Positions 1-64,000 of a DNA stretch of 64,000 bases are shown piece after piece. The translations under genes and the position numbers were made by a program. The stretch's first letter is position 1. Each line of letters begins with the position of its first letter. This DNA is from Saprospiraceae bacterium. GTDB lineage: Bacteria > Bacteroidota > Bacteroidia > Chitinophagales > Saprospiraceae. The notes under the pieces are model-generated. The model was not told where the DNA came from and made no database searches. It saw nothing but the letters and a program-made list of their open reading frames with translations. Where the stretch lies: positions 180,220 to 244,219 of the forward strand of contig JAHDGJ010000002.1 in the NCBI GenBank assembly GCA_020627705.1, in the 5' to 3' direction.

Positions 1-2
1 CT

Positions 3-539
3 GCATTTGCTGCATTGCCTGATGGAACAGTTGACGCCTTGTTGGCTGACCCTACTGGAGATTTGACACAGATATTATTGTATCATGTCTTAGGTGCAGA
101 GGTATTGAGTACCGATTTGTCTGATGGGCAAGTAGCTACAACTATTAATGGACAAGATGTTACTGTTTCTATTAATAATGGTGTAGTTCAAATAAATGAT
201 GCTGAGGTAACCATGGTTGATTTGATAACGGATAATGGTGTTGTACATGTGATAGATGCGGTACTTCTACCTAATCTTTCTTCAAATAAAGAAATTGTAC
301 TAACTGAACGTATTACAGTGTATCCTAACCCTACAGCGGATTTTATTCAGTTTAAAGGTGAAGGACTGACCAATGAAAATATGTTAGAGATTTTGGATAT
401 GACGGGAAGAGTAGTATTAAAATCAAATTACTTGGACCTGACTAATCAAGTTGATGTTTCAGACTTAGTGGTAGGAAAATACATTGTCCAAATAAAAAAC
501 GAGGAAAGAATTTTGGTTCAATCCTTCATTAAAAATTAA
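3..539 (+). CDS. Fasciclin (FAS1) domain protein with T9SS sorting domain, 3' part only
   Basis: This is the 3' end of a gene that begins before the window; the reading frame is open from base 3. The first ~95 residues read as the end of a FAS1 (fasciclin) domain, including the H2-like segment ILLYHVLGAEV and the closing DNGVVHVIDAVLLP. FAS1 domains are extracellular adhesion modules. The last ~75 residues (from about base 309) are a T9SS type A sorting domain with the VYPNPTADF motif and a terminal beta-strand region ending in IKN, so the protein should be exported by type IX secretion and then cleaved or anchored at the surface. A stem-loop follows the stop codon. The domain call is strong. 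The number of FAS1 domains in the full protein cannot be seen. Confidence 0.88.
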   Translation, partial: AFAALPDGTVDALLADPTGDLTQILLYHVLGAEVLSTDLSDGQVATTINGQDVTVSINNGVVQINDAEVTMVDLITDNGVVHVIDAVLLPNLSSNKEIVLTERITVYPNPTADFIQFKGEGLTNENMLEILDMTGRVVLKSNYLDLTNQVDVSDLVVGKYIVQIKNEERILVQSFIKN

Positions 540-552
540 GAATTTAACTGGT

Positions 553-590
553 GTTGGCTGTCCATAGTAAAAAGATATTATGGGCAGTCC
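553..590 (+). other. Bulged stem-loop between the FAS1 gene and ECF sigma 1
   Basis: GGCTGTCCAT at 556-565 pairs with ATGGGCAGTCC at 580-590, leaving a single bulged T at 588. The stem can extend inward by three more pairs. A stem-loop with the same bulge and a compensating base change lies at 2877-2911, in front of the second sigma gene. It could be the FAS1 terminator, but no U-run follows directly, or it could be a leader RNA structure of the sigma operon. Confidence 0.6.
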
Positions 591-703
591 TCTTAAAATA
601 ATTCTATTTTTTCTCAACTTTTTTGACTTTGAAGACTTATTACTTACAACAATCAAAATTTGGTTCTTCTTCTATTCGAAGGGAAGCCACTGTTGTAAAA
701 ATA

Positions 704-1261
704 ATGTCTACTGATCACGAAATAATAAGCCGCATACTAAATGGAGAGAGAGCTCATTTCCGAGAACTCTACAATCGGCATATTCAGTATTTAATGCTCA
801 CTGCATTTAGATATATTAAACGAAGAGAAGTTGCGGAAGATTTAGTCCAAGAATCTTTGATAAAGATTTTTAATAAGCTTAGTCAGTTTGATGCCGAAAA
901 GGGGAAATTTCGATCTTGGGCAAAAAAAATAGTAATCAATACTTGCCTTGAGTTTTTGCGTAAAAAATCCATTATTCAATATGTGGAAGATTTTCGTGAA
1001 ATTCATTTGACAAATTCCGTAAGAGAAGTGGCTTTAGAAAACTTAGAACTTGAAGACCTGACAAAGGTTATTCAATCTTTACCAACGGGATATCGTGCAG
1101 TGTTTAACATGTACATTATTGATGGGTATTCGCATAAAGAAATTGCTCAGAAATTTTCGATTAGTGAATCCACCTCAAAAACTCAGCTGCTAAAGGCCAA
1201 AAAAGCGCTTAGACTTAACATTCAAAAAGAAGAAATCACCTTTGTTAGAGCATATGCCTGA
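704..1261 (+). CDS. ECF-type RNA polymerase sigma factor (first copy)
   Basis: A 185-residue extracytoplasmic-function sigma-70 factor. Region 2 shows FRELYNRHIQYLMLTAFRYI and the DLVQESLIKIF core-binding/-10 recognition segment. Region 4 near the C-terminus has the helix-turn-helix GYSHKEIAQKFSISESTSKTQLLKAKKAL. It should direct RNA polymerase to a small regulon and be held inactive by the membrane protein encoded next. The frame is open upstream to a TTG at 623, but ATG 704 is preferred: it gives 185 residues, exactly the length of the paralogue at 3014, and aligns with that protein's N-terminus. The stop overlaps the downstream ATG by 8 nt (ATGCCTGA), which suggests translational coupling. 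The target promoters are unknown. Confidence 0.9.
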   Translation: MSTDHEIISRILNGERAHFRELYNRHIQYLMLTAFRYIKRREVAEDLVQESLIKIFNKLSQFDAEKGKFRSWAKKIVINTCLEFLRKKSIIQYVEDFREIHLTNSVREVALENLELEDLTKVIQSLPTGYRAVFNMYIIDGYSHKEIAQKFSISESTSKTQLLKAKKALRLNIQKEEITFVRAYA

Positions 1262-2711
1262 TTGGAATAACATAAAATCTCGCTTTGAGGATGACAATTT
1301 TAAAGTCAACCCTTGGTTAAATCCAAGCAAAGATCTCTTGGATGGCTTAGGTATTCTTGAAGAAGAAAAGAAAGAGCAAAAGGAGTCTAAGCCTTATTGG
1401 TTATGGTTTTATGTATCCTTAGGGTTTTTGTTTGTGGCGGTTTTTATCTTCTTCTTATTTAAGCCTAGCTCTTCGAATCCAAAGGTTTACGTTAAGGGGC
1501 AACAAAAGAGTAGTGAGATTTCAAAAGTTAGGGTTAAAGCTGAAGAAGTAAAATCTAATGCGCTTGATTCGAATGATGAAAGGCCTCAAAAACGTAGCGA
1601 AACGGCCAAATCACTTGTAGCATTAAATCAAACTAATGAGGCTTTAAAAGAATCTACTGCTCAGTTCTCTTTAAACAACCGAGCAATTCACACAAATGAT
1701 GTTGAATTTATTGAGAGAGTTGATCTCCTTGAAGGAAAGTCAAGTAGTCAAATTGCTGACTCCAAATTTACCTTTGACCAAAATAGTACTCAAGGTGGGT
1801 TTAGTAAAAAGATAACAACAGAAAAAAATAGAAGGTCTACGATATTGATGCCATTGGCTCAAAAAGAAATAAGTCCAATGGATTTTGAGCAAAAAGTGAT
1901 CATCTCTGACAAACGTTTTATTCCCATTGAACTTAAATCTATCGAAAGACCTTTCACACAACAATTGGCATTTGGTGTAGGTGTTAGTCAGGGTACATTT
2001 CGATTAAATCAGTTGTATAGTGATTTTCTGGATCCAGCAGATTTTAGTCACGGACAAACTAAGGGAATGTATGGCTTCGTAGAGTACGCTAAAAATTTGG
2101 GAAAGAATTGGTTAATTAAAACCAGTGTCTCCTACGAACGTTCAAGTTTTGACTCTGGGCATAACTCTGAAATTTCATATTGCAAGAATTGTGAGGACGA
2201 AAATGTTAGTTCCAATTCTATAGATCTGGTAATGGCAAGTCCTGTCGGCCTGCTTTCTTCAAACCTGGTAGTAAATAGAATGGAATCTTTTGCTGGAGAC
2301 AATATTGATCTCACAGTAAACTTAAACAATCGACATACTATTAGTTTTGTTAACCTTGACCTGGCAGTGGGTCGAGATATTATTGCAAATCCAAGACAGA
2401 GATTACAACTCTTTTCGGGTATAGGTGTAAATTATTTTTCTAAAATTGAAAATGAATTGCATTCATTTTTTGTAGATCACGATGATTTTTCAAGTGGAAA
2501 TGCTGGTATAAGTTCAGATCAAATGTCCATAAATGAGTTTTTATATACGCTCAATTTTGGGCTTAATTATTCTCGGACTTTGAAAGAAAATACCAGTTTA
2601 AGTATCTCCGGTGAATATCGTTCTGCTTTAAATCCAATTTTTAACGAATTGGATTTCAGCTCGGATTACAACAGATTAAGGCTTTCCCTTGGTATAGTTC
2701 GACATTTTTAA
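1254..2711 (+). CDS. Putative dual membrane-spanning anti-sigma factor (first copy)
   Basis: A 485-residue protein overlapping the sigma gene by 8 nt. What can be seen: a charged N-terminal head of ~47 residues (MPDWNNIKSRFEDDNF), one hydrophobic helix at about 48-69 (YWLWFYVSLGFLFVAVFIFF), a polar Ser/Lys/Asn-rich linker to about residue 235, then ~250 residues of alternating amphipathic strands starting FGVGVSQGTF and ending with a terminal Phe (GIVRHF), as in outer-membrane barrels. This layout matches the Bacteroidota family I know as dual membrane-spanning anti-sigma factors (Dma): the head binds the sigma factor in the cytoplasm and the barrel senses the outer membrane. Function is inferred from layout and neighbour. 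A plain barrel protein is the alternative. ATG 1254 is preferred to TTG 1242. Confidence 0.65.
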   Translation: MPDWNNIKSRFEDDNFKVNPWLNPSKDLLDGLGILEEEKKEQKESKPYWLWFYVSLGFLFVAVFIFFLFKPSSSNPKVYVKGQQKSSEISKVRVKAEEVKSNALDSNDERPQKRSETAKSLVALNQTNEALKESTAQFSLNNRAIHTNDVEFIERVDLLEGKSSSQIADSKFTFDQNSTQGGFSKKITTEKNRRSTILMPLAQKEISPMDFEQKVIISDKRFIPIELKSIERPFTQQLAFGVGVSQGTFRLNQLYSDFLDPADFSHGQTKGMYGFVEYAKNLGKNWLIKTSVSYERSSFDSGHNSEISYCKNCEDENVSSNSIDLVMASPVGLLSSNLVVNRMESFAGDNIDLTVNLNNRHTISFVNLDLAVGRDIIANPRQRLQLFSGIGVNYFSKIENELHSFFVDHDDFSSGNAGISSDQMSINEFLYTLNFGLNYSRTLKENTSLSISGEYRSALNPIFNELDFSSDYNRLRLSLGIVRHF

Positions 2712-2741
2712 AGATCTCCCTCAATATCTTTTACCCCTTCC

Positions 2742-2756
2742 CCCTTTATTAAAGGG
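2742..2756 (+). terminator. Short hairpin, possible terminator of the first module
   Basis: CCCTTTA and TAAAGGG form a 7-bp inverted repeat around one T, 31 nt after the stop of the first anti-sigma-like gene. T-rich sequence (ACATTTTTTC) follows after a gap. The loop is tight and the U-run is not adjacent, so the call is weak. Confidence 0.35.
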
Positions 2757-2876
2757 TTCTCCACATTTTTTCAAATATTTTTTAGGCCTAGGCAACCTTT
2801 TTAAAACAAGTACCGTAAAGGAAAGTAAGAAAGGAAAATAACGCCAAGCGATATAAAGATTAATTCAACTGATGTA

Positions 2877-2911
2877 GGCTGTTCTCAATAAAAAGTTATT
2901 CTGAACAGTCC
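2877..2911 (+). other. Bulged stem-loop upstream of ECF sigma 2
   Basis: GGCTGTTC at 2877-2884 pairs with GAACAGTCC at 2903-2911, leaving one bulged T at 2909 in the same place as in the 553-590 stem. Relative to that copy, one C-G pair has become T-A and one G-T pair has become T-A, so pairing is kept while sequence changes. The distance to the sigma start (about 102 nt) is close to that of the first copy (about 113 nt). Confidence 0.6.
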
Positions 2912-2956
2912 ACTTTTCTAAAGTTAAGTCAACTTTTTCACTTTAGAGCCTTTTAT

Positions 2957-2986
2957 AGTAAAGACACGTACGTTTCGTACTTTACT
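2957..2986 (+). other. Imperfect inverted repeat just upstream of sigma 2
   Basis: AGTAAAG, a 4-nt bulge, then GTACG, a TTT loop, CGTAC and TTTACT form a 30-nt imperfect hairpin ending 27 nt before the TTG start at 3014. It may be an operator or a leader hairpin affecting translation. No equal structure is clear before sigma 1. Confidence 0.45.
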
Positions 2987-3013
2987 GTACTTAGTAATTT
3001 AAATTTTTAAAAG

Positions 3014-3571
3014 TTGCCATTATCCGATGTTGAAATAGTAAAAGCAATTCTTTTGGGGGATTCTTCCAAGTTTAATGCGCTTTATGTTAATCACATCCGA
3101 CATTATATGCTTTTGGCAAATAGATATATGCGTTCAAAGGAAGATGCGGAGGATATGGTGCAAGAAGGATTGATAAAAATTTTTAAAAATCTTTCATCCT
3201 TTGATTCTAGCAGGGCAAATTTTAGAACTTGGTCGAAAAGAATCATTCTAAATACATGTCTTGATTACTTAAGAAAAAACAAGCTCAATTATATTGATGA
3301 TTTTGAAAACTTGAAATTTTGGCTGGAAGCAAAAGAAAAGGCTTCTCAAAACCTCGAATTACAAGATCTCACCAAACTTATACAAGCAATGCCCAGTGGA
3401 TACCGTACGATTTTTAATATGTATGTAATCGACGGTTATTCGCATGTTGAGATTGCAAAAGATTTAAATATTTCTGTTTCCACTTCGAAAACACAGCTTT
3501 TAAAAGCGAAAAAAATGTTACGAGCAAAAATTACAAAGCAAGATCAAAATTGGAAGAACATTTATGCTTGA
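3014..3571 (+). CDS. ECF-type RNA polymerase sigma factor (second copy)
   Basis: A 185-residue paralogue of the sigma factor at 704-1261. Region 2 reads MLLANRYMRSKEDAEDMVQE, and region 4 has GYSHVEIAKDLNISVSTSKT. The two proteins match along their whole length, for example at GYR(A/T)(V/I)FNMY(I/V)IDGYSH. The start is TTG at 3014: the next in-frame ATG would remove part of region 2, and TTG gives exactly the paralogue's length. The stop overlaps the next ATG by 8 nt (ATGCTTGA), the same arrangement as in the first copy. The pair probably arose by tandem duplication of the whole sigma/anti-sigma unit, with divergence since. Whether the two recognise the same promoters cannot be read from the sequence. 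Confidence 0.9.
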   Translation: MPLSDVEIVKAILLGDSSKFNALYVNHIRHYMLLANRYMRSKEDAEDMVQEGLIKIFKNLSSFDSSRANFRTWSKRIILNTCLDYLRKNKLNYIDDFENLKFWLEAKEKASQNLELQDLTKLIQAMPSGYRTIFNMYVIDGYSHVEIAKDLNISVSTSKTQLLKAKKMLRAKITKQDQNWKNIYA

Positions 3572-4979
3572 TTGGAAAGACATAAAATCAAAGTTTTCTA
3601 AGGATGACTTATCCAATGATGATTGGTTAGAGCCAAGCAAAAATCTTTGGCAGGGTCCTGAAGTTTCGCCCACAAAGGACGAAAGAAGAAGGCCGATCTT
3701 GTTTTGGTTAACCTTTGGCTTTATCAGTGTGTTAGTTTTGATTGGAATCAGTTTTGGCACGAATACTTCAAAAGGCATTTCTGATAATAAGGTCAAGGTA
3801 GAAAATGAAAGTAAAAACGAGGTTCAAAATCGCAAAGATCTCTTCAATCCTAACACTGATACACCACGATCCGAGCTTAAAAGAATTAACGTAGATACCA
3901 AGGGATCTTCAGATCAGCCTAAGTCGCCTAGGTATAAGCGAACCTTAAATAATTTGTTTAGCGGTACCTCAGAGAACAAAAAATCCATAATTGGACAAAC
4001 CGCTGCCGCAACAAAATTTTTAACAGGGAAGAACTTAACGCAGGATGAAGTCGAGCTTTTGAATGCTAAAAAAAGTTTGCCACATCCTGGTGAGTCCATA
4101 TTTACTAGCTTCGAAAACCTGGGCTTACTTCCGGTAAGTCAAGTTCGACCTTTGAAATCTAGCCATAGGATTGTTTTGCTTGATGATAAAATTAAGGTAG
4201 GAGCAATGGATCAAAAACAAAATCCAAAGAAAGCCCAGATTGGTTTTGGATTAGGAGTGTCTTTGGGTTTTATTTCTTTAAATCAAGCCTTTAGCAATCA
4301 TTTAGCTGCGGCACAATTTGAACATTCCACAAGTCAAGGCGTGCTGGGCTGGACTGAATATATTAAGATCTTCAACAATGGTTGGAAATTTAAAACTGGT
4401 CTTTCTTTCGAACGTATAGAATTTGAGTCTAGTCATAATTCTCAAATCATTTATCTAACAGAGGAAGAAAGTGATTTTAAAAGTGACATTGATCTGGTCC
4501 TTTCTAGCCCTGTAGGGAACATGACATCCAATTTGATTATGACGAGAAGCCAAATGATTGTCCAAGATCAACTGGATGTAGATCTTGATTTGGCGAATCG
4601 ACATATCGCATATTTTATCAACCTTGATTTAGGTGTAGCTAAAAGCATATATAGTAACGATCAAAGTGCTTTTGATGTATATGGCGGATTGGGAATCAAT
4701 TATTTGTCTGGATTAAATAATCAGATAACTACAGTCCAAATTACCAATCAAAATTTTGAAAGTGTTCAAGGGGTAGTAACGCAAAATCAGCAGTCGATGC
4801 ACGTCTTCCAGCCCACGTTTAATTTGGGCGGTCAATACCAATGGAAATTGGATGCCTATACTAATTTGAGTTTTGCGACAGAATATCGTGGCGCTTTGAA
4901 TTCATTTTATGAAGAGCAAGAGTATAGTTCTAAGCTCCGAAGGATTCGAACTCAACTTGGCGTCTTGCATTCTTTTTAA
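3564..4979 (+). CDS. Putative dual membrane-spanning anti-sigma factor (second copy)
   Basis: A 471-residue paralogue of the protein at 1254-2711. The N-terminal head is clearly related (MLDWKDIKSKF with DDWLEPSKNLW against MPDWNNIKSRF with NPWLNPSKDLL). A single helix lies at about 44-65 (ILFWLTFGFISVLVLIGISF), followed by a polar linker to about 220 and a barrel-like C-terminal half (IGFGLGVSLGFISL to the end, GVLHSF). Shared barrel segments include SSPVGN(M)/SSPVGL with TSNL, and the NRH(I/T)...F(I/V)NLDL stretch. The linker is the least conserved part. It should hold the second sigma factor at the membrane and release it on an outer-membrane signal. It ends 1 nt from the convergent folB gene. 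Confidence 0.65.
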   Translation: MLDWKDIKSKFSKDDLSNDDWLEPSKNLWQGPEVSPTKDERRRPILFWLTFGFISVLVLIGISFGTNTSKGISDNKVKVENESKNEVQNRKDLFNPNTDTPRSELKRINVDTKGSSDQPKSPRYKRTLNNLFSGTSENKKSIIGQTAAATKFLTGKNLTQDEVELLNAKKSLPHPGESIFTSFENLGLLPVSQVRPLKSSHRIVLLDDKIKVGAMDQKQNPKKAQIGFGLGVSLGFISLNQAFSNHLAAAQFEHSTSQGVLGWTEYIKIFNNGWKFKTGLSFERIEFESSHNSQIIYLTEEESDFKSDIDLVLSSPVGNMTSNLIMTRSQMIVQDQLDVDLDLANRHIAYFINLDLGVAKSIYSNDQSAFDVYGGLGINYLSGLNNQITTVQITNQNFESVQGVVTQNQQSMHVFQPTFNLGGQYQWKLDAYTNLSFATEYRGALNSFYEEQEYSSKLRRIRTQLGVLHSF

Positions 4980-4980
4980 A

Positions 4981-5331
4981 CTAAAAGCTCATTTCGACAA
5001 AAGAGTAATCTATTTTTCCTCCCATTTGTGGGTTTCTCTTTCGAATTTTTAATTGTGCTGTTTGCACCAACTTATGTTCGCTTTGAATACGTTTTAAAAT
5101 ATTTAAGGCCAAAGTTTCTAGTAATTTTTGAGTTTTAGAAAACTCCTCTTTACAAATATTGAAAAGAGTTTCGTAGTTAACGGTGTCGTTGATGTCGTCC
5201 TTCAAGCTATCAAATCCTTTTATGTCCACACTTAAATCAACTATAAAATGATTCCCTGCTTTTCTTTCTTCTGGATAATACCCATGAAAAGCAAAAAATT
5301 CTACGCCTTCTAATCCTATTTTAGTATTCAT
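4981..5331 (-). CDS. folB: Dihydroneopterin aldolase
   Basis: A 116-residue protein with the full length and motifs of FolB, which converts 7,8-dihydroneopterin to 6-hydroxymethyl-7,8-dihydropterin and glycolaldehyde in folate synthesis. Visible are LEGVEFFAFHGYYPEER near the N-terminus, the DTVNYETL segment and the KIRKRNPQMGGKIDYSFVEM end that closes the tunnel-shaped octamer's subunit. ATG at 5331 is supported by a TAGTTTTG -7 motif on the same strand only 4 nt upstream (5336-5343), so the mRNA may have almost no leader. It is transcribed divergently from the acyl-CoA dehydrogenase. Confidence 0.92.
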   Translation of the reverse strand: MNTKIGLEGVEFFAFHGYYPEERKAGNHFIVDLSVDIKGFDSLKDDINDTVNYETLFNICKEEFSKTQKLLETLALNILKRIQSEHKLVQTAQLKIRKRNPQMGGKIDYSFVEMSF

Positions 5332-5335
5332 ACTG

Positions 5336-5364
5336 CAAAACTAAAAAAAGCATAATCTATACAA
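5336..5364 (-). promoter_or_regulatory. folB promoter, Bacteroidota sigma-A type
   Basis: On the minus strand a TTG (CAA at 5362-5364) is followed after 18 nt by TAGTTTTG (5336-5343), matching the Bacteroidota -33 TTTG / -7 TAnnTTTG pattern. The predicted start of transcription falls at about the ATG of folB. Confidence 0.5.
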
Positions 5365-5393
5365 TTTGTTCAGCACAGTAAGTATTGCTTATT

Positions 5394-5401
5394 TACCTTT
5401 G
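5394..5401 (+). promoter_or_regulatory. -7 promoter motif of the acyl-CoA dehydrogenase gene
   Basis: TACCTTTG is an exact TAnnTTTG match 16 nt before ATG 5418. The only upstream TTTG (5365-5368) is 25 nt away, longer than the usual 19-21, so the -33 element is uncertain. Confidence 0.45.
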
Positions 5402-5417
5402 CGGCAAAATAAAATGT

Positions 5418-6605
5418 ATGGCATCTGCTAAAACTGATAAGTTTCAATTTCATGATTATTATGTGGTTGAAGACCTGCTAAATGAAGACCACAGAATGGC
5501 CCGTCAAGCTGTGAGAGACTGGGTGAAACAAGAGGTAAGTCCAATTATAGAGGAGTATTCTGAAAAGGCAGAATGCCCTCAGCATTTGTTTAAAGGCCTA
5601 GCAGAAATTGGTGCCTTTGGTCCTAGTTTGCCCATTGAATATGGAGGCGGCGGAATGGATGAGATAGCATATGGTGTGATTATGCAAGAATTGGAAAGAG
5701 GAGACTCAGGAATTCGCTCTATGGCTTCAGTGCAAGGATCTTTGGTCATGTATCCGATATACAGATTTGGATCCGAAGAACAGAAAAAGAAATATTTACC
5801 TAAGCTAGGTAGTGGTGAATTTATTGGGTGCTTCGGTTTGACAGAACCAGATCACGGTTCCAATCCAAGTGGAATGATCACCAACATTAAAGACGATGGC
5901 GATGCTTATATCCTCAATGGAGCCAAAATGTGGATTACAAACAGTCCAATCGCTGACCTCGCTGTGGTATGGGCTAAAGACGAAGAAGGTAAAATCAGAG
6001 GACTCATTGTAGAATCTGGTTGGGAAGGGTTTTCTGCTCCTGAGATAAAAGGAAAACTCTCTTTGAGAGCATCGATTACTGGAGAATTGGTTTTTGAAGA
6101 TGTTAGGGTACCAAAAGAAAATGTCCTGCCAGAAGTTGTAGGTCTAAAAGGACCTTTGTCTTGTTTGTCTAAAGCACGATATGGTATTGCATGGGGAGCG
6201 ATAGGAGCTGCTCTAGACTGTTACGATTCAGCCCTTAGATATTCATTAGAAAGAGAGCAATTTGGAAGACCTATCGGGGGATTTCAATTAACACAAAAGA
6301 AATTGGCTGAAATGATTACCGAAATCACCAAGGCACAACTTTTAGCTTGGAGATTGGGATCATTGGCGAATGATGGCAAAGCAACTCCCGCACAGATTTC
6401 GATGGCTAAACGAAATAATGTCAATATGGCTTTAGAAATAGCTAGAGAAGCCAGACAAATTCACGGTGGTATGGGGATAACCAGCGAGTATCCTATCATG
6501 CGACATATGATGAATTTAGAGACGGTATTGACTTATGAAGGCACTCATGATATCCATCTTTTGATCACAGGAATGGATGTTACTGGATTGAATGCTTTCA
6601 AATAG
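5418..6605 (+). CDS. Acyl-CoA dehydrogenase, glutaryl-CoA dehydrogenase type
   Basis: A 395-residue FAD enzyme of the acyl-CoA dehydrogenase fold, closest by motif to glutaryl-CoA dehydrogenase, which oxidises and decarboxylates glutaryl-CoA to crotonyl-CoA in lysine/tryptophan breakdown. Seen in the sequence: GGGGMDEIAYG, the flavin-contacting FGLTEPDHGSNPSGM, WITNSPIADLAVVWAK, RYGIAWGAIGAALDCY, REQFGRPIGGFQLTQ, and the C-terminal RQIHGGMGITSEYPIMRHM followed by TYEGTHDIH, whose Glu is the expected catalytic base. The N-terminal DPL(L)-type helix is present. ATG 5418 is chosen over an earlier codon at 5385 because a -7 motif lies between them. Substrate assignment is by similarity of motifs only. 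Confidence 0.85.
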   Translation: MASAKTDKFQFHDYYVVEDLLNEDHRMARQAVRDWVKQEVSPIIEEYSEKAECPQHLFKGLAEIGAFGPSLPIEYGGGGMDEIAYGVIMQELERGDSGIRSMASVQGSLVMYPIYRFGSEEQKKKYLPKLGSGEFIGCFGLTEPDHGSNPSGMITNIKDDGDAYILNGAKMWITNSPIADLAVVWAKDEEGKIRGLIVESGWEGFSAPEIKGKLSLRASITGELVFEDVRVPKENVLPEVVGLKGPLSCLSKARYGIAWGAIGAALDCYDSALRYSLEREQFGRPIGGFQLTQKKLAEMITEITKAQLLAWRLGSLANDGKATPAQISMAKRNNVNMALEIAREARQIHGGMGITSEYPIMRHMMNLETVLTYEGTHDIHLLITGMDVTGLNAFK

Positions 6606-6648
6606 ACTTTCGCCAAAGAAATAGTTTACTTACATTCGTTTTTTATAT

Positions 6649-6670
6649 CATATATGGTATACCATATATG
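6649..6670. promoter_or_regulatory. 22-bp perfect palindrome upstream of the DUF389 gene
   Basis: CATATATGGTA is followed directly by its exact reverse complement, giving a perfect 22-bp dyad 24 nt before ATG 6695. It is symmetrical to the centre with no loop, which suits a dimeric DNA-binding protein better than a terminator, and no U-run follows. The regulator is unknown. Confidence 0.5.
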
Positions 6671-6694
6671 TATTAGGTGAATAATAAATTTCAG

Positions 6695-8083
6695 ATGGCA
6701 ACCACGGAAAATACTCAAGGCACAAGCGAAAATGCATTCAATGCGCTAAAGACTTGGATTACCGATCTATTCAATCTGAGAGATAAGGACAACGCCACAC
6801 AAAAACAAACGAAGGAAGAGATTCGAAAAGGGATAATTTTCCGAGGTGCCAACCTTTGGATTCTCATTTTCGCAATATTGGTTTGTTCGGTTGGACTCAA
6901 TGTAAACTCAACTGCAGTAATCATTGGAGCGATGCTTATTTCTCCAATCATGGGCCCTATCATGGGGATAGGATTGGGTATGGGTATCAATGATTTCCAA
7001 CTCATTGTAAAAGCAGCTAAGAATCTTGGTATTGCGGTTTTGATGTCCGTATTAGCCTCTGCTATTTATTTTTGGATTTCACCACTGGATGTAGCGCAAT
7101 CAGAATTATTGGCTCGTACATCGCCTAACTTTTGGGATGTTTTGATCGCATTTTTTGGAGGAACTGCTGGAATTGTGGCAGGATCGAGAAAGGAGAAAAG
7201 CAATGCAATACCAGGTGTGGCTATAGCAACTGCCTTGATGCCTCCCTTATGTACGGCAGGTTATGGTTTGGCAGAGTTTAATTGGGAGTACTTTTTTGGT
7301 GCAATGTATCTGTTTTGTATCAATACTGTTTTCATTAGTCTCTCGACGTATATCATAGTTCGATTACTTAAGTATCGCAAGAAGGTGTTTGAGAAACCAG
7401 AAAGAGAGGCCAAAGTTAAGCGCTACGTTGCCATTCTTGTAGTTGCGACAATAATTCCCAGTTTGTATACAGCCTTTAATGTGGTACGAAAGACAGTGTT
7501 TCAGCAAAACACCGAGCTATTTATAAAAGAGGTAATAAAACCAACAGGAGTCCGAGTGATTAGTAAGAATGCTATATACGGTCGTGATTTGAGGGAGTTG
7601 GATTTGACATTATATGGCGAACGCTTGGATGAGGACCAATGCGAATTAATAAAAAGTCTCTTTAAACAACGAATTGGCGAGCACGCCATTTTAAAAATCA
7701 ATCAAGGGGCTGATGTGGTTGGGCAAGATGATTTGGCATCGATGAGAGATTATATGGAAGAGTACCGCAAAAACAGTACAACGGCAATAACCAGAAAAGA
7801 CAGCATCATTGTTCAACTGAGAGAAGAACTACATCGAGTAAAGTCCAATCAGTTTGATGTTAAAGAGTTTTCACAGGAAGCCCAAACTATTTTTCCTGAG
7901 CTAACGAGTTTTAGTATTTCTGACAATATTTTTTGGTCAGAAGAAAAAGAACAAATGGATACCTCTGTGCTTGCCATAACTCGCTTCAAGTCAAAATTAT
8001 CCGCTGACGATAAAACCAAACTCGAAAATTGGTTAAAGGTAAAAGCCAAAACACAAGACATAAAATTGGTCGTCCAAGAGTAG
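6695..8083 (+). CDS. DUF389 family integral membrane protein
   Basis: A 462-residue membrane protein of the DUF389 family, whose function is not established. The N-terminal ~45 residues are soluble. About seven hydrophobic segments follow between residues 53 and 265, containing the family signatures GAMLISPIMGPIMGIGLG and FFGGTAGIVAGSRKEKSNAIPGVAIATALMPPLCTAGYG. The remaining ~200 residues are polar, probably cytoplasmic, and include a helical stretch near RKDSIIVQLREELHRVK. ATG 6695 is chosen over GTG 6677 because the palindrome at 6649-6670 would otherwise leave almost no leader. The next gene starts 1 nt after the stop, so the two are likely co-transcribed. Confidence 0.85.
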   Translation: MATTENTQGTSENAFNALKTWITDLFNLRDKDNATQKQTKEEIRKGIIFRGANLWILIFAILVCSVGLNVNSTAVIIGAMLISPIMGPIMGIGLGMGINDFQLIVKAAKNLGIAVLMSVLASAIYFWISPLDVAQSELLARTSPNFWDVLIAFFGGTAGIVAGSRKEKSNAIPGVAIATALMPPLCTAGYGLAEFNWEYFFGAMYLFCINTVFISLSTYIIVRLLKYRKKVFEKPEREAKVKRYVAILVVATIIPSLYTAFNVVRKTVFQQNTELFIKEVIKPTGVRVISKNAIYGRDLRELDLTLYGERLDEDQCELIKSLFKQRIGEHAILKINQGADVVGQDDLASMRDYMEEYRKNSTTAITRKDSIIVQLREELHRVKSNQFDVKEFSQEAQTIFPELTSFSISDNIFWSEEKEQMDTSVLAITRFKSKLSADDKTKLENWLKVKAKTQDIKLVVQE

Positions 8084-8084
8084 A

Positions 8085-8597
8085 ATGAAAAAAACATTCA
8101 CATCAAAATTACAGAAGTTAGATTCTCAAGTTTGGTATATGGCGGTACGTGTTCCTGATGAAATTGGAGATGCGTTTGCGAAAAAGGATATTAAACGTCT
8201 TGTAGTAACATTCAATGATTCGATAAAAAATCATGTTGCTTTTATGCCGGTTACAGAACCTGGTCATTATATCATGATCAACAAAGAAATTCGAAAAAAA
8301 CTAAAGCTAGAGGAAGGAGATGAAGTCAAAGTGCACTTAGAGCCAGATACGAGTAAGTATGGATTTCCTGTGCCTCCCGAAATGGAAGAGCTTTTGTTAC
8401 AAGACCCTTTGGCAGAGCGCGTATTCGAATCTTTAACTGATGGAAAAAAACGTTCTTTATTGTATATGGTTGGTAAGCCCAAAGGTTCTGCAACCAGATT
8501 AAAAAAAGCCGTAGCCATTACGGAATATTTGAAACTGACTAAAGGCAAACTGGATTATAAAGAGCTAAACGAATTCGTAAAAAATTTCTCTATCTAA
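8085..8597 (+). CDS. DUF1905 / YdeI-OmdA family protein
   Basis: A 170-residue protein with two parts: an N-terminal DUF1905-like beta domain (KLQKLDSQVWYMAVRVPDEI to EGDEVKVHLEPD) and a C-terminal bacteriocin-protection (YdeI/OmpD-associated, OmdA) helix pair around LTDGKKRSLLYMVGKPKGSATRLKKAVAITEYL. There is no signal peptide or membrane segment, so it should be cytoplasmic. The family has been linked to envelope stress, but no biochemical role is settled. It starts 1 nt after the DUF389 gene and overlaps the convergent phosphodiesterase-like gene by 4 nt. Confidence 0.8.
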   Translation: MKKTFTSKLQKLDSQVWYMAVRVPDEIGDAFAKKDIKRLVVTFNDSIKNHVAFMPVTEPGHYIMINKEIRKKLKLEEGDEVKVHLEPDTSKYGFPVPPEMEELLLQDPLAERVFESLTDGKKRSLLYMVGKPKGSATRLKKAVAITEYLKLTKGKLDYKELNEFVKNFSI

Positions 8598-9382
8598 ACT
8601 GCTTCATTTAATTCGTGGAATAGTTTTTTAGGAGTTTCACAAAAAACACCATCAATTCCCATTGCTTCAAATCTATGGTAATCTTTTGCAGAGGTAATGG
8701 TTTTGACTTCTTTTCCTTCTTTAAGCCAAACCCAAATTTTTTTGTTTCTCTTTTTTACGTGATTTAAAATTCTCTTGGATAGGACATAAATGTTTCCAAA
8801 CCATTCTGGAACCATTAATATTTCTGATTTGATCGGAAAAAATCCATCCAAACGGACAAAACTGCTGACCAATAATTTTTTTGCCTCCAAGGCTGGGACA
8901 CCATAAACTACATCAGGCCGAGATTGCCGAAAGCTTTTGACTATATGATCATACTCACTTACAAGATAAAAGTCACCATGTTTAAAATGTGTATCCAATA
9001 AACGATGTAGCAGGCCAACAACTTTAGGATTATCCGTATGTATATCAAGAAGCAATTTTGCATTAGGGAATTTAGAAAACACATCCTTGAGCAACGGAAC
9101 ATGCAAGGGCTTTTTGCGAAACGGAAAGGAGATACCATCATTGAAAGAATAAGCTGCATTTAGATTTTTCAAATCAACTGCGTTTGTTTCTTTTATGGTT
9201 TTATCGACTCCAGTAGTTCTTAATGCATTTTTATCATGAAATAGGATCAGCTGTTCGTCTTTGGTTAATTGCACATCCATTTCTATGCGCCATTCAGGAT
9301 TTACATCTAAACAATGAGCAATACCTTCCAAAGTGTTTTCGGGATATTCTCCTCTTCCACAGGCATAACAAATAATTTCCAT
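8594..9382 (-). CDS. Glycerophosphodiester phosphodiesterase-like protein with altered active site
   Basis: A 262-residue GDPD-family TIM barrel without a signal peptide. The start GRGEYPENTLEG aligns with the family's HRG...PENT motif, and RIEMDVQLTKDEQLILFHD with the E-x-D...HD motif (Glu34, Asp36, His49). LRTTG also fits. The first catalytic histidine of HRG is Gly9 here, and the usual glutamate of the LxEIK strand is replaced (KLLLDIHTDNP). Active enzymes hydrolyse glycerophosphodiesters to glycerol-3-phosphate. With the first His absent, activity is doubtful and the protein may bind rather than cleave. It forms a minus-strand pair with the Smr-domain gene, with no gap between them. Confidence 0.75.
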   Translation of the reverse strand: MEIICYACGRGEYPENTLEGIAHCLDVNPEWRIEMDVQLTKDEQLILFHDKNALRTTGVDKTIKETNAVDLKNLNAAYSFNDGISFPFRKKPLHVPLLKDVFSKFPNAKLLLDIHTDNPKVVGLLHRLLDTHFKHGDFYLVSEYDHIVKSFRQSRPDVVYGVPALEAKKLLVSSFVRLDGFFPIKSEILMVPEWFGNIYVLSKRILNHVKKRNKKIWVWLKEGKEVKTITSAKDYHRFEAMGIDGVFCETPKKLFHELNEAV

Positions 9383-9880
9383 TTATTGATATTTTAGCCA
9401 GACCTCCAATCCTCCGCCATCATTAATTTCATGACTGTGATAGATTTCGGGAAAATCTTGGATTAAATTATGTACCTCTGCTTTGAGCGTGCCAGTGCCC
9501 TTTCCATGAATAATGCTGAGTTTGGTTTTTTTAAGTCTAATGGCATCTTGTAGATAAGAAATGCACGCATTCACCTGAAAATCAAGTTTAATTTCTGGAA
9601 TAATTTGCAAATGAGAAGAGGTTAATTTTTCTAGATGCAGATCAATAAAATCAGGTACATCCTTTTTTATAAACGTTGTCGGTTGTTTGTAGACTCTTTT
9701 GTGTTCTTTCTTCTTTTCCACCTCTTCATATCTTTCTAAATCCGTAATGAGTGCTTCTTTTTTTTTGCCCTTTACTTTGACAAGAGCGATTCGATCGCCA
9801 ATATTTCCTTCAAAACTACCTATTTCGTTGGTCGAAATAATTTTAAGTAAATCACCAATCCACAAATCTTTTAAATTCAT
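9383..9880 (-). CDS. Smr domain protein
   Basis: A 165-residue protein. Residues ~1-50 form a small beta domain (DLWIGDLLKIISTNEIGSF, then IALVKVKGKKKEALI) like the KOW/MutS2 linker. The C-terminal ~90 residues are an Smr domain with DLHLEKL near the start and the IIHGKGTGTLKAEVHNLI loop typical of Smr nucleases and RNA-binding modules. It is not MutS2 itself, because the ATPase and core are absent. Possible roles are nucleic-acid nicking or ribosome-related rescue, not decidable from sequence. Its start is only 17 nt from the divergent gene at 9898. Confidence 0.82.
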   Translation of the reverse strand: MNLKDLWIGDLLKIISTNEIGSFEGNIGDRIALVKVKGKKKEALITDLERYEEVEKKKEHKRVYKQPTTFIKKDVPDFIDLHLEKLTSSHLQIIPEIKLDFQVNACISYLQDAIRLKKTKLSIIHGKGTGTLKAEVHNLIQDFPEIYHSHEINDGGGLEVWLKYQ

Positions 9881-9897
9881 TATGTTTCTTTGTACTT

Positions 9898-10365
9898 ATG
9901 AGATCTCCTTCTTTTAACAAGTATATCAATTCTTTAGATCATGAGGAATTGAAAAACGAAATAAAACTTCTTTTTAAAAAAATTCCAAGTGTCAAAGAAT
10001 ATTACAAAATGGAATTGGGTTCGGAAACCGAGCGTAAAAAATTATTTGATAAGGCAAAAGAAGAAATAAAATCACGATACGCTACCAAGAGTTACAGACG
10101 TCCAAGAAAACCCAGAATTCAAAAGATCAACAAAATATTATCTGCTATGAAAAAGAAAAGTATTTTTCAGCACGAGCTTGTTGATCTATATTTATTCGAT
10201 ATTGAAACCTGTATTGGCTTTGCAAAAAATTATCAATTGCATACCCAAGTCATGCAAAATCATATGGATCAGGTATACGAAAAAGCTGTACAAATTATCG
10301 AAGAAGATCAGCTTCAAGAAATGTTTAAAATGCGAGTATTACAAATTGAGAAATGGATCTCTTAA
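9898..10365 (+). CDS. DUF6155-like conserved protein
   Basis: A 155-residue, lysine-rich, all-helical cytoplasmic protein. The N-terminal pattern (FNKYINSLDHEELKNEIKLLFKKIPSVKEYYKMEL) matches what I recall of DUF6155. It has no known enzyme motif. The strongly basic middle (TKSYRRPRKPRIQKINKI) could contact nucleic acid. It is read divergently from the Smr gene with 17 nt between starts and ends 1 nt before the convergent DUF5606 gene. Confidence 0.6.
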   Translation: MRSPSFNKYINSLDHEELKNEIKLLFKKIPSVKEYYKMELGSETERKKLFDKAKEEIKSRYATKSYRRPRKPRIQKINKILSAMKKKSIFQHELVDLYLFDIETCIGFAKNYQLHTQVMQNHMDQVYEKAVQIIEEDQLQEMFKMRVLQIEKWIS

Positions 10366-10366
10366 C

Positions 10367-10768
10367 TTATTCTTCTTGATCAGAAGATTCCATTTTGAGC
10401 AGGCTTCTTTGCTTTAGAAAATTAAACCACTTTATGACTTTTTTAATGTCAGAAATATGCACCCGATCTTCATCATAGTCTGGAAGAACCTCTCTAAAAT
10501 AACCATGCAAATCTTGACTGGAAGACTTTAAATCAATGGGTGGTTTAGACATCATGGTTTCAAAAATATCTTTCAAGGCGGTCGTATCTGTATCGGTATA
10601 AATCGAACAGGTTTCAAGTGGTGTAAACTGATGTTTTCTTACCGAACAAAACTTTGTCGTGCCTTTATCAAAATCTTCAACCAGCAAACCATTCTTGCGA
10701 TTGCCTACCATTTTGTACAAACCAGGCATTGCACTTACTGCGACAATATTTTCTAAGTTAAGTCCCAT
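10367..10768 (-). CDS. DUF5606 family protein
   Basis: A 133-residue cytoplasmic protein of a family nearly confined to Bacteroidota. The N-terminal half, NLENIVAVSAMPGLYKMVGNRKNGLLVED, forms a small beta domain like those that bind nucleic acid or nucleotides. The C-terminal half is helical with an acidic tail. Function is unknown. It lies 1 nt downstream of the E1 dehydrogenase gene on the same strand and is probably co-transcribed with it. Confidence 0.75.
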   Translation of the reverse strand: MGLNLENIVAVSAMPGLYKMVGNRKNGLLVEDFDKGTTKFCSVRKHQFTPLETCSIYTDTDTTALKDIFETMMSKPPIDLKSSSQDLHGYFREVLPDYDEDRVHISDIKKVIKWFNFLKQRSLLKMESSDQEE

Positions 10769-10769
10769 A

Positions 10770-12770
10770 TTAATAGTTAATCAGTTCTTGAATTTTAGTT
10801 TTTAATCTATCGATTGGCAAAAATAGTCTTTCGAGGTTTTTTGCAAAAGGAACAGGCGTGTTTAATCCGGATACTCGCATTACCGGAGCATCAAGGTGCT
10901 CAAATAAATGCTCGCTAATATATGACGAAACATCACTTCCAATTCCACCGATTTCAACATCCTCATGAAGGACAAGGACTCTGTTGGTTTTAGAAACAGT
11001 TTCTTGAATGGAAACATAGTCCAAAGGAGCCAAGGACAACAGATCTAATATTTCTATATCTAATCCCGTTTCTTGAACCAGTTCTTTGGCCCATTTGACA
11101 CCCAGTCCATAGGTGATGATGCTTGCTTGAGTTCCTTGCCGAACTACGTTTGCCTTGCCTATTTCAATTGTATAAGGAGCATCTGGGACCTCCATAGAAG
11201 TAGATCTGTATAAGGCCTTGTGTTCGAAATACATTACAGGGTTGGGATCTTCAATCGCAGCCATCAAAAGGCCTTTAGCATTGTAAGGGTCTGAAGGGTA
11301 GACTACCTTCAATCCTGGCGTGTGTGTAAACCAAGCTTCATTGGTTTGGCTATGAAAAGGCCCCGCGCCAACGCTACCTCCAGTAGGCATTCGTATGACC
11401 ATGTCCGGTGCATGACCCCAGCGGTAATGTAGTTTGGCGACGTTGTTTACTATTTGATTAAATCCACAAGTAACAAAGTCTGCAAACTGCATTTCGATCA
11501 TGGATTTAAATCCCCTGAGGCTTAAGCCGATCCCAATGCCTACAATCGCGCTTTCGCAGAGTGGGGTGTTTTTGACTCGCTCTTCACCATATTTTTTCAG
11601 GAAGCCATCGGTTATTTTAAAGACTCCACCATAATCTGCAATATCCTGTCCCATGCAAATGAGATTCGTATTGCGCTCCATACTTTGATCCAAGCCTTGA
11701 GATATAGCATCGATCATTCTTACTTCGCTTGTGGTTTTTTTCTTCGGTGAAATCCTGTCAAATTTTTGAGTAGAAAACAAATCCGACAATTCTTTTTCCA
11801 CGGAAGAGTTTACGTCATTTTCTTCAAATGCTATGTTGAGATTTTCTTCAATCAACTTTTTATTTTCCTCACGTAATTCTTCAATCGAAGTTTTGGTCAA
11901 GATTTTTTTCTTGAGGAGGTGCTTTTCGAAATTGGCGACTGGATCCTTTTTTTGCCAAGCATCCATGAGTTTTTTAGGTACATACTTGGTGCCAGAGGCT
12001 TCTTCATGCCCTCGCATCCTGAAAGTTTTGCATTCGACCAACCAGGGTTGAGGATCCTTTTTAATTTTTTTGGAAATGGCTTGAATTTCTTTGTACACTT
12101 CGAGTACATTGTTGCCATCTATAATGCTAGATTTCATCCCATAGCCCAGTGCTCGATCTGCCAAGTTTTCGCAATTATATTGTTGCTCTGATGGGGTAGA
12201 TAAACCATAGCCATTGTTTTCAATAACAAAGATCACTGGAAGCTTCCATACACTGGCAACATTCAACGCTTCATGAAACTCGCCTTCGCTGGTTCCCCCT
12301 TCTCCTGTAAATGCAAGGGCAACTTTCTTTTCTTTTTTTAGCTTGTGCGCCATTGCTACTCCAGAGGCCAAAGACAGTTGTGGACCCAAATGAGAGATCA
12401 TCCCAACAATATTAAATGCTGGAGCACCAAAATGAAAAGAACGATCTCGACCATTTGTAAATCCAGAAGCCTTTCCCTGCCATTGACAAAATAATCTGTA
12501 CAAGGGCACATTTCTGGATGTAAAAACGCCTAAGTTTCGATGCATGGGAAAAATCATTTCATCCTCTTCTAAGGCCATGGTAGCACCTACAGCAATGGCC
12601 TCTTGGCCAATTCCTGCAAACCATTTTGATATTTTTCCTTGCCTCAATAAAATAAGCATCTTCTCTTCTATCATTCTTGGTAGAAGTAGGGCTTTATATA
12701 AATTCAGTAAACTCTTTTTTGAAAAAGTATATTTCTGAAAATCTAGTCTTCCTTTTGGTAATGACGGCAT
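10770..12770 (-). CDS. Fused alpha/beta E1 component of a 2-oxoacid dehydrogenase
   Basis: A 666-residue fusion of the alpha and beta chains of a thiamine-diphosphate E1 enzyme, most like branched-chain 2-oxoacid (2-oxoisovalerate) dehydrogenase. The alpha part (about 1-345) carries the ThDP motif FTGEGGTSEGEFHEALN...ENN and the SLASGVAMAHK segment. The beta part (about 350-666) carries MGQDIADYGGVFKIT, the FADFVTCGFNQIVNN helix, RMPTGGSVGAGPFHSQ and LHEDVEIGGIGSDV. It decarboxylates the 2-oxoacid and passes the acyl group to lipoyl-E2. No E2 or E3 gene is in the window, so these must be elsewhere. Fusion of the chains is usual in Bacteroidota. A pyruvate-type substrate cannot be excluded. 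Confidence 0.88.
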   Translation of the reverse strand: MPSLPKGRLDFQKYTFSKKSLLNLYKALLLPRMIEEKMLILLRQGKISKWFAGIGQEAIAVGATMALEEDEMIFPMHRNLGVFTSRNVPLYRLFCQWQGKASGFTNGRDRSFHFGAPAFNIVGMISHLGPQLSLASGVAMAHKLKKEKKVALAFTGEGGTSEGEFHEALNVASVWKLPVIFVIENNGYGLSTPSEQQYNCENLADRALGYGMKSSIIDGNNVLEVYKEIQAISKKIKKDPQPWLVECKTFRMRGHEEASGTKYVPKKLMDAWQKKDPVANFEKHLLKKKILTKTSIEELREENKKLIEENLNIAFEENDVNSSVEKELSDLFSTQKFDRISPKKKTTSEVRMIDAISQGLDQSMERNTNLICMGQDIADYGGVFKITDGFLKKYGEERVKNTPLCESAIVGIGIGLSLRGFKSMIEMQFADFVTCGFNQIVNNVAKLHYRWGHAPDMVIRMPTGGSVGAGPFHSQTNEAWFTHTPGLKVVYPSDPYNAKGLLMAAIEDPNPVMYFEHKALYRSTSMEVPDAPYTIEIGKANVVRQGTQASIITYGLGVKWAKELVQETGLDIEILDLLSLAPLDYVSIQETVSKTNRVLVLHEDVEIGGIGSDVSSYISEHLFEHLDAPVMRVSGLNTPVPFAKNLERLFLPIDRLKTKIQELINY

Positions 12771-12797
12771 GATAAATTTTAGAATACGAAAGTAGCA

Positions 12798-13526
12798 TTA
12801 ACTCAAGACCTGCCTTAAAATAGAAAGGGATTTTAACTCCTTAAAATTTTCTAAATGCAGTTTATAATATTGAATCAATTTGTCAATGAGATATGCTCTT
12901 TCTAATCTGTTTATGATGATTTGATGAATGCTTTCGTAATCTTCTTTTAATAGTTTAAATAAAGAAGCACTGGCTTCTGGTGTTAGACAATAACTGTTGC
13001 TTTGATCTAAGGACACAAAAGACCCTTCATAAGTGTCAAAAATAGGGCAGCTTTCATTCCAATTGTCCATAGGCCTAAACCCAAGCACTTGACTAAAAGA
13101 CAATAAAAATTTTAACGGATAGTTGGCCAAACTTTCTGTGCATTGATCCACATGAAGAAGAGAAGATTTGAGGAATCCATAATACGATGGGTTGGATTCT
13201 TTCTCATAGATTGAATTTCTAAAAATTTCAATCATTAAAGTAGCTATCGAACTTTTTACAACATCACGATTAATGTGCTGATAATGTATGCTTAAACTCG
13301 CTTCTTTAATGCGTTCTAATTTATCTCTGTTGTTAGCATAAAAAACAAGCTGTAAGATGTATGGGATTTGATAGATGGCCGCCTGATTTTTACTTCTTGA
13401 CTTTCGTACGCCACTAACAATCATAGAGCGCATACCATCGGATAATGTATACACATGTAGAATTAAACTGGTCTCCGAATATTTTTTGGAGCTTAGTACA
13501 ATACCTTCTGATTTGATCAGTCCCAT
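12798..13526 (-). CDS. recO: DNA repair protein RecO
   Basis: A 242-residue protein of normal RecO length. The N-terminal OB fold is recognisable from MGLIKSEGIVLSSKKYSETSLILHVYTLSDGMRSMIVSGVRKSRSK. The rest is the helical RecO C domain. RecO works with RecR to load RecA at SSB-covered gaps in the RecF pathway. I see no Cys4 zinc motif. It is followed 27 nt later by the E1 gene and preceded by a small conserved gene on the same strand. Confidence 0.88.
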   Translation of the reverse strand: MGLIKSEGIVLSSKKYSETSLILHVYTLSDGMRSMIVSGVRKSRSKNQAAIYQIPYILQLVFYANNRDKLERIKEASLSIHYQHINRDVVKSSIATLMIEIFRNSIYEKESNPSYYGFLKSSLLHVDQCTESLANYPLKFLLSFSQVLGFRPMDNWNESCPIFDTYEGSFVSLDQSNSYCLTPEASASLFKLLKEDYESIHQIIINRLERAYLIDKLIQYYKLHLENFKELKSLSILRQVLS

Positions 13527-13534
13527 TCTATTTC

Positions 13535-13840
13535 TTAAAAGGCATTTTCATCATCAATTGCTTCTTGTTTAAATTCCTTTTTGTATTTGATGCGCAGCTT
13601 TTGTCTTTGCAAGATAAGCTTTGCGATACTTTGATTTGGTAGATCTTTTTGGGCGTTTAAGGCGGCTTTAATTTTGTGCTCATCGATATCTAAGCGGTAG
13701 AGATAGCTAAAAAGCAATTCAGGATTGAGGGTCAACAATTCGGTAACTCTAGCCTCAATGAGGTCAAGCATTACCTCATCGGTTTGATTCTCGTCAAATC
13801 CAATATTTAAAGTTTGGTCGAATATGCTTACTTTTTTCAT
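13535..13840 (-). CDS. Conserved hypothetical protein, 101 residues
   Basis: A small cytoplasmic protein with LDLIEARVTELLTLNPELLFSYLYRLDIDEHKIKAALN and a basic C-terminal helix (IAKLILQRQKLRIKYKKEF). I recall a family of this pattern next to various housekeeping genes in Bacteroidota, but no function. The frame is open further to 13975. The extra 45 residues are hydrophobic and unlike the family, so ATG at 13840 is preferred. It lies 8 nt upstream of recO and is likely in the same transcript. Confidence 0.7.
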   Translation of the reverse strand: MKKVSIFDQTLNIGFDENQTDEVMLDLIEARVTELLTLNPELLFSYLYRLDIDEHKIKAALNAQKDLPNQSIAKLILQRQKLRIKYKKEFKQEAIDDENAF

Positions 13841-13949
13841 CGATTGCTCACATAGGATTTGACGAAAAAAAACGCTATTTGTAATTATTTCCGTTAAATT
13901 CCAGTTATATAAAAGTAAAAAGAGCTTTGTTAATAAAGCATTAATCTCA

Positions 13950-13980
13950 TTGATTGGAATAACAATATATCTCATTTTTG
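13950..13980 (+). promoter_or_regulatory. Possible promoter of the OmpA-like gene
   Basis: TTG at 13950-13952, 20 nt spacing, then CATTTTTG at 13973-13980, one mismatch from TAnnTTTG. The ATG follows 13 nt later. Confidence 0.3.
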
Positions 13981-13993
13981 CATTGTGATTAAT

Positions 13994-15259
13994 ATGAAGT
14001 CAAACACCACTATTAAAAATTATTTTCTTACAATTTTTGTGCTTGTTGTCGGAGCCTTTAGCCTTTCTGCCCAAGAGGAAATTGCTCAAGAAATTAAGAT
14101 AAGAAACGGTTCTTTTGAGGACACGCCTCATTTCGGGAGGGTGGATATTATAGGTAGACCTATAACTAAGATTTTCAATTGGATAGATTGTGGTGGGCAT
14201 TATTTTAAGGGAGAAACACCTCCTGATATTCACCCAAATCCAGAAAGTCCTTTTTGGGGCGTGACCCAAGTGCCTTCACACGGCGAAACTTATACAGGCA
14301 TGGTAGTTAGGGCCACGGAAACATGGGAATGTCAGTCTACAAGATTAGAACCCGCCTTAACCCCAGGAAAATGTTATCGTTTTTCTGTAGACCTGTGTAC
14401 ATCAAAGCACTATGTGAGTAAATCTGTGGCAACAAATAAAGACGAGAATTTTACTACCCCGGTCGTTTTAAGAATGTGGGGTAGTATGACACCATGTTCT
14501 CAAAATCAGTTGTTGTCCGAAACCATAGCTATTCAACATCATGATTGGAAGACCTATGTCGTGGAGTTTGAGGCCGAAAATCCAAGCAAATACTTGTTGC
14601 TTGAGGTATATTACAAAACGCCAGTTTTGATCCCTTATCATGGGAATATTTTAGTAGACAACGTTACCAATCTTTCATTAATACCATGTGAAGAGGAAGA
14701 GCTTTTGGCATTGTCCTACCCTAAAGACGAAAAGCCAGAACCGGTGATTCCACCACATAAGCGTAAAACGAAAAAAGAAGTAAAAAAAGAAGAACCTAAG
14801 GAAGAAGTTATTGCGAGTGTGAGCGAGGTAAAAAAAGAACCCGAGGTAAAAAAGCCGATTAGAAAGCGAAGAATACTCAAAGAACTTGACCGCAATAAAA
14901 TCAAAAAGGGTCAAAAAATTAATATAGACGATTTGTATTTCAAAGCAGATACCTCAAGCATTGCCAGTAGTTCTTATCCGGTGCTAAATGAGCTTTATGC
15001 GTTCTTAAAAAACAATCCTGATGTTTCGATCGAATTAGGAGGACACACCAATAATTTGCCTAAACCGGCATACTGCGATTACTTATCCACTGCAAGAGCA
15101 CGAGAGGTTGCCAAGTATCTCATTGCCAAAGGAATCGATAAAAACCGAGTGCAGTTTAAAGGATACGGAAAGCGACAACCTATTGCCAGTAACAATACTC
15201 CAAACGGAAGAAAAAAGAACCAAAGGGTAGAGATAAAGATTTTAACAGTAGACGGTTAA
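13994..15259 (+). CDS. Secreted OmpA-family protein
   Basis: A 421-residue envelope protein. The signal peptide ends after FSLSAQ. Residues ~35-230 are a beta-sandwich-like domain with the pattern IRNGSFED...W...C, as in carbohydrate-binding-like modules of Bacteroidota OmpA proteins. A Lys/Glu/Pro-rich linker follows (EPVIPPHKRKTKKEVKKEE onward). The last ~110 residues are the OmpA C-terminal peptidoglycan-binding domain (LYFKADTSSIA, SIELGGHTNN, LSTARAREVAKYLIAKGI, RVQFKGYGKRQPIASN, NQRVEI). It should sit in the periplasm, tethering a surface module to peptidoglycan. ATG 13994 is chosen over GTG 13985. It overlaps the convergent aroA by 4 nt. Confidence 0.87.
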   Translation: MKSNTTIKNYFLTIFVLVVGAFSLSAQEEIAQEIKIRNGSFEDTPHFGRVDIIGRPITKIFNWIDCGGHYFKGETPPDIHPNPESPFWGVTQVPSHGETYTGMVVRATETWECQSTRLEPALTPGKCYRFSVDLCTSKHYVSKSVATNKDENFTTPVVLRMWGSMTPCSQNQLLSETIAIQHHDWKTYVVEFEAENPSKYLLLEVYYKTPVLIPYHGNILVDNVTNLSLIPCEEEELLALSYPKDEKPEPVIPPHKRKTKKEVKKEEPKEEVIASVSEVKKEPEVKKPIRKRRILKELDRNKIKKGQKINIDDLYFKADTSSIASSSYPVLNELYAFLKNNPDVSIELGGHTNNLPKPAYCDYLSTARAREVAKYLIAKGIDKNRVQFKGYGKRQPIASNNTPNGRKKNQRVEIKILTVDG

Positions 15260-16524
15260 GTACTTGTATCTATACTAAATCCAAGTGATTCTAAGTCTTT
15301 CCAGAAACCTGGGTAGGATTTTGTCACCACATTTGGTTTTTCAATGGATAGGGGATGAAGCAGGGCTAATGGAGCGAATGCCATAGCCATCCGATGATCT
15401 TTATAAGTCATAATAGAAACCTCTGCGTCTGTTTTGGTTTTACCTTCTTGGAGGAAGTATTCATTGCCAGAATTTTTGGCGAATTTTTTTGACGGAAGGG
15501 CGTTAAAAAAAACGCCAAATTTTAGAAGCTCTATTCCTAATGCTTCGGTTCGGTTTGTTTCTTTATTTTTTAGGGTTTGTAAGCCAGTAAACAAGCCACT
15601 TGTTCCAAGTCCAGCAGACATAACACTAACCGTCTGGGCGATATCAGGACATTGTAAAAAATCATACTCAATCATCGGTGGAGGACTAAAGCTGTCATCT
15701 TTTTTTATCAATAGTCCTTGGCCGTCAAAGATGCTGGTCAAACCAAAATTTTCACTGATTTGAACAATGGCTGCATCTCCTTGAATACTTGTTTCATTTA
15801 GTCCTGTTAACTTTATTTCGCTTTGTTTAGATAAAGCAGCCAACGAAAAATAATAAGATGCTGCAGACCAATCGGCTTCGACTCGAATATCTTTGGGCTG
15901 ATATTTTTGAGCATTGATAGAAATCGTTTGTTGATCCCAAGTATGTTGTACTCCAAAATACTCCATCAATTTCAAGGTCATTTGTAAGTAAGACTTTGAA
16001 ACCAAATCTCCTTTTAAATTTATTTTGAGACCCATAGGAAGTGTTGGAGCAATCAAACACAGCGCAGAAATAAATTGACTTGAAACAGAGGCGTCAATAT
16101 CAACCTCGTTTTTTAAATCATTTGTTGGCGAATGTATTTGCAAAGGTGGGAATCCATCGTTTTCTAAATAATCTATGTGCATTCCAAGAGAACGGAGTGC
16201 ATTGACTAAAGGCCCAATTGGCCTTTCTTTCATTCGATCAGAACCAGTTAAAATGTAAGTTCCATTTAATAGACTCAAATATGCAGTAAGGAACCTAAAA
16301 CTAGTCCCGGCATGACCGACATTAATTTCAGAACCGAGTGATTGGAGGCTTTTTTGTAGGATCGTAGTATCATCTGATATCGACAAATTGGAAATGCCAA
16401 AATCTTCTTCACACAAGGCTTGTATGAGGAGTACTCTGTTAGAAATTGACTTGGAGCCTTCCAAATCAATCGTTCCTTTAAGAATGCCGTTGGGATGGCT
16501 TAGTTTAGCAATATTTACTTCCAT
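15256..16524 (-). CDS. aroA: 3-phosphoshikimate 1-carboxyvinyltransferase (EPSP synthase)
   Basis: A 422-residue enzyme that transfers enolpyruvate from PEP to shikimate-3-phosphate, the sixth step of the shikimate pathway. Visible are the N-terminal EGSKSISNRVLLIQAL (PEP and S3P contacts), GHAGTSFRFLTAYL, the DRMKERPIGPLVNALRSLG motif, DASVSSQFISALCL, and the C-terminal YKDHRMAMAFAPLAL. Length and motif order suit a complete enzyme. Its ATG lies inside the end of osmC (10-nt overlap), giving a minus-strand run phoH-osmC-aroA. aroB is only 2 kb away on the other strand. Confidence 0.93.
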   Translation of the reverse strand: MEVNIAKLSHPNGILKGTIDLEGSKSISNRVLLIQALCEEDFGISNLSISDDTTILQKSLQSLGSEINVGHAGTSFRFLTAYLSLLNGTYILTGSDRMKERPIGPLVNALRSLGMHIDYLENDGFPPLQIHSPTNDLKNEVDIDASVSSQFISALCLIAPTLPMGLKINLKGDLVSKSYLQMTLKLMEYFGVQHTWDQQTISINAQKYQPKDIRVEADWSAASYYFSLAALSKQSEIKLTGLNETSIQGDAAIVQISENFGLTSIFDGQGLLIKKDDSFSPPPMIEYDFLQCPDIAQTVSVMSAGLGTSGLFTGLQTLKNKETNRTEALGIELLKFGVFFNALPSKKFAKNSGNEYFLQEGKTKTDAEVSIMTYKDHRMAMAFAPLALLHPLSIEKPNVVTKSYPGFWKDLESLGFSIDTST

Positions 16525-16919
16525 AAAAAAGTAACTTCTTCTTCAAGATCATCAGACAAACTATTAAACACGGGACAATAGTGCGCTGCTTTTTGTAGCA
16601 CACTTTTTTGGTGATCTGTGTAGTTTTTTGGTGGCATAGTGATCTGGATAATAATCTTAGATATTCTCCTTGGGTCACTTCCCATTATTTTTGTGACTTC
16701 GGCCGTTGCTCCTTCCATATTTATGGCACTATCTCTTGCTTTAATGCCCATAATGGTCAGCATGCAACTAGCTAAGCCAGTGGCAACCAAATCCGTTGGT
16801 GAAAAAGCCTCTCCTTTGCCATTGTTATCTGTTGGGGCATCTGTATAAATCTTGTTTCCAGATTTAAGGTGCTCCGCCTCTGTTCGTAGATTGCCTTGAT
16901 ATATTACTTTTGAAGTCAT
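16515..16919 (-). CDS. OsmC family peroxiredoxin-like protein
   Basis: A 134-residue OsmC/Ohr-fold protein. The two expected reactive cysteines are at residues 52 (TGLASCMLTIMGI) and 115 (AAHYCPVFNSL). Such proteins reduce organic or fatty-acid hydroperoxides with thiol donors in the cytoplasm. It belongs to the general OsmC group rather than clear Ohr. It overlaps phoH by 4 nt and aroA by 10 nt on the same strand, so the three genes form a tight operon. Confidence 0.87.
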   Translation of the reverse strand: MTSKVIYQGNLRTEAEHLKSGNKIYTDAPTDNNGKGEAFSPTDLVATGLASCMLTIMGIKARDSAINMEGATAEVTKIMGSDPRRISKIIIQITMPPKNYTDHQKSVLQKAAHYCPVFNSLSDDLEEEVTFLWK

Positions 16920-17893
16920 TCTTCTTCCCTTTGATTTTTTTGTCCTTCTTGATTGTAGCGTTTGATAATTTCTTTTACTAATCGATGTCTGACCACATCT
17001 TCAGCACTCAAGTTTACTCTTCCAATGCCTTTGACATCATTTAAAATATCTAAGGCTTTGTATAAGCCTGATTTTTGATGTCGAGGTAAATCTATTTGGG
17101 TCAAGTCTCCAGTGATTATGCATTTTGCATTTGGTCCCAACCTAGTTAAAAACATTTTTATTTGTGCAGAAGTACAGTTTTGAGCCTCGTCCAAAATGAT
17201 AAAAGCATTGTCTAAAGTTCTTCCCCTCATAAACGCTAAAGGCGCCACTTCGATCACTCGATTTTGCATAAAGAACTTGAGTTTTTCCATAGGCAACATG
17301 TCATCTAGAGCATCATAAAGAGGCCTTAGATATGGATCTACTTTGTCTTTTAAATCTCCTGGTAAAAATCCTAGACTTTCTCCAGCTTCAACTGCTGGAC
17401 GGGTAAGTATTATTTTTTTTACCAACTTATTTTTGAGTGCCTTTACGGCCATGGCGACTCCTGTATAAGTTTTCCCAGTACCGGCTGGACCTATGGCAAA
17501 TACGATATCATTGCGCTCTGCCAAATCAACCAATTTTTTTTGATTTTTGGTTTTTGCTTTTATTGGTTTTCCACCTCTTCCATAGACGATGGTGTTTTTT
17601 CCATTAGACGGGTGTACATTTAGTTTATGCTCAAATGGATTAGATCCTAACAAAATGTCTTCGATGGTTTGAAAACTGAGTTCTCGATGATCTTTTAACA
17701 AACGAACCATCAACTCAATTTTGGATTTTACTTTTTGGGTTTCGCTGCGCTCACCGGACAACTTCAAATTCTCTCCACGAGAAGTAAATTTTACATCTGG
17801 AAAAGCATTTTTGACAAGATTCAGTTTCTTATTTTTTTCTCCGTAGAGATCAATCGGGTCGATCCCCTCAATAGTCAATATGATTTCGCTCAA
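16916..17893 (-). CDS. PhoH family ATPase
   Basis: A 325-residue cytoplasmic PhoH-like P-loop ATPase, a family linked to RNA metabolism. An N-terminal KH-like region (about 1-75) precedes the ATPase domain with Walker A GPAGTGKT at 135-142 and Walker B AFIILDEAQN. RPAVEAGESLGFLPGDLKDKVDPYLRPLYD and ITGDLTQIDLP are also family-typical. The start is TTG at 17893, because the next in-frame Met is residue 62. The promoter region is shared with the divergent monooxygenase-like gene and contains an inverted repeat at 17946-17981. Confidence 0.9.
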   Translation of the reverse strand: MSEIILTIEGIDPIDLYGEKNKKLNLVKNAFPDVKFTSRGENLKLSGERSETQKVKSKIELMVRLLKDHRELSFQTIEDILLGSNPFEHKLNVHPSNGKNTIVYGRGGKPIKAKTKNQKKLVDLAERNDIVFAIGPAGTGKTYTGVAMAVKALKNKLVKKIILTRPAVEAGESLGFLPGDLKDKVDPYLRPLYDALDDMLPMEKLKFFMQNRVIEVAPLAFMRGRTLDNAFIILDEAQNCTSAQIKMFLTRLGPNAKCIITGDLTQIDLPRHQKSGLYKALDILNDVKGIGRVNLSAEDVVRHRLVKEIIKRYNQEGQKNQREEE

Positions 17894-17945
17894 TATAGAG
17901 TATGGTTTTAATGAAAAAGGATTTAGTTTGTGAATTTATTTAAAT

Positions 17946-17981
17946 ATTTCATGTCATGCACATACTCATGACAAATGAAAT
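17946..17981. promoter_or_regulatory. Imperfect inverted repeat between phoH and the ABM-domain gene
   Basis: A perfect 7-bp inverted repeat (TGTCATG, 8-nt spacer, CATGACA; 17952-17973) extends outward to ATTTCAT/ATGAAAT with a 2-nt offset, giving 13 paired positions in total. It lies in a divergent intergenic region, so it is an operator candidate. It could also fold as a leader hairpin. Confidence 0.4.
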
Positions 17982-18013
17982 TAAACATTTCACTCCTTGT
18001 CAAATTGAAAAAT

Positions 18014-18307
18014 ATGTTGATTAGAATAGTAAAAATGAAATTTCAAAAAGCAAAGCTTCAAGATTTTTATCACATGTTTGATCAGAAAAAAGAACGAATT
18101 AGAGAACAAGAAGGTTGCTTAAAATTGGAATTATTGTCTGACATCAAAGATGAGACTACCATTTTTACTTATAGTTATTGGAATTCGGAGGAAGATTTAA
18201 ATCGTTATAGAGCATCAGATCTTTTTGGCAAAGTATGGAAAGAAACCAAGTCTTATTTTGAGGATAGACCTCAGGCATGGTCATTAGAACAACAACATAA
18301 ACTTTAA
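18014..18307 (+). CDS. Antibiotic biosynthesis monooxygenase (ABM) domain protein
   Basis: A 97-residue single-domain protein of the ABM/dimeric alpha-beta barrel fold. The pattern MLIRIVKMKFQKAKLQDFYHMF, REQEGCLKLELLSD, FTYSYWNSEEDLNRYR and the end F(G)KVWKETKSYFEDRPQAW matches small quinol monooxygenase-like or heme-degrading ABM proteins. The substrate is unknown. The frame opens at 17975, but ATG 18014 gives the normal domain start. aroB begins 3 nt after the stop. Confidence 0.72.
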   Translation: MLIRIVKMKFQKAKLQDFYHMFDQKKERIREQEGCLKLELLSDIKDETTIFTYSYWNSEEDLNRYRASDLFGKVWKETKSYFEDRPQAWSLEQQHKL

Positions 18308-18310
18308 TTA

Positions 18311-19369
18311 GTGAAAGAGCTTAAGGCAAATAATTATTCTATACATTTTTCTGATTGGGAGGGTTTAAATCAGTTGTGTGCCAAAGAAAGTTACTCTCGC
18401 ATCGTTGCGATTGTTGACGAAAACACCAAAAGACATTGTCTGCCAATCTTAAAGAAAAATTTTGGACTTTCCTTTGAAGCAATAGAGATTGCCTCTGGAG
18501 AACAGCATAAATCTTTGATAGGTTGCCAAACAATTTACAAGCAAATGATTGATCTTGGGCTCGATCGAAACAGTTTGGTCCTTTGTTTAGGTGGTGGTGT
18601 GATTGGGGACATGGGAGGATTTTGTGCCTCAACATACATGCGTGGCATTGATTTTATTCAATTGCCTACTACCTTATTATCGATGGTGGATTCGTCAGTA
18701 GGAAGCAAGCTCGGAGTAGATTTTAATGGCCTCAAAAATATTGTTGGTCTATTTAAAGACCCTAAAGCAGTGTTTGTTTTTAAGGAATTTTTAGCCACAC
18801 TTCCGACGAAGCAACTTAAATCTGGGCTTGGAGAAGTATTCAAATATGGATTAATTGAAGATCAACAATTATGGAACAAGTTGTCTGAATTACAAATTTC
18901 TGAAAGCCAAGATTGGGATCAGATAATCAAACGTTCTTTGGAAATAAAAATGAAAATTACTTCTGAGGATCCCTTTGAAAAAGGAGTACGTAAAAAGTTG
19001 AACTTTGGACACACCATAGGTCATGCCCTCGAAACATTAAATCTTAACTCTTCCACAGAGTTGCTCCATGGAGAAGCGATTGCCCAAGGCATGATTGCAG
19101 AGCTTTATTTGTCTTCAAAGAAACTTGGACTATCTTCTCAAGAGCTTGAGTATGCCACCCAAAACTTGGTGAACTTCTATTCGTTTGAGAATCTTCCCAC
19201 AACGGATTTGGATGATATTTATGCCATTTGTCTAAAGGACAAGAAAAATAAGAATGGAAAAATTTTAGCGAGTTTACTTACAGCGATTGGAGTGTGTCGA
19301 GTTAATATTGAAATCGATAAGCAGGATATTCAAGAATCCTTAAATTATCTAAAAAGCAGTTTGCAGTAA
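18311..19369 (+). CDS. aroB: 3-dehydroquinate synthase
   Basis: A 352-residue NAD+- and metal-dependent enzyme that cyclises DAHP to 3-dehydroquinate, the second step of the shikimate pathway. Diagnostic segments are SGEQHKS, GGGVIGDMGGFCASTYMRGI, LPTTLLSMVDSSVGSK, GLGEVFKYGLI and the metal-site HTIGHALE with LLHGEAIAQGM. The start is GTG at 18311, immediately after the ABM gene. The 3' end overlaps the convergent glycosyltransferase gene by 25 nt. Confidence 0.93.
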   Translation: MKELKANNYSIHFSDWEGLNQLCAKESYSRIVAIVDENTKRHCLPILKKNFGLSFEAIEIASGEQHKSLIGCQTIYKQMIDLGLDRNSLVLCLGGGVIGDMGGFCASTYMRGIDFIQLPTTLLSMVDSSVGSKLGVDFNGLKNIVGLFKDPKAVFVFKEFLATLPTKQLKSGLGEVFKYGLIEDQQLWNKLSELQISESQDWDQIIKRSLEIKMKITSEDPFEKGVRKKLNFGHTIGHALETLNLNSSTELLHGEAIAQGMIAELYLSSKKLGLSSQELEYATQNLVNFYSFENLPTTDLDDIYAICLKDKKNKNGKILASLLTAIGVCRVNIEIDKQDIQESLNYLKSSLQ

Positions 19370-20043
19370 ACGGCTAGTTCTTTAATAAGACTTAGGGGAT
19401 TTATTTTAGACATTTTGACATCTTCTCGCAGTTTGATTTGTACGAGCTCTGCGGATACTTGTTGGGACTTTGCCAACTTTAAAAATTCTAAATCAAAAAG
19501 AAAGCCATTGATTTTTGTTTGTAAAAACAAGGGTTTTAAGGCTTCATCGAAAGCTTTTAAACCAGCTTGTGTATCTCCTGTATGCAAGTTCATCAATGAT
19601 TTGTTCATGCTCTTCAACAAACGAGAAACAAATTTCCGCATGGCTGGAATTTTTTGATAGTATGCTTCAGACCTGACACCAATTGCCAATGTGCCTACTT
19701 TATTTTCAATGGCACAATACACTTCTTTCATACTCTGCATAGTGTAAGGAAAGTCATAATCCGTATACAATATTGTTTTTCCTTTTGCCATAAAAACACC
19801 TTTGCGTAAAGCAGCTCCTTTTCCTTCATTAACCGGACATTGGATATAGTCGACATAATCAAAAACACTCCTTAATTTCGAAAGAATATGTTGAATGTTT
19901 TCTTTGCTTCCGTCATCGACGACGACAAGTTGAAATGTTCTGCCAGGCAGTGCTCGTATAAGGGCATCGTATTGAGAGAACATAATATCCTCTATACCTT
20001 TTTCAGGATTATATATTGGTATAACAACCGAACAGTCTACCAT
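19345..20043 (-). CDS. Family 2 glycosyltransferase (dolichyl-phosphate glucosyltransferase-like)
   Basis: A 232-residue GT-A fold transferase. It has the N-terminal VVIPIYNPEKGIEDIM, VVVDDGSKENI, NEGKGAALRKGVFMAKG and the acidic ILYTDYDFPYTM that supplies the metal-binding DxD. TGDTQAGLKAFDEAL is typical of the polyprenyl-phosphate mannosyl/glucosyltransferase branch. There is no C-terminal membrane anchor. It probably adds a hexose to undecaprenyl phosphate or a glycan. It starts 4 nt after the hemW stop on the same strand. Confidence 0.82.
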   Translation of the reverse strand: MVDCSVVIPIYNPEKGIEDIMFSQYDALIRALPGRTFQLVVVDDGSKENIQHILSKLRSVFDYVDYIQCPVNEGKGAALRKGVFMAKGKTILYTDYDFPYTMQSMKEVYCAIENKVGTLAIGVRSEAYYQKIPAMRKFVSRLLKSMNKSLMNLHTGDTQAGLKAFDEALKPLFLQTKINGFLFDLEFLKLAKSQQVSAELVQIKLREDVKMSKINPLSLIKELAVYCKLLFR

Positions 20044-20047
20044 TGCT

Positions 20048-21175
20048 TTAAGCTACATAAAATAAAGATTGTGTAATCCGATCTGTAAAAATTCTTTGAT
20101 CAGATGGGATATAACATTGATCCTCGGCTTGTATTAATTCATTCGATTCAATGAGCGCTTCTTTAGCATATTCAAAATACTTTTTAAGGAATATTGGAAA
20201 CGAATGTATGCGCGAAATACGCAGCCCTTCTATAGTTCTCAAACGTGTCATGATGTATTCGTTGTAAAGATCGGTCGGGCTTAAAATTTCTTTTTTCTGC
20301 GGAATTTGACTGTTTTTAATGGCCTCTACATATTTAGCATTGTTCGAAATATTATAAAACCTTGCACCATTAACGAACGAATGACCGGAAGGGCCTATGC
20401 CCAAGTATTGCTTTTCTGACCAATACGCACTGTTGTGTTTGCTCCGATAGTTTTTTTTCGAATAATTAGAAACTTCGTATTGTTCGTAACCCATCGAGGA
20501 TAAATAGGCTTGGGTATAACTAAATTGTCTGCCAAATTTTAAATCATCCAATGGCGGATATTTTCCGCTTTTAATAAAATGATTTAGTGCTGTTTTGGGC
20601 TCCACAGTTAGGCCATAAATACTAAGGTGAGGAATATCAAGGTTTGATGCTTTCTCTAAATTTTTATTCCAGTGTTCGTCGTTTGTTGTATGCCCACCAA
20701 AAATAAGATCAACGCTAAAATTGTCAAATTGGGATTCCTGTACAAGGCGTATGCAATTGATTGATTCTTCACTGTTATGTATTCTATTCATATACTGCAG
20801 GTCTTCATCAAAAAAGGATTGAATACCTATGCTTAATCTGTTAAATCCGATGCTGGCTAATTCATCTAAATATGCTTTATCGAGATCATCCGGATTTGCC
20901 TCTAAGGTGATTTCTGCTTCTGTTGAAATTGAAAACCGATGACTGATTTTATTTAAAATAGATTCTAATTCGATGGCAGAAAGTAACGAAGGGGTTCCTC
21001 CTCCAAAGTAAATGGTCTCAATTTTGGTGTTGTCAATAGTACCTGCTTGGAGTTCAATCTCCTTTTCAATACACGCTAAAAGCTCACTTTTAAGTGAAAG
21101 CGAAGTCGAAAAATGAAAATCGCAATAATGACATGCTTTTCGACAAAATGGAATATGTATATAGATACCTGACAA
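20048..21175 (-). CDS. hemW: HemW-like radical SAM heme chaperone
   Basis: A 375-residue radical SAM protein of the HemW (formerly HemN-like) group. The cluster motif is CX3CX2C at Cys11, Cys15 and Cys18 (PFCRKACHYCDFHF). Also present are FGGGTPSLL, EANPDDLDKAYLDEL, GFNRLSIGIQSF and HNSAYWSEKQYLGIGPSGHSF, the last of which separates HemW from true coproporphyrinogen dehydrogenases. HemW delivers heme to respiratory proteins. The start is TTG at 21175, because no ATG is available upstream of the cluster motif. It is divergent from the outer-membrane protein gene with 26 nt between starts. Confidence 0.88.
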   Translation of the reverse strand: MSGIYIHIPFCRKACHYCDFHFSTSLSLKSELLACIEKEIELQAGTIDNTKIETIYFGGGTPSLLSAIELESILNKISHRFSISTEAEITLEANPDDLDKAYLDELASIGFNRLSIGIQSFFDEDLQYMNRIHNSEESINCIRLVQESQFDNFSVDLIFGGHTTNDEHWNKNLEKASNLDIPHLSIYGLTVEPKTALNHFIKSGKYPPLDDLKFGRQFSYTQAYLSSMGYEQYEVSNYSKKNYRSKHNSAYWSEKQYLGIGPSGHSFVNGARFYNISNNAKYVEAIKNSQIPQKKEILSPTDLYNEYIMTRLRTIEGLRISRIHSFPIFLKKYFEYAKEALIESNELIQAEDQCYIPSDQRIFTDRITQSLFYVA

Positions 21176-21201
21176 TGCTTAATTTCGTTTAGGAATTACA
21201 A

Positions 21202-22998
21202 ATGTATAGGCTTCTCACAATTTGTTTTTTCATTATTCAATGCTTTCACTTGCCAGCTCAAGAGAAGGAAGGCGTAGATAGTGTATTTCTTCGAATTGAA
21301 TCGAACAGTACGTTAGATATTAAAAAGACGGTATTCGTCGATTCTCTCCAAATGGTAGCTTATCTCGATAGTCTAAGAAAAGCAGATTTTGCTAATGGAT
21401 TTTTGCTGGCCAATATGGATACTTTGTTTCGTAAGGATTCCGTGTTTGTTTCAAAATACTACCAAGGGCCAAATTTTAGTTTCGGTACGATTCGGTATGA
21501 TCAATCAGACGCTTGGCTCAAAGATTTTATTGATTATGATTTACAAAAATTAGAAGGCAAAGTGTTGACTCCAAAAGCCATAAGTAAACTTTCGGATCAA
21601 TTAATTACGGATTTAGAAAACAGAGGATATCCTTTTGCTGAAGTAAGGTTTGCCAATGTTGATTTTGAGGGAGATCAATTAAATGCAGAAATGCTTGTCG
21701 ACCGAAAGAAATTGATCCGCTTTGATACACTCACTAATATTGGTTTGGCCAAAATTTCAAAAAATTATTTACGTCGATATTTAGAAATAAGGCCGGGTGA
21801 TGTTTACGATCGTCGCAAAGTGAATGCCTTGGTCCCAAAATTGAGAGAATTGTCTTTTCTGAGTTTGAAGGAAAACCCTAAAATTAGTTTTGTCAATGAA
21901 AAAGCCCAAGTGGTTTTAAACCTCAATAAAAACAAATCCAGCAATTTTGATTTTATAATTGGTCTTTTGCAAAACAATACGCCACAAGGCCAGCGGTATA
22001 CTTTTGTCACTGATTTTTCCGCTGAAATGAGAAATCAATTGAGTTATGGCGAGCGAATTTTTATTCATTTTCAACGGCTTCGACCAGAAAATCAATCCTT
22101 GGCCCTAGCCTTTGAATATCCGTTTTTATTAGACACACCATTTGGAATTAGTCTCGGGTTAAATCAATTTAGAAACGAAAACAAATGGATTGACCGAAGC
22201 ATTGAAGTTGGTGGGCAGTACTTTTTGGGAGGTAATGATTTTTTATACCTCAACTGGAACAACAGAACCAGTAGGATAATTGACGTCGACTCTATGAATT
22301 TGGTTGCAGCTCAAAGTCTTCCTCAAAATTTGGATATCTCATACAACGGAGTCTCTTTAGGGGTATATGTCGAAAACTTGGATTATCGCTTCAATCCTAA
22401 ATCCGGCACAGAATTATTGCTTTCGGGAGAGGCGGGATTAAAGGACATCAAACGAAATTTGACGATAGAGAGTTTAAGCAATGAGGATGTTGATTTTAGT
22501 GCGCTTTATGATAGTCTGACTTTAAATACTTATCAATTAACCCTAAAATTGGAAGCAGCAAGATATCAGCCGGTGGCTCGTAACATAACGATCAAAACGG
22601 GTATTAAATCTGCATATCGCTTTAACGAAGGGGCACTATTTGAAAATGAATTATTTAGGATAGGTGGCAATAAATTGCTGCGTGGATTTGACGAGCAATC
22701 TGTGTTATCAAGCTTTTATGGAGTATTTACTGCAGAATTAAGATTTATCTTGGCTCAACAAAACAACAATTTCACCTTGTCATTGCCTTTCGTGGATTAT
22801 GGATGGGAATATAATCCTCTGCGATCTGGCGAAGCAGGAGAAGAGAGATGGGATAATCCTGTAGGCGTAGGGGTAGGCTTGAATTTCCAAACTGGTGCGG
22901 GAATATTTAGTTTTGCAACCGCTGCAGGAAGAAGAAGGGGAAATAGTTTCGATTTTGGAAATTTGAAAATCCACTTTGGCTATGTCAACTTGTTTTGA
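21202..22998 (+). CDS. BamA/TamA-type outer-membrane protein
   Basis: A 598-residue protein with signal peptide (MYRLLTICFFIIQCFHLPAQ), a periplasmic region with POTRA-like content at about 90-250 (ISKLSDQLITDLENRGYPFAEVRF, GDVYDRRKVNALVPKLRELSFL), and a barrel in the remaining ~350 residues. The barrel contains LRGFDEQSVLSSFYGVFTAELRFIL, comparable to the conserved lid-loop motif of Omp85 proteins, and ends in YVNLF with a terminal aromatic residue. It is shorter than BamA and is likely an accessory Omp85 protein that inserts or exports a specific client. The PBP gene follows 36 nt downstream. Confidence 0.82.
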   Translation: MYRLLTICFFIIQCFHLPAQEKEGVDSVFLRIESNSTLDIKKTVFVDSLQMVAYLDSLRKADFANGFLLANMDTLFRKDSVFVSKYYQGPNFSFGTIRYDQSDAWLKDFIDYDLQKLEGKVLTPKAISKLSDQLITDLENRGYPFAEVRFANVDFEGDQLNAEMLVDRKKLIRFDTLTNIGLAKISKNYLRRYLEIRPGDVYDRRKVNALVPKLRELSFLSLKENPKISFVNEKAQVVLNLNKNKSSNFDFIIGLLQNNTPQGQRYTFVTDFSAEMRNQLSYGERIFIHFQRLRPENQSLALAFEYPFLLDTPFGISLGLNQFRNENKWIDRSIEVGGQYFLGGNDFLYLNWNNRTSRIIDVDSMNLVAAQSLPQNLDISYNGVSLGVYVENLDYRFNPKSGTELLLSGEAGLKDIKRNLTIESLSNEDVDFSALYDSLTLNTYQLTLKLEAARYQPVARNITIKTGIKSAYRFNEGALFENELFRIGGNKLLRGFDEQSVLSSFYGVFTAELRFILAQQNNNFTLSLPFVDYGWEYNPLRSGEAGEERWDNPVGVGVGLNFQTGAGIFSFATAAGRRRGNSFDFGNLKIHFGYVNLF

Positions 22999-23034
22999 AT
23001 AGTCTTTATTTTAGCATCTTGCAGTTTTTAAGCA

Positions 23035-25689
23035 ATGGCAGATATTTTTAAAGAATTTAGTTTTACTGACGAGGACCGACCGAAACGCAGAAGGTGGAAG
23101 TGGATCTTGATTGCCCTTTGGGTTATGACCTTGAGTTTTTTCTTAGGCTTTCTATTTTTTATGCTTTCGCTTTCTAACGACGATATCCCAACCTTTCAAG
23201 AATTAGAAAACCCAACGTACGATTTGGCATCTGTCGTGTATGATGAAAATGGGACTTCGTTTGGAAAGTATTACATAGAAAACAGGGAAAATGTACCCTT
23301 CGAAGCGCTGTCGCCCCAACTTGTCGGAAGTTTGATTTCAACCGAGGATGCTCGATTTTATAACCATGCTGGGATAGACCTTAGGGCCTTATTTAGGGTA
23401 GGGTTTAAAACCATCCTATTAAGTGATGATGAATCTGGTGGGGGAAGTACCATTACACAACAATTGGCCAAACTACTATATAGTAGACCAAGATTAAGCG
23501 GTGGATTTTTGAAAAAAACCATGGGCTTGGTAAAGATTAAATTCAAAGAATGGATTATTTCGGCTAAGCTCGAAAAGAGCTATACCAAGGAAGAAATTCT
23601 TGCGATGTATCTAAATAAGTTTGAGTTTATTAATGGTGCTCATGGGATACAGGCAGCTGCAGAAACCTACTTCAATAAAAATCATGAGGAACTCAACGAC
23701 GAGGAGATCGCCACCTTGATTGGAATGCTTAAAAACCCCTCCTTGTATAATCCAAAACGGTTTCCGCAAAAAGCGAAAAATCGGCGAAATGCGGTTTTAA
23801 TGAGGATGGAGAGTGGAGGACTTATTTCGAAGTCAGCTTTGGATAGTCTCTCTCAGATAGAAATAGACATGTCCAACTTTAAACGAGAGACACAAAGCGA
23901 AGGTTTGGCTCCATATTTTCGATCCGAGTTGACCAAGTATTTGAGAAATCTTTTCAAAAGAGAAGGCATAGAAAAAGCAGAAGGTGGCGAATACAATATT
24001 TACAAAGACGGGCTCAAAATTTACACCACCATTGATCTAAATTATCAGAAGCTAGCCGAAGAGGCGTTGGTCGAGCACATGGAATGGAATCAAAAAAGGT
24101 ATTGGCGTGTTTGGAAGGGGATGAATCCTTGGACCTTTGAGGCGGATTCTTTGCAGTTGGAAATCAGAAAGGATATTTTGTCGAGAAGGGTCAAATCATC
24201 GGATCGATACCTTAATCTGAGAGATAAATACTTGTCGTCAATCTCTGATGAGATTAGGAGTGAATATAAAAACATTCCTTTATCTGATAATGTAATCAAG
24301 GCCTTATTAAGAATCGAAAATAAAAGAAGCAGTTTTAAAGCTCAAGTCAACGCCAAAAAACTCAAAGACGAACACGTATCTGATTATAAGGCCTTATTAA
24401 AAAACGAAAATCTGTGGAGTAATCTAAAAAAGGGTTTTACGGATTTGGAATCAGCCTTTGAGGATGAGTTTAAAAAATCGAAGGTTAAAATGATGGTCTT
24501 TGATTATAATGAAAACAAGGAGAAGGAGGTTGAGATGACGCCCTTCGATTCGGTAAAATACCACAACCAACATTTACAATCAGGATTGCTTGCAGTAGAA
24601 CCACAAACCGGTTATATCAAAGCATGGGTAGGAGGAGTAAACCACAAATACTTTAAATATGATCATGTAAATTCTCGCCGACAAGTAGGTTCAACAATTA
24701 AGCCTTTTGTTTATGCCACTGCAATTTCATTGCAAGGAATTTCTCCTTGTCAACAGTTTGAAGATATACAATATTCGATAGCGCCTGGTGATGGAAACTT
24801 TAACTTAAACGAACAATGGTCTCCTGCGAACGCTGACGAAAATTTCACAGGCAATATGTATAATCTTTGGCAGGGACTGCTCTATTCTAAAAATTCGATA
24901 ACCGTCAGGTTGATAAAAGAAATGGGCAATGTGGATGTAATTAGAGAATTATTGAATAATGCAGGTATTAGTAATACAGAACGCTATGACAATGGAAGAT
25001 TAGTTGTGCCAAGGGTTCCCTCTATTAGTCTAGGTGCGATGGATTTAAGTCTTGTCGAAATGACTGGTGCGTATACAGTGTTTGCAAATAATGGCAATTA
25101 TACCGAACCCATTTTTATTAAGCGTATCGAGGATAAAAATGGTAAAGTAATTTATACAGGTGTTCCTGAAACCAAACCGGCCCTGAATCCGATGTACAAT
25201 GCTGTAATGGTTGAAATGCTTAGAAACAATGTTGGATCTGGATTTGGAATGGGTTTAAAAACTCCTATAGGAGGAAAAACAGGTACCACCAATGATTATG
25301 CCGATGGATGGTTTATGGGCATTACCCCTGAACTGGTCATTGGCACTTGGGTAGGAGGTGACGACAAGTGGATTCGATTTTTGACCTTAGATGACGGACA
25401 GGGATTTGTTATGGCTCGACCAATAGTCCAAGAGTTTTTAAAGAAATTAGAAAAGGATACCCTAGCAACTTTTAATACTAATGCCAAATTCGCAAAACCG
25501 CCCCGAGGATTTTATGAGTTGGTAGATTGTGATAGGTACAAACAAATAAAACCTGAGGAAGAACAAGCACAAACGCTGGAAGAAAAAATTGAATTGGATC
25601 AGTTTGACGAGGATGAATTTGAGGAGGAGTTGTTGGAGGAATTTGAAGAAGAATTTGAAGAAGAGGAAGAAGAAGGTGGCGGTGGATAA
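23035..25689 (+). CDS. Class A penicillin-binding protein (PBP1A-type)
   Basis: An 884-residue bifunctional peptidoglycan synthase. One N-terminal helix (about 23-45) anchors it. The glycosyltransferase domain shows LISTEDARFYNHAGIDLRAL, SGGGSTITQQLAKLLY and ILAMYLNKFEFINGAHGIQAAAETYF. The transpeptidase domain carries the SxxK serine in RQVGSTIKPFVYAT, the SxN motif in YSKNSITVR and KTGTT in GGKTGTTNDYADGWFMG. A ~130-residue linker with many charged residues separates the domains. The C-terminus is unusual: ~50 residues almost wholly Glu/Asp, ending in four glycines. The next gene starts inside this end. Confidence 0.92.
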   Translation: MADIFKEFSFTDEDRPKRRRWKWILIALWVMTLSFFLGFLFFMLSLSNDDIPTFQELENPTYDLASVVYDENGTSFGKYYIENRENVPFEALSPQLVGSLISTEDARFYNHAGIDLRALFRVGFKTILLSDDESGGGSTITQQLAKLLYSRPRLSGGFLKKTMGLVKIKFKEWIISAKLEKSYTKEEILAMYLNKFEFINGAHGIQAAAETYFNKNHEELNDEEIATLIGMLKNPSLYNPKRFPQKAKNRRNAVLMRMESGGLISKSALDSLSQIEIDMSNFKRETQSEGLAPYFRSELTKYLRNLFKREGIEKAEGGEYNIYKDGLKIYTTIDLNYQKLAEEALVEHMEWNQKRYWRVWKGMNPWTFEADSLQLEIRKDILSRRVKSSDRYLNLRDKYLSSISDEIRSEYKNIPLSDNVIKALLRIENKRSSFKAQVNAKKLKDEHVSDYKALLKNENLWSNLKKGFTDLESAFEDEFKKSKVKMMVFDYNENKEKEVEMTPFDSVKYHNQHLQSGLLAVEPQTGYIKAWVGGVNHKYFKYDHVNSRRQVGSTIKPFVYATAISLQGISPCQQFEDIQYSIAPGDGNFNLNEQWSPANADENFTGNMYNLWQGLLYSKNSITVRLIKEMGNVDVIRELLNNAGISNTERYDNGRLVVPRVPSISLGAMDLSLVEMTGAYTVFANNGNYTEPIFIKRIEDKNGKVIYTGVPETKPALNPMYNAVMVEMLRNNVGSGFGMGLKTPIGGKTGTTNDYADGWFMGITPELVIGTWVGGDDKWIRFLTLDDGQGFVMARPIVQEFLKKLEKDTLATFNTNAKFAKPPRGFYELVDCDRYKQIKPEEEQAQTLEEKIELDQFDEDEFEEELLEEFEEEFEEEEEEGGGG

Positions 25690-26047
25690 AAAAATTGACT
25701 TAGAGGAAAGAACAGCAAAAATTTCTGCTGCTACAGCATACCTTACTTTAGCATTTAGCTTTTATTTTTTGAAGGTTTCTGACGTCAAAGAAGTAATAGA
25801 TTTTGTTCCTATTATCCTATCTGTCTTTCTTCTCATTCTAAACAACAGCATACGATTTTACAATCCCACACCTGCCAAATTAGCAGCGTTAATCACCATG
25901 GGTCTTATTTATTATGGAGTAGTGAAAGGAGTAGAATCCGAGTTGCTTATGCTCAGTTTTACTGCAATCATAATTTGTTTTTCAACTGCAAGCCTGTATT
26001 ATTTTGCCCTTTTGTTCAGGTCAAAAGTGAAAACAAAAAAGCACTAA
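25676..26047 (+). CDS. Small membrane protein overlapping the PBP gene
   Basis: A protein of ~122 residues with a short charged N-terminus (VDKKIDLEERTAKIS) and four hydrophobic segments (SAATAYLTLAFSFYFL, VIDFVPIILSVFLLIL, LAALITMGLIYYGVV, LMLSFTAIIICFSTASLYYFALLF). The frame extends back to 25589, but that part is antiphase with the acidic PBP tail. GTG codons at 25676 or 25682 are the likely starts, overlapping the PBP stop by 14 or 8 nt. This suggests translational coupling to the PBP gene. No known family is recognised. Confidence 0.6.
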   Translation: MAVDKKIDLEERTAKISAATAYLTLAFSFYFLKVSDVKEVIDFVPIILSVFLLILNNSIRFYNPTPAKLAALITMGLIYYGVVKGVESELLMLSFTAIIICFSTASLYYFALLFRSKVKTKKH

Positions 26048-26052
26048 ACCCT

Positions 26053-26499
26053 TTAAAACCATTCAGCACCTAATCCCCTAAATGGCCATGGAATTCCTGC
26101 TAGTATGAGGACTAAAGCTATTCCAAAAAATATGCTTATTGCTTTATGCTTGGCACTAACTGTTTGAGCTTTTTTACATCTTGAATAACCAACGGTAATA
26201 AGAATTACGGCCAAAATCATCAAAGTAGTGTGCTCTACAGCATAAAAACGCGCAATGGAATCCTTCATTACTTCACCACTTATTTTATATCTGCCAGTAA
26301 TAAAAAACAACGCCATTCCAATCAAAAACTGTAAATGAGTAAAACTCATTGTAAACATGTAGGTTTTTAGATCCGAGGATGAAAAATTGTCTGAGGATCT
26401 TTTCGTTAGGCTTGTGTAAATAGAGACCAATAACAAAATTAGAAGCAAATACCTCAATCCAGAATGGGCATGTGTTAAAATATTTTGTAAAGTTTCCAT
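26053..26499 (-). CDS. Four-helix membrane protein, cytochrome b-like family
   Basis: A 148-residue integral membrane protein. Four hydrophobic helices can be seen: LRYLLLILLLVSIYTSL, FTHLQFLIGMALFFITG, EHTTLMILAVILITVGY and ISIFFGIALVLILAGIP. Histidines lie at the membrane edges (THAHSG, FTHLQ, VEHTT), a pattern that in Bacteroidota has led to the label cytochrome b-like; heme binding is not shown. It follows the secreted hydrolase gene by 2 nt on the same strand. Confidence 0.6.
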   Translation of the reverse strand: METLQNILTHAHSGLRYLLLILLLVSIYTSLTKRSSDNFSSSDLKTYMFTMSFTHLQFLIGMALFFITGRYKISGEVMKDSIARFYAVEHTTLMILAVILITVGYSRCKKAQTVSAKHKAISIFFGIALVLILAGIPWPFRGLGAEWF

Positions 26500-26501
26500 A
26501 A

Positions 26502-27959
26502 TTATAATTTCATTAGTCTGGTGACACCTCTATACGATGGCGAATAAATTTCGACTACATAGATACCAGTTTCTAAATCAACAATACTAATTTCTTGACG
26601 ATAAGTATTGATTTTTTCTTGTTTCACAATTTTGCCATTGATGTCAATTATTTGAATTCTGGTGTTGTCTAAGGACAGATCTGAATCCAAATTAATTGCC
26701 ATATATTCACTAGCAGGATTCGGAGCAATACCAATTTGATCTTGATCTAAAACATTGGTTACGTTAGATGTTATGCCCTTGAGGATATAAGTAAATTGGA
26801 TTGCGGCATTTACGGCAGGAAAAACACATCCACCATGATCTTCAGGATTGCTGGGTGTATCAAGTCGTGTAGCTTCGGTTAAGGTAGCCCCATTACTATT
26901 CATGACTTCTTCAGCCAAAATCGAGTTTTGGTAAGAGACTTGATCGTCTCCTACACAATAATACATTCTATTAAATGCGGTAGGGGTCCAATCATAAACA
27001 TCATTATCGGCCAAAGCCATGGAGAGTGGGTGCGATGGATCTGTTTTGATATTATTGAGCGTACTATCCTGCATCATTAAGGCAGGGATAGATGCTCCTT
27101 CCAGTTCGATCAATTTATTGATTAAAGCTGTATTGAGTTCAAACAAATCATATTCCTCTGATACAAACTTGTTTATTTCTATTACATACTCTGGTTTAAA
27201 AATATCTTCAAGTTCGAGGTCTTGCAGAAGTGCAGGATAGGCAGCCTTATATGACAAGGCCACATTCGGAAGATAGGCTACAAAGAAATATTCGGTATCC
27301 CCTAAAGTAGAATCTACCATTTTTTCAGAGATGCTGTAAGGACCTGACATTGGCAAAGAAGCGATAATATTAAACTCATCTGGTTGATTAAGTTGCAACT
27401 CTCTATGTACTGCCATAGCTCCATGTCCACCTTGACTGTAGCCTGTTATAAAAAGTCTGTTGTTATAGGTGCTTTCGATTTGAGTTAAACCGTAATCTCT
27501 AACTGCTTTCATCATATCAATGGCAGCAGAAGCTTCAGAATCTGCATGCACATAAGGATGAAAACCTCTGGATGAAAGAACACCTAAATAATCTGGAGCA
27601 ACGACAATAAATCCAAAGCTTCCGTAAATCCTAGTAAGGGTAACATCACCAAGTGCCAAATTTGACATCCCGGTATATCGATCGGGTCCTGTACCATGTT
27701 GGTAACATAACATAGGGTATTGCAAGGCCCTATCTTTTGGAACGATGAGCAAGCCGGACGCGGTGTCTTGCGCAGCATACAGATCTGTTGTAGTATAGAG
27801 GACTCGATATAATTCAATATCGTATTCACTTGGGACCCCATATTCGTTTTCTAGTGCCTGGGCTGATTGCTCTTCGATAAATTCGATAGAAACCAATTCT
27901 TGGGCTTGTAATAATCCAGCGAAAACGAAAAGGACGAAAAGAGGTATTGATTTAGTCAT
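26502..27959 (-). CDS. Secreted alpha/beta hydrolase with T9SS sorting domain
   Basis: A 485-residue exported hydrolase of the secretory lipase/prolyl-oligopeptidase-like group. The signal peptide ends near LLQAQ. The oxyanion region is CYQHGTGPDRYTG and the nucleophile elbow ITGYSQGGHGAM (Ser175). DHGGCVFPA near residue 370 likely contains the catalytic His. From about residue 412 the protein has a T9SS type A domain (IGIAPNPASEYMAI, LETGIYVVEIYSPS, ending TRLMKL). It probably cleaves an ester outside the cell. The substrate is unknown. It is divergent from the HEAT-cyclophilin gene. Confidence 0.85.
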   Translation of the reverse strand: MTKSIPLFVLFVFAGLLQAQELVSIEFIEEQSAQALENEYGVPSEYDIELYRVLYTTTDLYAAQDTASGLLIVPKDRALQYPMLCYQHGTGPDRYTGMSNLALGDVTLTRIYGSFGFIVVAPDYLGVLSSRGFHPYVHADSEASAAIDMMKAVRDYGLTQIESTYNNRLFITGYSQGGHGAMAVHRELQLNQPDEFNIIASLPMSGPYSISEKMVDSTLGDTEYFFVAYLPNVALSYKAAYPALLQDLELEDIFKPEYVIEINKFVSEEYDLFELNTALINKLIELEGASIPALMMQDSTLNNIKTDPSHPLSMALADNDVYDWTPTAFNRMYYCVGDDQVSYQNSILAEEVMNSNGATLTEATRLDTPSNPEDHGGCVFPAVNAAIQFTYILKGITSNVTNVLDQDQIGIAPNPASEYMAINLDSDLSLDNTRIQIIDINGKIVKQEKINTYRQEISIVDLETGIYVVEIYSPSYRGVTRLMKL

Positions 27960-28024
27960 GCTTCTTATAACAATAATTAGAATTGAAAGTTATTCAATAT
28001 AATTTAATTCAAGAGTAGAATATA

Positions 28025-28032
28025 TATTTTTG
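28025..28032 (+). promoter_or_regulatory. -7 promoter motif of the HEAT-cyclophilin gene
   Basis: TATTTTTG is an exact TAnnTTTG match, 21 nt before ATG 28054. No good TTTG lies at the usual upstream distance. Its position argues against using the TTG at 28030 as a start codon. Confidence 0.4.
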
Positions 28033-28053
28033 CACTCTTTGGCTCAAAATAAT

Positions 28054-30069
28054 ATGATCTCAACTTCAAGTTTTCTTAAACAGTGTTTAATACTAAGTTT
28101 TTTTTGGATAGCTTTTTATTCGTGCGTTCCGGCTTTTGATAAGAGCAGCGAAAATGTGGATATAGATTTAAGCAATCCAGAGGTTCAATATTTAATTGAT
28201 GTCCAGGACAAGCAATTGCTAGACAGTCTTTTGTTTTTCATGAATGATGAAAACTCAACCAAAGCTTATTTGTCTACTCGAGCCTTTGCTTCTTTTCAAG
28301 AGAATGATGCCCTTGATTCTTTGATCTCGCAATTGAATCATCCCAATTTAAAAATTCGTTCCATGGCGGCATATAGTTTGGGACAGTTGGACAATAGTGA
28401 TGCTCAAGATGCTTTGACCGCAGCGTTTAGAAACAAAGACACGCTGGATATCAATAACAGTTTTAATGCTAACATTCTAGAAGCAATTGGTAAAATAGGA
28501 ACGCCAAAAATGTTAAATGCTTTAGCGACCATTACAACCTATAGAAAATCAGACGAACAACTCTTACTTGGTCAAGCACGAGGGATTTATCGATTTGCGT
28601 ACAGAGGCGAAACAAGTCCTTCAGCGACCAAGAGAATGGTTGATTTTATTTCCGATTCTGGATTCCCTTCGGAAGTCAGGTTATTGGCTGCGCATTATTT
28701 GGCAAGAGCAAAAGACATTGATTTAGAGCCCTTTCAGTTTCAACTGGTCAAACATTTTACTTCGGATCCAGATCCATTTATTCGAATGGCGATTGCTAAG
28801 GCATTGGGTAAAACACAAAACAACGAAATTCACAGCTATCTTATAAATCAGCTTGATCTCGAAAAAGACTACAGAGTTTTAATCAACATCATCAAAGCAT
28901 TGGAGAGCTATCCATACATTCAATCGGTAGACAGGATACTTAAAATAATTGGAGATAAAAATCCACATGTAGCTCAAAGTGCTGTATCATTTCTAATAAG
29001 AAATGGGAATTCTTCTGACGCTACATTTTACAAAACATTGGTGAATGATTCGTTAAGCCATAAAGTTAATGCCTTGCTTTATGAGGCTGTTTTAAAAAAT
29101 TTGCCTCATTACTATGTCAATACTCGCAGTAAAATAAAAACAGAAATATTAGAAAAGGTAAAAGACCTTGACCCTTACGATGGAGCATCCTATATCAGAG
29201 CATTGGGAGATGAGCCTAATGCTTATATCGAATTAAATAAATTGATTGAAGACGATAATGAAGCAATTGTCCATACCACTGCAATGGAAGCCCTTTATGG
29301 TATTTTAAAGAGCAAGCATTTTATTCCGACGCACAAATCTAGACATTTATTTAAGCGTAAAGAGATTGCAGATATTATTCTAAATATTACGAAGAAAGGA
29401 GATTTAGGGTTGTTGGCCATCATTGGGGATATGATCATTGATGAACAAACCAAATTGGCAGATATTATTTCGGAGACAAGTTATTTGATTGAAGCAAGAA
29501 ATAAATTGGAACTGCCCCGAGAAAAAGAAACCTACGATAAACTTCAAAAGGCAATTTCAATTTTAAAAGGTGAAGAATTTCAAGAGAAGGGTTTGGCATA
29601 CAATCATCCGATAGAATGGAGTGTGTTGGAAGGGATAACAGACACGAGTCAATTTGTTTTTAAAACTTCCAGAGGGAATATTTCATTTTCTCCATTTGTA
29701 AAGGAAGCTCCGGGATCTGTTGCAAATTTTTTGAACTTGTCTTTGTCAAATTTTTATGATAATAAAAACTTTCATAGAGTTGTTCCAAATTTTGTGATTC
29801 AAGGCGGCTGTCCAAGAGGAGATGGATATGGAAGTTTGGATTATAGTATACGAGCAGAATTTTCACCTGTATATTACAATGATGAAGGGTATGTAGGGAT
29901 GGCCTCTGCCGGTCCTCATACAGAAGGGACGCAATTTTTTATAACACATTCTCCAACGCCCCATTTGGATGGCAGATATACCATCTTTGGAAAAGTAAAC
30001 GATGGTATGGATATCGTCCATCAGATCCAGCCTGGAGATAAAATTCTTGATGTAATAATTTCAAAATAA
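28054..30069 (+). CDS. Lipoprotein with HEAT repeats and cyclophilin-type peptidyl-prolyl isomerase domain
   Basis: A 671-residue envelope protein. The signal sequence MISTSSFLKQCLILSFFWIAFYSC ends in a lipobox-like SC, suggesting a lipid anchor. Residues ~60-470 are HEAT/PBS-type helical repeats (for example NLKIRSMAAYSLGQLDNSDAQDALTAAF and DPFIRMAIAKALGKTQNNEIHSYL). The last ~135 residues are a cyclophilin domain with NFHRVVPNFVIQGGCPRGDG, SAGPHTEGTQFFITHSPTPHLDGRYTIFGKV. It would assist folding of proline-containing envelope proteins, with the HEAT scaffold choosing clients. gcvT overlaps the stop by 1 nt. Confidence 0.87.
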   Translation: MISTSSFLKQCLILSFFWIAFYSCVPAFDKSSENVDIDLSNPEVQYLIDVQDKQLLDSLLFFMNDENSTKAYLSTRAFASFQENDALDSLISQLNHPNLKIRSMAAYSLGQLDNSDAQDALTAAFRNKDTLDINNSFNANILEAIGKIGTPKMLNALATITTYRKSDEQLLLGQARGIYRFAYRGETSPSATKRMVDFISDSGFPSEVRLLAAHYLARAKDIDLEPFQFQLVKHFTSDPDPFIRMAIAKALGKTQNNEIHSYLINQLDLEKDYRVLINIIKALESYPYIQSVDRILKIIGDKNPHVAQSAVSFLIRNGNSSDATFYKTLVNDSLSHKVNALLYEAVLKNLPHYYVNTRSKIKTEILEKVKDLDPYDGASYIRALGDEPNAYIELNKLIEDDNEAIVHTTAMEALYGILKSKHFIPTHKSRHLFKRKEIADIILNITKKGDLGLLAIIGDMIIDEQTKLADIISETSYLIEARNKLELPREKETYDKLQKAISILKGEEFQEKGLAYNHPIEWSVLEGITDTSQFVFKTSRGNISFSPFVKEAPGSVANFLNLSLSNFYDNKNFHRVVPNFVIQGGCPRGDGYGSLDYSIRAEFSPVYYNDEGYVGMASAGPHTEGTQFFITHSPTPHLDGRYTIFGKVNDGMDIVHQIQPGDKILDVIISK

Positions 30070-31172
30070 TGCAACGTACTCCTTTATTTCAAAAGCATGT
30101 TGATCTTGGCGCCCGTATGGTAGATTTTGCAGGGTTCGAGATGCCAGTCTATTATTCAAGCATAAGAGAAGAGCATTTGGCCGTAAGAAAAGCTTGTGGA
30201 ATTTTTGATGTTTCGCACATGGGCGAATTTATAGTCAAAGGTAAGGAGGCATTTGATTTGGTTCAATCCATAACCAGCAATGATGTTTCGAAGCTCGAAA
30301 TAGGGGATGCGCAATACTCTTGCTTGCCCAATGATACCGGTGGAATAGTTGATGATTTATTGGTGTATCGATTAGACGAAAATCAATGCAGCGAAGGAGA
30401 ACAAGCATTTATGCTGGTGGTAAATGGAGCAAATATTGTAAAGGATTGGAATTGGATTTTGGCTAAAAACACCTTTGACACAAGATTGATAAATATATCA
30501 GATCAAACGGGATTGTTGGCAGTTCAGGGTCCCGAGACTTTAAACAACTTACAACAACTTACCGAGGTAAACTTATCTTCAATTCCATATTACAAATTTG
30601 TTAAAGGAACTTTTGCCGGTGTCGAAAATGTGATTATTTCGGCTACTGGGTATACAGGCTCAGGTGGGGTAGAGTTGTATGTTGCTGAGGACAAAGTGGG
30701 CCAGGTGTGGGATGCCATTTTGGGATTGTCGAATACGATCGTTCCAGTAGGACTTGGAGCAAGAGATACCTTGAGATTAGAAATGGGTTTTTGTCTTTAT
30801 GGAAACGATATAACCGATCAAACTTCTCCGCTGGAAGCTGGATTGGGTTGGATTACCAAATTGAAAAACACCCCAAGCTTTTCTTCAAAAGAAATTTTGC
30901 TTGAACAGAAAAAGAGAGGACTTAAAAATAGACTTGTTGGCTTTAAAGTTGACGACCGAAGAGTACCGAGGAACGGCTACGCTATTTTTGATGAAGAAAT
31001 GAATCAAATTGGTGAAGTAACTTCAGGAACATTAAGTCCGAACTTAGAAATTCCTATCGGGATGGGTTATGTAAATAAAGTGTTTAGAAAGACTGGAACC
31101 AAACTAAAGATTCAAGCTGGGAAACGAATACTCCATGCTGAAGTGTGCAAAGTACCTTTTATAGAAATTTAG
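30069..31172 (+). CDS. gcvT: Glycine cleavage system aminomethyltransferase (T protein)
   Basis: A 367-residue enzyme that releases ammonia from aminomethyl-lipoyl-H protein and transfers the methylene group to tetrahydrofolate. Seen: LGARMVDFAGFEMPVYYSSIREEHLAVRKACGIFDVSHMGEF, the conserved QYSCLPNDTGGIVDDLLVYR, ATGYTGSGGVELYV, GARDTLRLEMGFCLYGNDI and TSPLEAGLGW. Length is normal. The ATG overlaps the stop of the preceding gene (TAATG). H and P protein genes are not in the window. Confidence 0.94.
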   Translation: MQRTPLFQKHVDLGARMVDFAGFEMPVYYSSIREEHLAVRKACGIFDVSHMGEFIVKGKEAFDLVQSITSNDVSKLEIGDAQYSCLPNDTGGIVDDLLVYRLDENQCSEGEQAFMLVVNGANIVKDWNWILAKNTFDTRLINISDQTGLLAVQGPETLNNLQQLTEVNLSSIPYYKFVKGTFAGVENVIISATGYTGSGGVELYVAEDKVGQVWDAILGLSNTIVPVGLGARDTLRLEMGFCLYGNDITDQTSPLEAGLGWITKLKNTPSFSSKEILLEQKKRGLKNRLVGFKVDDRRVPRNGYAIFDEEMNQIGEVTSGTLSPNLEIPIGMGYVNKVFRKTGTKLKIQAGKRILHAEVCKVPFIEI

Positions 31173-31234
31173 TTTTAACAATTATTTTAAAACATTTCTA
31201 GACCTCATGCATTCTAAGTTTAAGTTTACGTAAC

Positions 31235-31735
31235 ATGGAATACAACAATGCAAGAGATAAATTTATTTCCAGCTGGGGAGAATTCGCAGTAAACTGGGGC
31301 ATTACAAAGACAATGGGCCAAATTCATGCCTTGCTTTTATTAGCTCCAAGGGCCATGTGTGCGGATGAAGTAATGCAAGATTTAGAAGTTTCTAGAGGAA
31401 ATGCAAACATGAATATCAAGGCATTGGTTGATTGGGGATTAATTCACAAGGTTCAAGTAAAAGGTGATCGCAAGGATTACTATATCGCCGACAAAGATTT
31501 TTGGTCCATATTCAAAAAAATAATTGTTCAACGTAAACGTAAGGAGCTGGATCCTATGGTCTCTTTAATGCAAGAACTTTCGCATGTTGATGGCGTTTGC
31601 AACGAATCAAAAGAGTTTTGTAAAATTGTTCAAGAACTTTCACTTTTCTCTGGTCGAGCTGATGCAGCTCTGAGTAATATGATCGAATCCAAAAACAATT
31701 GGCTTTTAGGTGCTTACATGAAAATGGTAAGATAG
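31235..31735 (+). CDS. GbsR/MarR-family transcriptional regulator
   Basis: A 166-residue winged-helix regulator of the GbsR type. Features are FISSWGEFAVNWGITKTMGQIHALLLLAPRAMCADEVMQDLEVSRGNANMNIKALVDWGLIHKV for the DNA-binding part, and a C-terminal dimerisation helix. GbsR members often respond to choline or osmolytes. In Bacteroidota the ligand is usually unknown. It stands alone between gcvT and DUF1015, with 62 and 48 nt of flanking sequence. Confidence 0.82.
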   Translation: MEYNNARDKFISSWGEFAVNWGITKTMGQIHALLLLAPRAMCADEVMQDLEVSRGNANMNIKALVDWGLIHKVQVKGDRKDYYIADKDFWSIFKKIIVQRKRKELDPMVSLMQELSHVDGVCNESKEFCKIVQELSLFSGRADAALSNMIESKNNWLLGAYMKMVR

Positions 31736-31736
31736 A

Positions 31737-31767
31737 TTGGTTTTTGGCACTTTTTTCGCCACTTTTG
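31737..31767 (+). promoter_or_regulatory. Possible promoter of the DUF1015-amidohydrolase pair
   Basis: TTG at 31737-31739, 20-nt spacer, then CACTTTTG at 31760-31767, one mismatch from TAnnTTTG. The ATG follows 16 nt later at 31784. Confidence 0.35.
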
Positions 31768-31783
31768 AGCGAGACCGATTCGT

Positions 31784-32890
31784 ATGAAAATTTTTCCATT
31801 CCAAGCGATATATCCGCAATTCAACTTGGTAGCTTCGACTGATTCATTTATAAAGTCCGTTAAGCATCAATTTAACAAGTATAAAGAGACAGGATTTTTT
31901 GAAAAATCTTCAAAAGAAGCCTTGTATGTACATGAGATTATAAAGGATGGAAGGACGTATAGGGGGATCATTGCCTCTGTATCTCTTCAAGACTACCTAG
32001 ACGAAAACATCTTGATTCACGAAAAAACAATAGCCGCCAAAAGACAAATCACCATGGAATTGATCATAAATCGAGAAGCGGTGATCAAACCGATTCTTGT
32101 TGCTTACGATAAATCAAATGCGATTGATTCGGTGATTAAAAAAGTGGTAAGTGCTTCTAAGCCGATGTATTCAACAGTTTTTGAAGAGAGCAAAATACGA
32201 CATAATTTTTATCAAATTGATGAGCCCAAAATAATCGAAAAAATATGCCTTCAATTTGAAAAGGTTAAAACCAGTTATCTTGCTGATGGTCACCACAGAA
32301 GGGCAGTCGTTTTAGATCTTTTAAAAAACGAGCAGATTGGCAAAAAAAATAGCAAACGAAAATCTTTGCTGACTGCCTTTTTTCCTTTTTCAGATTTAGA
32401 TATCCACGACTTTAATCGAATAGTTGATGTTTTTGATGTTATGAGTCCGGTGAATTTTATCATTGAGCTTACCAAGTTTTTTAAAATCAAAAATTTAAAA
32501 GGCCCCAAAAAGCCGAAACAAAAATTTGTCATTACCGCTTATCTAAATGGAGAGTGGTTAGAATTGAAGTGGAAGAAAAGTATCCTAAATAAATTTAAAG
32601 ATCAAAAAGTGCTACTGGATGCTCAATTATTGGACACGTTTGTTTTCGAAAAGCTTTTGAACATAGAAGATGTAAGACAAACACAACGCATAAAATATGT
32701 CGAAGGGATTAAGCCATTGGAAGTAGTTAAAAATATGGTCAACGCAGACTTTAAAAAGATTGCCTTTTTTATTTCCCCAGTGGATCAAGAGGAACTCAAG
32801 CACGTAGCACGACAAGGTAAAAGCATGCCTCCAAAAAGTACTTGGTTTGAACCCAGATTAAAAAACGGACTCATTGGAGAAGAATTTTAA
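31784..32890 (+). CDS. DUF1015 family protein
   Basis: A 368-residue cytoplasmic protein of the DUF1015 family. The N-terminal MKIFPFQAIYPQF replaces the usual I(R/K)PFRA(I/L)RP start, and the signature TSYLADGHHRRAVVLDLL is present near residue 165. The family often lies next to serine/PLP metabolism genes, but its enzyme activity is not established. The protein is somewhat shorter than the ~410 residues typical. The amidohydrolase gene begins 1 nt after the stop, so the two are co-transcribed. Confidence 0.85.
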   Translation: MKIFPFQAIYPQFNLVASTDSFIKSVKHQFNKYKETGFFEKSSKEALYVHEIIKDGRTYRGIIASVSLQDYLDENILIHEKTIAAKRQITMELIINREAVIKPILVAYDKSNAIDSVIKKVVSASKPMYSTVFEESKIRHNFYQIDEPKIIEKICLQFEKVKTSYLADGHHRRAVVLDLLKNEQIGKKNSKRKSLLTAFFPFSDLDIHDFNRIVDVFDVMSPVNFIIELTKFFKIKNLKGPKKPKQKFVITAYLNGEWLELKWKKSILNKFKDQKVLLDAQLLDTFVFEKLLNIEDVRQTQRIKYVEGIKPLEVVKNMVNADFKKIAFFISPVDQEELKHVARQGKSMPPKSTWFEPRLKNGLIGEEF

Positions 32891-32891
32891 T

Positions 32892-34070
32892 ATGAAAAAA
32901 TATTCAGCTGATCTCATCTTTCCAATTGCCAGTGATCCCATCCAAAACGGTGTTGTTATTGTAAGTGACAAGGGTCAGATTTTGGATATTGGTGATTCAT
33001 CTAGAATACCTTCTGAAGGTTCCCAAAAGATTGAGGGTGCCCTAATTCCTGGATTTGTAAATACGCATTGTCACTTAGAGTTATCGCATATGAAGGGACT
33101 GATGAAGACTGGTACAGGACTCATTTCCTTTATTGATTCTGTAGTGAAGTTTAGAGATTTCCCTCAAGAAGAAATCATGGACGCTATTGCTAAGGGTGAT
33201 CAAGAAATGTGGGACAATGGAATTGTAGCTGTTGGAGATATTTCTAATAAAATTGATACGGCCCAAGTCAAATCACAAAGCAACATTGATTACTACACAT
33301 TTGTAGAAATGTTTGATTTTATGCAGGCAGGAAATTTGCAGCCAACCATTGATCAATATAAACCTGTATATGAGGGGCAATCAGTGAGCGGGAATAATAA
33401 AAAGTCTTACGTTCCGCATGCTCCGTATTCTGTTGGGAAAGAATTGTTTCAATTTATAAGAGAACACAACCTACCAAACAGCACCATCAGCATACATAAT
33501 CAAGAGACTCCAAGTGAAAACGAATTGTTCCAAAAAGGTAGTGGAAGCTTCTATGATTTTTACAAAGGCTTTGGAATGGAGTTGCCAATGAAAGCAATAG
33601 GCAAATCTGCCATTCATTACGCATTAGAAAACATGGATCCTTCTCAACGGACTCTTTTTGTACACAATACTTTGACTACAAAAGATGATGTATTGGCTGC
33701 GCAAGCTTGGAGTAAAGATGTCTTTTTTGCCACCTGTGCAAATGCCAATCTCTACATAGAAAACAAATTGCCCAATTATCAGATGTTTGTGGATACCAAT
33801 GCAGCAATGACAATTGGTACCGATAGTTTAAGTTCTAATTGGCAGCTTTCAGTTTGGGAAGAAATTAAAACGATTCATCGATTTAATAGCTTTTTACCAC
33901 TTGCGACATTGCTCCAATGGGCAACTCTTAATGGAGCAAAGGCTTTGGGATATGAAAATAACATTGGGTCTTTAGAAATAGGTAAATCTCCCGGAGTGTT
34001 AGCACTTCTTGGATTAACCAGTTTAGAACCAGAAAGTCTGGAAAACATTTCTGTCAAACGATTGTTCTAA
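32892..34070 (+). CDS. Amidohydrolase-family metal-dependent deaminase/hydrolase
   Basis: A 392-residue TIM-barrel amidohydrolase of the S-adenosylhomocysteine/aminofutalosine deaminase group. The first metal site is NTHCHLELSHM (His59, His61). Further ligands are in YVPHAPYSVG, ISIHNQETPSE and TIGTDSLSSN. Possible substrates are guanine- or adenosine-like compounds. In menaquinone-by-futalosine organisms a related enzyme deaminates aminodeoxyfutalosine, which is a guess here. ATG 32892 is chosen over TTG 32874 because it directly follows the upstream stop. Confidence 0.8.
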   Translation: MKKYSADLIFPIASDPIQNGVVIVSDKGQILDIGDSSRIPSEGSQKIEGALIPGFVNTHCHLELSHMKGLMKTGTGLISFIDSVVKFRDFPQEEIMDAIAKGDQEMWDNGIVAVGDISNKIDTAQVKSQSNIDYYTFVEMFDFMQAGNLQPTIDQYKPVYEGQSVSGNNKKSYVPHAPYSVGKELFQFIREHNLPNSTISIHNQETPSENELFQKGSGSFYDFYKGFGMELPMKAIGKSAIHYALENMDPSQRTLFVHNTLTTKDDVLAAQAWSKDVFFATCANANLYIENKLPNYQMFVDTNAAMTIGTDSLSSNWQLSVWEEIKTIHRFNSFLPLATLLQWATLNGAKALGYENNIGSLEIGKSPGVLALLGLTSLEPESLENISVKRLF

Positions 34071-34074
34071 GCCT

Positions 34075-34248
34075 TTAGGCGTTCAAGTTTATTTTCTTCC
34101 TGTACTCACTTTGAGCATAACTAAAAAGTAAAATTGAGCCTAAAATAGCCTTCAATATAGTGTCTTCGTCAAAGGAACGGCTGAGTATATTATGAGCCAC
34201 TGCTCCAAAGCAAAATGCGCCCATAAATAACTGTAGTTTGGATAACAT
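34075..34248 (-). CDS. Small two-helix membrane protein, 57 residues
   Basis: An open frame read from the minus strand, ATG at 34248 and stop at 34075. The product has two hydrophobic stretches (LQLFMGAFCFGAVAHNIL and TILKAILGSILLFSYA) separated by a charged turn RSFDEDT, and a basic end (SEYRKKINLNA). The pattern of a start Met, two helices and a positive tail is what a small inner-membrane protein shows. It ends 4 nt from the convergent amidohydrolase stop. No family is recognised. Confidence 0.5.
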   Translation of the reverse strand: MLSKLQLFMGAFCFGAVAHNILSRSFDEDTILKAILGSILLFSYAQSEYRKKINLNA

Positions 34249-34381
34249 ATATTCAAGTTAACATCAAAACTTTAGGAAGAAGAAGTCTTTCGACTAGTGT
34301 TTAGATTAACTGGATAAATAGTGTAAAGCGGACTTATGTTTAAGGTTAGAAATCTTAATTTCAGAGCTCCAAATCTAAAGA

Positions 34382-37300
34382 ATGAAGTACAAAATTATTT
34401 TACTATTGGTTATAGCTTGCTTTTTACATAGCTGTCAAAAAGAAAGCAGTTCGATGCGTCCTAAGAAAATGTCGAAGCAGGAAGAAATTGATAAAATGGC
34501 TAAGGATCAATTTCAAATGATGCGAAATCCATTTACCAATACTGTGAATCAAAAGGAAATAAACACCATAGCAAAAAACATTGCTGATGGGCAGTACAGA
34601 ACGGCTCAGGCCTTAGATTGGGAAGAAAGAGGTCCTGATAATTTTGGTGGCCGTACCAGAGCGATCGCTTTTGATCCAAAGGATGCATCAGGGAATACCA
34701 TATGGGCAGGTGGCATTGCAGGAGGACTGTGGAAATGCACCAATGCGTTTTCGGATAACTATGAGTGGGAGTCTATAGAGGCATATCAAGGAAATGTAGC
34801 TATTTCTAAGATTGTTTTTGATCCGTCAGATGCTGATATAATTTATATCGGAACCGGTGAAGGCTGGTTTAATGCAGACGCATTTGTAGGAGATGGGATT
34901 TATCGAAGTCTTGATGGTGGCAAGAGTTTTTCAAAACTATCATCAACCGACGATTTTACATTTAGATATATACAAGACATAGTGGTTTTGGATGATCGGC
35001 TTTTTGCTTGTACTAGAGATGGTGGCGTGCAAATGTCTTTTGATAGAGGAGAGACTTGGGTTAAATCTCTAGGTAATGGACAATTCGGGTTTTCGGACAG
35101 GTCTACAAGTATTGATGTAGGTGCCGACGGAACATTGATCGCAAGTATGGGGTTTGGCGGAAGCCAAGATGGCTTATATAAATCGGTGGACAAAGGGGAA
35201 ACTTGGGAATACCTCGAACTTCCAGGAGGAGGTGCACGGCGCATAGAGATGGCCATTGCTCCAAGCAATCCTAAAGTAATGTATGCTCTAAAAGAGAATC
35301 CTGGAACCAATGGGGTTGAAGAAATTTTAAAAACAGAGAATGGTGGAATTAGTTGGGAAATTTTGATCGCTCCGAAGTACATAGAAAATAATGGAAATTT
35401 TGGAAACAGAAGTTTTGCGAGGGGACAGGCTTGGTATGATTTGTTTATTACCATTGACCCAACGAATGAGAATAGAATTTTTATAGGAGGAGTTGATGTT
35501 TATCTTTCTGAAGATGGTGGAGATTCTTGGGATATAATTTCTCATTGGTTTGGTGGTCATGGATTACAATTTGTACATGCAGATCAACATGCCATTGATT
35601 ATTTAGATGACGCTGGAGATAAATTGGTATTATCCAATGATGGAGGTGTTTATCTTATTGAAAATGCAAAGAATAGTTTGCCAACCATTCAATGGAAGAA
35701 TTTCGGTTATAACACCATACAGTTTTATGCTTGTGCTTTGCACCCGACAGATGAAAATTGGTTTTTGGGAGGTACTCAAGACAATGGGTCACATCTGTTC
35801 CGGACCGAAGGGATAAATTCTACGGATCGAGTGACTGGTGGAGATGGCGCATATTGCCATATCGATAGAGACAACCCCAACATCCAAATCAGTTCCTTTC
35901 AAAACCATGGATATAATGTAACGCTTGATGCATGGAATTCTAGAGATTTTTATGGAATGCCACCACATACGGAAGCCTTTTTTATCAACCCTACGGATTA
36001 TGATGATGTCTTTGATCGCTTGCTTGTAAGTACCAATCCAGGTGAAATTCACATCCTTAATGTTCAAACAGGAGGATTGGATTCACTAAATATTAGTGGT
36101 TTGGCGGATGCTCGAGTTTCTGCTATAAAAGCACATCCTACAGATCCTACCAAAATATATATAGGGTCTGAGATTGGCAAAGTCGTGCGTATAGATTCCT
36201 TGTTCCAAGGGAGTCCTTCTTTTACTACGCTTACTCAGGTGTCAGGATTTGTTAGAAATATTGATGTTGACCTAAATGATCCGAATAAACTATTATTCAC
36301 GGTATCAAATCAAAACTTACCGTCAATTTTTGTCAGTAATGATGATGGAGCAACTTGGATTGATCAAAGTGGAGATTTGCCGGGTATGCCCAAGCGTTGG
36401 GCTATGTTTAATCCATTAAATTCTGAATCGATCATTTTTGGAACGGAGTTGGGAATATGGACGACCAATGCCTTACTTGGTGATGATACACAATGGACTT
36501 TTAACAGCAGTAATATGCCAGTAACGCGAGTGGATATGATTGACATTCGACCGAGCGATAACACGATACTTGCTGCAACCCACGGACGAGGTATGTATAC
36601 TGCAAAGCTTTGCACGGCTGCAATGGACAATGATGGAGATGGATTTTCGTGTGACGAAGATTGTAATGATTTCGATGCACAAGTAAATCTCGACGCCCAA
36701 GAAATACCTTATAACGGCATTGACGATGATTGTAATCCTGATACCCCTGATGACGACATTGATGGAGATGGATTTGCCTTAGCGTTTGATTGTGATGATA
36801 CAAATGCACTTATTAATCCGGATGCGCAAGAAATATTAAATAATGGCATTGATGAGGATTGCGATGGGAGTGATACAGAGGACGATTGTAATTCCTTTCA
36901 AAATGGCCCATGGAATGTCATTATAAGCGCGGGAGATTGTATGAATGGTCCTGCTGAAACAGAGTGGCAAATTTGGTCAAATGAAGCCTATGTTATTGGA
37001 GATATGGTTGATGGCATAAAGTACTACTTTGACTTTTGTCAAGGATTTGATTCGAGTGTTTTTATGCCCAGTGTGAATGTTTATCGCTATAACAGTGCTA
37101 ACGATGAATTGGGTCCAGCAATTGGGAGTTCAACAGATTGTAGAACAGAGTTTTTGTACAATGAAGATTCCTCTTATCCTGAGGTAATTGTCATAATTTA
37201 TGACCTTGAGGATTGTAATGGATCCTCGATAACTTCTGGTAATGGGGCATTAAATTTTGGTTGTCTAAGCTCGGGAATTGATATAGACGGAGATGGGTTT

Positions 37301-37918
37301 ACTGATGAAATTGATTGTGATGATAATGACCCTGGGGTAAATCCAGGTGCAGAAGAAATTTATTACAATGGTATTGATGATGATTGTAGTGGCGAAACAG
37401 TAGATGATGATCAAGATGGAGATGGTTGGTCTTTAGCAGATGACTGTGATGACGAAAACCCAGATATCAGTCCAGATCAAATTGAGATCTTTTTTAATGG
37501 GATTGATGACGATTGTAATCCAGAAACCTTAGATAATGATCTTGATGGAGACGGATATGGTTTAGATGAAGACTGTGATGAAACAAATCCTGACATAAAT
37601 CCAGGGGCGTTTGATATACCTGGCAATGGTATTGATGAAAATTGCGATGGTGTGGATGGAGTAAGCAGCACGCAAGATTTGGATGGTTATGTGGTAAATA
37701 TATTTCCTAATCCAACTACTGGAGTGGTTAACATAAAATCAAGTGCAGATATTCAATTTGTTTGTGAAGTTTATACGCAACAAGGCAGACTTGTAAAAAC
37801 AGTTAGGAATAAGAAAAAATTTGATTTAGCTCAATTTACTAACGGAACGTATATTATTAAACTGCGTAATGTCCGAACAGGCAACTTTGTTGTTGAGCAG
37901 ATCTTATTGATAAAATAA
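34382..37918 (+). CDS. Large surface protein: BNR/VPS10-like propeller, MopE-type metal-binding repeats, T9SS domain
   Basis: A 1178-residue exported protein. The signal sequence ends FLHSC, a lipobox-like site with Cys18. Residues ~75-745 contain repeated beta-propeller blades of the sialidase/VPS10 kind (GDGIYRSLDGGKSF, DGGVQMSFDRGETWVK, DGLYKSVDKGETWEY, VFVSNDDGATW-like). Five Asp-rich metal-binding motifs (DGDGF...DCDD...NGIDDDC) follow at 749-840 and 966-1095, split by a ~125-residue insert with several Cys. The last ~75 residues are a T9SS type A domain (NIFPNPTTGVVNI). It is probably a calcium- or copper-binding surface protein. A lipobox together with a T9SS domain is unusual. Confidence 0.83.
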   Translation: MKYKIILLLVIACFLHSCQKESSSMRPKKMSKQEEIDKMAKDQFQMMRNPFTNTVNQKEINTIAKNIADGQYRTAQALDWEERGPDNFGGRTRAIAFDPKDASGNTIWAGGIAGGLWKCTNAFSDNYEWESIEAYQGNVAISKIVFDPSDADIIYIGTGEGWFNADAFVGDGIYRSLDGGKSFSKLSSTDDFTFRYIQDIVVLDDRLFACTRDGGVQMSFDRGETWVKSLGNGQFGFSDRSTSIDVGADGTLIASMGFGGSQDGLYKSVDKGETWEYLELPGGGARRIEMAIAPSNPKVMYALKENPGTNGVEEILKTENGGISWEILIAPKYIENNGNFGNRSFARGQAWYDLFITIDPTNENRIFIGGVDVYLSEDGGDSWDIISHWFGGHGLQFVHADQHAIDYLDDAGDKLVLSNDGGVYLIENAKNSLPTIQWKNFGYNTIQFYACALHPTDENWFLGGTQDNGSHLFRTEGINSTDRVTGGDGAYCHIDRDNPNIQISSFQNHGYNVTLDAWNSRDFYGMPPHTEAFFINPTDYDDVFDRLLVSTNPGEIHILNVQTGGLDSLNISGLADARVSAIKAHPTDPTKIYIGSEIGKVVRIDSLFQGSPSFTTLTQVSGFVRNIDVDLNDPNKLLFTVSNQNLPSIFVSNDDGATWIDQSGDLPGMPKRWAMFNPLNSESIIFGTELGIWTTNALLGDDTQWTFNSSNMPVTRVDMIDIRPSDNTILAATHGRGMYTAKLCTAAMDNDGDGFSCDEDCNDFDAQVNLDAQEIPYNGIDDDCNPDTPDDDIDGDGFALAFDCDDTNALINPDAQEILNNGIDEDCDGSDTEDDCNSFQNGPWNVIISAGDCMNGPAETEWQIWSNEAYVIGDMVDGIKYYFDFCQGFDSSVFMPSVNVYRYNSANDELGPAIGSSTDCRTEFLYNEDSSYPEVIVIIYDLEDCNGSSITSGNGALNFGCLSSGIDIDGDGFTDEIDCDDNDPGVNPGAEEIYYNGIDDDCSGETVDDDQDGDGWSLADDCDDENPDISPDQIEIFFNGIDDDCNPETLDNDLDGDGYGLDEDCDETNPDINPGAFDIPGNGIDENCDGVDGVSSTQDLDGYVVNIFPNPTTGVVNIKSSADIQFVCEVYTQQGRLVKTVRNKKKFDLAQFTNGTYIIKLRNVRTGNFVVEQILLIK
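36623..37670 (+). repeat. Five coding repeats of a MopE-type metal-binding motif
   Basis: Within the large surface protein, units of ~40-45 residues repeat: D-x-DGDG(F/W/Y), then DCD(D/E), then NGID(D/E)(D/N)C. Two lie at 36623-36885 and three at 37277-37670, with an unrelated insert between them. They are repeats at protein level, diverged in DNA, and resemble the putative metal-binding motif found in MopE. Confidence 0.8.
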
Positions 37919-37919
37919 T

Positions 37920-38939
37920 CTAAAGATCATTGTAAGAAAAATGGTGCCTCTCTGACTTTTGTTTAGAGAGGCATTTTTCTATGAAGTCTATTGCTCTTTC
38001 TTCCATCCAAGAGCTCTTCTCAAATGCTTTTCTTATGAAACCACAATGTCCTCCTTTCTCGGCAAGTTCTAAAAAGATGTTTTTGCTTTTCTCAGCTTCC
38101 TTGATAGGATAACAATTTTCAGAAAGGAAAGTATCTTCTTTGGAAGAAACAATTAGAGAAGGAACGTTTACATGACTTAGTACTTTTTTACAGCTGCTTT
38201 TTTCCCAATATTGCTCTACGGAGCTGAACCCATTGGCGGGTACGGTAAAGAATTTATCGAAATACAAAAAGTCACCACTCATAAAAAAACCTTGGTAGTT
38301 CTTAAGTTTGGCAGGGTACAGTTTCTTTTTTCTTCGCGCTTTGCGATTTAATGGAATCATAAACCACTTTTTATAATGCCAGTTGTACCAATGATTGAGA
38401 CGTTCACAACTTTGACGAATGTCCATGGGTACTGAGAAATTTACCGATCCGACGATTTGTGGAGGCAAAAGTTTTTTGTTTTCACCCAAATATTTCAAGG
38501 CCAAATTTCCACCTAAACTGAATCCTACTAATCCAATAGATTCGTAGTCGTTCTTGTCTACAATTTGATTTAAACAATAAGATATGTCGTCCGAGGCACC
38601 CATGTGGTAACCTTGAAGCAATCGGTTAGGTTCTCCGCTACAACCTCGGTAATTAATACAAACAGCATCCCAATTTTTTTTATTAGAATAGTTTACGATC
38701 GCTCTAGAGTACAAACTCTCTGATTTCCCTTCTAAGCCCGACAAGACAACGATAAGCTTTTTTCTTTTTTTTCGACTCCAGTCCAAATCGATAAAATCTC
38801 CATCGGGAAGTTCTAGGCGTTCTCTTTCAAATTTTGGTCGTGGCAACCAAAAGCGAAGCAACGATGCAAAAATTGTATTTACATGGGGATTGCGAAAAAG
38901 CCTGTTCTTAGGACGATATGATGAGTTTAAAATGGGCAT
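37920..38939 (-). CDS. YheT-like alpha/beta hydrolase
   Basis: A 339-residue cytoplasmic alpha/beta hydrolase of the YheT/embryogenesis-associated EMB8 group. It has RNPHVNTIFASLLRFWLPRP at the N-terminus, LIVVLSGLEGKSESLYSRAIV, the NYRGCSGEPNRLLQGYHMG segment, the nucleophile elbow GLVGFSLGGNLALKYLG and a C-terminal ELAEKGGHCGFIRK with the catalytic His. The likely substrate is a lipid or short ester. ATG 38939 is chosen over the TTG just before it. It converges with the large surface gene, 1 nt apart. Confidence 0.88.
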   Translation of the reverse strand: MPILNSSYRPKNRLFRNPHVNTIFASLLRFWLPRPKFERERLELPDGDFIDLDWSRKKRKKLIVVLSGLEGKSESLYSRAIVNYSNKKNWDAVCINYRGCSGEPNRLLQGYHMGASDDISYCLNQIVDKNDYESIGLVGFSLGGNLALKYLGENKKLLPPQIVGSVNFSVPMDIRQSCERLNHWYNWHYKKWFMIPLNRKARRKKKLYPAKLKNYQGFFMSGDFLYFDKFFTVPANGFSSVEQYWEKSSCKKVLSHVNVPSLIVSSKEDTFLSENCYPIKEAEKSKNIFLELAEKGGHCGFIRKAFEKSSWMEERAIDFIEKCLSKQKSERHHFSYNDL

Positions 38940-38976
38940 CAATAGTTTAAAATAGAGATAGCTCTAAATTGTTTAT

Positions 38977-39948
38977 CTAAAAGGAATTTAATTGGTTTAA
39001 GACCCGTTTTGTTTCTTGTTTGAAATCCAAAGATGGCAATTCTTCCATTTTTAATTTTAGATTTTCCAAATGCAGTTGGTATGCTTTTGATTTTGGGAAT
39101 CTAGGTCTGTGCTGAAGCCCTGAATTAATTTTTTCTACCTTATCTATTACGGAAAGAGCCTTTGTAGTCAGATACGTTTCTTTGAAGTGAGACCATATGT
39201 AATCTATAGCTGTCGGCGTTGGATGAATCAAATCCCTTTCGTAAAATCGATAATCTCTCAAATCATCAAGCATAATTTCATAAGAAGGAAAATACTCCAC
39301 ATGCTTCTCGTTTATAACATTTGTAAGGCCTGTGAGAAGCGCAGCCTTTGATCGTTGATTCTCAATTAAACCATCTCGGATATGTCGTATTGGACTTAAG
39401 GTCATTACTATTTTGGCCTTAGGAGCCAACTCCTTCAGTGCAACGACGGTTCTATTTATGGCAAGTTCAATCTCTTGATAGGATAATAATCTTCTTCGAA
39501 ATTTGGATGGATTTAATTTGTGACAATTGTTTACAACACCTATTGAATCATATTCAAAAACGAAGGCGGTTCCGTAAGTAATAAAAACGATATGCGCATT
39601 TTTTAGAGCCTGGGCAAAAGCCATCATGGCTGAAGAAATTTGAACTTTGTTTTTTTCAAACGAATCACCAGAAAGACTGCTGTGAAAATCCAAATGATTA
39701 AAAACTCCTTGATTTTCGACAAATCCTTCATCTAGTATTCTGTCCGAACCTGCGGCATATTTCAGGTGTTTTTGGATAGAAATAGGATTGTAAGCAATCC
39801 CTAAGGGATTAATGGAACAATCAAATTTGACTTCTTTTAATTTTGAACCAATATTTTCGGAGAAGCATGATCCTAGCATAATAATTTTAGAATCGTGATC
39901 AATGTCAACTGCACTTTTGGTTTTTTCTATAGATGTTCTAAACTTCAT
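38977..39948 (-). CDS. GSCFA domain protein
   Basis: A 323-residue protein of the GSCFA family, named after the motif seen here near residue 25 (IIMLGSCFSENIGSKL, with FSE in place of FA). INPLGIAYNPISI and the ERDLIHPTPTAIDYIWSHF end also fit. The fold is SGNH-hydrolase-like, so Ser27 and His in LIHPTP would be the catalytic pair of an esterase or acyltransferase. No signal peptide is visible. It lies 38 nt upstream of the YheT-like gene on the same strand. Confidence 0.85.
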   Translation of the reverse strand: MKFRTSIEKTKSAVDIDHDSKIIMLGSCFSENIGSKLKEVKFDCSINPLGIAYNPISIQKHLKYAAGSDRILDEGFVENQGVFNHLDFHSSLSGDSFEKNKVQISSAMMAFAQALKNAHIVFITYGTAFVFEYDSIGVVNNCHKLNPSKFRRRLLSYQEIELAINRTVVALKELAPKAKIVMTLSPIRHIRDGLIENQRSKAALLTGLTNVINEKHVEYFPSYEIMLDDLRDYRFYERDLIHPTPTAIDYIWSHFKETYLTTKALSVIDKVEKINSGLQHRPRFPKSKAYQLHLENLKLKMEELPSLDFKQETKRVLNQLNSF

Positions 39949-40020
39949 AAATGTTAAGATAGTAGGATAGAATCAATTCGGTTTGATGAATATTTTTAAT
40001 TTCGGGAATCATTTGGACTA

Positions 40021-41361
40021 GTGGATATTTTAAGAAAACTATTTGGCTATATAGATCATTCTTCGGTAGGACAACCAAAAATTTCTTTTGGACGGTATAC
40101 TGATGCCTATAAAGAACGTGAAAAATATCAAGCATGGGACAAATCTATGGCTGCCTTTGAGGAAGGAAATTATGCTGAGTATTTCAGCAATTTTTTTTTC
40201 TATCTAAGAGATGATGATTTAGAAAACGTCAAATTTTCTACCTCTGAGCATATTGCTTATTTCGAAATTTATCAAGGTTCCAAACTTTTGGTAGGAACAG
40301 CCGACAATAAAAACATTCGGGTTGAGGCCAAAATAGCCAAAACAAATAATTTGAATATTGGTCTGCTCCGAAGATTGCTTGAGCTAAACTTTACGCTCAA
40401 ATACGGGAGATACGCATTGGATGATAACAATTGGTTGACTATGGTTTTTGAGGCAAAGACCTCTGATACCAATCCATATAAATTGTATTATGGGTTAAAA
40501 GAGCTGGCTTTAAACGCGGACAAACAAGACGATATTTTAGAATCCGAATTCTCGAATTTAGAGTCCATAAATAACAGCCATATTGTTGAGATTAGTGCAT
40601 CCGAAAAAAGAACCAAATACGAATATCTGAAAGGGAGTATAGGTGATACACTCCACTTGTTGGAAAATACTAGCCTCAATCTTGATAAGTTCCCTGGAGC
40701 TTCTTCTTATGTTTTGCTAGATCTCATTTACAAGAATGATTATTTGCTAAAGCCAGAGGGTAAGACTATGGAGCTTTTTGAAAAAATGCACCGCATGTTT
40801 TTTGTAAAAAATGGGGAAAGTCCAGCTTCCAAAAATCAGGTCTTATTGCATGAATTTGAGGATTTACACAAAGTTACCTTTGAGGATTTTAGTGAAGAGC
40901 TTTACGAAGTGAATTCTACTTTTGGAATTACACAACCTTCAGGCCACGAAAGATTGGTAGAGTTTATTCAAACGGAGTTGCCAAATTCAGAATATTATTA
41001 CTCAAATGGCCATGATGTTTTTGCCCAATCGATTTTTAGTTACATCGTAGGGTATTGTTTGTTTAATTTTTCCCTTCCTTCACCTGATAAAGCTTTTCTT
41101 CACCTTTTTTATATGATCAGCGAAAGTGATTATTTTACTCAACTAGGTTTTTCACACGAAATGGCCTTGGAAGGAGTGTTAAATAAATCAAACATCAAAA
41201 GGGAAATTAAAAATATCTGTAAGACGTATCATGAGGAGTATGGGGAGATTGCGCCTGATTTTGCATTATTAAATTTTGAATCTAAGCTCAAATTCTCGCG
41301 TTCTTATTTGACGATGTTGGCCTCGTTGAAGCTTTCACCTAGTAAAAATGCTGCGGCGTAA
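40021..41361 (+). CDS. Unknown protein paired with the trypsin-like protease; YbjN/CesT-like N-terminal domain
   Basis: A 446-residue soluble protein without signal peptide or membrane helix. Residues ~50-185 have the alpha/beta rhythm of YbjN or CesT-like chaperone folds (AYFEIYQGSKLLVGTAD, IRVEAKIAKTNNLNIGLLRRLLELN, NNWLTMVFEAKTS, YKLYYGLKELALNADKQDDIL). The C-terminal ~250 residues are mostly helical (KTMELFEKMHRMFFVKNGE, LLHEFEDLHKVTFEDF, HDVFAQSIFSYIVGYCLF) with no recognised family. It begins with GTG at 40021. The protease gene follows 2 nt after the stop, and that protein has a similar domain at its C-terminus. A role as partner, substrate or regulator of the protease is inference. 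Confidence 0.6.
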   Translation: MDILRKLFGYIDHSSVGQPKISFGRYTDAYKEREKYQAWDKSMAAFEEGNYAEYFSNFFFYLRDDDLENVKFSTSEHIAYFEIYQGSKLLVGTADNKNIRVEAKIAKTNNLNIGLLRRLLELNFTLKYGRYALDDNNWLTMVFEAKTSDTNPYKLYYGLKELALNADKQDDILESEFSNLESINNSHIVEISASEKRTKYEYLKGSIGDTLHLLENTSLNLDKFPGASSYVLLDLIYKNDYLLKPEGKTMELFEKMHRMFFVKNGESPASKNQVLLHEFEDLHKVTFEDFSEELYEVNSTFGITQPSGHERLVEFIQTELPNSEYYYSNGHDVFAQSIFSYIVGYCLFNFSLPSPDKAFLHLFYMISESDYFTQLGFSHEMALEGVLNKSNIKREIKNICKTYHEEYGEIAPDFALLNFESKLKFSRSYLTMLASLKLSPSKNAAA

Positions 41362-41363
41362 GA

Positions 41364-42452
41364 ATGAAAGTGCAACATATCATAGATAAATATAGAGAAG
41401 TCGTGGTTCAGTTAGCTACGCCTTACAGTACGGGTACAGGATTTTATTTGGCGGGATACAACATAATAGTTACCAACGAACATGTGGTTAGACGAAACAA
41501 GAGAGTGGTAGTGGATGGTGATTCGTTTGTCAAACAAATTGTGGAAGTATTGTATGTTGATCCACTCAACGACCTTGCTTTTTTATCCGCCCCTCCAAAA
41601 CATGAGATGCCTGAGGTTTCGCTATGTAACAAAGAGAACTTTAATGAGGGAGATTCGATTATAGCCGTGGGCCACCCATTTGGTTTAAAATTTACTGCCA
41701 CTAGTGGCATTCTTTCAAATTTGAATCATGTCCAAAAAAACATTAAGTATTTTCAGCATGATGCCGCTTTAAATCCTGGGAATAGTGGTGGACCTTTAGT
41801 GAATGATGTCGGCGAAATTATAGGGGTAAACACCTTTATAATAAAAGACGGGAATAATTTGGGCTTTAGTTTGCCGACGTCTACTTTGATAGTTACGTTG
41901 GAAGAATTTAAAAAAGGTCATGCCAAAGGTGTCCGTTGCAATTCCTGTGCAAATGTGGTTTTCGAAAACAAAGTGGAAGAAGGCTATTGTCCTCATTGTG
42001 GAGCAAAAATTTTAATGATTTCTGATCTTGAGGAATATGAAGCCGTAGGGATGAATAAGGCGATAGAAGAATTGATTATCACCTTAGGAAACGATATTGA
42101 TTTATGTCGCAAAGGACCATCCAACTGGCAAATTATTGAAGGTTCGGCAGACATAAGCATCTCGTATTACGAGAAAACTGGGCTAATTGTCGGCGACGCA
42201 TACCTATGCAGATTACCCAAAAAGGACATCAAGCCCCTATATACCTATCTTTTGCAGCAAAACTATGCTTTAAAGGGTCTAACTTTTAGTGTAAAGGATC
42301 AACGAATCATTTTGTCACTGCTTATTTACGACCAATATTTCGATAAAAATACTGCCAAAGGGTACTTTGAAGAACTTTTTAAGTCTGCTGATCACTTTGA
42401 CAACCTCTTAATTAAGGAGTTTGGAGCTTTGTCTAAATCAGATGACGATTAG
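41364..42452 (+). CDS. Cytoplasmic trypsin-like serine protease with zinc ribbon and YbjN-like domain
   Basis: A 362-residue protein lacking any signal peptide. Residues ~1-185 are an HtrA/trypsin fold with the complete triad: His40 (IIVTNEHVV), Asp70 (DPLNDLAFL) and Ser141 (LNPGNSGGPLV). A four-cysteine zinc ribbon follows (Cys192, Cys195, Cys209, Cys212; RCNSCANVVFENKVEEGYC, PHCG). The last ~130 residues (ELIITLGNDIDLC to LLIKEFGAL) look like the YbjN/CesT-type domain also seen in the neighbour. There is no PDZ domain, unlike DegP. A zinc ribbon and missing export signal point to a cytosolic protease that binds a protein or nucleic-acid partner. It is co-transcribed with the gene before it. 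Confidence 0.78.
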   Translation: MKVQHIIDKYREVVVQLATPYSTGTGFYLAGYNIIVTNEHVVRRNKRVVVDGDSFVKQIVEVLYVDPLNDLAFLSAPPKHEMPEVSLCNKENFNEGDSIIAVGHPFGLKFTATSGILSNLNHVQKNIKYFQHDAALNPGNSGGPLVNDVGEIIGVNTFIIKDGNNLGFSLPTSTLIVTLEEFKKGHAKGVRCNSCANVVFENKVEEGYCPHCGAKILMISDLEEYEAVGMNKAIEELIITLGNDIDLCRKGPSNWQIIEGSADISISYYEKTGLIVGDAYLCRLPKKDIKPLYTYLLQQNYALKGLTFSVKDQRIILSLLIYDQYFDKNTAKGYFEELFKSADHFDNLLIKEFGALSKSDDD

Positions 42453-42478
42453 TATGTATATGTTTACTAACTAACAAG

Positions 42479-42522
42479 GGTTAAATGTTTGCTTTTGGCA
42501 AGTCATTTGTCTACATTTAACC
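42479..42522 (+). promoter_or_regulatory. Inverted repeat and possible promoter before porP
   Basis: GGTTAAATGT (42479-42488) and its exact reverse complement ACATTTAACC (42513-42522) enclose 24 nt. TTTG at 42488-42491, a 20-nt spacer and TACATTTA at 42512-42519 also fit the -33/-7 pattern with one mismatch. The overlap would let a repressor bound at the repeat cover the promoter. Confidence 0.4.
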
Positions 42523-42528
42523 GAGATT

Positions 42529-42541
42529 CACTAAATTAGTG
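42529..42541. promoter_or_regulatory. Short dyad in the porP leader
   Basis: CACTAA and TTAGTG flank one A, a 13-nt dyad about 10 nt downstream of the proposed transcription start. It is short, so chance is possible. Confidence 0.25.
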
Positions 42542-42609
42542 GCTGTCTCTGCGAAGAAAGAATACGGGTCATTAGACCATTTGTTTTCAACAGAAAAGAG
42601 TTTAAAATT

Positions 42610-43662
42610 ATGAAGAAAGGATTGAGGTCTCTATTGTTACTTGTAGCGCTATCTGTAAGTGGCAGCTTAATGTCTCAGGATATACACTTTTCGCAGTTTT
42701 ACATGTCACCCTTGAACTTAAATCCGGCATTGACTGGGGTTCTAAACTGTAAGACTAGAATGGTTGTGAATTACAGAAATCAGTGGTCACCCGCTTTGGT
42801 TTCTAATGCCTATAACACCTATTCGGCATCATATGATCAAAAGGTTGCGGTTGGAAGAACCGACTACTTTGGTATTGGAGGAACCCTATGGGGAGATGTT
42901 GCTGGTGAATCTAGGTTTGGTACTACACAAGGGCGATTTTCTTTATCCTATTCAAAAAGAATGGGTGGCTACCGCCAAAGTGCTAAATATTTGGTAGTTG
43001 GAGCTGATGCCGCCGTTACACAAAGGAGAATACGTGATGGTGATTTAAGATGGCCAACGCAGCATGATGGCAATGGAAGATGGATGAATTCTGATCCTAT
43101 GGAACCTTTTTTGGACGCGAACAACCTTGACTTTTTGTTTGCTGATTTGGGTGCGGGCTTGTTGTTCTTTAACGTAATGGACAAAAGAAATAATTATTAT
43201 GTAGGTTTAGCGATGGCTCATTTAAATCAAGCCAATATTTCATTTTATCAAGATGTAGTATCCCTTTATTCTAAACTTACTGTTCATGCCGGTGGACAAT
43301 TTGAAATGAAGCCTAAGGTGAGTATCCTTCCAGGTTTCGTTGCATTTTTTCAAGGAGAGCAACGGGAGATTAATTTGGGAACCAGTGTGAGGTTTGCTTT
43401 AGGAGCTTCTAGAACACAAAACCAATCATGGCAAATTGGTGGATGGTATAGGATTGGAACGAAAGATACGGGCGGATTACACTCTGATGCGATTATTATC
43501 TCTACACGATTTAATTCGGGTCAATTTGGAATTGGTTTTAGTTATGATTCTACTGTTTCTAAATTCCAACAAGCGGCAAACTTTAACGGATCATTTGAGT
43601 TTTCTATGAGCTACGAAATTTGTGGCCCTGAAAGAAGAAATGTTTATTGCCCAAGATTCTAA
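42610..43662 (+). CDS. PorP/SprF-family type IX secretion outer-membrane protein
   Basis: A 350-residue protein with signal peptide ending SGSLMSQ, followed by the family start DIHFSQFYMSPLNLNPALTGVLNCKTRMVVNYRNQW. The remainder is a 14-strand-type barrel (GIGGTLWGDVAGESRFGTTQGRFSLSYSKRM, VHAGGQFEMKPKVSILPGF, GQFGIGFSYDSTVSKF). In Bacteroidota this family includes SprF and PorP, partners for T9SS export of specific surface adhesins or of the machine itself. Which cargo it serves is not visible here; there is no adjacent giant adhesin gene. A strong terminator follows at 43687. Confidence 0.88.
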   Translation: MKKGLRSLLLLVALSVSGSLMSQDIHFSQFYMSPLNLNPALTGVLNCKTRMVVNYRNQWSPALVSNAYNTYSASYDQKVAVGRTDYFGIGGTLWGDVAGESRFGTTQGRFSLSYSKRMGGYRQSAKYLVVGADAAVTQRRIRDGDLRWPTQHDGNGRWMNSDPMEPFLDANNLDFLFADLGAGLLFFNVMDKRNNYYVGLAMAHLNQANISFYQDVVSLYSKLTVHAGGQFEMKPKVSILPGFVAFFQGEQREINLGTSVRFALGASRTQNQSWQIGGWYRIGTKDTGGLHSDAIIISTRFNSGQFGIGFSYDSTVSKFQQAANFNGSFEFSMSYEICGPERRNVYCPRF

Positions 43663-43686
43663 TAGTATACATACAAGATATTGATA

Positions 43687-43727
43687 ATGAGCCTTCAATA
43701 GATATATTGAAGGCTCATTTGTTTTTT
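43687..43727 (+). terminator. Rho-independent terminator of porP
   Basis: ATGAGCCTTCAAT (43687-43699), a 6-nt loop and ATTGAAGGCTCAT (43706-43718) form a perfect 13-bp stem, followed by TTGTTTTTT. It is an excellent terminator 24 nt after the porP stop. Confidence 0.88.
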
Positions 43728-43815
43728 ACAATTTCTACAGTAAAAGAAAGATTGCAATTTTCCCTAATTTGTTAAGACCTCATGAACCATTTTTTAACCT
43801 AAAAACAAGATTTCA

Positions 43816-44232
43816 ATGTTTGGAAATAAAAAATCCAACGAAAGTCCAGCTTCGACTAATTCGTATTCTCCCAATTCAATAAATAGTTTGGCTCAAGGCA
43901 CCAGTGTCAAAGGTGATATTTCTGCAGAAAGCGATTTTAGAATAGATGGCAAGCTTGATGGTAATTTGAAGAGTAAGGGAAGACTGATCATAGGCGGTTC
44001 TGGAGAAGTAAGGGGAGAGGTGAATTGCCAAAATGCCGTAATCGAAGGTTCATTTGACGGGACACTCAATGTAACAGAATTGTTGGTCGTCAAAGAATCA
44101 GCAAGAGTTACTGGTGAGATTACTGTTGGTAATGTAAATGTTGAAAGCGGGGCAGTATTCAATGTAAGTTGTAATACTGGAGCCTCCGTTAAAAAAATGG
44201 TCAGTGACCCTAAAATGAAGCTAGCCAATTAG
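43816..44232 (+). CDS. Bactofilin (polymer-forming cytoskeletal protein)
   Basis: A 138-residue bactofilin. The central ~95 residues are the beta-helix core, with the pattern SLAQGTSVKGDISAESDFRIDGKLDGNLKSKGRLIIGGSGEVRGEVNCQNAVIEGSFDG, and short disordered tails on both sides. Bactofilins polymerise without nucleotides and act as membrane-bound scaffolds, often linked to cell-wall enzymes. An M23 peptidase gene lies 4 kb away but is not adjacent. The stop overlaps the GTG of the next gene by 1 nt, so it heads a three-gene operon. Confidence 0.9.
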   Translation: MFGNKKSNESPASTNSYSPNSINSLAQGTSVKGDISAESDFRIDGKLDGNLKSKGRLIIGGSGEVRGEVNCQNAVIEGSFDGTLNVTELLVVKESARVTGEITVGNVNVESGAVFNVSCNTGASVKKMVSDPKMKLAN

Positions 44233-44447
44233 TGGGTAAAAAATCAAAGTATAAAAAAAATGCTTATTTGAAATACTCTGGTTTAGCCATTCAATTGTTT
44301 GTATTGCTTTTGAGTACCATGCTTATTGGAAAATGGCTAGACCATAAGTTTTCAAATGAAAAATCATTTATCACTGCTATATTACTCGTTCTCGTATTGG
44401 GAGTGTATTTTTTCAAATTGGCGAAGGACCTAGATCGCGGCAAATGA
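44232..44447 (+). CDS. AtpZ/AtpI-family small membrane protein
   Basis: A 71-residue two-helix protein (YLKYSGLAIQLFVLLLSTMLIGKWLDHKF, then ITAILLVLVLGVYFFKLAKDL), matching the AtpZ/AtpI family whose members assist F-type ATP synthase c-ring assembly or ion transport. The start is GTG at 44232, overlapping the bactofilin stop; the stop overlaps the next ATG (ATGA). In many Bacteroidota this gene heads the atpBEFHAG cluster, which is missing here. Confidence 0.82.
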   Translation: MGKKSKYKKNAYLKYSGLAIQLFVLLLSTMLIGKWLDHKFSNEKSFITAILLVLVLGVYFFKLAKDLDRGK

Positions 44448-44833
44448 AAAAAATAGTTTTTTACAAACAATTAATACTAGCTATATGTACAAGTTTTGCG
44501 GCTGTGGCTAGTATAAATTTTTTTTTCCTGCAAGATGATGAATGGATAATTTCTTTGAGCGCAATCCTGTTGTTTTCTGTTCTGAGTATTATAGTATTTC
44601 TTTTTGCGAAAAAAGCATCCACCTCATCCAACAAGTATTTGTTTATTCGAATTATCGTCATCAACGTCTTTGTAAAGATATTTTTATCCTTTGCCCTATT
44701 TTTTGCTGTTTTTCAACTATCGAAACCAAGTTCAAGGTTTTTTATTATTCCTTTTTTAATGGTGTATTTGATTTTTACCTTTTTTGAAACGAATGTTTTG
44801 ATGCAACAGTCAAAATCAAAAGGTAATTCGTAA
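44444..44833 (+). CDS. Four-helix membrane protein, ATP-synthase-linked position
   Basis: A 129-residue membrane protein with four hydrophobic segments (LILAICTSFAAVASINFFFL, WIISLSAILLFSVLSIIVFLF, YLFIRIIVINVFVKIFLSFALFFAVF, FIIPFLMVYLIFTFFETNVLM) and a short polar tail. Its place after an AtpZ gene is where AtpI-like proteins are encoded ahead of atpB in related bacteria, so an assembly role is likely by context only. Sequence alone does not identify it. No atpB follows; instead there is 150 nt of non-coding sequence and a convergent gene. Confidence 0.6.
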   Translation: MKKIVFYKQLILAICTSFAAVASINFFFLQDDEWIISLSAILLFSVLSIIVFLFAKKASTSSNKYLFIRIIVINVFVKIFLSFALFFAVFQLSKPSSRFFIIPFLMVYLIFTFFETNVLMQQSKSKGNS

Positions 44834-44923
44834 AGCAACAGGATGATTGGGGCTCGAGAGGGCTCCAAAATAATGTTCTTGCTTGGTAAGGCTTTGAAGT
44901 TTTAGAGACTACGGTTCATAAAA

Positions 44924-44950
44924 AAAGAGGACCAAAAATTAGTCCTCTTT
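44924..44950 (-). terminator. Terminator of the sprE-like gene
   Basis: AAAGAGGAC (44924-44932), a 9-nt loop and GTCCTCTTT (44942-44950) form a perfect 9-bp stem. Read on the minus strand it is followed by a run of T (complement of 44918-44926), so it suits the minus-strand gene ending at 44985. It may also stop plus-strand transcripts, though the T-run is weaker there. Confidence 0.8.
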
Positions 44951-44984
44951 AACTATTGTAAACTAGATTTTCCTAGTCTTCTTC

Positions 44985-47900
44985 TTAGTTGCCTAAGTAG
45001 TTCTTTTCGAAGAACGCTCGATACTCAAGCACACCTTTTTTCTTGGCAATTTCACGATAATTTTTTTGCGTTGTCGCAAATATGTCAAAGCCAACTTTGT
45101 TTGAGTCCAAAAAGTCAGCAGCGTTTTTCTTGGTGCCTTCAAAATATTTCATTGCCTTAGCCTTATTTCTAAATTTACGGATCAAGACCAATTGAGTGCC
45201 TTCTTCTCTATTTAAGGGCAAATCTGATATCCTTAACTTTTCGAGTTGGTGGTATTTTTTATTGTAATCACTGATTTTGATTTTTACATCCTGTAGACTT
45301 TTTTGTTTGTCATCATACAAAACAATTATCACATAATGTAACTTATCATCATCTAAGCTAAAGTCTTCAGAAACTTCATCGTATAATCGACTATCAAATG
45401 CTTTTTTATCTCCTCTGATAAATCTCAGAATTTCTTTTGCACGTGCTTCTTCGCCTGTATTAGGATAACGCGCAATCAGCTCTTGTAGTGCTTTTATGTA
45501 GGCTTCTTTGCCATTTACATTACCCAAGGACATAGCTTGCAACAACGCATATTTAGGCATCAACGGATGTGTTTTAGTCAATTCGCTTTTCGCCTTTTCG
45601 ATACGATTTAGAACCTCCTGATGCGACCCATTTTCAAAATGTGAGTAAGTTTCCGTATAGAATAGTTGTTCTTTATTTTTGTCTCTATTTTGCTCTGCTG
45701 CAAAATTTAGATTCGTCAAGGATTGACTGAATTTGGCGTTTGGATATTTTTCAATCAATATCTTTTTATACTTTGCCGCTTCCGCTAAATTTCCTAAATC
45801 TTGATGCGAGATGTACAAATAAAACAGCGCTTCCGCTTCTTTTTCTGTACCTGGATAATTTTTTAATAGCGCGGTTAGTGATTCAATTGATTTTTGGTTG
45901 TGGTTAAGCTTGTTTTTGAATAAAAGCCCTAGGTCAAACATAGCATTTGATCTCAGTTCATGCGCTTTGGCTTTCTTTATTGGGGTCGTAGGGACACTGG
46001 CCATTAGGGCAAGTAATGCTGCTTCTCTTTCTGCATCATTGTCTACCTCTTCCACTTCTTCAATTTCTACATCTATAGCGCCGATTCGATTGGACCTTCT
46101 CCAATCATCCGACAAACTCCGAAGCCCCCATTTTCTCTCAAAAATTCTTTGTCCCGCCAGCACTAAGGTTTCGTCATAGGCGAAAAAACTGCTTTGTGAT
46201 CCTCCAAACCCATTTTTTCTGTCGATAAAGTCTTTATTACCTGAAGAAGTATCTTCTTCACCATTTTTTTGAGCTTCTAATCGTTCATCTACAATGGCTC
46301 CTAACTTCTTTTCCAATTCTTCATTGGACAATGTGCTTAAGTACAAAAGGCTATCCTGAAATTCTATAGTTTGAATGTTGGAAGCAATGTCTTTTAACGA
46401 GCCTGCATAATCTTTGACCTCAAAATAACGCTCATCTTCTTTAGAAATATTGGTTAAAGTAGAATCGTAATATGCACTTGCTTCTACATATCTTTCTTGG
46501 TCAAATAGAAGATTTGCAATTCTATAATAGGATTCTAATTTTTGCTTTTTGTTGATGGTGCTCTTAAACACAGAGCTTTGATAAGAGGCGATGGCTTCTT
46601 CGACGTTACCATCTTCTTCGTGAATATTTCCGATCGTAAAATAAATTTGGTCTTGGTAGTCCTCGTTTTTACGATCCTTTAGCATTTTTCTAAGCGTATT
46701 GATCGCGCCACTTTTAGAACTTTGTCCACTTGCCCAACTGGCTTTAGCTAAGTTTAATTCGGCATTGAACCTTAATTCATAGCTCGGCTTGTATTTGCTT
46801 ACTTTTTTGAAGGCCATGCTGGCTGCATTTTTATTGCCTTCCAACTGATGGATTTGACCTATAATGTAAGCGTACCGAGCTTTTAAAACCTTTGATTTTT
46901 CATTTTCAATCGCTCTTTCTAAAAACGGAACCGCGTTGCTATAATCTTTTTGACGCATCAGCAAATGCGCTCTAGCTGCTGGCACCATCTCAAGTACTTC
47001 TTTTCTTGTAGGGTATTCGTTTTCGAGTTGTTTTAATAGATACTCAGCTGCAAAGTAATTTTTTTGCTCTGTATAGGTTCTTGCCAACCAATATACTCCT
47101 TCATGAAAAGCGAGTTTGCCTTTAAATAATCCTTTCGGATCATCATGTGATATTTTCTTTTTTGGAAGTTTCTTTCTTTTCGCAAGCTCTTCTTCCTCTT
47201 CTTTTTCGTTGTCTTGTGTTTCTTCTTCTGTTGATGCTACCTCCTGTTTTTTTACTTCAGGCGGATTTAAATAGGCTTGGTACAGCTTTTCTTTAGCTTC
47301 GATTTTGGCCTCTATTTCTTTCTCTTTTTGAGAACGAGGATCGCCATTAGGATCTTTTTTAATCCTTTGTTTCTTCTTTCTTGCTTTTTCTCTTGCTTTT
47401 TTCTCTTGCTCTTTTCTTTTTTTCGTGGCTTCTCTTAAATCATCTTTAAGTTTTTTAATGTCTTTTTTAAATCGGTCAATCTTCTTTTTTCGTTCTGCTT
47501 TTAAATCCTGTTTTTCCTCTCTTTCGGCCGCTTTCTCTTTTTTGGCCTTTTTCATATTCTCCTCCTTGATTTTGCGGTTTTTCTTTTTTTCCGCTTCTTT
47601 TTTCTTTTTTTTCTCTTCAGCTGAGCCTTTTTTGTTCTTTTCTTTAAAGTATAATCTCCCTTTGGGATTGTTGGGGTTAAATTCTTCTTCGAAATATTTG
47701 AATGTCTCTTCCGCCGTTTCGTAGTCTTGTTTGAGATATTGTGCTCTTCCCAGCATTACATAGGTATCATCGATCCAGTCACTTTTTGGATGAAGTTTAA
47801 CCAACCTTGCCATTTTTTTCATGACATTATCCATATCCTCTGAAACCGTCGAAGCATTTTCGACATCAACGTATGGATATACCTCTAAAATCTCCGAATA

Positions 47901-48107
47901 GTCCGCTTGATGCTGTGCACTCAGGGACATTAGAGATTTTTTCATAATTTCTTCAGCATTCCAAAAACCATTGTATTTGGATGACATATTGTGGTAAATC
48001 TCCTTTACCTTACCATAATCTTCGCTGGATTTTTTCTTTTTAGTTGCGCACCCCGAAAAAAGAACACTAAGCAAAAGAATAACTGGAATTCCTTTTAGAA
48101 CCTTCAA
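44985..48107 (-). CDS. SprE/PorW-like TPR lipoprotein of type IX secretion
   Basis: A 1040-residue lipoprotein (LLLSVLFSGCAT, Cys20). The region right after, YHNMSSKYNGFWNAEEIMKKSLMSLSAQHQADYSEILEVYP, matches the conserved N-terminal part of SprE/PorW as I remember it (YHxxTxxYN...L...Y.EILPV). Many tetratricopeptide repeats follow (TYVMLGRAQYLKQDYETAEETF; AAEYLLKQLENEYPTRKEV; AIASYQSSVFKSTINKKQK; EALFYLYISHQDLGNLAEAAKYKKIL). SprE/PorW is a periplasmic outer-membrane lipoprotein needed for gliding and T9SS function. Residues ~155-330 are an extremely Lys/Glu-rich, probably coiled-coil insertion. The start is TTG at 48107, because the signal peptide needs it. Confidence 0.8.
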   Translation of the reverse strand: MKVLKGIPVILLLSVLFSGCATKKKKSSEDYGKVKEIYHNMSSKYNGFWNAEEIMKKSLMSLSAQHQADYSEILEVYPYVDVENASTVSEDMDNVMKKMARLVKLHPKSDWIDDTYVMLGRAQYLKQDYETAEETFKYFEEEFNPNNPKGRLYFKEKNKKGSAEEKKKKKEAEKKKNRKIKEENMKKAKKEKAAEREEKQDLKAERKKKIDRFKKDIKKLKDDLREATKKRKEQEKKAREKARKKKQRIKKDPNGDPRSQKEKEIEAKIEAKEKLYQAYLNPPEVKKQEVASTEEETQDNEKEEEEELAKRKKLPKKKISHDDPKGLFKGKLAFHEGVYWLARTYTEQKNYFAAEYLLKQLENEYPTRKEVLEMVPAARAHLLMRQKDYSNAVPFLERAIENEKSKVLKARYAYIIGQIHQLEGNKNAASMAFKKVSKYKPSYELRFNAELNLAKASWASGQSSKSGAINTLRKMLKDRKNEDYQDQIYFTIGNIHEEDGNVEEAIASYQSSVFKSTINKKQKLESYYRIANLLFDQERYVEASAYYDSTLTNISKEDERYFEVKDYAGSLKDIASNIQTIEFQDSLLYLSTLSNEELEKKLGAIVDERLEAQKNGEEDTSSGNKDFIDRKNGFGGSQSSFFAYDETLVLAGQRIFERKWGLRSLSDDWRRSNRIGAIDVEIEEVEEVDNDAEREAALLALMASVPTTPIKKAKAHELRSNAMFDLGLLFKNKLNHNQKSIESLTALLKNYPGTEKEAEALFYLYISHQDLGNLAEAAKYKKILIEKYPNAKFSQSLTNLNFAAEQNRDKNKEQLFYTETYSHFENGSHQEVLNRIEKAKSELTKTHPLMPKYALLQAMSLGNVNGKEAYIKALQELIARYPNTGEEARAKEILRFIRGDKKAFDSRLYDEVSEDFSLDDDKLHYVIIVLYDDKQKSLQDVKIKISDYNKKYHQLEKLRISDLPLNREEGTQLVLIRKFRNKAKAMKYFEGTKKNAADFLDSNKVGFDIFATTQKNYREIAKKKGVLEYRAFFEKNYLGN

Positions 48108-48239
48108 AATATCTTGTTTGTATAATTAATTGGATACTGCTCTTTGGATAATTTAGTTTTATAAGTCAAAATGAGCCAAAGTCTCAACTTATATAACTTT
48201 ATTTGCCACAAATTTATTTTAATTTTTTCAGAACTAACT

Positions 48240-49049
48240 ATGGCTTCAGAGCTAAAAAAAGAGAAGAGTTTTCGTGAAAAATTAGGGACCAAATTCAGAT
48301 TGGTTCTTTTAAACGACGAAACCCTTAGTGAGGTTCGCTCGTTTCGGCTCACTTTACAGACCATTTATATCGCTTTGAGCACCCTGGTTCTACTTATTTC
48401 CTTGCTCATTGTGGGCCTTTTTGTATTCACCCCGATTAAAAGATTTTTGCCAGGATACGCTGATATAAAGGGTAATGTGGAGTTTGTAAAGCTTAAAAAT
48501 CAAGTAAGCGAAATGGAGGAAATTATTGATGCCCAAACTGTTTATATCGATGGCTTGACGAATATGGTGACTGGTGGAGAGGTTTCTTCGAGTATTGAAG
48601 AAGGTTTAGATGCCGTAGAGTTGCCTAGTGAGGATCGTGTTGTTCCAGCAGAGCCTACTGCTCCCAGAATTGGTGCATATTATTTAATGGCACCTTTAAA
48701 GGGTGAGCTGGTTTCCGGGTTTTTGGATCGAAAGAATCATTTAGGTGTAGATATCGTTGCCCCTAAAAATTCACCCATAAAAGCGACAAAAGACGGAATT
48801 GTAATTTCTTCGGATTGGAGTTTTGAAACAGGGCATTCTATTACGCTTCAACATCAATCCAATCTAATTTCTATATATAAGCACAACAGCAAGCTGTTAA
48901 AAAAGAATGGGGATAAAGTTTTACAAGGAGAGTCTATAGCCATCATTGGCAATACTGGAGAGCTAACTTCAGGACCTCACCTGCATTTTGAACTATGGTT
49001 TGATGGCAATCCTATTGATCCAGAACAATATATCGACTTTAAAAAGTAA
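48240..49049 (+). CDS. M23 family metalloendopeptidase
   Basis: A 269-residue membrane-anchored peptidoglycan hydrolase. An N-terminal basic stretch (ELKKEKSFREKLGTKFRLVLLNDETLSEVRSFRLT) leads to one transmembrane helix (IYIALSTLVLLISLLIVGLFVF), then a coiled coil and the peptidase domain. The zinc ligands are present: His167 and Asp171 (NHLGVDIVAP), and His247/His249 (GPHLHFELW). It should cleave peptide cross-links in the periplasm. ATG 48240 is chosen over an upstream start at 48171 because it begins the family's conserved N-terminus. It is divergent from the sprE-like gene. Confidence 0.88.
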   Translation: MASELKKEKSFREKLGTKFRLVLLNDETLSEVRSFRLTLQTIYIALSTLVLLISLLIVGLFVFTPIKRFLPGYADIKGNVEFVKLKNQVSEMEEIIDAQTVYIDGLTNMVTGGEVSSSIEEGLDAVELPSEDRVVPAEPTAPRIGAYYLMAPLKGELVSGFLDRKNHLGVDIVAPKNSPIKATKDGIVISSDWSFETGHSITLQHQSNLISIYKHNSKLLKKNGDKVLQGESIAIIGNTGELTSGPHLHFELWFDGNPIDPEQYIDFKK

Positions 49050-49130
49050 AGGGGATAACGCGTTTTAGATCAATATACAGACCTCAATCCGAAAAAGAAT
49101 ATTGGCGAAGTTTTTTAGAGGTTGATTCGT

Positions 49131-50045
49131 TTATATTTTTTTGGTCATCAAATCTTGAATCGCTAAGTCCAAATTTGGGTGTAAGAATGTAAATCCTTGG
49201 TTGATTAATGCTTCGGGTTTGACCCTGTTGCTGTTGAGGATGGTTGCTGACATTTCACCTAGAAAAAGTCGCATAAAGAACTTTGGCAAAGGGTAAGCTA
49301 TGGCATATGGCGCAATCACATCTCTACAAACTTTCATGAAGTTTTTCGTCTGTATAGGGTTTGGGCTTACGGCATTAAGGGTTCCCTCATGTTTGTTATG
49401 CACACAGGCTTCAATTATTCTACAAAGGTCTTCAATATGGATCCAAGAATAGTAATTATCACCTTTTCCAAAATAATTGCTCTGTCCTAGTTTGATAGGG
49501 AGTAAAAATTTGGAAAGAGCACCTCCTTTGGTGGATAGCACGATGCCTATCCTTAGTATACTTAAATGATCTGCGATTTTTTTTGCTCCTAAGGCAGATT
49601 CCTCCCATAATCGACAGCATTCTACCATAAATCCTTCGTTTCCACTTTTAGAATTTTCGGTCAATACTTCATCACTTCGATCTCCATATATCCCGATGGC
49701 CGATGCTGAAATATAGTTTTTGACTCGAATATTTCGTTGGGATAATTTTTTGATCAAAAGTGTATTGCTGTTTACTCTACTGTCAATTAGGACTTGTTTT
49801 CTTTTTTTAGTCCAGCGTTTGTCTACAATGCCTGCGCCACATAAATTAATCACATGGTCTACTTCTAAAGCACCGTTTTCGATGAAGGATTTATTTAAAT
49901 CCCATGAAAAGGACTTTACGTTGGGGTTTTGATATTTACCTCTTTGAAGAATATAAATTTCAAAGTTTTTGGAAGCCAAATAGTCAGAAAGAAACTTTCC
50001 AACCAATCCTGTAGCACCAGCAATTAGTATTTTCTGTTTTTCCAT
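49131..50045 (-). CDS. TIGR01777-type NAD(P)-dependent epimerase/dehydratase-like protein
   Basis: A 304-residue short-chain dehydrogenase of the SDR39U1/YfcH type. It has the Rossmann motif ILIAGATGLVGKFLSDYL, HVINLCGAGIVDKRWTKKRKQVLIDSRV, the SASAIGIYGDRSDEVLTE segment and YYSWIHIEDLCRIIEACVHN, with the C-terminal DUF1731-like helix (LPKFFMRLFLGEMSATILNSNRVKPEAL). Its substrate is unknown. It converges with the M23 gene across 81 nt of non-coding sequence. Confidence 0.88.
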   Translation of the reverse strand: MEKQKILIAGATGLVGKFLSDYLASKNFEIYILQRGKYQNPNVKSFSWDLNKSFIENGALEVDHVINLCGAGIVDKRWTKKRKQVLIDSRVNSNTLLIKKLSQRNIRVKNYISASAIGIYGDRSDEVLTENSKSGNEGFMVECCRLWEESALGAKKIADHLSILRIGIVLSTKGGALSKFLLPIKLGQSNYFGKGDNYYSWIHIEDLCRIIEACVHNKHEGTLNAVSPNPIQTKNFMKVCRDVIAPYAIAYPLPKFFMRLFLGEMSATILNSNRVKPEALINQGFTFLHPNLDLAIQDLMTKKI

Positions 50046-50106
50046 CCCTTATTTAATAGACGTATAGTACATTTTGTTTTAAATTGAGTTTTTTAATTCT
50101 CAGAAC

Positions 50107-51828
50107 ATGCAAAATTATATACGGCTTTTTGTTCTTGTTTTTGCGGCTCTTAGTATTTGCTCTTGTAAACAAGAATCTAATTCTTTTAATCCTAATTCTG
50201 AGATTAACATTAGAATATCCAAGGATCCTCAAAAACTAAATCCCTTAACCTACCCAAGTTCGGCTTCTAGAGAAATTTATCAATACATCTTGTTGCCATT
50301 GGGAGATTTTGATCCAGAGACTTTAGAATTAATTCCTATCCTTATCAAGGATATCCCAACACCTAGGATAATAGAGCAAGGTGATTTTAAAGGTAATGTT
50401 GCTTATGACATGGAGTTTTTGGAGGAGGCAACATGGGCTGATGGGAGTGCAATCACAGCCGAAGATTTTATTTTCACTATGAAAGCAGTCCGTGCAGATC
50501 AGATAGAATCGAGCGCTTGGAGGTCATTTTTTAAAGACCTCAAATCGATCGAAGTGGATGACAGCAATCCTCAAAAATTTACTGTTATTTTTTCAAAGCC
50601 CTATATGCTGGCCTTAGAAGCCATTATTACAGCAAATCTATTTCCTAAATATGTCTATGATCCCACCAACGCTACAGATAAAATCGATTTGAGTGGCAAG
50701 CCATTGGATACTGCGGCACCTCTTGATTCGACCTTTATAAACAATTTTAATGGCATCAAACATTCAAGAGAAGTTGTATCTGGAGCAGGGCCATATAAAT
50801 TAGTTGAATGGGAAGCGGATCAATTTGTTGTATTAGAACGGATAGAAAATCATTGGGGTAAAAAATCTAAAAACCCTTATTTAAAGGCGAATGCCAAAAC
50901 CTTGGTTTTCAAAATAATTCCAGATGAGCTTACCGCAATGGCAATGATGAAATCCGATAAAATTGATATTTATTCTGGTATTTCGAGTGCAAATTTTGAG
51001 GCTGCTAAAAAGAATGGAGAGGACAAGCTGAGTTTTTTCACTCCTCAACTTATTCGGTATTATTATTTAATGCTAAACAATGCCGATCCGATTCTTTCGG
51101 ATTCAAAAGTCCGAAGAGCATTGGCATATTGTACTCCGGTAGATCAAATGATTGAGAATTTTGAAAATGGATTGGCACAAAGACAACGAAGTCTTTTTCA
51201 CGCTACAAAATCCTATGCAGATCAAAGTTTGAAAAGCCTTTCGTATGATTTGGATAAAGCCAAAGAACTCTTGTCTCAAGCTGGATGGGAGGATAGTGAT
51301 AACAATGGGGTGTTGGATAAAACCATGAATGGAGAATTTACAGAATTGAAATTGGAGATTATTCAGTCTTCATCAGAATTGGGTAAAAAGGTGGCCTTAA
51401 TGCTCAAAGAAGAAGCCCGCAAAGTAGGGGTACTTATTGATGTAAATATTTCAACAAATGCCGAAATAAGGAAGGCCGTATCATCTGGGGAATATCAAAT
51501 TTATCCTGGATCCGTTGTCCAAGATGCTAATGATGATGATCCATACAATCGTTGGCACAGTGAAGGACCGAGAAATTATATGAACTACAAAAACCCATTG
51601 TTAGATAAACTGATTGAAGAAAATAAAATCACCCTAGATAGAGAGAGTCGCAAAAGACGTTATGAACAAATGCAAAAGCTGGTTTACGAGGATCAACCGG
51701 TAATCTTTTTATATAGTCCAAAAGAGCGAATAATTGTTTCTTCAGACCTTCGAGGTTCAGTAAGTTCAAGAAGACCTGGTTACTTGGCAAACACGTTTCA
51801 AGAGATTAACGTTTTTTCAGAAAATTAG
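50107..51828 (+). CDS. Peptide-type ABC transporter substrate-binding lipoprotein (SBP family 5)
   Basis: A 573-residue lipoprotein (lipobox SICSC, Cys20) of the oligopeptide/dipeptide-binding family. Recognisable parts are INIRISKDPQKLNPLTYPSSASREIYQYI, ATWADGSAITAEDFIFTMKAV, SGAGPYKLVEWEADQFVVLERIENHWG, VRRALAYCTPVDQMIENFENG and QAGWEDSDNNGVLDKTMNGE. It binds peptides or similar solutes outside the inner membrane and hands them to the two permeases encoded next. The spacing to the first permease is 6 nt. The natural ligand cannot be inferred. Confidence 0.9.
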   Translation: MQNYIRLFVLVFAALSICSCKQESNSFNPNSEINIRISKDPQKLNPLTYPSSASREIYQYILLPLGDFDPETLELIPILIKDIPTPRIIEQGDFKGNVAYDMEFLEEATWADGSAITAEDFIFTMKAVRADQIESSAWRSFFKDLKSIEVDDSNPQKFTVIFSKPYMLALEAIITANLFPKYVYDPTNATDKIDLSGKPLDTAAPLDSTFINNFNGIKHSREVVSGAGPYKLVEWEADQFVVLERIENHWGKKSKNPYLKANAKTLVFKIIPDELTAMAMMKSDKIDIYSGISSANFEAAKKNGEDKLSFFTPQLIRYYYLMLNNADPILSDSKVRRALAYCTPVDQMIENFENGLAQRQRSLFHATKSYADQSLKSLSYDLDKAKELLSQAGWEDSDNNGVLDKTMNGEFTELKLEIIQSSSELGKKVALMLKEEARKVGVLIDVNISTNAEIRKAVSSGEYQIYPGSVVQDANDDDPYNRWHSEGPRNYMNYKNPLLDKLIEENKITLDRESRKRRYEQMQKLVYEDQPVIFLYSPKERIIVSSDLRGSVSSRRPGYLANTFQEINVFSEN

Positions 51829-51834
51829 GCTTTG

Positions 51835-52977
51835 ATGACAAAGTATTTCCTTCGCAGACTAGGGTATTTTGTTCCTACTTTATTTTTTGTAGTTATTCTT
51901 TTATTCTTCATAAAATCTGCCCTTCCAGGAGATCCAATAGAAGATTATTTATCCAGCTATGCTGATTTACAACAAGGAGATGAATTTTATCTGGAAGAAT
52001 ATGATAAGCTTTCAAAAAAGTGGGGCTACCAAAAGCCTCCTTTTTACTTCACAATACAACCTAGAAATTTGCCGGATGATCATTATTCGATCATTCCATT
52101 GTCCCAAAGAAATGCTTTGGTTGAGCAACAAATTTCAAAGGGGTTTTCTATGCCTAAATTGACCTGGTATGGTTTTGAGAACCAATTTCATCAATGGTTC
52201 AAAGGCATTTGCCGACTTGATTTAGGGGTTTCGGTTATGGATGGGAGACCTGTGGCTAAAAAAATTTCTAAATCCTTGGGGTGGACTTTTTTATTGATGT
52301 TCATTTCTTTACTCATCGCAAGTTTGTTTAGTTTTCCTTTAGGGCTTTGGCAAGCCAATACTAAACGTAAAGGGCTAAAAAAAGCTACCGAAATGATCGG
52401 GTTTATATTCTATTCGGTGCCCCTTTTTTGGTTGTGTCTGCTTGCGCTGATTTTCTTCGCGAGTGACATGTATGGCATGCGCATATTTGCTATAACTGAT
52501 ATAGATCCACTAATGGCTTCTAAAGGATTTTGGTATGGCTTTGGCCAGCAATGGTACAAATTGATTTTACCAGCGTTATGCTGGTCTCTTCATTCTACGG
52601 CCTACTTAAGCACACAACTCAAAAGAAGTATTATGGAGCAAAGAGAAAATAATTATGTGCAAACGGCCTTAGCCAAAGGACTTGATTTGAGCCAAGTATC
52701 TAGAAGACATATCCTCAAAAATGCGATGTTGCCAATAATTACTATTTATTTTTCTACGATCCCTACGGTATTGGCAGGATCGGTAGTTATAGAAACGATT
52801 TTTAATATCCCTGGAATTGGTAGACTGTTGGTGGGATCAATATTAAATTCAGATTGGAATGTAGTCATAGGCATTGCTTTGCTTTCATCATTTGTTACCA
52901 TGTGCTCATTTTTAATCGCAGATTATTTATACGCACGGGTTGATCCTAGAATAAAATATTCCTCTGATGGCAAGTAA
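51835..52977 (+). CDS. Peptide ABC transporter permease, DppB/OppB type
   Basis: A 380-residue inner-membrane permease. The first helix (YFLRRLGYFVPTLFFVVILLFFI) is followed by SALPGDPIEDYL and an enlarged periplasmic segment of ~120 residues. The core has the EAA-like loop (NNYVQTALAKGLDLSQVSRRHILKNAMLPIITIYF) that contacts the ATPase. VVIETIFNIPGIGRLLVGSI is family-typical. ATG 51835 directly follows a TTG that could be an alternative start. It overlaps the next gene by 11 nt. Confidence 0.9.
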   Translation: MTKYFLRRLGYFVPTLFFVVILLFFIKSALPGDPIEDYLSSYADLQQGDEFYLEEYDKLSKKWGYQKPPFYFTIQPRNLPDDHYSIIPLSQRNALVEQQISKGFSMPKLTWYGFENQFHQWFKGICRLDLGVSVMDGRPVAKKISKSLGWTFLLMFISLLIASLFSFPLGLWQANTKRKGLKKATEMIGFIFYSVPLFWLCLLALIFFASDMYGMRIFAITDIDPLMASKGFWYGFGQQWYKLILPALCWSLHSTAYLSTQLKRSIMEQRENNYVQTALAKGLDLSQVSRRHILKNAMLPIITIYFSTIPTVLAGSVVIETIFNIPGIGRLLVGSILNSDWNVVIGIALLSSFVTMCSFLIADYLYARVDPRIKYSSDGK

Positions 52978-53959
52978 TAGAAGTGCATATCGGTGGAGCT
53001 TTATAGTCTTGTTACTTTTTGTAATTGTAGGGATATTAGGCTTGGTTTTGTCTATAGATGGTGCTGGCTTAAACAGCGATAACGTCCTTTCTCCTCCTTT
53101 TCAAGAGTGGGGGGCCGGCGTGTTAGGGACTGATGCCTTAGGTAGAAATGTCTTAAGTGGTATTGTGAGAGGGTGCAGTATTGCTTTGCACCTGGGCATA
53201 CTCACCATTGTACTTATTCTAATCATTGCTATACCTATTGGAGTTTTATCGGGTTTTTATGGCAACAATCTAAAACTGGGCATACCAGAGATTAGTGTTA
53301 TAGGCTTGGTATTATTTTTCTTAATATATAACCTGATCTACTACGGATTAAACGGTTTGTCAGTTCTTTTACTTTGCCTTACTGTTTATTGCCTTTTATT
53401 TCTTTCACGACATTTTGATATTGTTGCAAAAAACAGATGGAAACTGTCTATACCAATTGATAATATACTGACTAAAACTGCCGAAATATTTAAATCCATT
53501 CCTTCTTTAATTCTATTGATGATTATTCTTTCCCTTTGGACTAAAACTGGAATTCTCAGCATTGCAATCAGTTTATCTATATTGCTTTGGGTAAGAATTG
53601 CTCGTTTTATTAGGGCAGAAATTTTGTTGTTGAAAGAATCAGAATTTATTCAATCCCAAAAGGCTATGGGAGGTTCTGATTTGCATATCATTTTTGTGCA
53701 TTGTTTACCCAGGGCCATGAAACCGGTATGGACTTATCTCATTTTTTTATTCGGAGCCATTATTTTGATGGAAGCTACACTTTCTTTCATTGGATTAGGA
53801 TTACCTATTGATCAGGTGAGTTGGGGTTCTATGCTCAACGAATCAAGAAAATATATTGAAGCTTGGTGGGTAGCTTTATTTCCGGGAATCGTCCTGTTTC
53901 TAGTGCTTTTTGCTTTAAATAAGGAATCAGAAGGATGGAAGAAATGGCAAAACGATTAA
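52967..53959 (+). CDS. Peptide ABC transporter permease, DppC/OppC type
   Basis: A 330-residue permease and partner of the preceding one. It has LGTDALGRNVLSGIVRGCSIALHLGIL, then several helices, and the ATPase-contact loop ESEFIQSQKAMGGSDLHIIFVHCLPRAMKPVWTYL. The C-terminus ATLSFIGLGLPIDQVSWGSMLNE is characteristic. It overlaps the upstream gene by 11 nt and converges with a small lipoprotein gene (4-nt overlap). No ATP-binding subunit gene follows, so the ATPases must be encoded elsewhere. Confidence 0.9.
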   Translation: MASNRSAYRWSFIVLLLFVIVGILGLVLSIDGAGLNSDNVLSPPFQEWGAGVLGTDALGRNVLSGIVRGCSIALHLGILTIVLILIIAIPIGVLSGFYGNNLKLGIPEISVIGLVLFFLIYNLIYYGLNGLSVLLLCLTVYCLLFLSRHFDIVAKNRWKLSIPIDNILTKTAEIFKSIPSLILLMIILSLWTKTGILSIAISLSILLWVRIARFIRAEILLLKESEFIQSQKAMGGSDLHIIFVHCLPRAMKPVWTYLIFLFGAIILMEATLSFIGLGLPIDQVSWGSMLNESRKYIEAWWVALFPGIVLFLVLFALNKESEGWKKWQND

Positions 53960-54174
53960 TCCTCCGTTTTGACTCTGTTCTTCATTTTTTTCCTTTGTTT
54001 TTTTGAAAACAAGTTGGATTTGCCTCTTTTGGTGGAGAGCTGCCCGTTTTTATTTGTTTTGGCTTGATAATGCTCCGTAGCAGCACAACCTTCTCCAGTT
54101 TTGCAAGAACTTATGGTAAGAACAAATAAGCCACCAATTAATAAAGTTAGGGTCAGAACATTTTTTATTTTCAT
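53956..54174 (-). CDS. Small lipoprotein with basic tail, 72 residues
   Basis: A signal sequence with a lipobox (LTISSC, Cys24) precedes a short polar part (KTGEGCAATEHYQAKTNKNG) and a strongly basic C-terminus (RGKSNLFSKKQRKKMKNRVK). I recall small Bacteroidota lipoproteins with a similar RGKSxLF segment, but no function. The basic tail could contact peptidoglycan or lipid phosphate. It converges with the permease gene. Confidence 0.65.
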   Translation of the reverse strand: MKIKNVLTLTLLIGGLFVLTISSCKTGEGCAATEHYQAKTNKNGQLSTKRGKSNLFSKKQRKKMKNRVKTED

Positions 54175-54297
54175 ACCTAAAAATAATCAAATACTTCGTT
54201 AAAAACTTGCTCTAAAAAGTATAACAAAATATCATATAAAATGGGCTAGAGGCCGCAAATTTATTGAGGTATAGAAAAAATAAATATATAAGTAAAG

Positions 54298-54328
54298 TTG
54301 TATATGACAGTATCTTAATATAATTTCG
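54298..54328 (+). promoter_or_regulatory. Promoter of the HU gene
   Basis: TTG at 54298-54300, a 20-nt spacer and TAATTTCG at 54321-54328 (one mismatch from TAnnTTTG). Transcription would begin near 54333, giving a ~29-nt A/T-rich leader before ATG 54362. Confidence 0.5.
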
Positions 54329-54361
54329 CGTTGATTTAAAATTTTAATCAAAACTTTAAAA

Positions 54362-54634
54362 ATGAATAAAGGAGATTTAATCGATGCAGTAGCGGATGCG
54401 GCTGGAATCACTAAAGGTCAAGCTACTGATGCTGTAAGTGCAGTTTTTGACAGTATCCAAAAGACGTTGAAAAAAGGAGATAGGGCTGCTTTCGTTGGAT
54501 TCGGAACATTTTCTACTTCTAGGAGAGCTGCCAGAGATGGAAGAAACCCTAGAACAGGAGAAACTATTAAAATTGCTGCTAAGACTTTAGTAAAGTTCAA
54601 AGCAGGAAAAGGACTTACGGATTCTGTTAACTAA
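54362..54634 (+). CDS. HU family DNA-binding protein
   Basis: A 90-residue nucleoid protein with the complete HU/IHF fold: MNKGDLIDAVADAAGITKGQATDAVSAVFDSI for the helical dimer part, then FVGFGTFSTSRRAARDGRNPRTGETIKIAA for the DNA-bending arm, including the RNPRTGE tip. It should bind and bend DNA without strong sequence preference. It has its own promoter upstream and a strong terminator downstream, so it is a single-gene unit. Confidence 0.95.
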   Translation: MNKGDLIDAVADAAGITKGQATDAVSAVFDSIQKTLKKGDRAAFVGFGTFSTSRRAARDGRNPRTGETIKIAAKTLVKFKAGKGLTDSVN

Positions 54635-54660
54635 GCAAATCTAAATGCTTAAGAAATATT

Positions 54661-54699
54661 GAGGCAGTCTAAAATTATCTAGATTGCCTCTTTTTATTT
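54661..54699 (+). terminator. Rho-independent terminator of the HU gene
   Basis: GAGGCAGTCTA (54661-54671) and TAGATTGCCTC (54680-54690) form an 11-bp stem with one G-T pair and an 8-nt loop, followed by TTTTTATTT. Confidence 0.88.
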
Positions 54700-54716
54700 A
54701 AACCAACCTATAGACC

Positions 54717-55568
54717 ATGGGACATTCCATTCTTGAGCTGCAATCTATTGCTTCTCAAATTCGAAGAGATATATTAAGACAAGTCCATCTTTGTAGTAGT
54801 GGCCACCCAGGCGGCTCGCTGGGATGTGCGGATTTTTTTACCGCCTTATACTTTGAGATCATGAATCATGATCGTGCGTTTAATATGTCCGGCGAAAATG
54901 AAGATCTATTTGTATTATCCAATGGTCATATTTCTCCTGTTTATTACAGCGCTTTGGCACGAAGTGGTTACTTCGATGTGGACGAATTATCAACCTTTCG
55001 AAAAATAAATTCTAGGCTACAAGGACACCCTACAACGCATGAAAAACTTCCAGGAGTTAGGATTGCATCGGGTTCATTAGGTCAAGGCTTATCAGTAGCG
55101 GTGGGTATGGCTCTTGGAAAAAAACTAAACAACGATCCGGGCATTATTTATACGTTAACCGGCGACGGAGAATTACAAGAAGGTCAGATTTGGGAAGCCA
55201 TGATGTTTGCTCCACACAATAAAGTAGATAATCTGATTCTTACCGTGGATTGGAATGGAAGACAAATTGATGGTGATACCAAAGATGTTTTGGATCTAGG
55301 AGACTTAGAAGCTAAGTTTGTTTCTTTTGGTTGGGATGTCATGCATATGGAGGGCAATGAAATGTCTGCTGTGGTTGATGGATTAAATATGGCTAAGTCT
55401 AAGTGTGGTCAAGGAAAACCAATAGCTATTTTGATGAAAACAGAAATGGGCTACCCAATTGATTTTATGGTGGGTACACACAAATGGCATGGAGTAGCAC
55501 CAAACGACGAACAATTACAAAGCGCATTAAATCAATTAGAAGAGACCTTAGGGGATTTCAAAATATAA
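54717..55568 (+). CDS. Transketolase, N-terminal (ThDP-binding) subunit
   Basis: A 283-residue half of a split transketolase. It has CSSGHPGGSLGCADFFTALYFEIM, LSNGHISPVYYSALARSGYF, RIASGSLGQGLSVAVGMALG and the ThDP motif TGDGELQEGQIWEAMMFA, ending after GTHKWHGVAPNDEQL. With the C-terminal subunit it moves two-carbon ketol units between sugar phosphates in the pentose phosphate pathway. The partner gene starts directly after its stop. Confidence 0.92.
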   Translation: MGHSILELQSIASQIRRDILRQVHLCSSGHPGGSLGCADFFTALYFEIMNHDRAFNMSGENEDLFVLSNGHISPVYYSALARSGYFDVDELSTFRKINSRLQGHPTTHEKLPGVRIASGSLGQGLSVAVGMALGKKLNNDPGIIYTLTGDGELQEGQIWEAMMFAPHNKVDNLILTVDWNGRQIDGDTKDVLDLGDLEAKFVSFGWDVMHMEGNEMSAVVDGLNMAKSKCGQGKPIAILMKTEMGYPIDFMVGTHKWHGVAPNDEQLQSALNQLEETLGDFKI

Positions 55569-56525
55569 ATGATGTTAGAACAGTATCAAGTAACGGGAAA
55601 AAAAGCAACGCGAAATGGATTTGGTGACGGGATGACAGAGTTGGGACGTACCAATGACCAAGTTGTAGCTTTATGCGCAGATTTAGTGGGATCGTTGAAA
55701 ATTCAAGAATTTATTAAAGAGAACCCTTCACGATTTATTCAAGCTGGAATTGCTGAAGCAAATATGATGGGAATATCTGCAGGCTTGGCAACGGTAGGTA
55801 AAATCCCATTTGCTACAACATTTGCCAATTTTGCAACGGGTAGGGTATACGATCAAATTAGACAGTCCATTGCTTATTCTGATAAAAATGTCAAAATATG
55901 TGCTTCGCATGCTGGCTTAACCTTAGGGGAAGATGGAGCTACGCATCAAATACTAGAAGATATAGGATTGATGAAAATGCTGCCACACATGACCGTTATT
56001 AATCCTTGTGATTATAATCAAACCAAAGAGGCAACCATTGCCATAGCAGATCATCATGGACCGGTATATCTTAGATTTGGAAGACCGGGATGGCCCATTT
56101 TTATGCCTGAGGGTAAGTTTGAGATTGGAAAGGCCATAGTGATGAAGGAAGGAAATGATGTTAGCATCTTTGCTACTGGACACTTGGTTTATAATGCCTT
56201 GGAGGCTACCAAAGTCTTGGAAGCTGAAGGCATTTCAGTAGAATTAATAAATATTCATACCATCAAACCTTTGGATGAAGAAGCAATTTTGAAATCCATT
56301 TCAAAAACTCGTTGTGCGGTAAGCTGTGAAGAACATCAAAGAAATGGAGGACTAGGAGACTCTATTGCGCAAGTCTGTGTTATGGACCAACCTATACCAT
56401 TAGAATATGTTGCTGTAAATGATTCCTTTGGAGAATCAGGAACTCCGGCTCAACTTTTAGAAAAATATGGATTGGGGGTAGGAGATATTGTAAATGCTGC
56501 AAAACGCGCCTTAAAACGAAAATGA
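55569..56525 (+). CDS. Transketolase, C-terminal subunit
   Basis: A 318-residue partner of the preceding gene. It has GMTELGRTNDQVVALCADLVGS, RFIQAGIAEANMMGISAGLA, the pyrimidine-binding ATTFANFATGRVYDQIRQSIAY and SHAGLTLGEDGATHQ, and the C-terminal domain ending with SCEEHQRNGGLGDSIAQV. The two subunits together give the same domain order as a single-chain transketolase. There is no gap between the two genes. Confidence 0.92.
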   Translation: MMLEQYQVTGKKATRNGFGDGMTELGRTNDQVVALCADLVGSLKIQEFIKENPSRFIQAGIAEANMMGISAGLATVGKIPFATTFANFATGRVYDQIRQSIAYSDKNVKICASHAGLTLGEDGATHQILEDIGLMKMLPHMTVINPCDYNQTKEATIAIADHHGPVYLRFGRPGWPIFMPEGKFEIGKAIVMKEGNDVSIFATGHLVYNALEATKVLEAEGISVELINIHTIKPLDEEAILKSISKTRCAVSCEEHQRNGGLGDSIAQVCVMDQPIPLEYVAVNDSFGESGTPAQLLEKYGLGVGDIVNAAKRALKRK

Positions 56526-56527
56526 AA

Positions 56528-57226
56528 TTAGTTTAAGGATCTGAGTTTGTTTTTTAACTCGGCATATAGCTCGTTTAACCAACCAGGTCTTACTTCTGCC
56601 AATTGATTCCAATTAGCATCTATATTTTTTGACGGAAAGATCCATACGGGTATTTCGTTTTCCCTTCTTTTAGAAACCACAAAAAACAATTCTTCTATGG
56701 CTGGGTCACCTATGGCCAAGCAGCCAATGGATTTGTTTTTGCCATGAATAAAGATGTTTGTTCCTGGGAAACGTCTGCCGTCAATTTTCGCTTTATTTAA
56801 ATCAAAGGCATTGGGGTAATTAATTTTCATCGATAAATAAAACGAACTGTTGGGATTGAGGTAGTCAATTTTGTAAGCACCTTCTGGAATTTGTCTATCG
56901 CCCTCTCGCAATTTAGGTCCAATTTTTCCACTAAAGGCAGTTAAAGGATATTCTTTGAACCGCTTCCATTTTTCATTGCTTTTATATCTGAGTTCTAGTG
57001 ATTTTTCTTTTTTGTAAGCGACCAATAAAATTTGAGAGGGAAGGCTATCCAAATTTTCTCTGGCTAAATAGGTGTCAAGTCTTTGAGTAACAGTTGATTC
57101 TATTTTTGAAACTATCGAATCTACTGTATGGCTTTTAGAATCTGTTGAGAATTTTTTATAGCATAAATAAAAGATCGCAAATGTAAAAAGTCCCAAAAGG
57201 AGCCAAAGAATATAGTGCTTAACCAA
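56528..57226 (-). CDS. L,D-transpeptidase (YkuD domain), membrane anchored
   Basis: A 232-residue protein with an N-terminal helix (YILWLLLGLFTFAIFYLCY) and a catalytic YkuD domain whose motif is IFIHGKNKSIGCLAIGD (His161, Cys169). GDRQIPEGAYKI upstream of it is also typical of the YafK-like group. Such enzymes form 3-3 cross-links, or attach or release proteins from peptidoglycan. The start is TTG at 57226, because the next in-frame Met comes at residue 133. It converges with the transketolase genes. Confidence 0.87.
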   Translation of the reverse strand: MVKHYILWLLLGLFTFAIFYLCYKKFSTDSKSHTVDSIVSKIESTVTQRLDTYLARENLDSLPSQILLVAYKKEKSLELRYKSNEKWKRFKEYPLTAFSGKIGPKLREGDRQIPEGAYKIDYLNPNSSFYLSMKINYPNAFDLNKAKIDGRRFPGTNIFIHGKNKSIGCLAIGDPAIEELFFVVSKRRENEIPVWIFPSKNIDANWNQLAEVRPGWLNELYAELKNKLRSLN

Positions 57227-57360
57227 TGGAATGAATTTGTATCAAGATAATGGTTTGTGAAACTTGGACGAAATGAACGTAAAATTTTAATTCCTCTGAT
57301 AACAATTCAATTATTCTGGTACTCATTTATAGGGACTTTCAAAACAACTCATTTAAAGGA

Positions 57361-57391
57361 TTGTAGGAGCTTATCTCTATAAATAGCTTTG
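57361..57391 (+). promoter_or_regulatory. Promoter of the barrel protein gene at 57420
   Basis: TTG at 57361-57363, a 20-nt spacer, and TAGCTTTG at 57384-57391, an exact TAnnTTTG. The ATG is 28 nt downstream of the motif. Confidence 0.6.
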
Positions 57392-57419
57392 AGTAATCAA
57401 TCAAGAAAACCAAATTATT

Positions 57420-58103
57420 ATGAAACAACACTCCAGTAAACTCACAAAGGCAGATATTTTATATTTGATAAAAGCTTTTGCTTTACTTCTCCTGTTGACC
57501 TTGAGTACATTGGTTAATGGGCAATCAAAGTTTGGCGTAAAATCTGCTTATGGCATTTTTAATGCCTCACCTTCTTCTATTATGCATAGCCATGATGGAC
57601 TTGTTTATTCTGAAGAGATTACTTTTATTGAAAATCAATCTTCCAGCTCTTTGGGTTTTTTCTTCGTAAAAGATTTTGATCGTCTTTTCTTTCAGTTTGA
57701 TCTTCTTTATTCTCAATATGATGCTTTATATAGCATACTATTTTTTTCTGAGGAAGGGTCTTTGCCAGTATTCGCATTGGAGAAGTTTCGAAATGTTGAT
57801 GTTTCTTTTTTAGCTGGATATAACTGGAAGAAATTTGACATCGGAGTTGGCCCTGTGTTTTATCGAAAAATGGAATTAGATTCTGGGTTATCTACATATG
57901 ATTTTATTACGGATAAATCCACATTGCTCAATGCAGGCTTCCAGTTTTCCTTGGGTTATACTCTTGGACCAATTAAAGCCGAGGTCCGATGGGTAGATCT
58001 ATTTTCTAAAGCAGGTGATCACATCGGTTTTGTAAATCGGCAATCTAACAAATTTAATAATCATTTAAGTCTAGTTCAATTTCATATTGGGATAGGATTT
58101 TAA
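57420..58103 (+). CDS. Small outer-membrane beta-barrel protein (PorT/OMP_b-brl-like)
   Basis: A 227-residue protein with a signal peptide ending near LVNGQ, then alternating strands starting SKFGVKSAYGIFN and including FFFVKDFDRLFFQFDLLYSQYDAL, VSFLAGYNWKKFDIGVGPVFYRK, NAGFQFSLGYTLGPIKAEVRW and the terminal LVQFHIGIGF with a final Phe. It is an eight-strand-type outer-membrane barrel of unknown function. The lipoprotein gene follows after 17 nt. Confidence 0.75.
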   Translation: MKQHSSKLTKADILYLIKAFALLLLLTLSTLVNGQSKFGVKSAYGIFNASPSSIMHSHDGLVYSEEITFIENQSSSSLGFFFVKDFDRLFFQFDLLYSQYDALYSILFFSEEGSLPVFALEKFRNVDVSFLAGYNWKKFDIGVGPVFYRKMELDSGLSTYDFITDKSTLLNAGFQFSLGYTLGPIKAEVRWVDLFSKAGDHIGFVNRQSNKFNNHLSLVQFHIGIGF

Positions 58104-58120
58104 AATTTAGCTCAACCATT

Positions 58121-58273
58121 ATGAAACAGTCCGTCAAATATTTGTTCGCCATGATCTGCATGATCTCAATTTTTAGCTCTTGTAAAAGTGTCAAATCTGG
58201 TTGTTATGATTTTAGTCAAAACAATTTCAAAGAAAAAATCGACGTCGCAGCCAATACTGGCTATTGTGATTAA
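58121..58273 (+). CDS. Small lipoprotein, 50 residues
   Basis: An open frame read by eye from ATG 58121 to TAA 58271-58273. The product has a signal sequence KQSVKYLFAMICMISIFSSC with a lipobox (FSSC, Cys21) and a short mature part of 30 residues (KSVKSGCYDF, then SQNNFKEKIDVAANTGYCD) containing two more cysteines. It lies 17 nt after the barrel gene and is followed by a strong hairpin, which supports a real two-gene transcript. Confidence 0.6.
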   Translation: MKQSVKYLFAMICMISIFSSCKSVKSGCYDFSQNNFKEKIDVAANTGYCD

Positions 58274-58322
58274 AATAAATAGTAGTTTTTTCGTATGCTC
58301 GGTAAGTGCATGCTTTAGTGAG

Positions 58323-58351
58323 ATGCCAATGAAATCTAATTTCATTGGCAT
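58323..58351 (+). terminator. Hairpin after the small lipoprotein gene
   Basis: ATGCCAATGAAA (58323-58334), a 5-nt loop and TTTCATTGGCAT (58340-58351) form a perfect 12-bp stem, followed by TCTTTGTTC. The T content downstream is moderate, so it is a likely terminator. Confidence 0.7.
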
Positions 58352-58360
58352 TCTTTGTTC

Positions 58361-58389
58361 TTGAATTATACAAAGCATTGGTAGTTTTG
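58361..58389 (+). promoter_or_regulatory. Promoter of the TauE/SafE gene
   Basis: TTG at 58361-58363, an 18-nt spacer and TAGTTTTG at 58382-58389. The -7 motif ends 4 nt before ATG 58394, the same spacing as in folB, so transcription would begin at or next to the start codon. Confidence 0.5.
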
Positions 58390-58393
58390 TTGC

Positions 58394-59125
58394 ATGCATG
58401 GATTTATATTGGTGTTGTTGTTTTTTGCTGCCTTTGTATTGGGATCAGCCAAAGCTGGAGTTAAAGGTGTAGGGACTTTAGGGATTGCCATTTTGGCTTC
58501 ATTATTTGGGGCTAAAGAATCCACAGGTGTGGTAGTTCCTATTTTATTGGTAGGTGACGTTTTAGCAGTATGGTACTACAATAGATACTGCAAACTCAAA
58601 TACCTTTTCAAATTTATGCCTGCTATGATGGTCGGTATAGTGGTAGCAGTTTTGTTTGGAAAGGGAATTCCAGAAGAGCAATTCAAAATTTTAATGGGTA
58701 TCATCATTCTTATTGGTGTAACGATCATGTGGTGGCGAGAAAGGCAGAGCCAGGTATCTTTTCCTAATAATTGGTTTTTTGCAGGTTCAATTGGTGTCAT
58801 AGCAGGGATTACAACAATGATTGGAAATTTGGCTGGACCTTTTGTAAATATATTTTTCCTTTCTACTAGGCTCCCGAAGAATGAGTTTATTGCGACTTCT
58901 GCGTGGCTTTATCTTTTGATGAACCTTTTTAAGTTGCCTTTTCACATCTTTGTTTGGGAAACCATTAATACAAGTTCGTTGATTAAAAGCGCTTGGTTGA
59001 GTTTGGCTTTATTGGTGGGATTTGCTGCAGGTATACGCGTGGTAGGTTGGTTTAAAGAAAACAGTTATCGAAGATTCATTCTAATTATGACCGCCATTAG
59101 TGCGATACTTATTTTTGTACGGTGA
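58394..59125 (+). CDS. Sulfite exporter TauE/SafE family protein
   Basis: A 243-residue integral membrane protein with about eight hydrophobic segments. The family start is seen in LVLLFFAAFVLGSAKAGVKGVGTLGIAILASLFG, and GIPEEQFKILMGIIILIGV and AGITTMIGNLAGPFVNIFFLSTRLPKNEFIATSAWLYLLMNLFKLPFH are also typical. Members move sulfite, sulfonates or related anions; the substrate here is unknown. The promoter puts the start of transcription at about the ATG. Confidence 0.88.
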   Translation: MHGFILVLLFFAAFVLGSAKAGVKGVGTLGIAILASLFGAKESTGVVVPILLVGDVLAVWYYNRYCKLKYLFKFMPAMMVGIVVAVLFGKGIPEEQFKILMGIIILIGVTIMWWRERQSQVSFPNNWFFAGSIGVIAGITTMIGNLAGPFVNIFFLSTRLPKNEFIATSAWLYLLMNLFKLPFHIFVWETINTSSLIKSAWLSLALLVGFAAGIRVVGWFKENSYRRFILIMTAISAILIFVR

Positions 59126-59223
59126 AAAAATAATCGTGTCGAGGAAAATAAATACACAGATCTAAAACGTTAAAGGTCAAATTATACGAATACGAGCAGA
59201 ATTACTTCATCAATTTCGAAACA

Positions 59224-59424
59224 ATGAAAAAGCTAACTGTAATTCTTTTGTTCCTAGGATTAAACCTGTTTATGTTTTCATCTTGTGCTAGACAATGCAA
59301 AGGAGGTTCTTGTCCAGCTTGGTCTAACCAATCTTTAAAGGCGAATCTTAAAATTCAAACCCATGTCAATTTTCCTTTTTTAGATGAAATATTAGTCTCC
59401 GAAAATCAAGAAATTAAGGTCTAG
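59224..59424 (+). CDS. Small lipoprotein with Cys-rich mature start, 66 residues
   Basis: A signal sequence KLTVILLFLGLNLFMFSSC with a lipobox (FSSC, Cys21) is followed by ARQCKGGSCPAWSNQSLKA, giving cysteines at 21, 25 and 30. The last half is polar. No family is recognised, though the C-x-C-like SCPAW stretch could bind a metal or form a disulfide. It stands alone between the TauE gene and the YpdA-like gene. Confidence 0.6.
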   Translation: MKKLTVILLFLGLNLFMFSSCARQCKGGSCPAWSNQSLKANLKIQTHVNFPFLDEILVSENQEIKV

Positions 59425-59438
59425 ATAAGGCCTTGGCT

Positions 59439-59455
59439 TACTCCTTTAAGGAGTA
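59439..59455. other. Short palindrome downstream of the 66-residue lipoprotein gene
   Basis: TACTCCTT and AAGGAGTA flank one T. It lies 15 nt after the stop and has no U-run; it may be a weak terminator or an operator. The rest of the 159-nt gap up to 59583 holds no further feature that I can support. Confidence 0.3.
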
Positions 59456-59583
59456 TTGAATGAATAATAATTGGTGCATTTTTTGAAAGTGCATACATTG
59501 GTAAGGTAAAAGTTGATTCTAAGAAAAGCAACAGAATTTACTTTCTCGATGACAACTACAAATGACATGTTAATTTTCATCAA

Positions 59584-60579
59584 ATGAGTCAGTTTGACTT
59601 GATTATAATTGGAGGAGGTCCCAGTGGGATAAACTGCGCTATTGAGGCTACAGCCCGTGGGTTAGATTATATCTTATTAGAAAAGGGAGTTTTAGTCAAT
59701 TCGCTCTTTAATTTCCCAGCGAATATGCAATTCTTTTCTACTTCCCGAAACTTAGAGATTGGGAGTATTCCATTTATATCTCATACCGATAAACCCACAC
59801 GAAAGGAAGCTTTAGAATATTATAGAAGGCTTTATGATTTTTATCAACTCAATGTTTCATTTAAAACGCGAGTGGATGAAGTACACAAAAAAGATGAAGC
59901 ATTTGAAGTTACTACCAGTAAAGGAATATTTTATGCTAAGTATTTGGTTTGTGCTACTGGATTTTATGATCATCCAAATAAGTTAAACATTCAAGGCGAG
60001 GATCTGCCAAAAGTGAAACATTATTATGATGAAGCCCATCATTATATAGGCCAAAAAGTTGTTGTCGTTGGTGGAGCCAATTCGGCTTGTGATGTAGCTT
60101 TAGAGACATGGCAAAAAGGTGCGGAGGTTACTATGGTCATTCGCAAACCAGCGCTTTACGACAAAGTGAAATATTGGATTTTACCAAACATTGAGAACAG
60201 GATTAAAGAGGGATCAATACAAGCTTTTTTCAATTCTAGTTTGATTTCTATTAGCGATGATAAGGTAGATATCAAGACTCCCAAGGGAATCGTAGAAATC
60301 GAAAATGATTTTGTTTTGGCAATGACTGGCTATCGACCTGACTATGCTCTTCTTTCTGCAATGGGTGTAGAAATTTCTTCAGACCAATTTCAAACTCCAA
60401 AGCACAACGTAGAAAACTTTGAATCAAATATTCCTAATCTGTTTTTGATGGGTACTGTATTGGGTGGACTCAAAACATCAAAGTATTTTATCGAAAATAC
60501 CAGGGAACAAGCAGAAACAGTAGTTTCAACAATTTTAAAAAAAGAGTCCTCCCAATGGAAGACTCCTGATTCATGTTAA
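59584..60579 (+). CDS. YpdA-like bacillithiol disulfide reductase (thioredoxin reductase family)
   Basis: A 331-residue flavoprotein. The FAD motif GGGPSG is at residues 10-15 (LIIIGGGPSGINCAIEA), and a second dinucleotide motif VVVVGGANSACDVALE lies near 157-172. It lacks the CxxC active site of thioredoxin reductase. NFPANMQFFSTSRNLEIG and LLEKGVLVNSLFNFP match the YpdA group, which reduces bacillithiol disulfide with NADPH. It implies a bacillithiol-based redox buffer. The synthesis genes (bshA, bshB, bshC) are not in the window. Confidence 0.85.
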   Translation: MSQFDLIIIGGGPSGINCAIEATARGLDYILLEKGVLVNSLFNFPANMQFFSTSRNLEIGSIPFISHTDKPTRKEALEYYRRLYDFYQLNVSFKTRVDEVHKKDEAFEVTTSKGIFYAKYLVCATGFYDHPNKLNIQGEDLPKVKHYYDEAHHYIGQKVVVVGGANSACDVALETWQKGAEVTMVIRKPALYDKVKYWILPNIENRIKEGSIQAFFNSSLISISDDKVDIKTPKGIVEIENDFVLAMTGYRPDYALLSAMGVEISSDQFQTPKHNVENFESNIPNLFLMGTVLGGLKTSKYFIENTREQAETVVSTILKKESSQWKTPDSC

Positions 60580-62486
60580 TTAGAAATTATAATTCGTTGC
60601 CTATTAGATGAGTTAGTAAGATCCAATACATAGTACATGCCATTGGGATAATTGCTTACATCCAGAGTGGTACTGTTCCCACTTGCAATCACTTCACCTA
60701 TCGAATTAATAAGAGTGTAATTACGTATGCCTTCTATTTGTAGCATACCGCGAACTGGGTTTGGAAATACTTTTATTTTAGAATCTTTACTTTCTTTCAG
60801 AGATCTAATATGTGAATATTCATGACTTCCGTCATAGTCAATCATGTTTAAACGATAATAATGTATGTTTTGCTCTTTTATGGGATAATATTTAAAGCTA
60901 TAGGTGTCTCCACTTACTCTAGACCCTTTGCTGTTAATTTCACCAATACTCCCCCAGACTTGATTGTCTAAACTATATTGAATATCAAAATGACTAAAGT
61001 TTAGCTCGTTCGCTGTTTCCCAGGTCAGTTGATGGTAATCACCAATACGTGTTGCCTCAAAACGAACCAACTCTACCGGGACTACTGAAGTAGCAACCCT
61101 GATTTTTACTTCATCGTCAACGTAATCATATTCAATTTCCCAAAAGTGATCTGGATTCGGTAAAAATGGAAAGCCAATAATTCCAAAATTCCCTGAAAGC
61201 TCTCCTTCGGCTTTAACAACTACAAACTCATCTCCTACAGCAGGTACGAAACCGTTGATTAAGTCAAAATCGACGTCCATGTCATTTAAATTAATATCTG
61301 TATCGGGTTGACTCGGAGTAGCTTTAGCTCCTTCCAACATATCATGTCCAATACCAGGACCTGCATTGCTTTCTATTTCCATGTACGCGTAGGAGGCCCC
61401 ACTTCCAGAACCGAAATTGGTGGATAGATTATAAGTGATTTTTCCGGGACTAAATCCAGGAGATATAGTTCCCGATCCTTGAATTGATCCTTCAACTTGG
61501 ATTGCACCAGATCCTTTGATTGTACCATTATTTGTTAGTGTGGTTGGAGCTCCTGAACTATTCCAAATTATCCATTCTCCGTATAGTGGATTATTCGGTT
61601 TGGATAAATCTAAAGTTCCGTTATTCGTAAATGGACTGGTAATTTGAAGAGGAATTTGACCCTGATCTCTAATTTTAATTAGACCATGATTAGAAAAGTC
61701 TGAAGAAGGAAGCCCTTGAATTCCGGATCCTGCAAATGAACCACTTATTCCTTTAATATCTATTTCTCCGCCCGCACTATTGGTAAAATCTGCAATATTG
61801 TATATACATCTTGAGTTAAAATCTGAATCCATAGCGAAGTTTAAATTTCCTGAATTCGTAAGAGATCCGTTAAAACTAACATAAAGACACCAAGCTCCAG
61901 ATCCAGTAAAATTAGCTTCTCCGTTATTTATAAATTCTGCATTGCTATTGCGGATTTGCATTGTACGTCCTGTTACTGAATCACCATTGGTAGCATGAAA
62001 AATACCATTGTTAATAAATGAACAACCCGCGTCAATAAAAAATTTGTAGGTGGATCCCGTGGCGTAAAGTCCAGAAATAGTCAGGGTAGCACCGGAATTA
62101 TTGGTAAAGGTGGAGTTAGCATTAGACGTCATATGGATTCTATTTGCCGTTATTTGACCATCATTAGTAAGACTACTGGTACTATTGAATGTGATTACTG
62201 AATTGGCATCAGCATTACACATTAAAGTTCCATTTCCAGATACTGTTAAGGACGAGGCATTTGAAAGTTCAAGACAATGAACTTCGGCAGCGCTCGCAAT
62301 TTGCACAGCATCACCATTGTCTAAAACAGCGAGATGTGAATTATTAGGTATAACACCCAAATCCCAGTTTGATGCGTCAGACCAAGAAATTCCATCTCCA
62401 AGGCCATTCCAGGTAATGGTCGTTTGAGCAAATAAAGTCATACCTACAAGTAAAAGAAAAAGTAAAGTGTGTAAAAGTCGTTTCAT
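60576..62486 (-). CDS. Secreted repeat protein with T9SS sorting domain
   Basis: A 636-residue exported protein. The signal peptide ends near MTLFAQ, followed by TTITWNGLGDGISWSDASNWDLGVIPNN, a domain start common in Bacteroidota surface proteins. Residues ~80-340 are short Asn/Gly-rich turns (SLTNDGQITANRIHMTSNANSTF, FINNGEANFTGSGAW, FTNNGTLDLSKPNNPL) that suggest a beta-helix. From ~460 there is an Ig-like part, and from ~572 a T9SS type A domain (KVFPNPVRGMLQI, YPNGMYYVLDL). It is likely an adhesin or enzyme scaffold. It overlaps the YpdA-like gene by 4 nt convergently. Confidence 0.85.
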   Translation of the reverse strand: MKRLLHTLLFLLLVGMTLFAQTTITWNGLGDGISWSDASNWDLGVIPNNSHLAVLDNGDAVQIASAAEVHCLELSNASSLTVSGNGTLMCNADANSVITFNSTSSLTNDGQITANRIHMTSNANSTFTNNSGATLTISGLYATGSTYKFFIDAGCSFINNGIFHATNGDSVTGRTMQIRNSNAEFINNGEANFTGSGAWCLYVSFNGSLTNSGNLNFAMDSDFNSRCIYNIADFTNSAGGEIDIKGISGSFAGSGIQGLPSSDFSNHGLIKIRDQGQIPLQITSPFTNNGTLDLSKPNNPLYGEWIIWNSSGAPTTLTNNGTIKGSGAIQVEGSIQGSGTISPGFSPGKITYNLSTNFGSGSGASYAYMEIESNAGPGIGHDMLEGAKATPSQPDTDINLNDMDVDFDLINGFVPAVGDEFVVVKAEGELSGNFGIIGFPFLPNPDHFWEIEYDYVDDEVKIRVATSVVPVELVRFEATRIGDYHQLTWETANELNFSHFDIQYSLDNQVWGSIGEINSKGSRVSGDTYSFKYYPIKEQNIHYYRLNMIDYDGSHEYSHIRSLKESKDSKIKVFPNPVRGMLQIEGIRNYTLINSIGEVIASGNSTTLDVSNYPNGMYYVLDLTNSSNRQRIIISN

Positions 62487-62539
62487 AATTAGTGTAATGA
62501 TTTAAGCCACAAGGTTAATGTCTACAAATTCTAAATTCC

Positions 62540-62555
62540 TCACCCTAACGGGTGA
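62540..62555. other. Short hairpin in the divergent region
   Basis: TCACCC, a TAAC loop and GGGTGA form a 6-bp stem, followed by TTTTA on the plus strand. It lies between two divergent genes and could be an operator or leader hairpin. Confidence 0.3.
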
Positions 62556-62591
62556 TTTTATAAGCTTCGCTCTTTTTCATAATTTGTGCCT

Positions 62592-63758
62592 ATGGATGTT
62601 AAAATTCGAGTGGTACTGCTCATTTTTGTTTTGAGCATTTTGTATGTATTGAGTAAAGGTTTGGTTGACTTAGGAGATCGAGTGAGTAAAGGTTTAGAAA
62701 GCAAGGGTGCTAAAACCGATACTGCTGATAATAAAGGAATGACAGAGTCCTTAAGACTAAAAATCGCAGATGCCAATTACCTTTCAAAACTGCCTTTGGG
62801 TTGCATTCAAAACCCCTTGCCTTATAAATCTGGTATTGTAATTTCGGACTCATCTGATTTGGCAATGCCTCAAGAACATCACCCTGCATTCTACGGATGT
62901 TTTGATTGGCATTCTGCCGTACATGGCCATTGGTCTTTGGTGTTTTTGATGAAGCAATTTCCAAATTTGGAAAATCAGGACAGTATTCGAAAAGTGATCG
63001 ATAAAAACTTAACCAAAGCCAACATTGCAAAAGAGATTGAATATTTTTCACTAAATAAATATTCTAAAAGTTTTGAACGCACCTATGGATGGGCATGGTT
63101 GCTTAAACTTTCTGAAGAACTCTATACATGGGATGATCCGGACGCTAAAAGATGGTTTGAGGCGCTTGAACCATTAAACAAACTCTTATCCCAAAAGTAT
63201 CAGGACTATTTGCCTAAATTGGTTTATCCTATCCGACTAGGAACGCATACCAATACCGCTTTTGGTTTGAGCTTTGCGTATGATTATGCCTCGACAGTTG
63301 GAGATTCTGCTTTGGTCAAAAGTATTTCAACAAGAGCCAAGGATTTTTATTTTAATGATAAAGGATGCCCGTTATCTTGGGAGCCCAGTGGATACGACTT
63401 TCTTTCGCCTTGTTTGCAAGAAGTAGATATCATGCGTAAAGTACTAAGTGATAAAGAATTTGCTTCATGGATTAATGAATTTTTACCCAGTTTTGCAGAC
63501 GGCACTTTTTATATTAAACCAGCAGAAGTGTTGGATAGAAGCGATGGACATTTGGTGCATTTGGATGGAGTGAATTTTTCCCGAGCATGGTGTTTGTATC
63601 CTATTGTGGATTCTTATCCTTATGTCGAACAAATAGCAAATGAAAATTTTAATTTTTCTATTGATAAAATTGTTGATGGCGATTATATGGGAGAGCATTG
63701 GTTAGCTTCTTTTGCGCTCTATGCATATCAACAAAATTTAAATAATTCAAACAACTAA
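62592..63758 (+). CDS. DUF2891 family protein
   Basis: A 388-residue protein with an N-terminal hydrophobic segment (VRVVLL-type, IRVVLLIFVLSILYVLSKGL) that anchors or exports it. The DUF2891 signature is seen in HPAFYGCFDWHSAVHGHWSLVFLM, RTYGWAWLLKLSEEL, YPIRLGTHTNTAFGLSFAYDYA and WEPSGYDFLSPCLQEVDIMRKVL. The fold is (alpha/alpha)-barrel-like and resembles glycan-active enzymes, but activity is unproven. ATG 62592 is chosen over GTG 62586. A lipoprotein gene starts 1 nt after the stop. Confidence 0.85.
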   Translation: MDVKIRVVLLIFVLSILYVLSKGLVDLGDRVSKGLESKGAKTDTADNKGMTESLRLKIADANYLSKLPLGCIQNPLPYKSGIVISDSSDLAMPQEHHPAFYGCFDWHSAVHGHWSLVFLMKQFPNLENQDSIRKVIDKNLTKANIAKEIEYFSLNKYSKSFERTYGWAWLLKLSEELYTWDDPDAKRWFEALEPLNKLLSQKYQDYLPKLVYPIRLGTHTNTAFGLSFAYDYASTVGDSALVKSISTRAKDFYFNDKGCPLSWEPSGYDFLSPCLQEVDIMRKVLSDKEFASWINEFLPSFADGTFYIKPAEVLDRSDGHLVHLDGVNFSRAWCLYPIVDSYPYVEQIANENFNFSIDKIVDGDYMGEHWLASFALYAYQQNLNNSNN

Positions 63759-63759
63759 T

Positions 63760-64000
63760 ATGTACAATTCATTTAAAATTGCCTTACTTTTTACGGTAAC
63801 CTTACTCATTACTTCGTGTGGAAGTGATCGTCAAAACGAACTCGAATTTAACGGCCAAACGTTAGCTCTTACAGGTGGAATCATCGAAAGTTATGGTGAG
63901 AATTCGGATGGAAGTTTTGATTGGGATGTATCCCTTTACGGTGGATCTTTAGTCATTAATACCCAAACACAAGAGGCTACAGGCAGTGGGCCAATCTTGT
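63760..64000 (+). CDS. Lipoprotein, 5' part only
   Basis: A frame beginning ATG 63760, 1 nt after the DUF2891 stop, and open to the end of the window (80 codons). The signal sequence SFKIALLFTVTLLITSC has a lipobox (ITSC, Cys20), followed by GSDRQNELEFNGQTLAL and Gly-rich segments (GGIIESYGENSDGSFDWDVS and LYGGSLVINTQTQ). It resembles Bacteroidota lipoproteins with a beta-sandwich body. The family cannot be named from this part. Confidence 0.7.
   Translation, partial: MYNSFKIALLFTVTLLITSCGSDRQNELEFNGQTLALTGGIIESYGENSDGSFDWDVSLYGGSLVINTQTQEATGSGPIL

Follow-up and report, generated by a model that had tools for sequence, protein, structure and literature searches.

The window analysed here, a stretch of 64,000 nucleotides from a Saprospiraceae bacterium, begins with the 3' part of a fasciclin-repeat gene, followed by two adjacent units on the same strand that span positions 704-2711 (unit 1) and 3014-4979 (unit 2); downstream of unit 2 lies folB (Pfam) on the opposite strand (Table 1). 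Each unit opens with a gene for a 185-residue ECF sigma factor, as the original prediction had stated. Both reading frames scored well above the Pfam cut-offs for sigma regions 2 and 4, with a match to the NCBIfam model Sig70_bacteroi1 that stayed below the cut-off of that model. The two sigma factors are 52% identical (E 1e-71) and have the recognition helix SxSTSKTQLLKAKKxLR in common. A longer start for sigma factor 2 is excluded by an in-frame stop at 3008, and in both units the sigma gene overlaps its partner gene by 8 nt. The fasciclin gene starts upstream of the window (whole open reading frame, L026:7398-8759). A 100-N scaffold gap (L026:8121-8220) ends exactly at the window start, inside the fasciclin repeats, and is probably an assembly break caused by these repeats; the join of the window to the 5' part of the gene and to its promoter thus rests on scaffolding. 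Between the fasciclin gene and sigma factor 1, the transcript is predicted to form a hairpin that may act as a leaky terminator or as a 3' stabiliser. Strong hairpins, differing in sequence, were present in 13 of 13 fasciclin-to-sigma gaps folded in a survey of 13 loci.

Table 1. Features of the two sigma/anti-sigma units and their surroundings (window coordinates)
Feature	Position	Strand	Basis or remark
Fasciclin-repeat gene, 3' part, with type IX secretion sorting domain	1..539	+	Pfam Fasciclin 5e-20, Por_Secre_tail 4e-12
RNA hairpin between fasciclin gene and sigma factor 1	556..590	+	Fold -19 kcal/mol
ECF sigma factor 1 (185 aa)	704..1261	+	ATG start; Pfam sigma regions 2 and 4
Dma-type anti-sigma factor 1 (485 aa)	1254..2711	+	AlphaFold2; PDB fold matches
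Dma 1, head	1254-1385	+	AlphaFold2
Dma 1, inner-membrane helix	1395-1457	+	AlphaFold2
Dma 1, linker	1461-1946	+	AlphaFold2
Dma 1, barrel	1959-2705	+	AlphaFold2
ECF-type promoter-like site of unit 2, GGCAACC-N15-CCGTA	2791..2817	+	223 bp before sigma factor 2
Duplication scar: block like the fasciclin stop-codon region and sigma factor 1 leader	2853..2982	+	Local alignment
RNA hairpin of unit 2, counterpart of 556-590	2877..2911	+	Part of a -13.6 kcal/mol fold
ECF sigma factor 2 (185 aa)	3014..3571	+	TTG start; Pfam sigma regions 2 and 4
Dma-type anti-sigma factor 2 (471 aa), conserved outer face altered	3564..4979	+	AlphaFold2
Dma 2, helix	3690-3755	+	AlphaFold2
Dma 2, linker	3774-4214	+	AlphaFold2
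Dma 2, barrel	4233-4973	+	AlphaFold2

The partner proteins had been proposed to combine a cytoplasmic head, one membrane helix, a long linker and a C-terminal barrel. AlphaFold2 models of both proteins, built with 44 aligned sequences, revealed this arrangement in each copy, with a helix at residues 48-68 and a barrel at residues 236-484 in unit 1, and a helix at residues 43-64 and a barrel at residues 224-470 in unit 2; hydropathy was also examined for the single helix of both proteins. The barrels were modelled with a pLDDT mostly above 90, bearing out the expected structure of one helix plus a barrel, while the linkers (residues 70-231 in unit 1 and about 71-217 in unit 2, with ~150-160 residues lacking predicted structure in both models) were mostly below 50. 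The N-terminal head is small and of low to moderate confidence in both models. PDB fold matches of the unit 1 model were outer-membrane barrels, such as NalP, OpcA, OmpT, OmpW and OmpA, and a viral fold search with unit 2 matched generic outer-membrane barrels only. Pfam called no known anti-sigma domain in either protein. In every architectural respect that could be tested, including the adjacent ECF sigma gene and the Bacteroidota host, the layout corresponds to that of the Dma family, and on architectural grounds we reject a simple porin. Over their full length, the two Dma copies share 31% of residues (E 2e-71). The proposed divergence of barrels and linkers holds for the linker (23% identity), whereas the barrel (38%) is about as similar between the copies as the head (40%).

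A profile search across 298 Saprospiraceae genomes yielded about 45 strong relatives, and the sigma-Dma gene order was kept in nearly all relatives. Counting the window's own locus, 33 of 49 loci have a fasciclin gene immediately next to the sigma/Dma pair and in the same orientation. Most of the 16 loci without an adjoining fasciclin gene end near a contig edge; five are long enough to have shown one (L035, L109, L115, L123 and L132). Because the window genome contains only three fasciclin genes, this adjacency is far from chance. The operon occurs in two orders, fasciclin-sigma-Dma and sigma-Dma-fasciclin, whose distribution largely matches a division of the Dma tree supported at 100/100. 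In one relative, the Dma gene is split into two overlapping reading frames (L035:3476-5066), reflecting a frameshift or an assembly error. Outside the window, the other two fasciclin genes of its genome (G000:C10:117-518 and G000:C31:94113-94892) lie within ~4 kb of an ECF sigma gene, from which the G000:C10 gene is divergent. A literature search for fasciclin together with sigma, anti-sigma or Saprospiraceae, partial in coverage and hence weak evidence of novelty, returned nothing on the operon.

A promoter-like motif, GGCAACC-N15-GCATAT, precedes the first gene of most of these operons. An AAC core is usual in ECF -35 elements, and we take the AAC of the first box to be such a core. Scored as NGCAACY-N15 with at least three of six matches to GCATAT and no more than 200 bp from the first gene (gene starts of a few loci were placed by hand), it was found in 30 of 37 operons, whereas 200 mononucleotide shuffles gave 0.4 on average and never more than 3; since the motif had been spotted by eye upstream of fasciclin genes, as GGCAACC with a sequence like GCA(C/T)AT exactly 15 bases further on, and the second box was fixed as GCATAT after listing the sites, this test is not independent of the discovery set. 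The motif is present in 15/16 fasciclin-first operons and in 15/20 sigma-first operons, the latter lying outside the set that suggested it, and it stands before whichever gene is first when the operon order swaps. At a spacer of 15, at which the second box was defined, the sites averaged 4.9 of 6 matches to that box, other spacers between 9 and 23 giving at most 2.6. The unit is best read as a self-activating fasciclin/sigma/Dma operon.

Within the window, the site ahead of sigma factor 2 has the same motif and spacer as the site before the fasciclin gene of the window scaffold, and both fit the second box less well (CCATA and CCGTA). A looser form of the motif occurs at 10 sites in the window genome, compared to 2 in a reversed control, and these include the fasciclin promoter, window position 2791 and a site before a gene for a 1204-residue reprolysin-like protein. 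The last of these (L142:979-1005, G000:C13; GGCAACT-N15-CCGTA) lies 46 bp before the gene, whose product is a secreted metallopeptidase with a type IX sorting domain and a possible further target. Another site of the genome, GGCAACC-N15-GCATAT (L141:1834-1860, G000:C11), lies 38 bp before a gene for a lipoprotein-like protein matching the Pfam family for the C-terminal part of the anti-sigma factor RskA. Counted across the order, the exact motif was sparse in each genome and said little about targets. Further afield, GCAACC-N15-G(C/T)ATCT sites stand ~30-50 bp before the sigma gene in nine loci with other Bacteroidota sigma/anti-sigma pairs (L168, L172, L174, L180, L186, L210, L221, L226 and L229), a sequence pattern that hints at a wider class of ECF promoters.

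Regarding the origin of unit 2, the copies had been described as paralogues standing side by side, and both phylogenies placed them as sisters (100/99 in the Dma tree, 98/96 in the sigma tree). In the sigma tree, the window copies group next to three genus-mates, which have a single pair at the same place, between the fasciclin and acyl-CoA dehydrogenase genes. These data support a lineage-specific duplication of the pair, and because the copies are sisters in both trees we reject horizontal acquisition of copy 2. The units are separated by 302 bp in which there is no fasciclin gene but the promoter-like site and a block alignable with the sequence that starts at the fasciclin stop codon, takes in the hairpin and reaches the sigma factor 1 leader. 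The alignment score of this scar was 87, as compared to 38.5 ± 6.0 for shuffled sequences (maximum 66 among 300 shuffles). The simplest history would be that the whole operon was duplicated and the second fasciclin gene then lost; a shorter duplication with a separate gain of the promoter would be a less simple one.

We then compared the barrels at their predicted outer face, assigned from the predicted strands and from standard barrel topology with both ends in the periplasm. Most outer-side segments are more conserved (2.53 bits for 252-268, 2.95 for 300-310, 2.05 for 311-349 and 2.20 for 459-467) than the membrane strands, which reach about 1.6-1.9 bits; the exception is outer loop 408-428, at only 1.60 bits. 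The conserved outer-side motifs are PADF, SGHNS and MATPxGF, and the departure of unit 2 from the consensus at PADF and SGHNS was noticed by eye before any counting. Of 28 outer-side positions that reach 2.9 bits or more across the other 42 sequences (cut-off and segment limits chosen by us and used at one setting), unit 1 keeps 24 and unit 2 only 15, the lowest of all 44 sequences, all others keeping 20-27; as the 42 comparison sequences are related by descent, the counts are given without a p-value. Elsewhere, the two copies are alike, each retaining 5/7 conserved head positions and 5/7 other conserved barrel positions. At the remaining 216 barrel positions, unit 2 matches the consensus at 52, and the lowest relatives at 52-53, yet no relative falls below 20/28 at the outer side. 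General divergence is therefore not obviously the cause of the altered face. We also looked for a loss of the outer face in the loci without a neighbouring fasciclin gene and found none (20-25/28 kept), so that the face need not be the binding site for fasciclin. The unusual outer face of copy 2 lends indirect support to the proposal that the copies may sense different outer-membrane conditions.

Single-chain sensors of this plan have been described in other Bacteroidota. In Bacteroides thetaiotaomicron, Dma1/Das1 and Dma2/Das2 have vesiculation, NigD1 and polysaccharide loci as outputs, and the dma2 vesiculation phenotype requires das2 (PMC13088901). As described there, Dma1 and Dma2 resemble the window proteins in having an N-terminal anti-sigma domain, one helix, a disordered tether, a barrel and an adjacent ECF gene; unlike them, and compared by description only, in the window the operon carries a fasciclin gene, a promoter motif is defined and the pair is duplicated in tandem. 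The EcfO-Reo-type system of Phocaeicola vulgatus has an anti-sigma factor predicted, like those of the window, to reach across the periplasm and to carry an outer-membrane barrel, and a sigma gene induced by an envelope-damaging toxin (PMC9308784, PMC13114119). This barrel-bearing anti-sigma factor is reported to control the toxin-induced regulon (PMC9308784), which includes nigD and O-antigen-related genes; unlike in the window, a fasciclin gene is not mentioned in the parts of these accounts that we cite. Loss of the barrel-bearing anti-sigma factor is reported to free the sigma regulon in both B. thetaiotaomicron and P. vulgatus (PMC13088901, PMC9308784). Five Bacteroidales sigma/barrel pairs (L220, L192, L225, L200 and L203) have the same architecture as the window pairs. 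A single profile comparison aligned the two groups over the barrel only (94% probability), and the Bacteroidales barrels match Pfam OMP_b-brl_2, whereas those of the window do not. The shared architecture supports the view that the window system may work like Dma and EcfO-Reo. In FecA-FecR-FecI surface signalling, an outer-membrane event likewise reaches an ECF sigma factor, but receptor and anti-sigma factor are separate proteins where the window uses one chain.

Building on the computed architecture, operon, motif, duplication and altered face, we consider it fairly probable that each unit pairs a sigma factor with a Dma-type anti-sigma factor connecting the outer membrane to transcription, with the fasciclin operon as output and copy 2 re-tuned. 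By analogy with the known family, the cytoplasmic head would hold the sigma factor in check. The predicted chain would cross the inner membrane once and continue through a disordered periplasmic tether to a barrel of about 8 strands in the outer membrane; the outer face of this barrel would serve as the sensor. A cue at this face would release the sigma factor, which would presumably act on promoters of the GGCAACC-N15-[G/C]C[A/G]TA type, chiefly that of its own operon. The main output would be the surface fasciclin-repeat protein, exported through type IX secretion, and the hairpin behind its gene probably keeps sigma/Dma output below fasciclin output. In copy 2, a promoter without a fasciclin gene is combined with a changed outer face and a normal head and scaffold. 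Copy 2 would most likely read a different surface cue and, because the -35-recognition helix is almost identical in the two sigma factors, feed the same promoter type.

The more specific version of this model, in which copy 2 is a re-tuned sensor of a new surface signal that also drives the copy 1 fasciclin promoter, giving two inputs to one regulon, is possible and we advance it tentatively. Copy 2 might instead be redundant, a paralogue on which selection has relaxed and whose outer face has changed by decay, a reading in keeping with its missing fasciclin gene, its longer branch (1.81 vs 0.84) and its minimal count of conserved outer-face residues. We think decay rather unlikely, given that the reading frame has remained unbroken although it shares only 31% identity with copy 1, that the head and the other barrel positions score the same in both copies, that a promoter-like site of its own is present, and that barrels about as far from the consensus elsewhere keep at least 20/28.

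Turning from the re-tuned sensor to its promoter, the GGCAACC-N15-GCATAT site could be recognised by a different regulator, or be shared among several ECF sigma factors; the fasciclin gene would then not be specific to this pair. Like sites (GCAACC-N15-GCATCT) do precede other Bacteroidota ECF genes, and one further sigma/Dma-like pair of the window genome has the motif. Yet most other Dma-like sigma genes of this genome are without it, and the site follows the first gene through the swap in operon order, and we consider this alternative unlikely. It is very improbable that the barrel protein belongs to the ordinary outer-membrane proteins, placed next to a sigma gene by chance and exerting no control over it. 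The barrel fold alone is like that of many outer-membrane proteins, and Pfam offers no anti-sigma assignment, but a conserved cytoplasmic head and an inner-membrane helix are unexpected for a porin, adjacency to the sigma gene is kept across the Dma-type family of relatives, and characterised proteins of the same plan are anti-sigma factors.

The window genome holds about a dozen more sigma genes, each followed by a gene for a Dma-like protein of 400-520 residues, mostly with a single helix (loci L053, L027, L050, L042, L041, L056, L065, L045, L055, L059 and L058). Weak outer-membrane-barrel matches were obtained in five of ten such loci scanned, plus L027; for scale, three Dma proteins are reported for B. 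thetaiotaomicron. One locus (L149, G000:C9:174000-184000) has two further sigma/Dma-like pairs arranged tail to tail, with GGCAACC-N15-GCATAA 57 bp before one sigma gene; a second site of this kind, lying between the pairs, is followed by no obvious gene.

The Dma plan as such is already known; what sets this locus apart is the fasciclin partner, the promoter motif and a tandem duplicate with an altered face. Partner gene, motif and the scar showing how copy 2 arose also go beyond the original prediction. Together, the locus and its relatives provide a conserved partner gene, a predicted output promoter, conserved outer-side motifs and two naturally occurring paralogues whose most unusual difference lies at the outer face, making signal, output and cross-talk of Dma-type sensors directly testable. 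If copy 2 is indeed re-tuned, two outer-membrane inputs would converge on one regulon via paralogous single-chain sensors.
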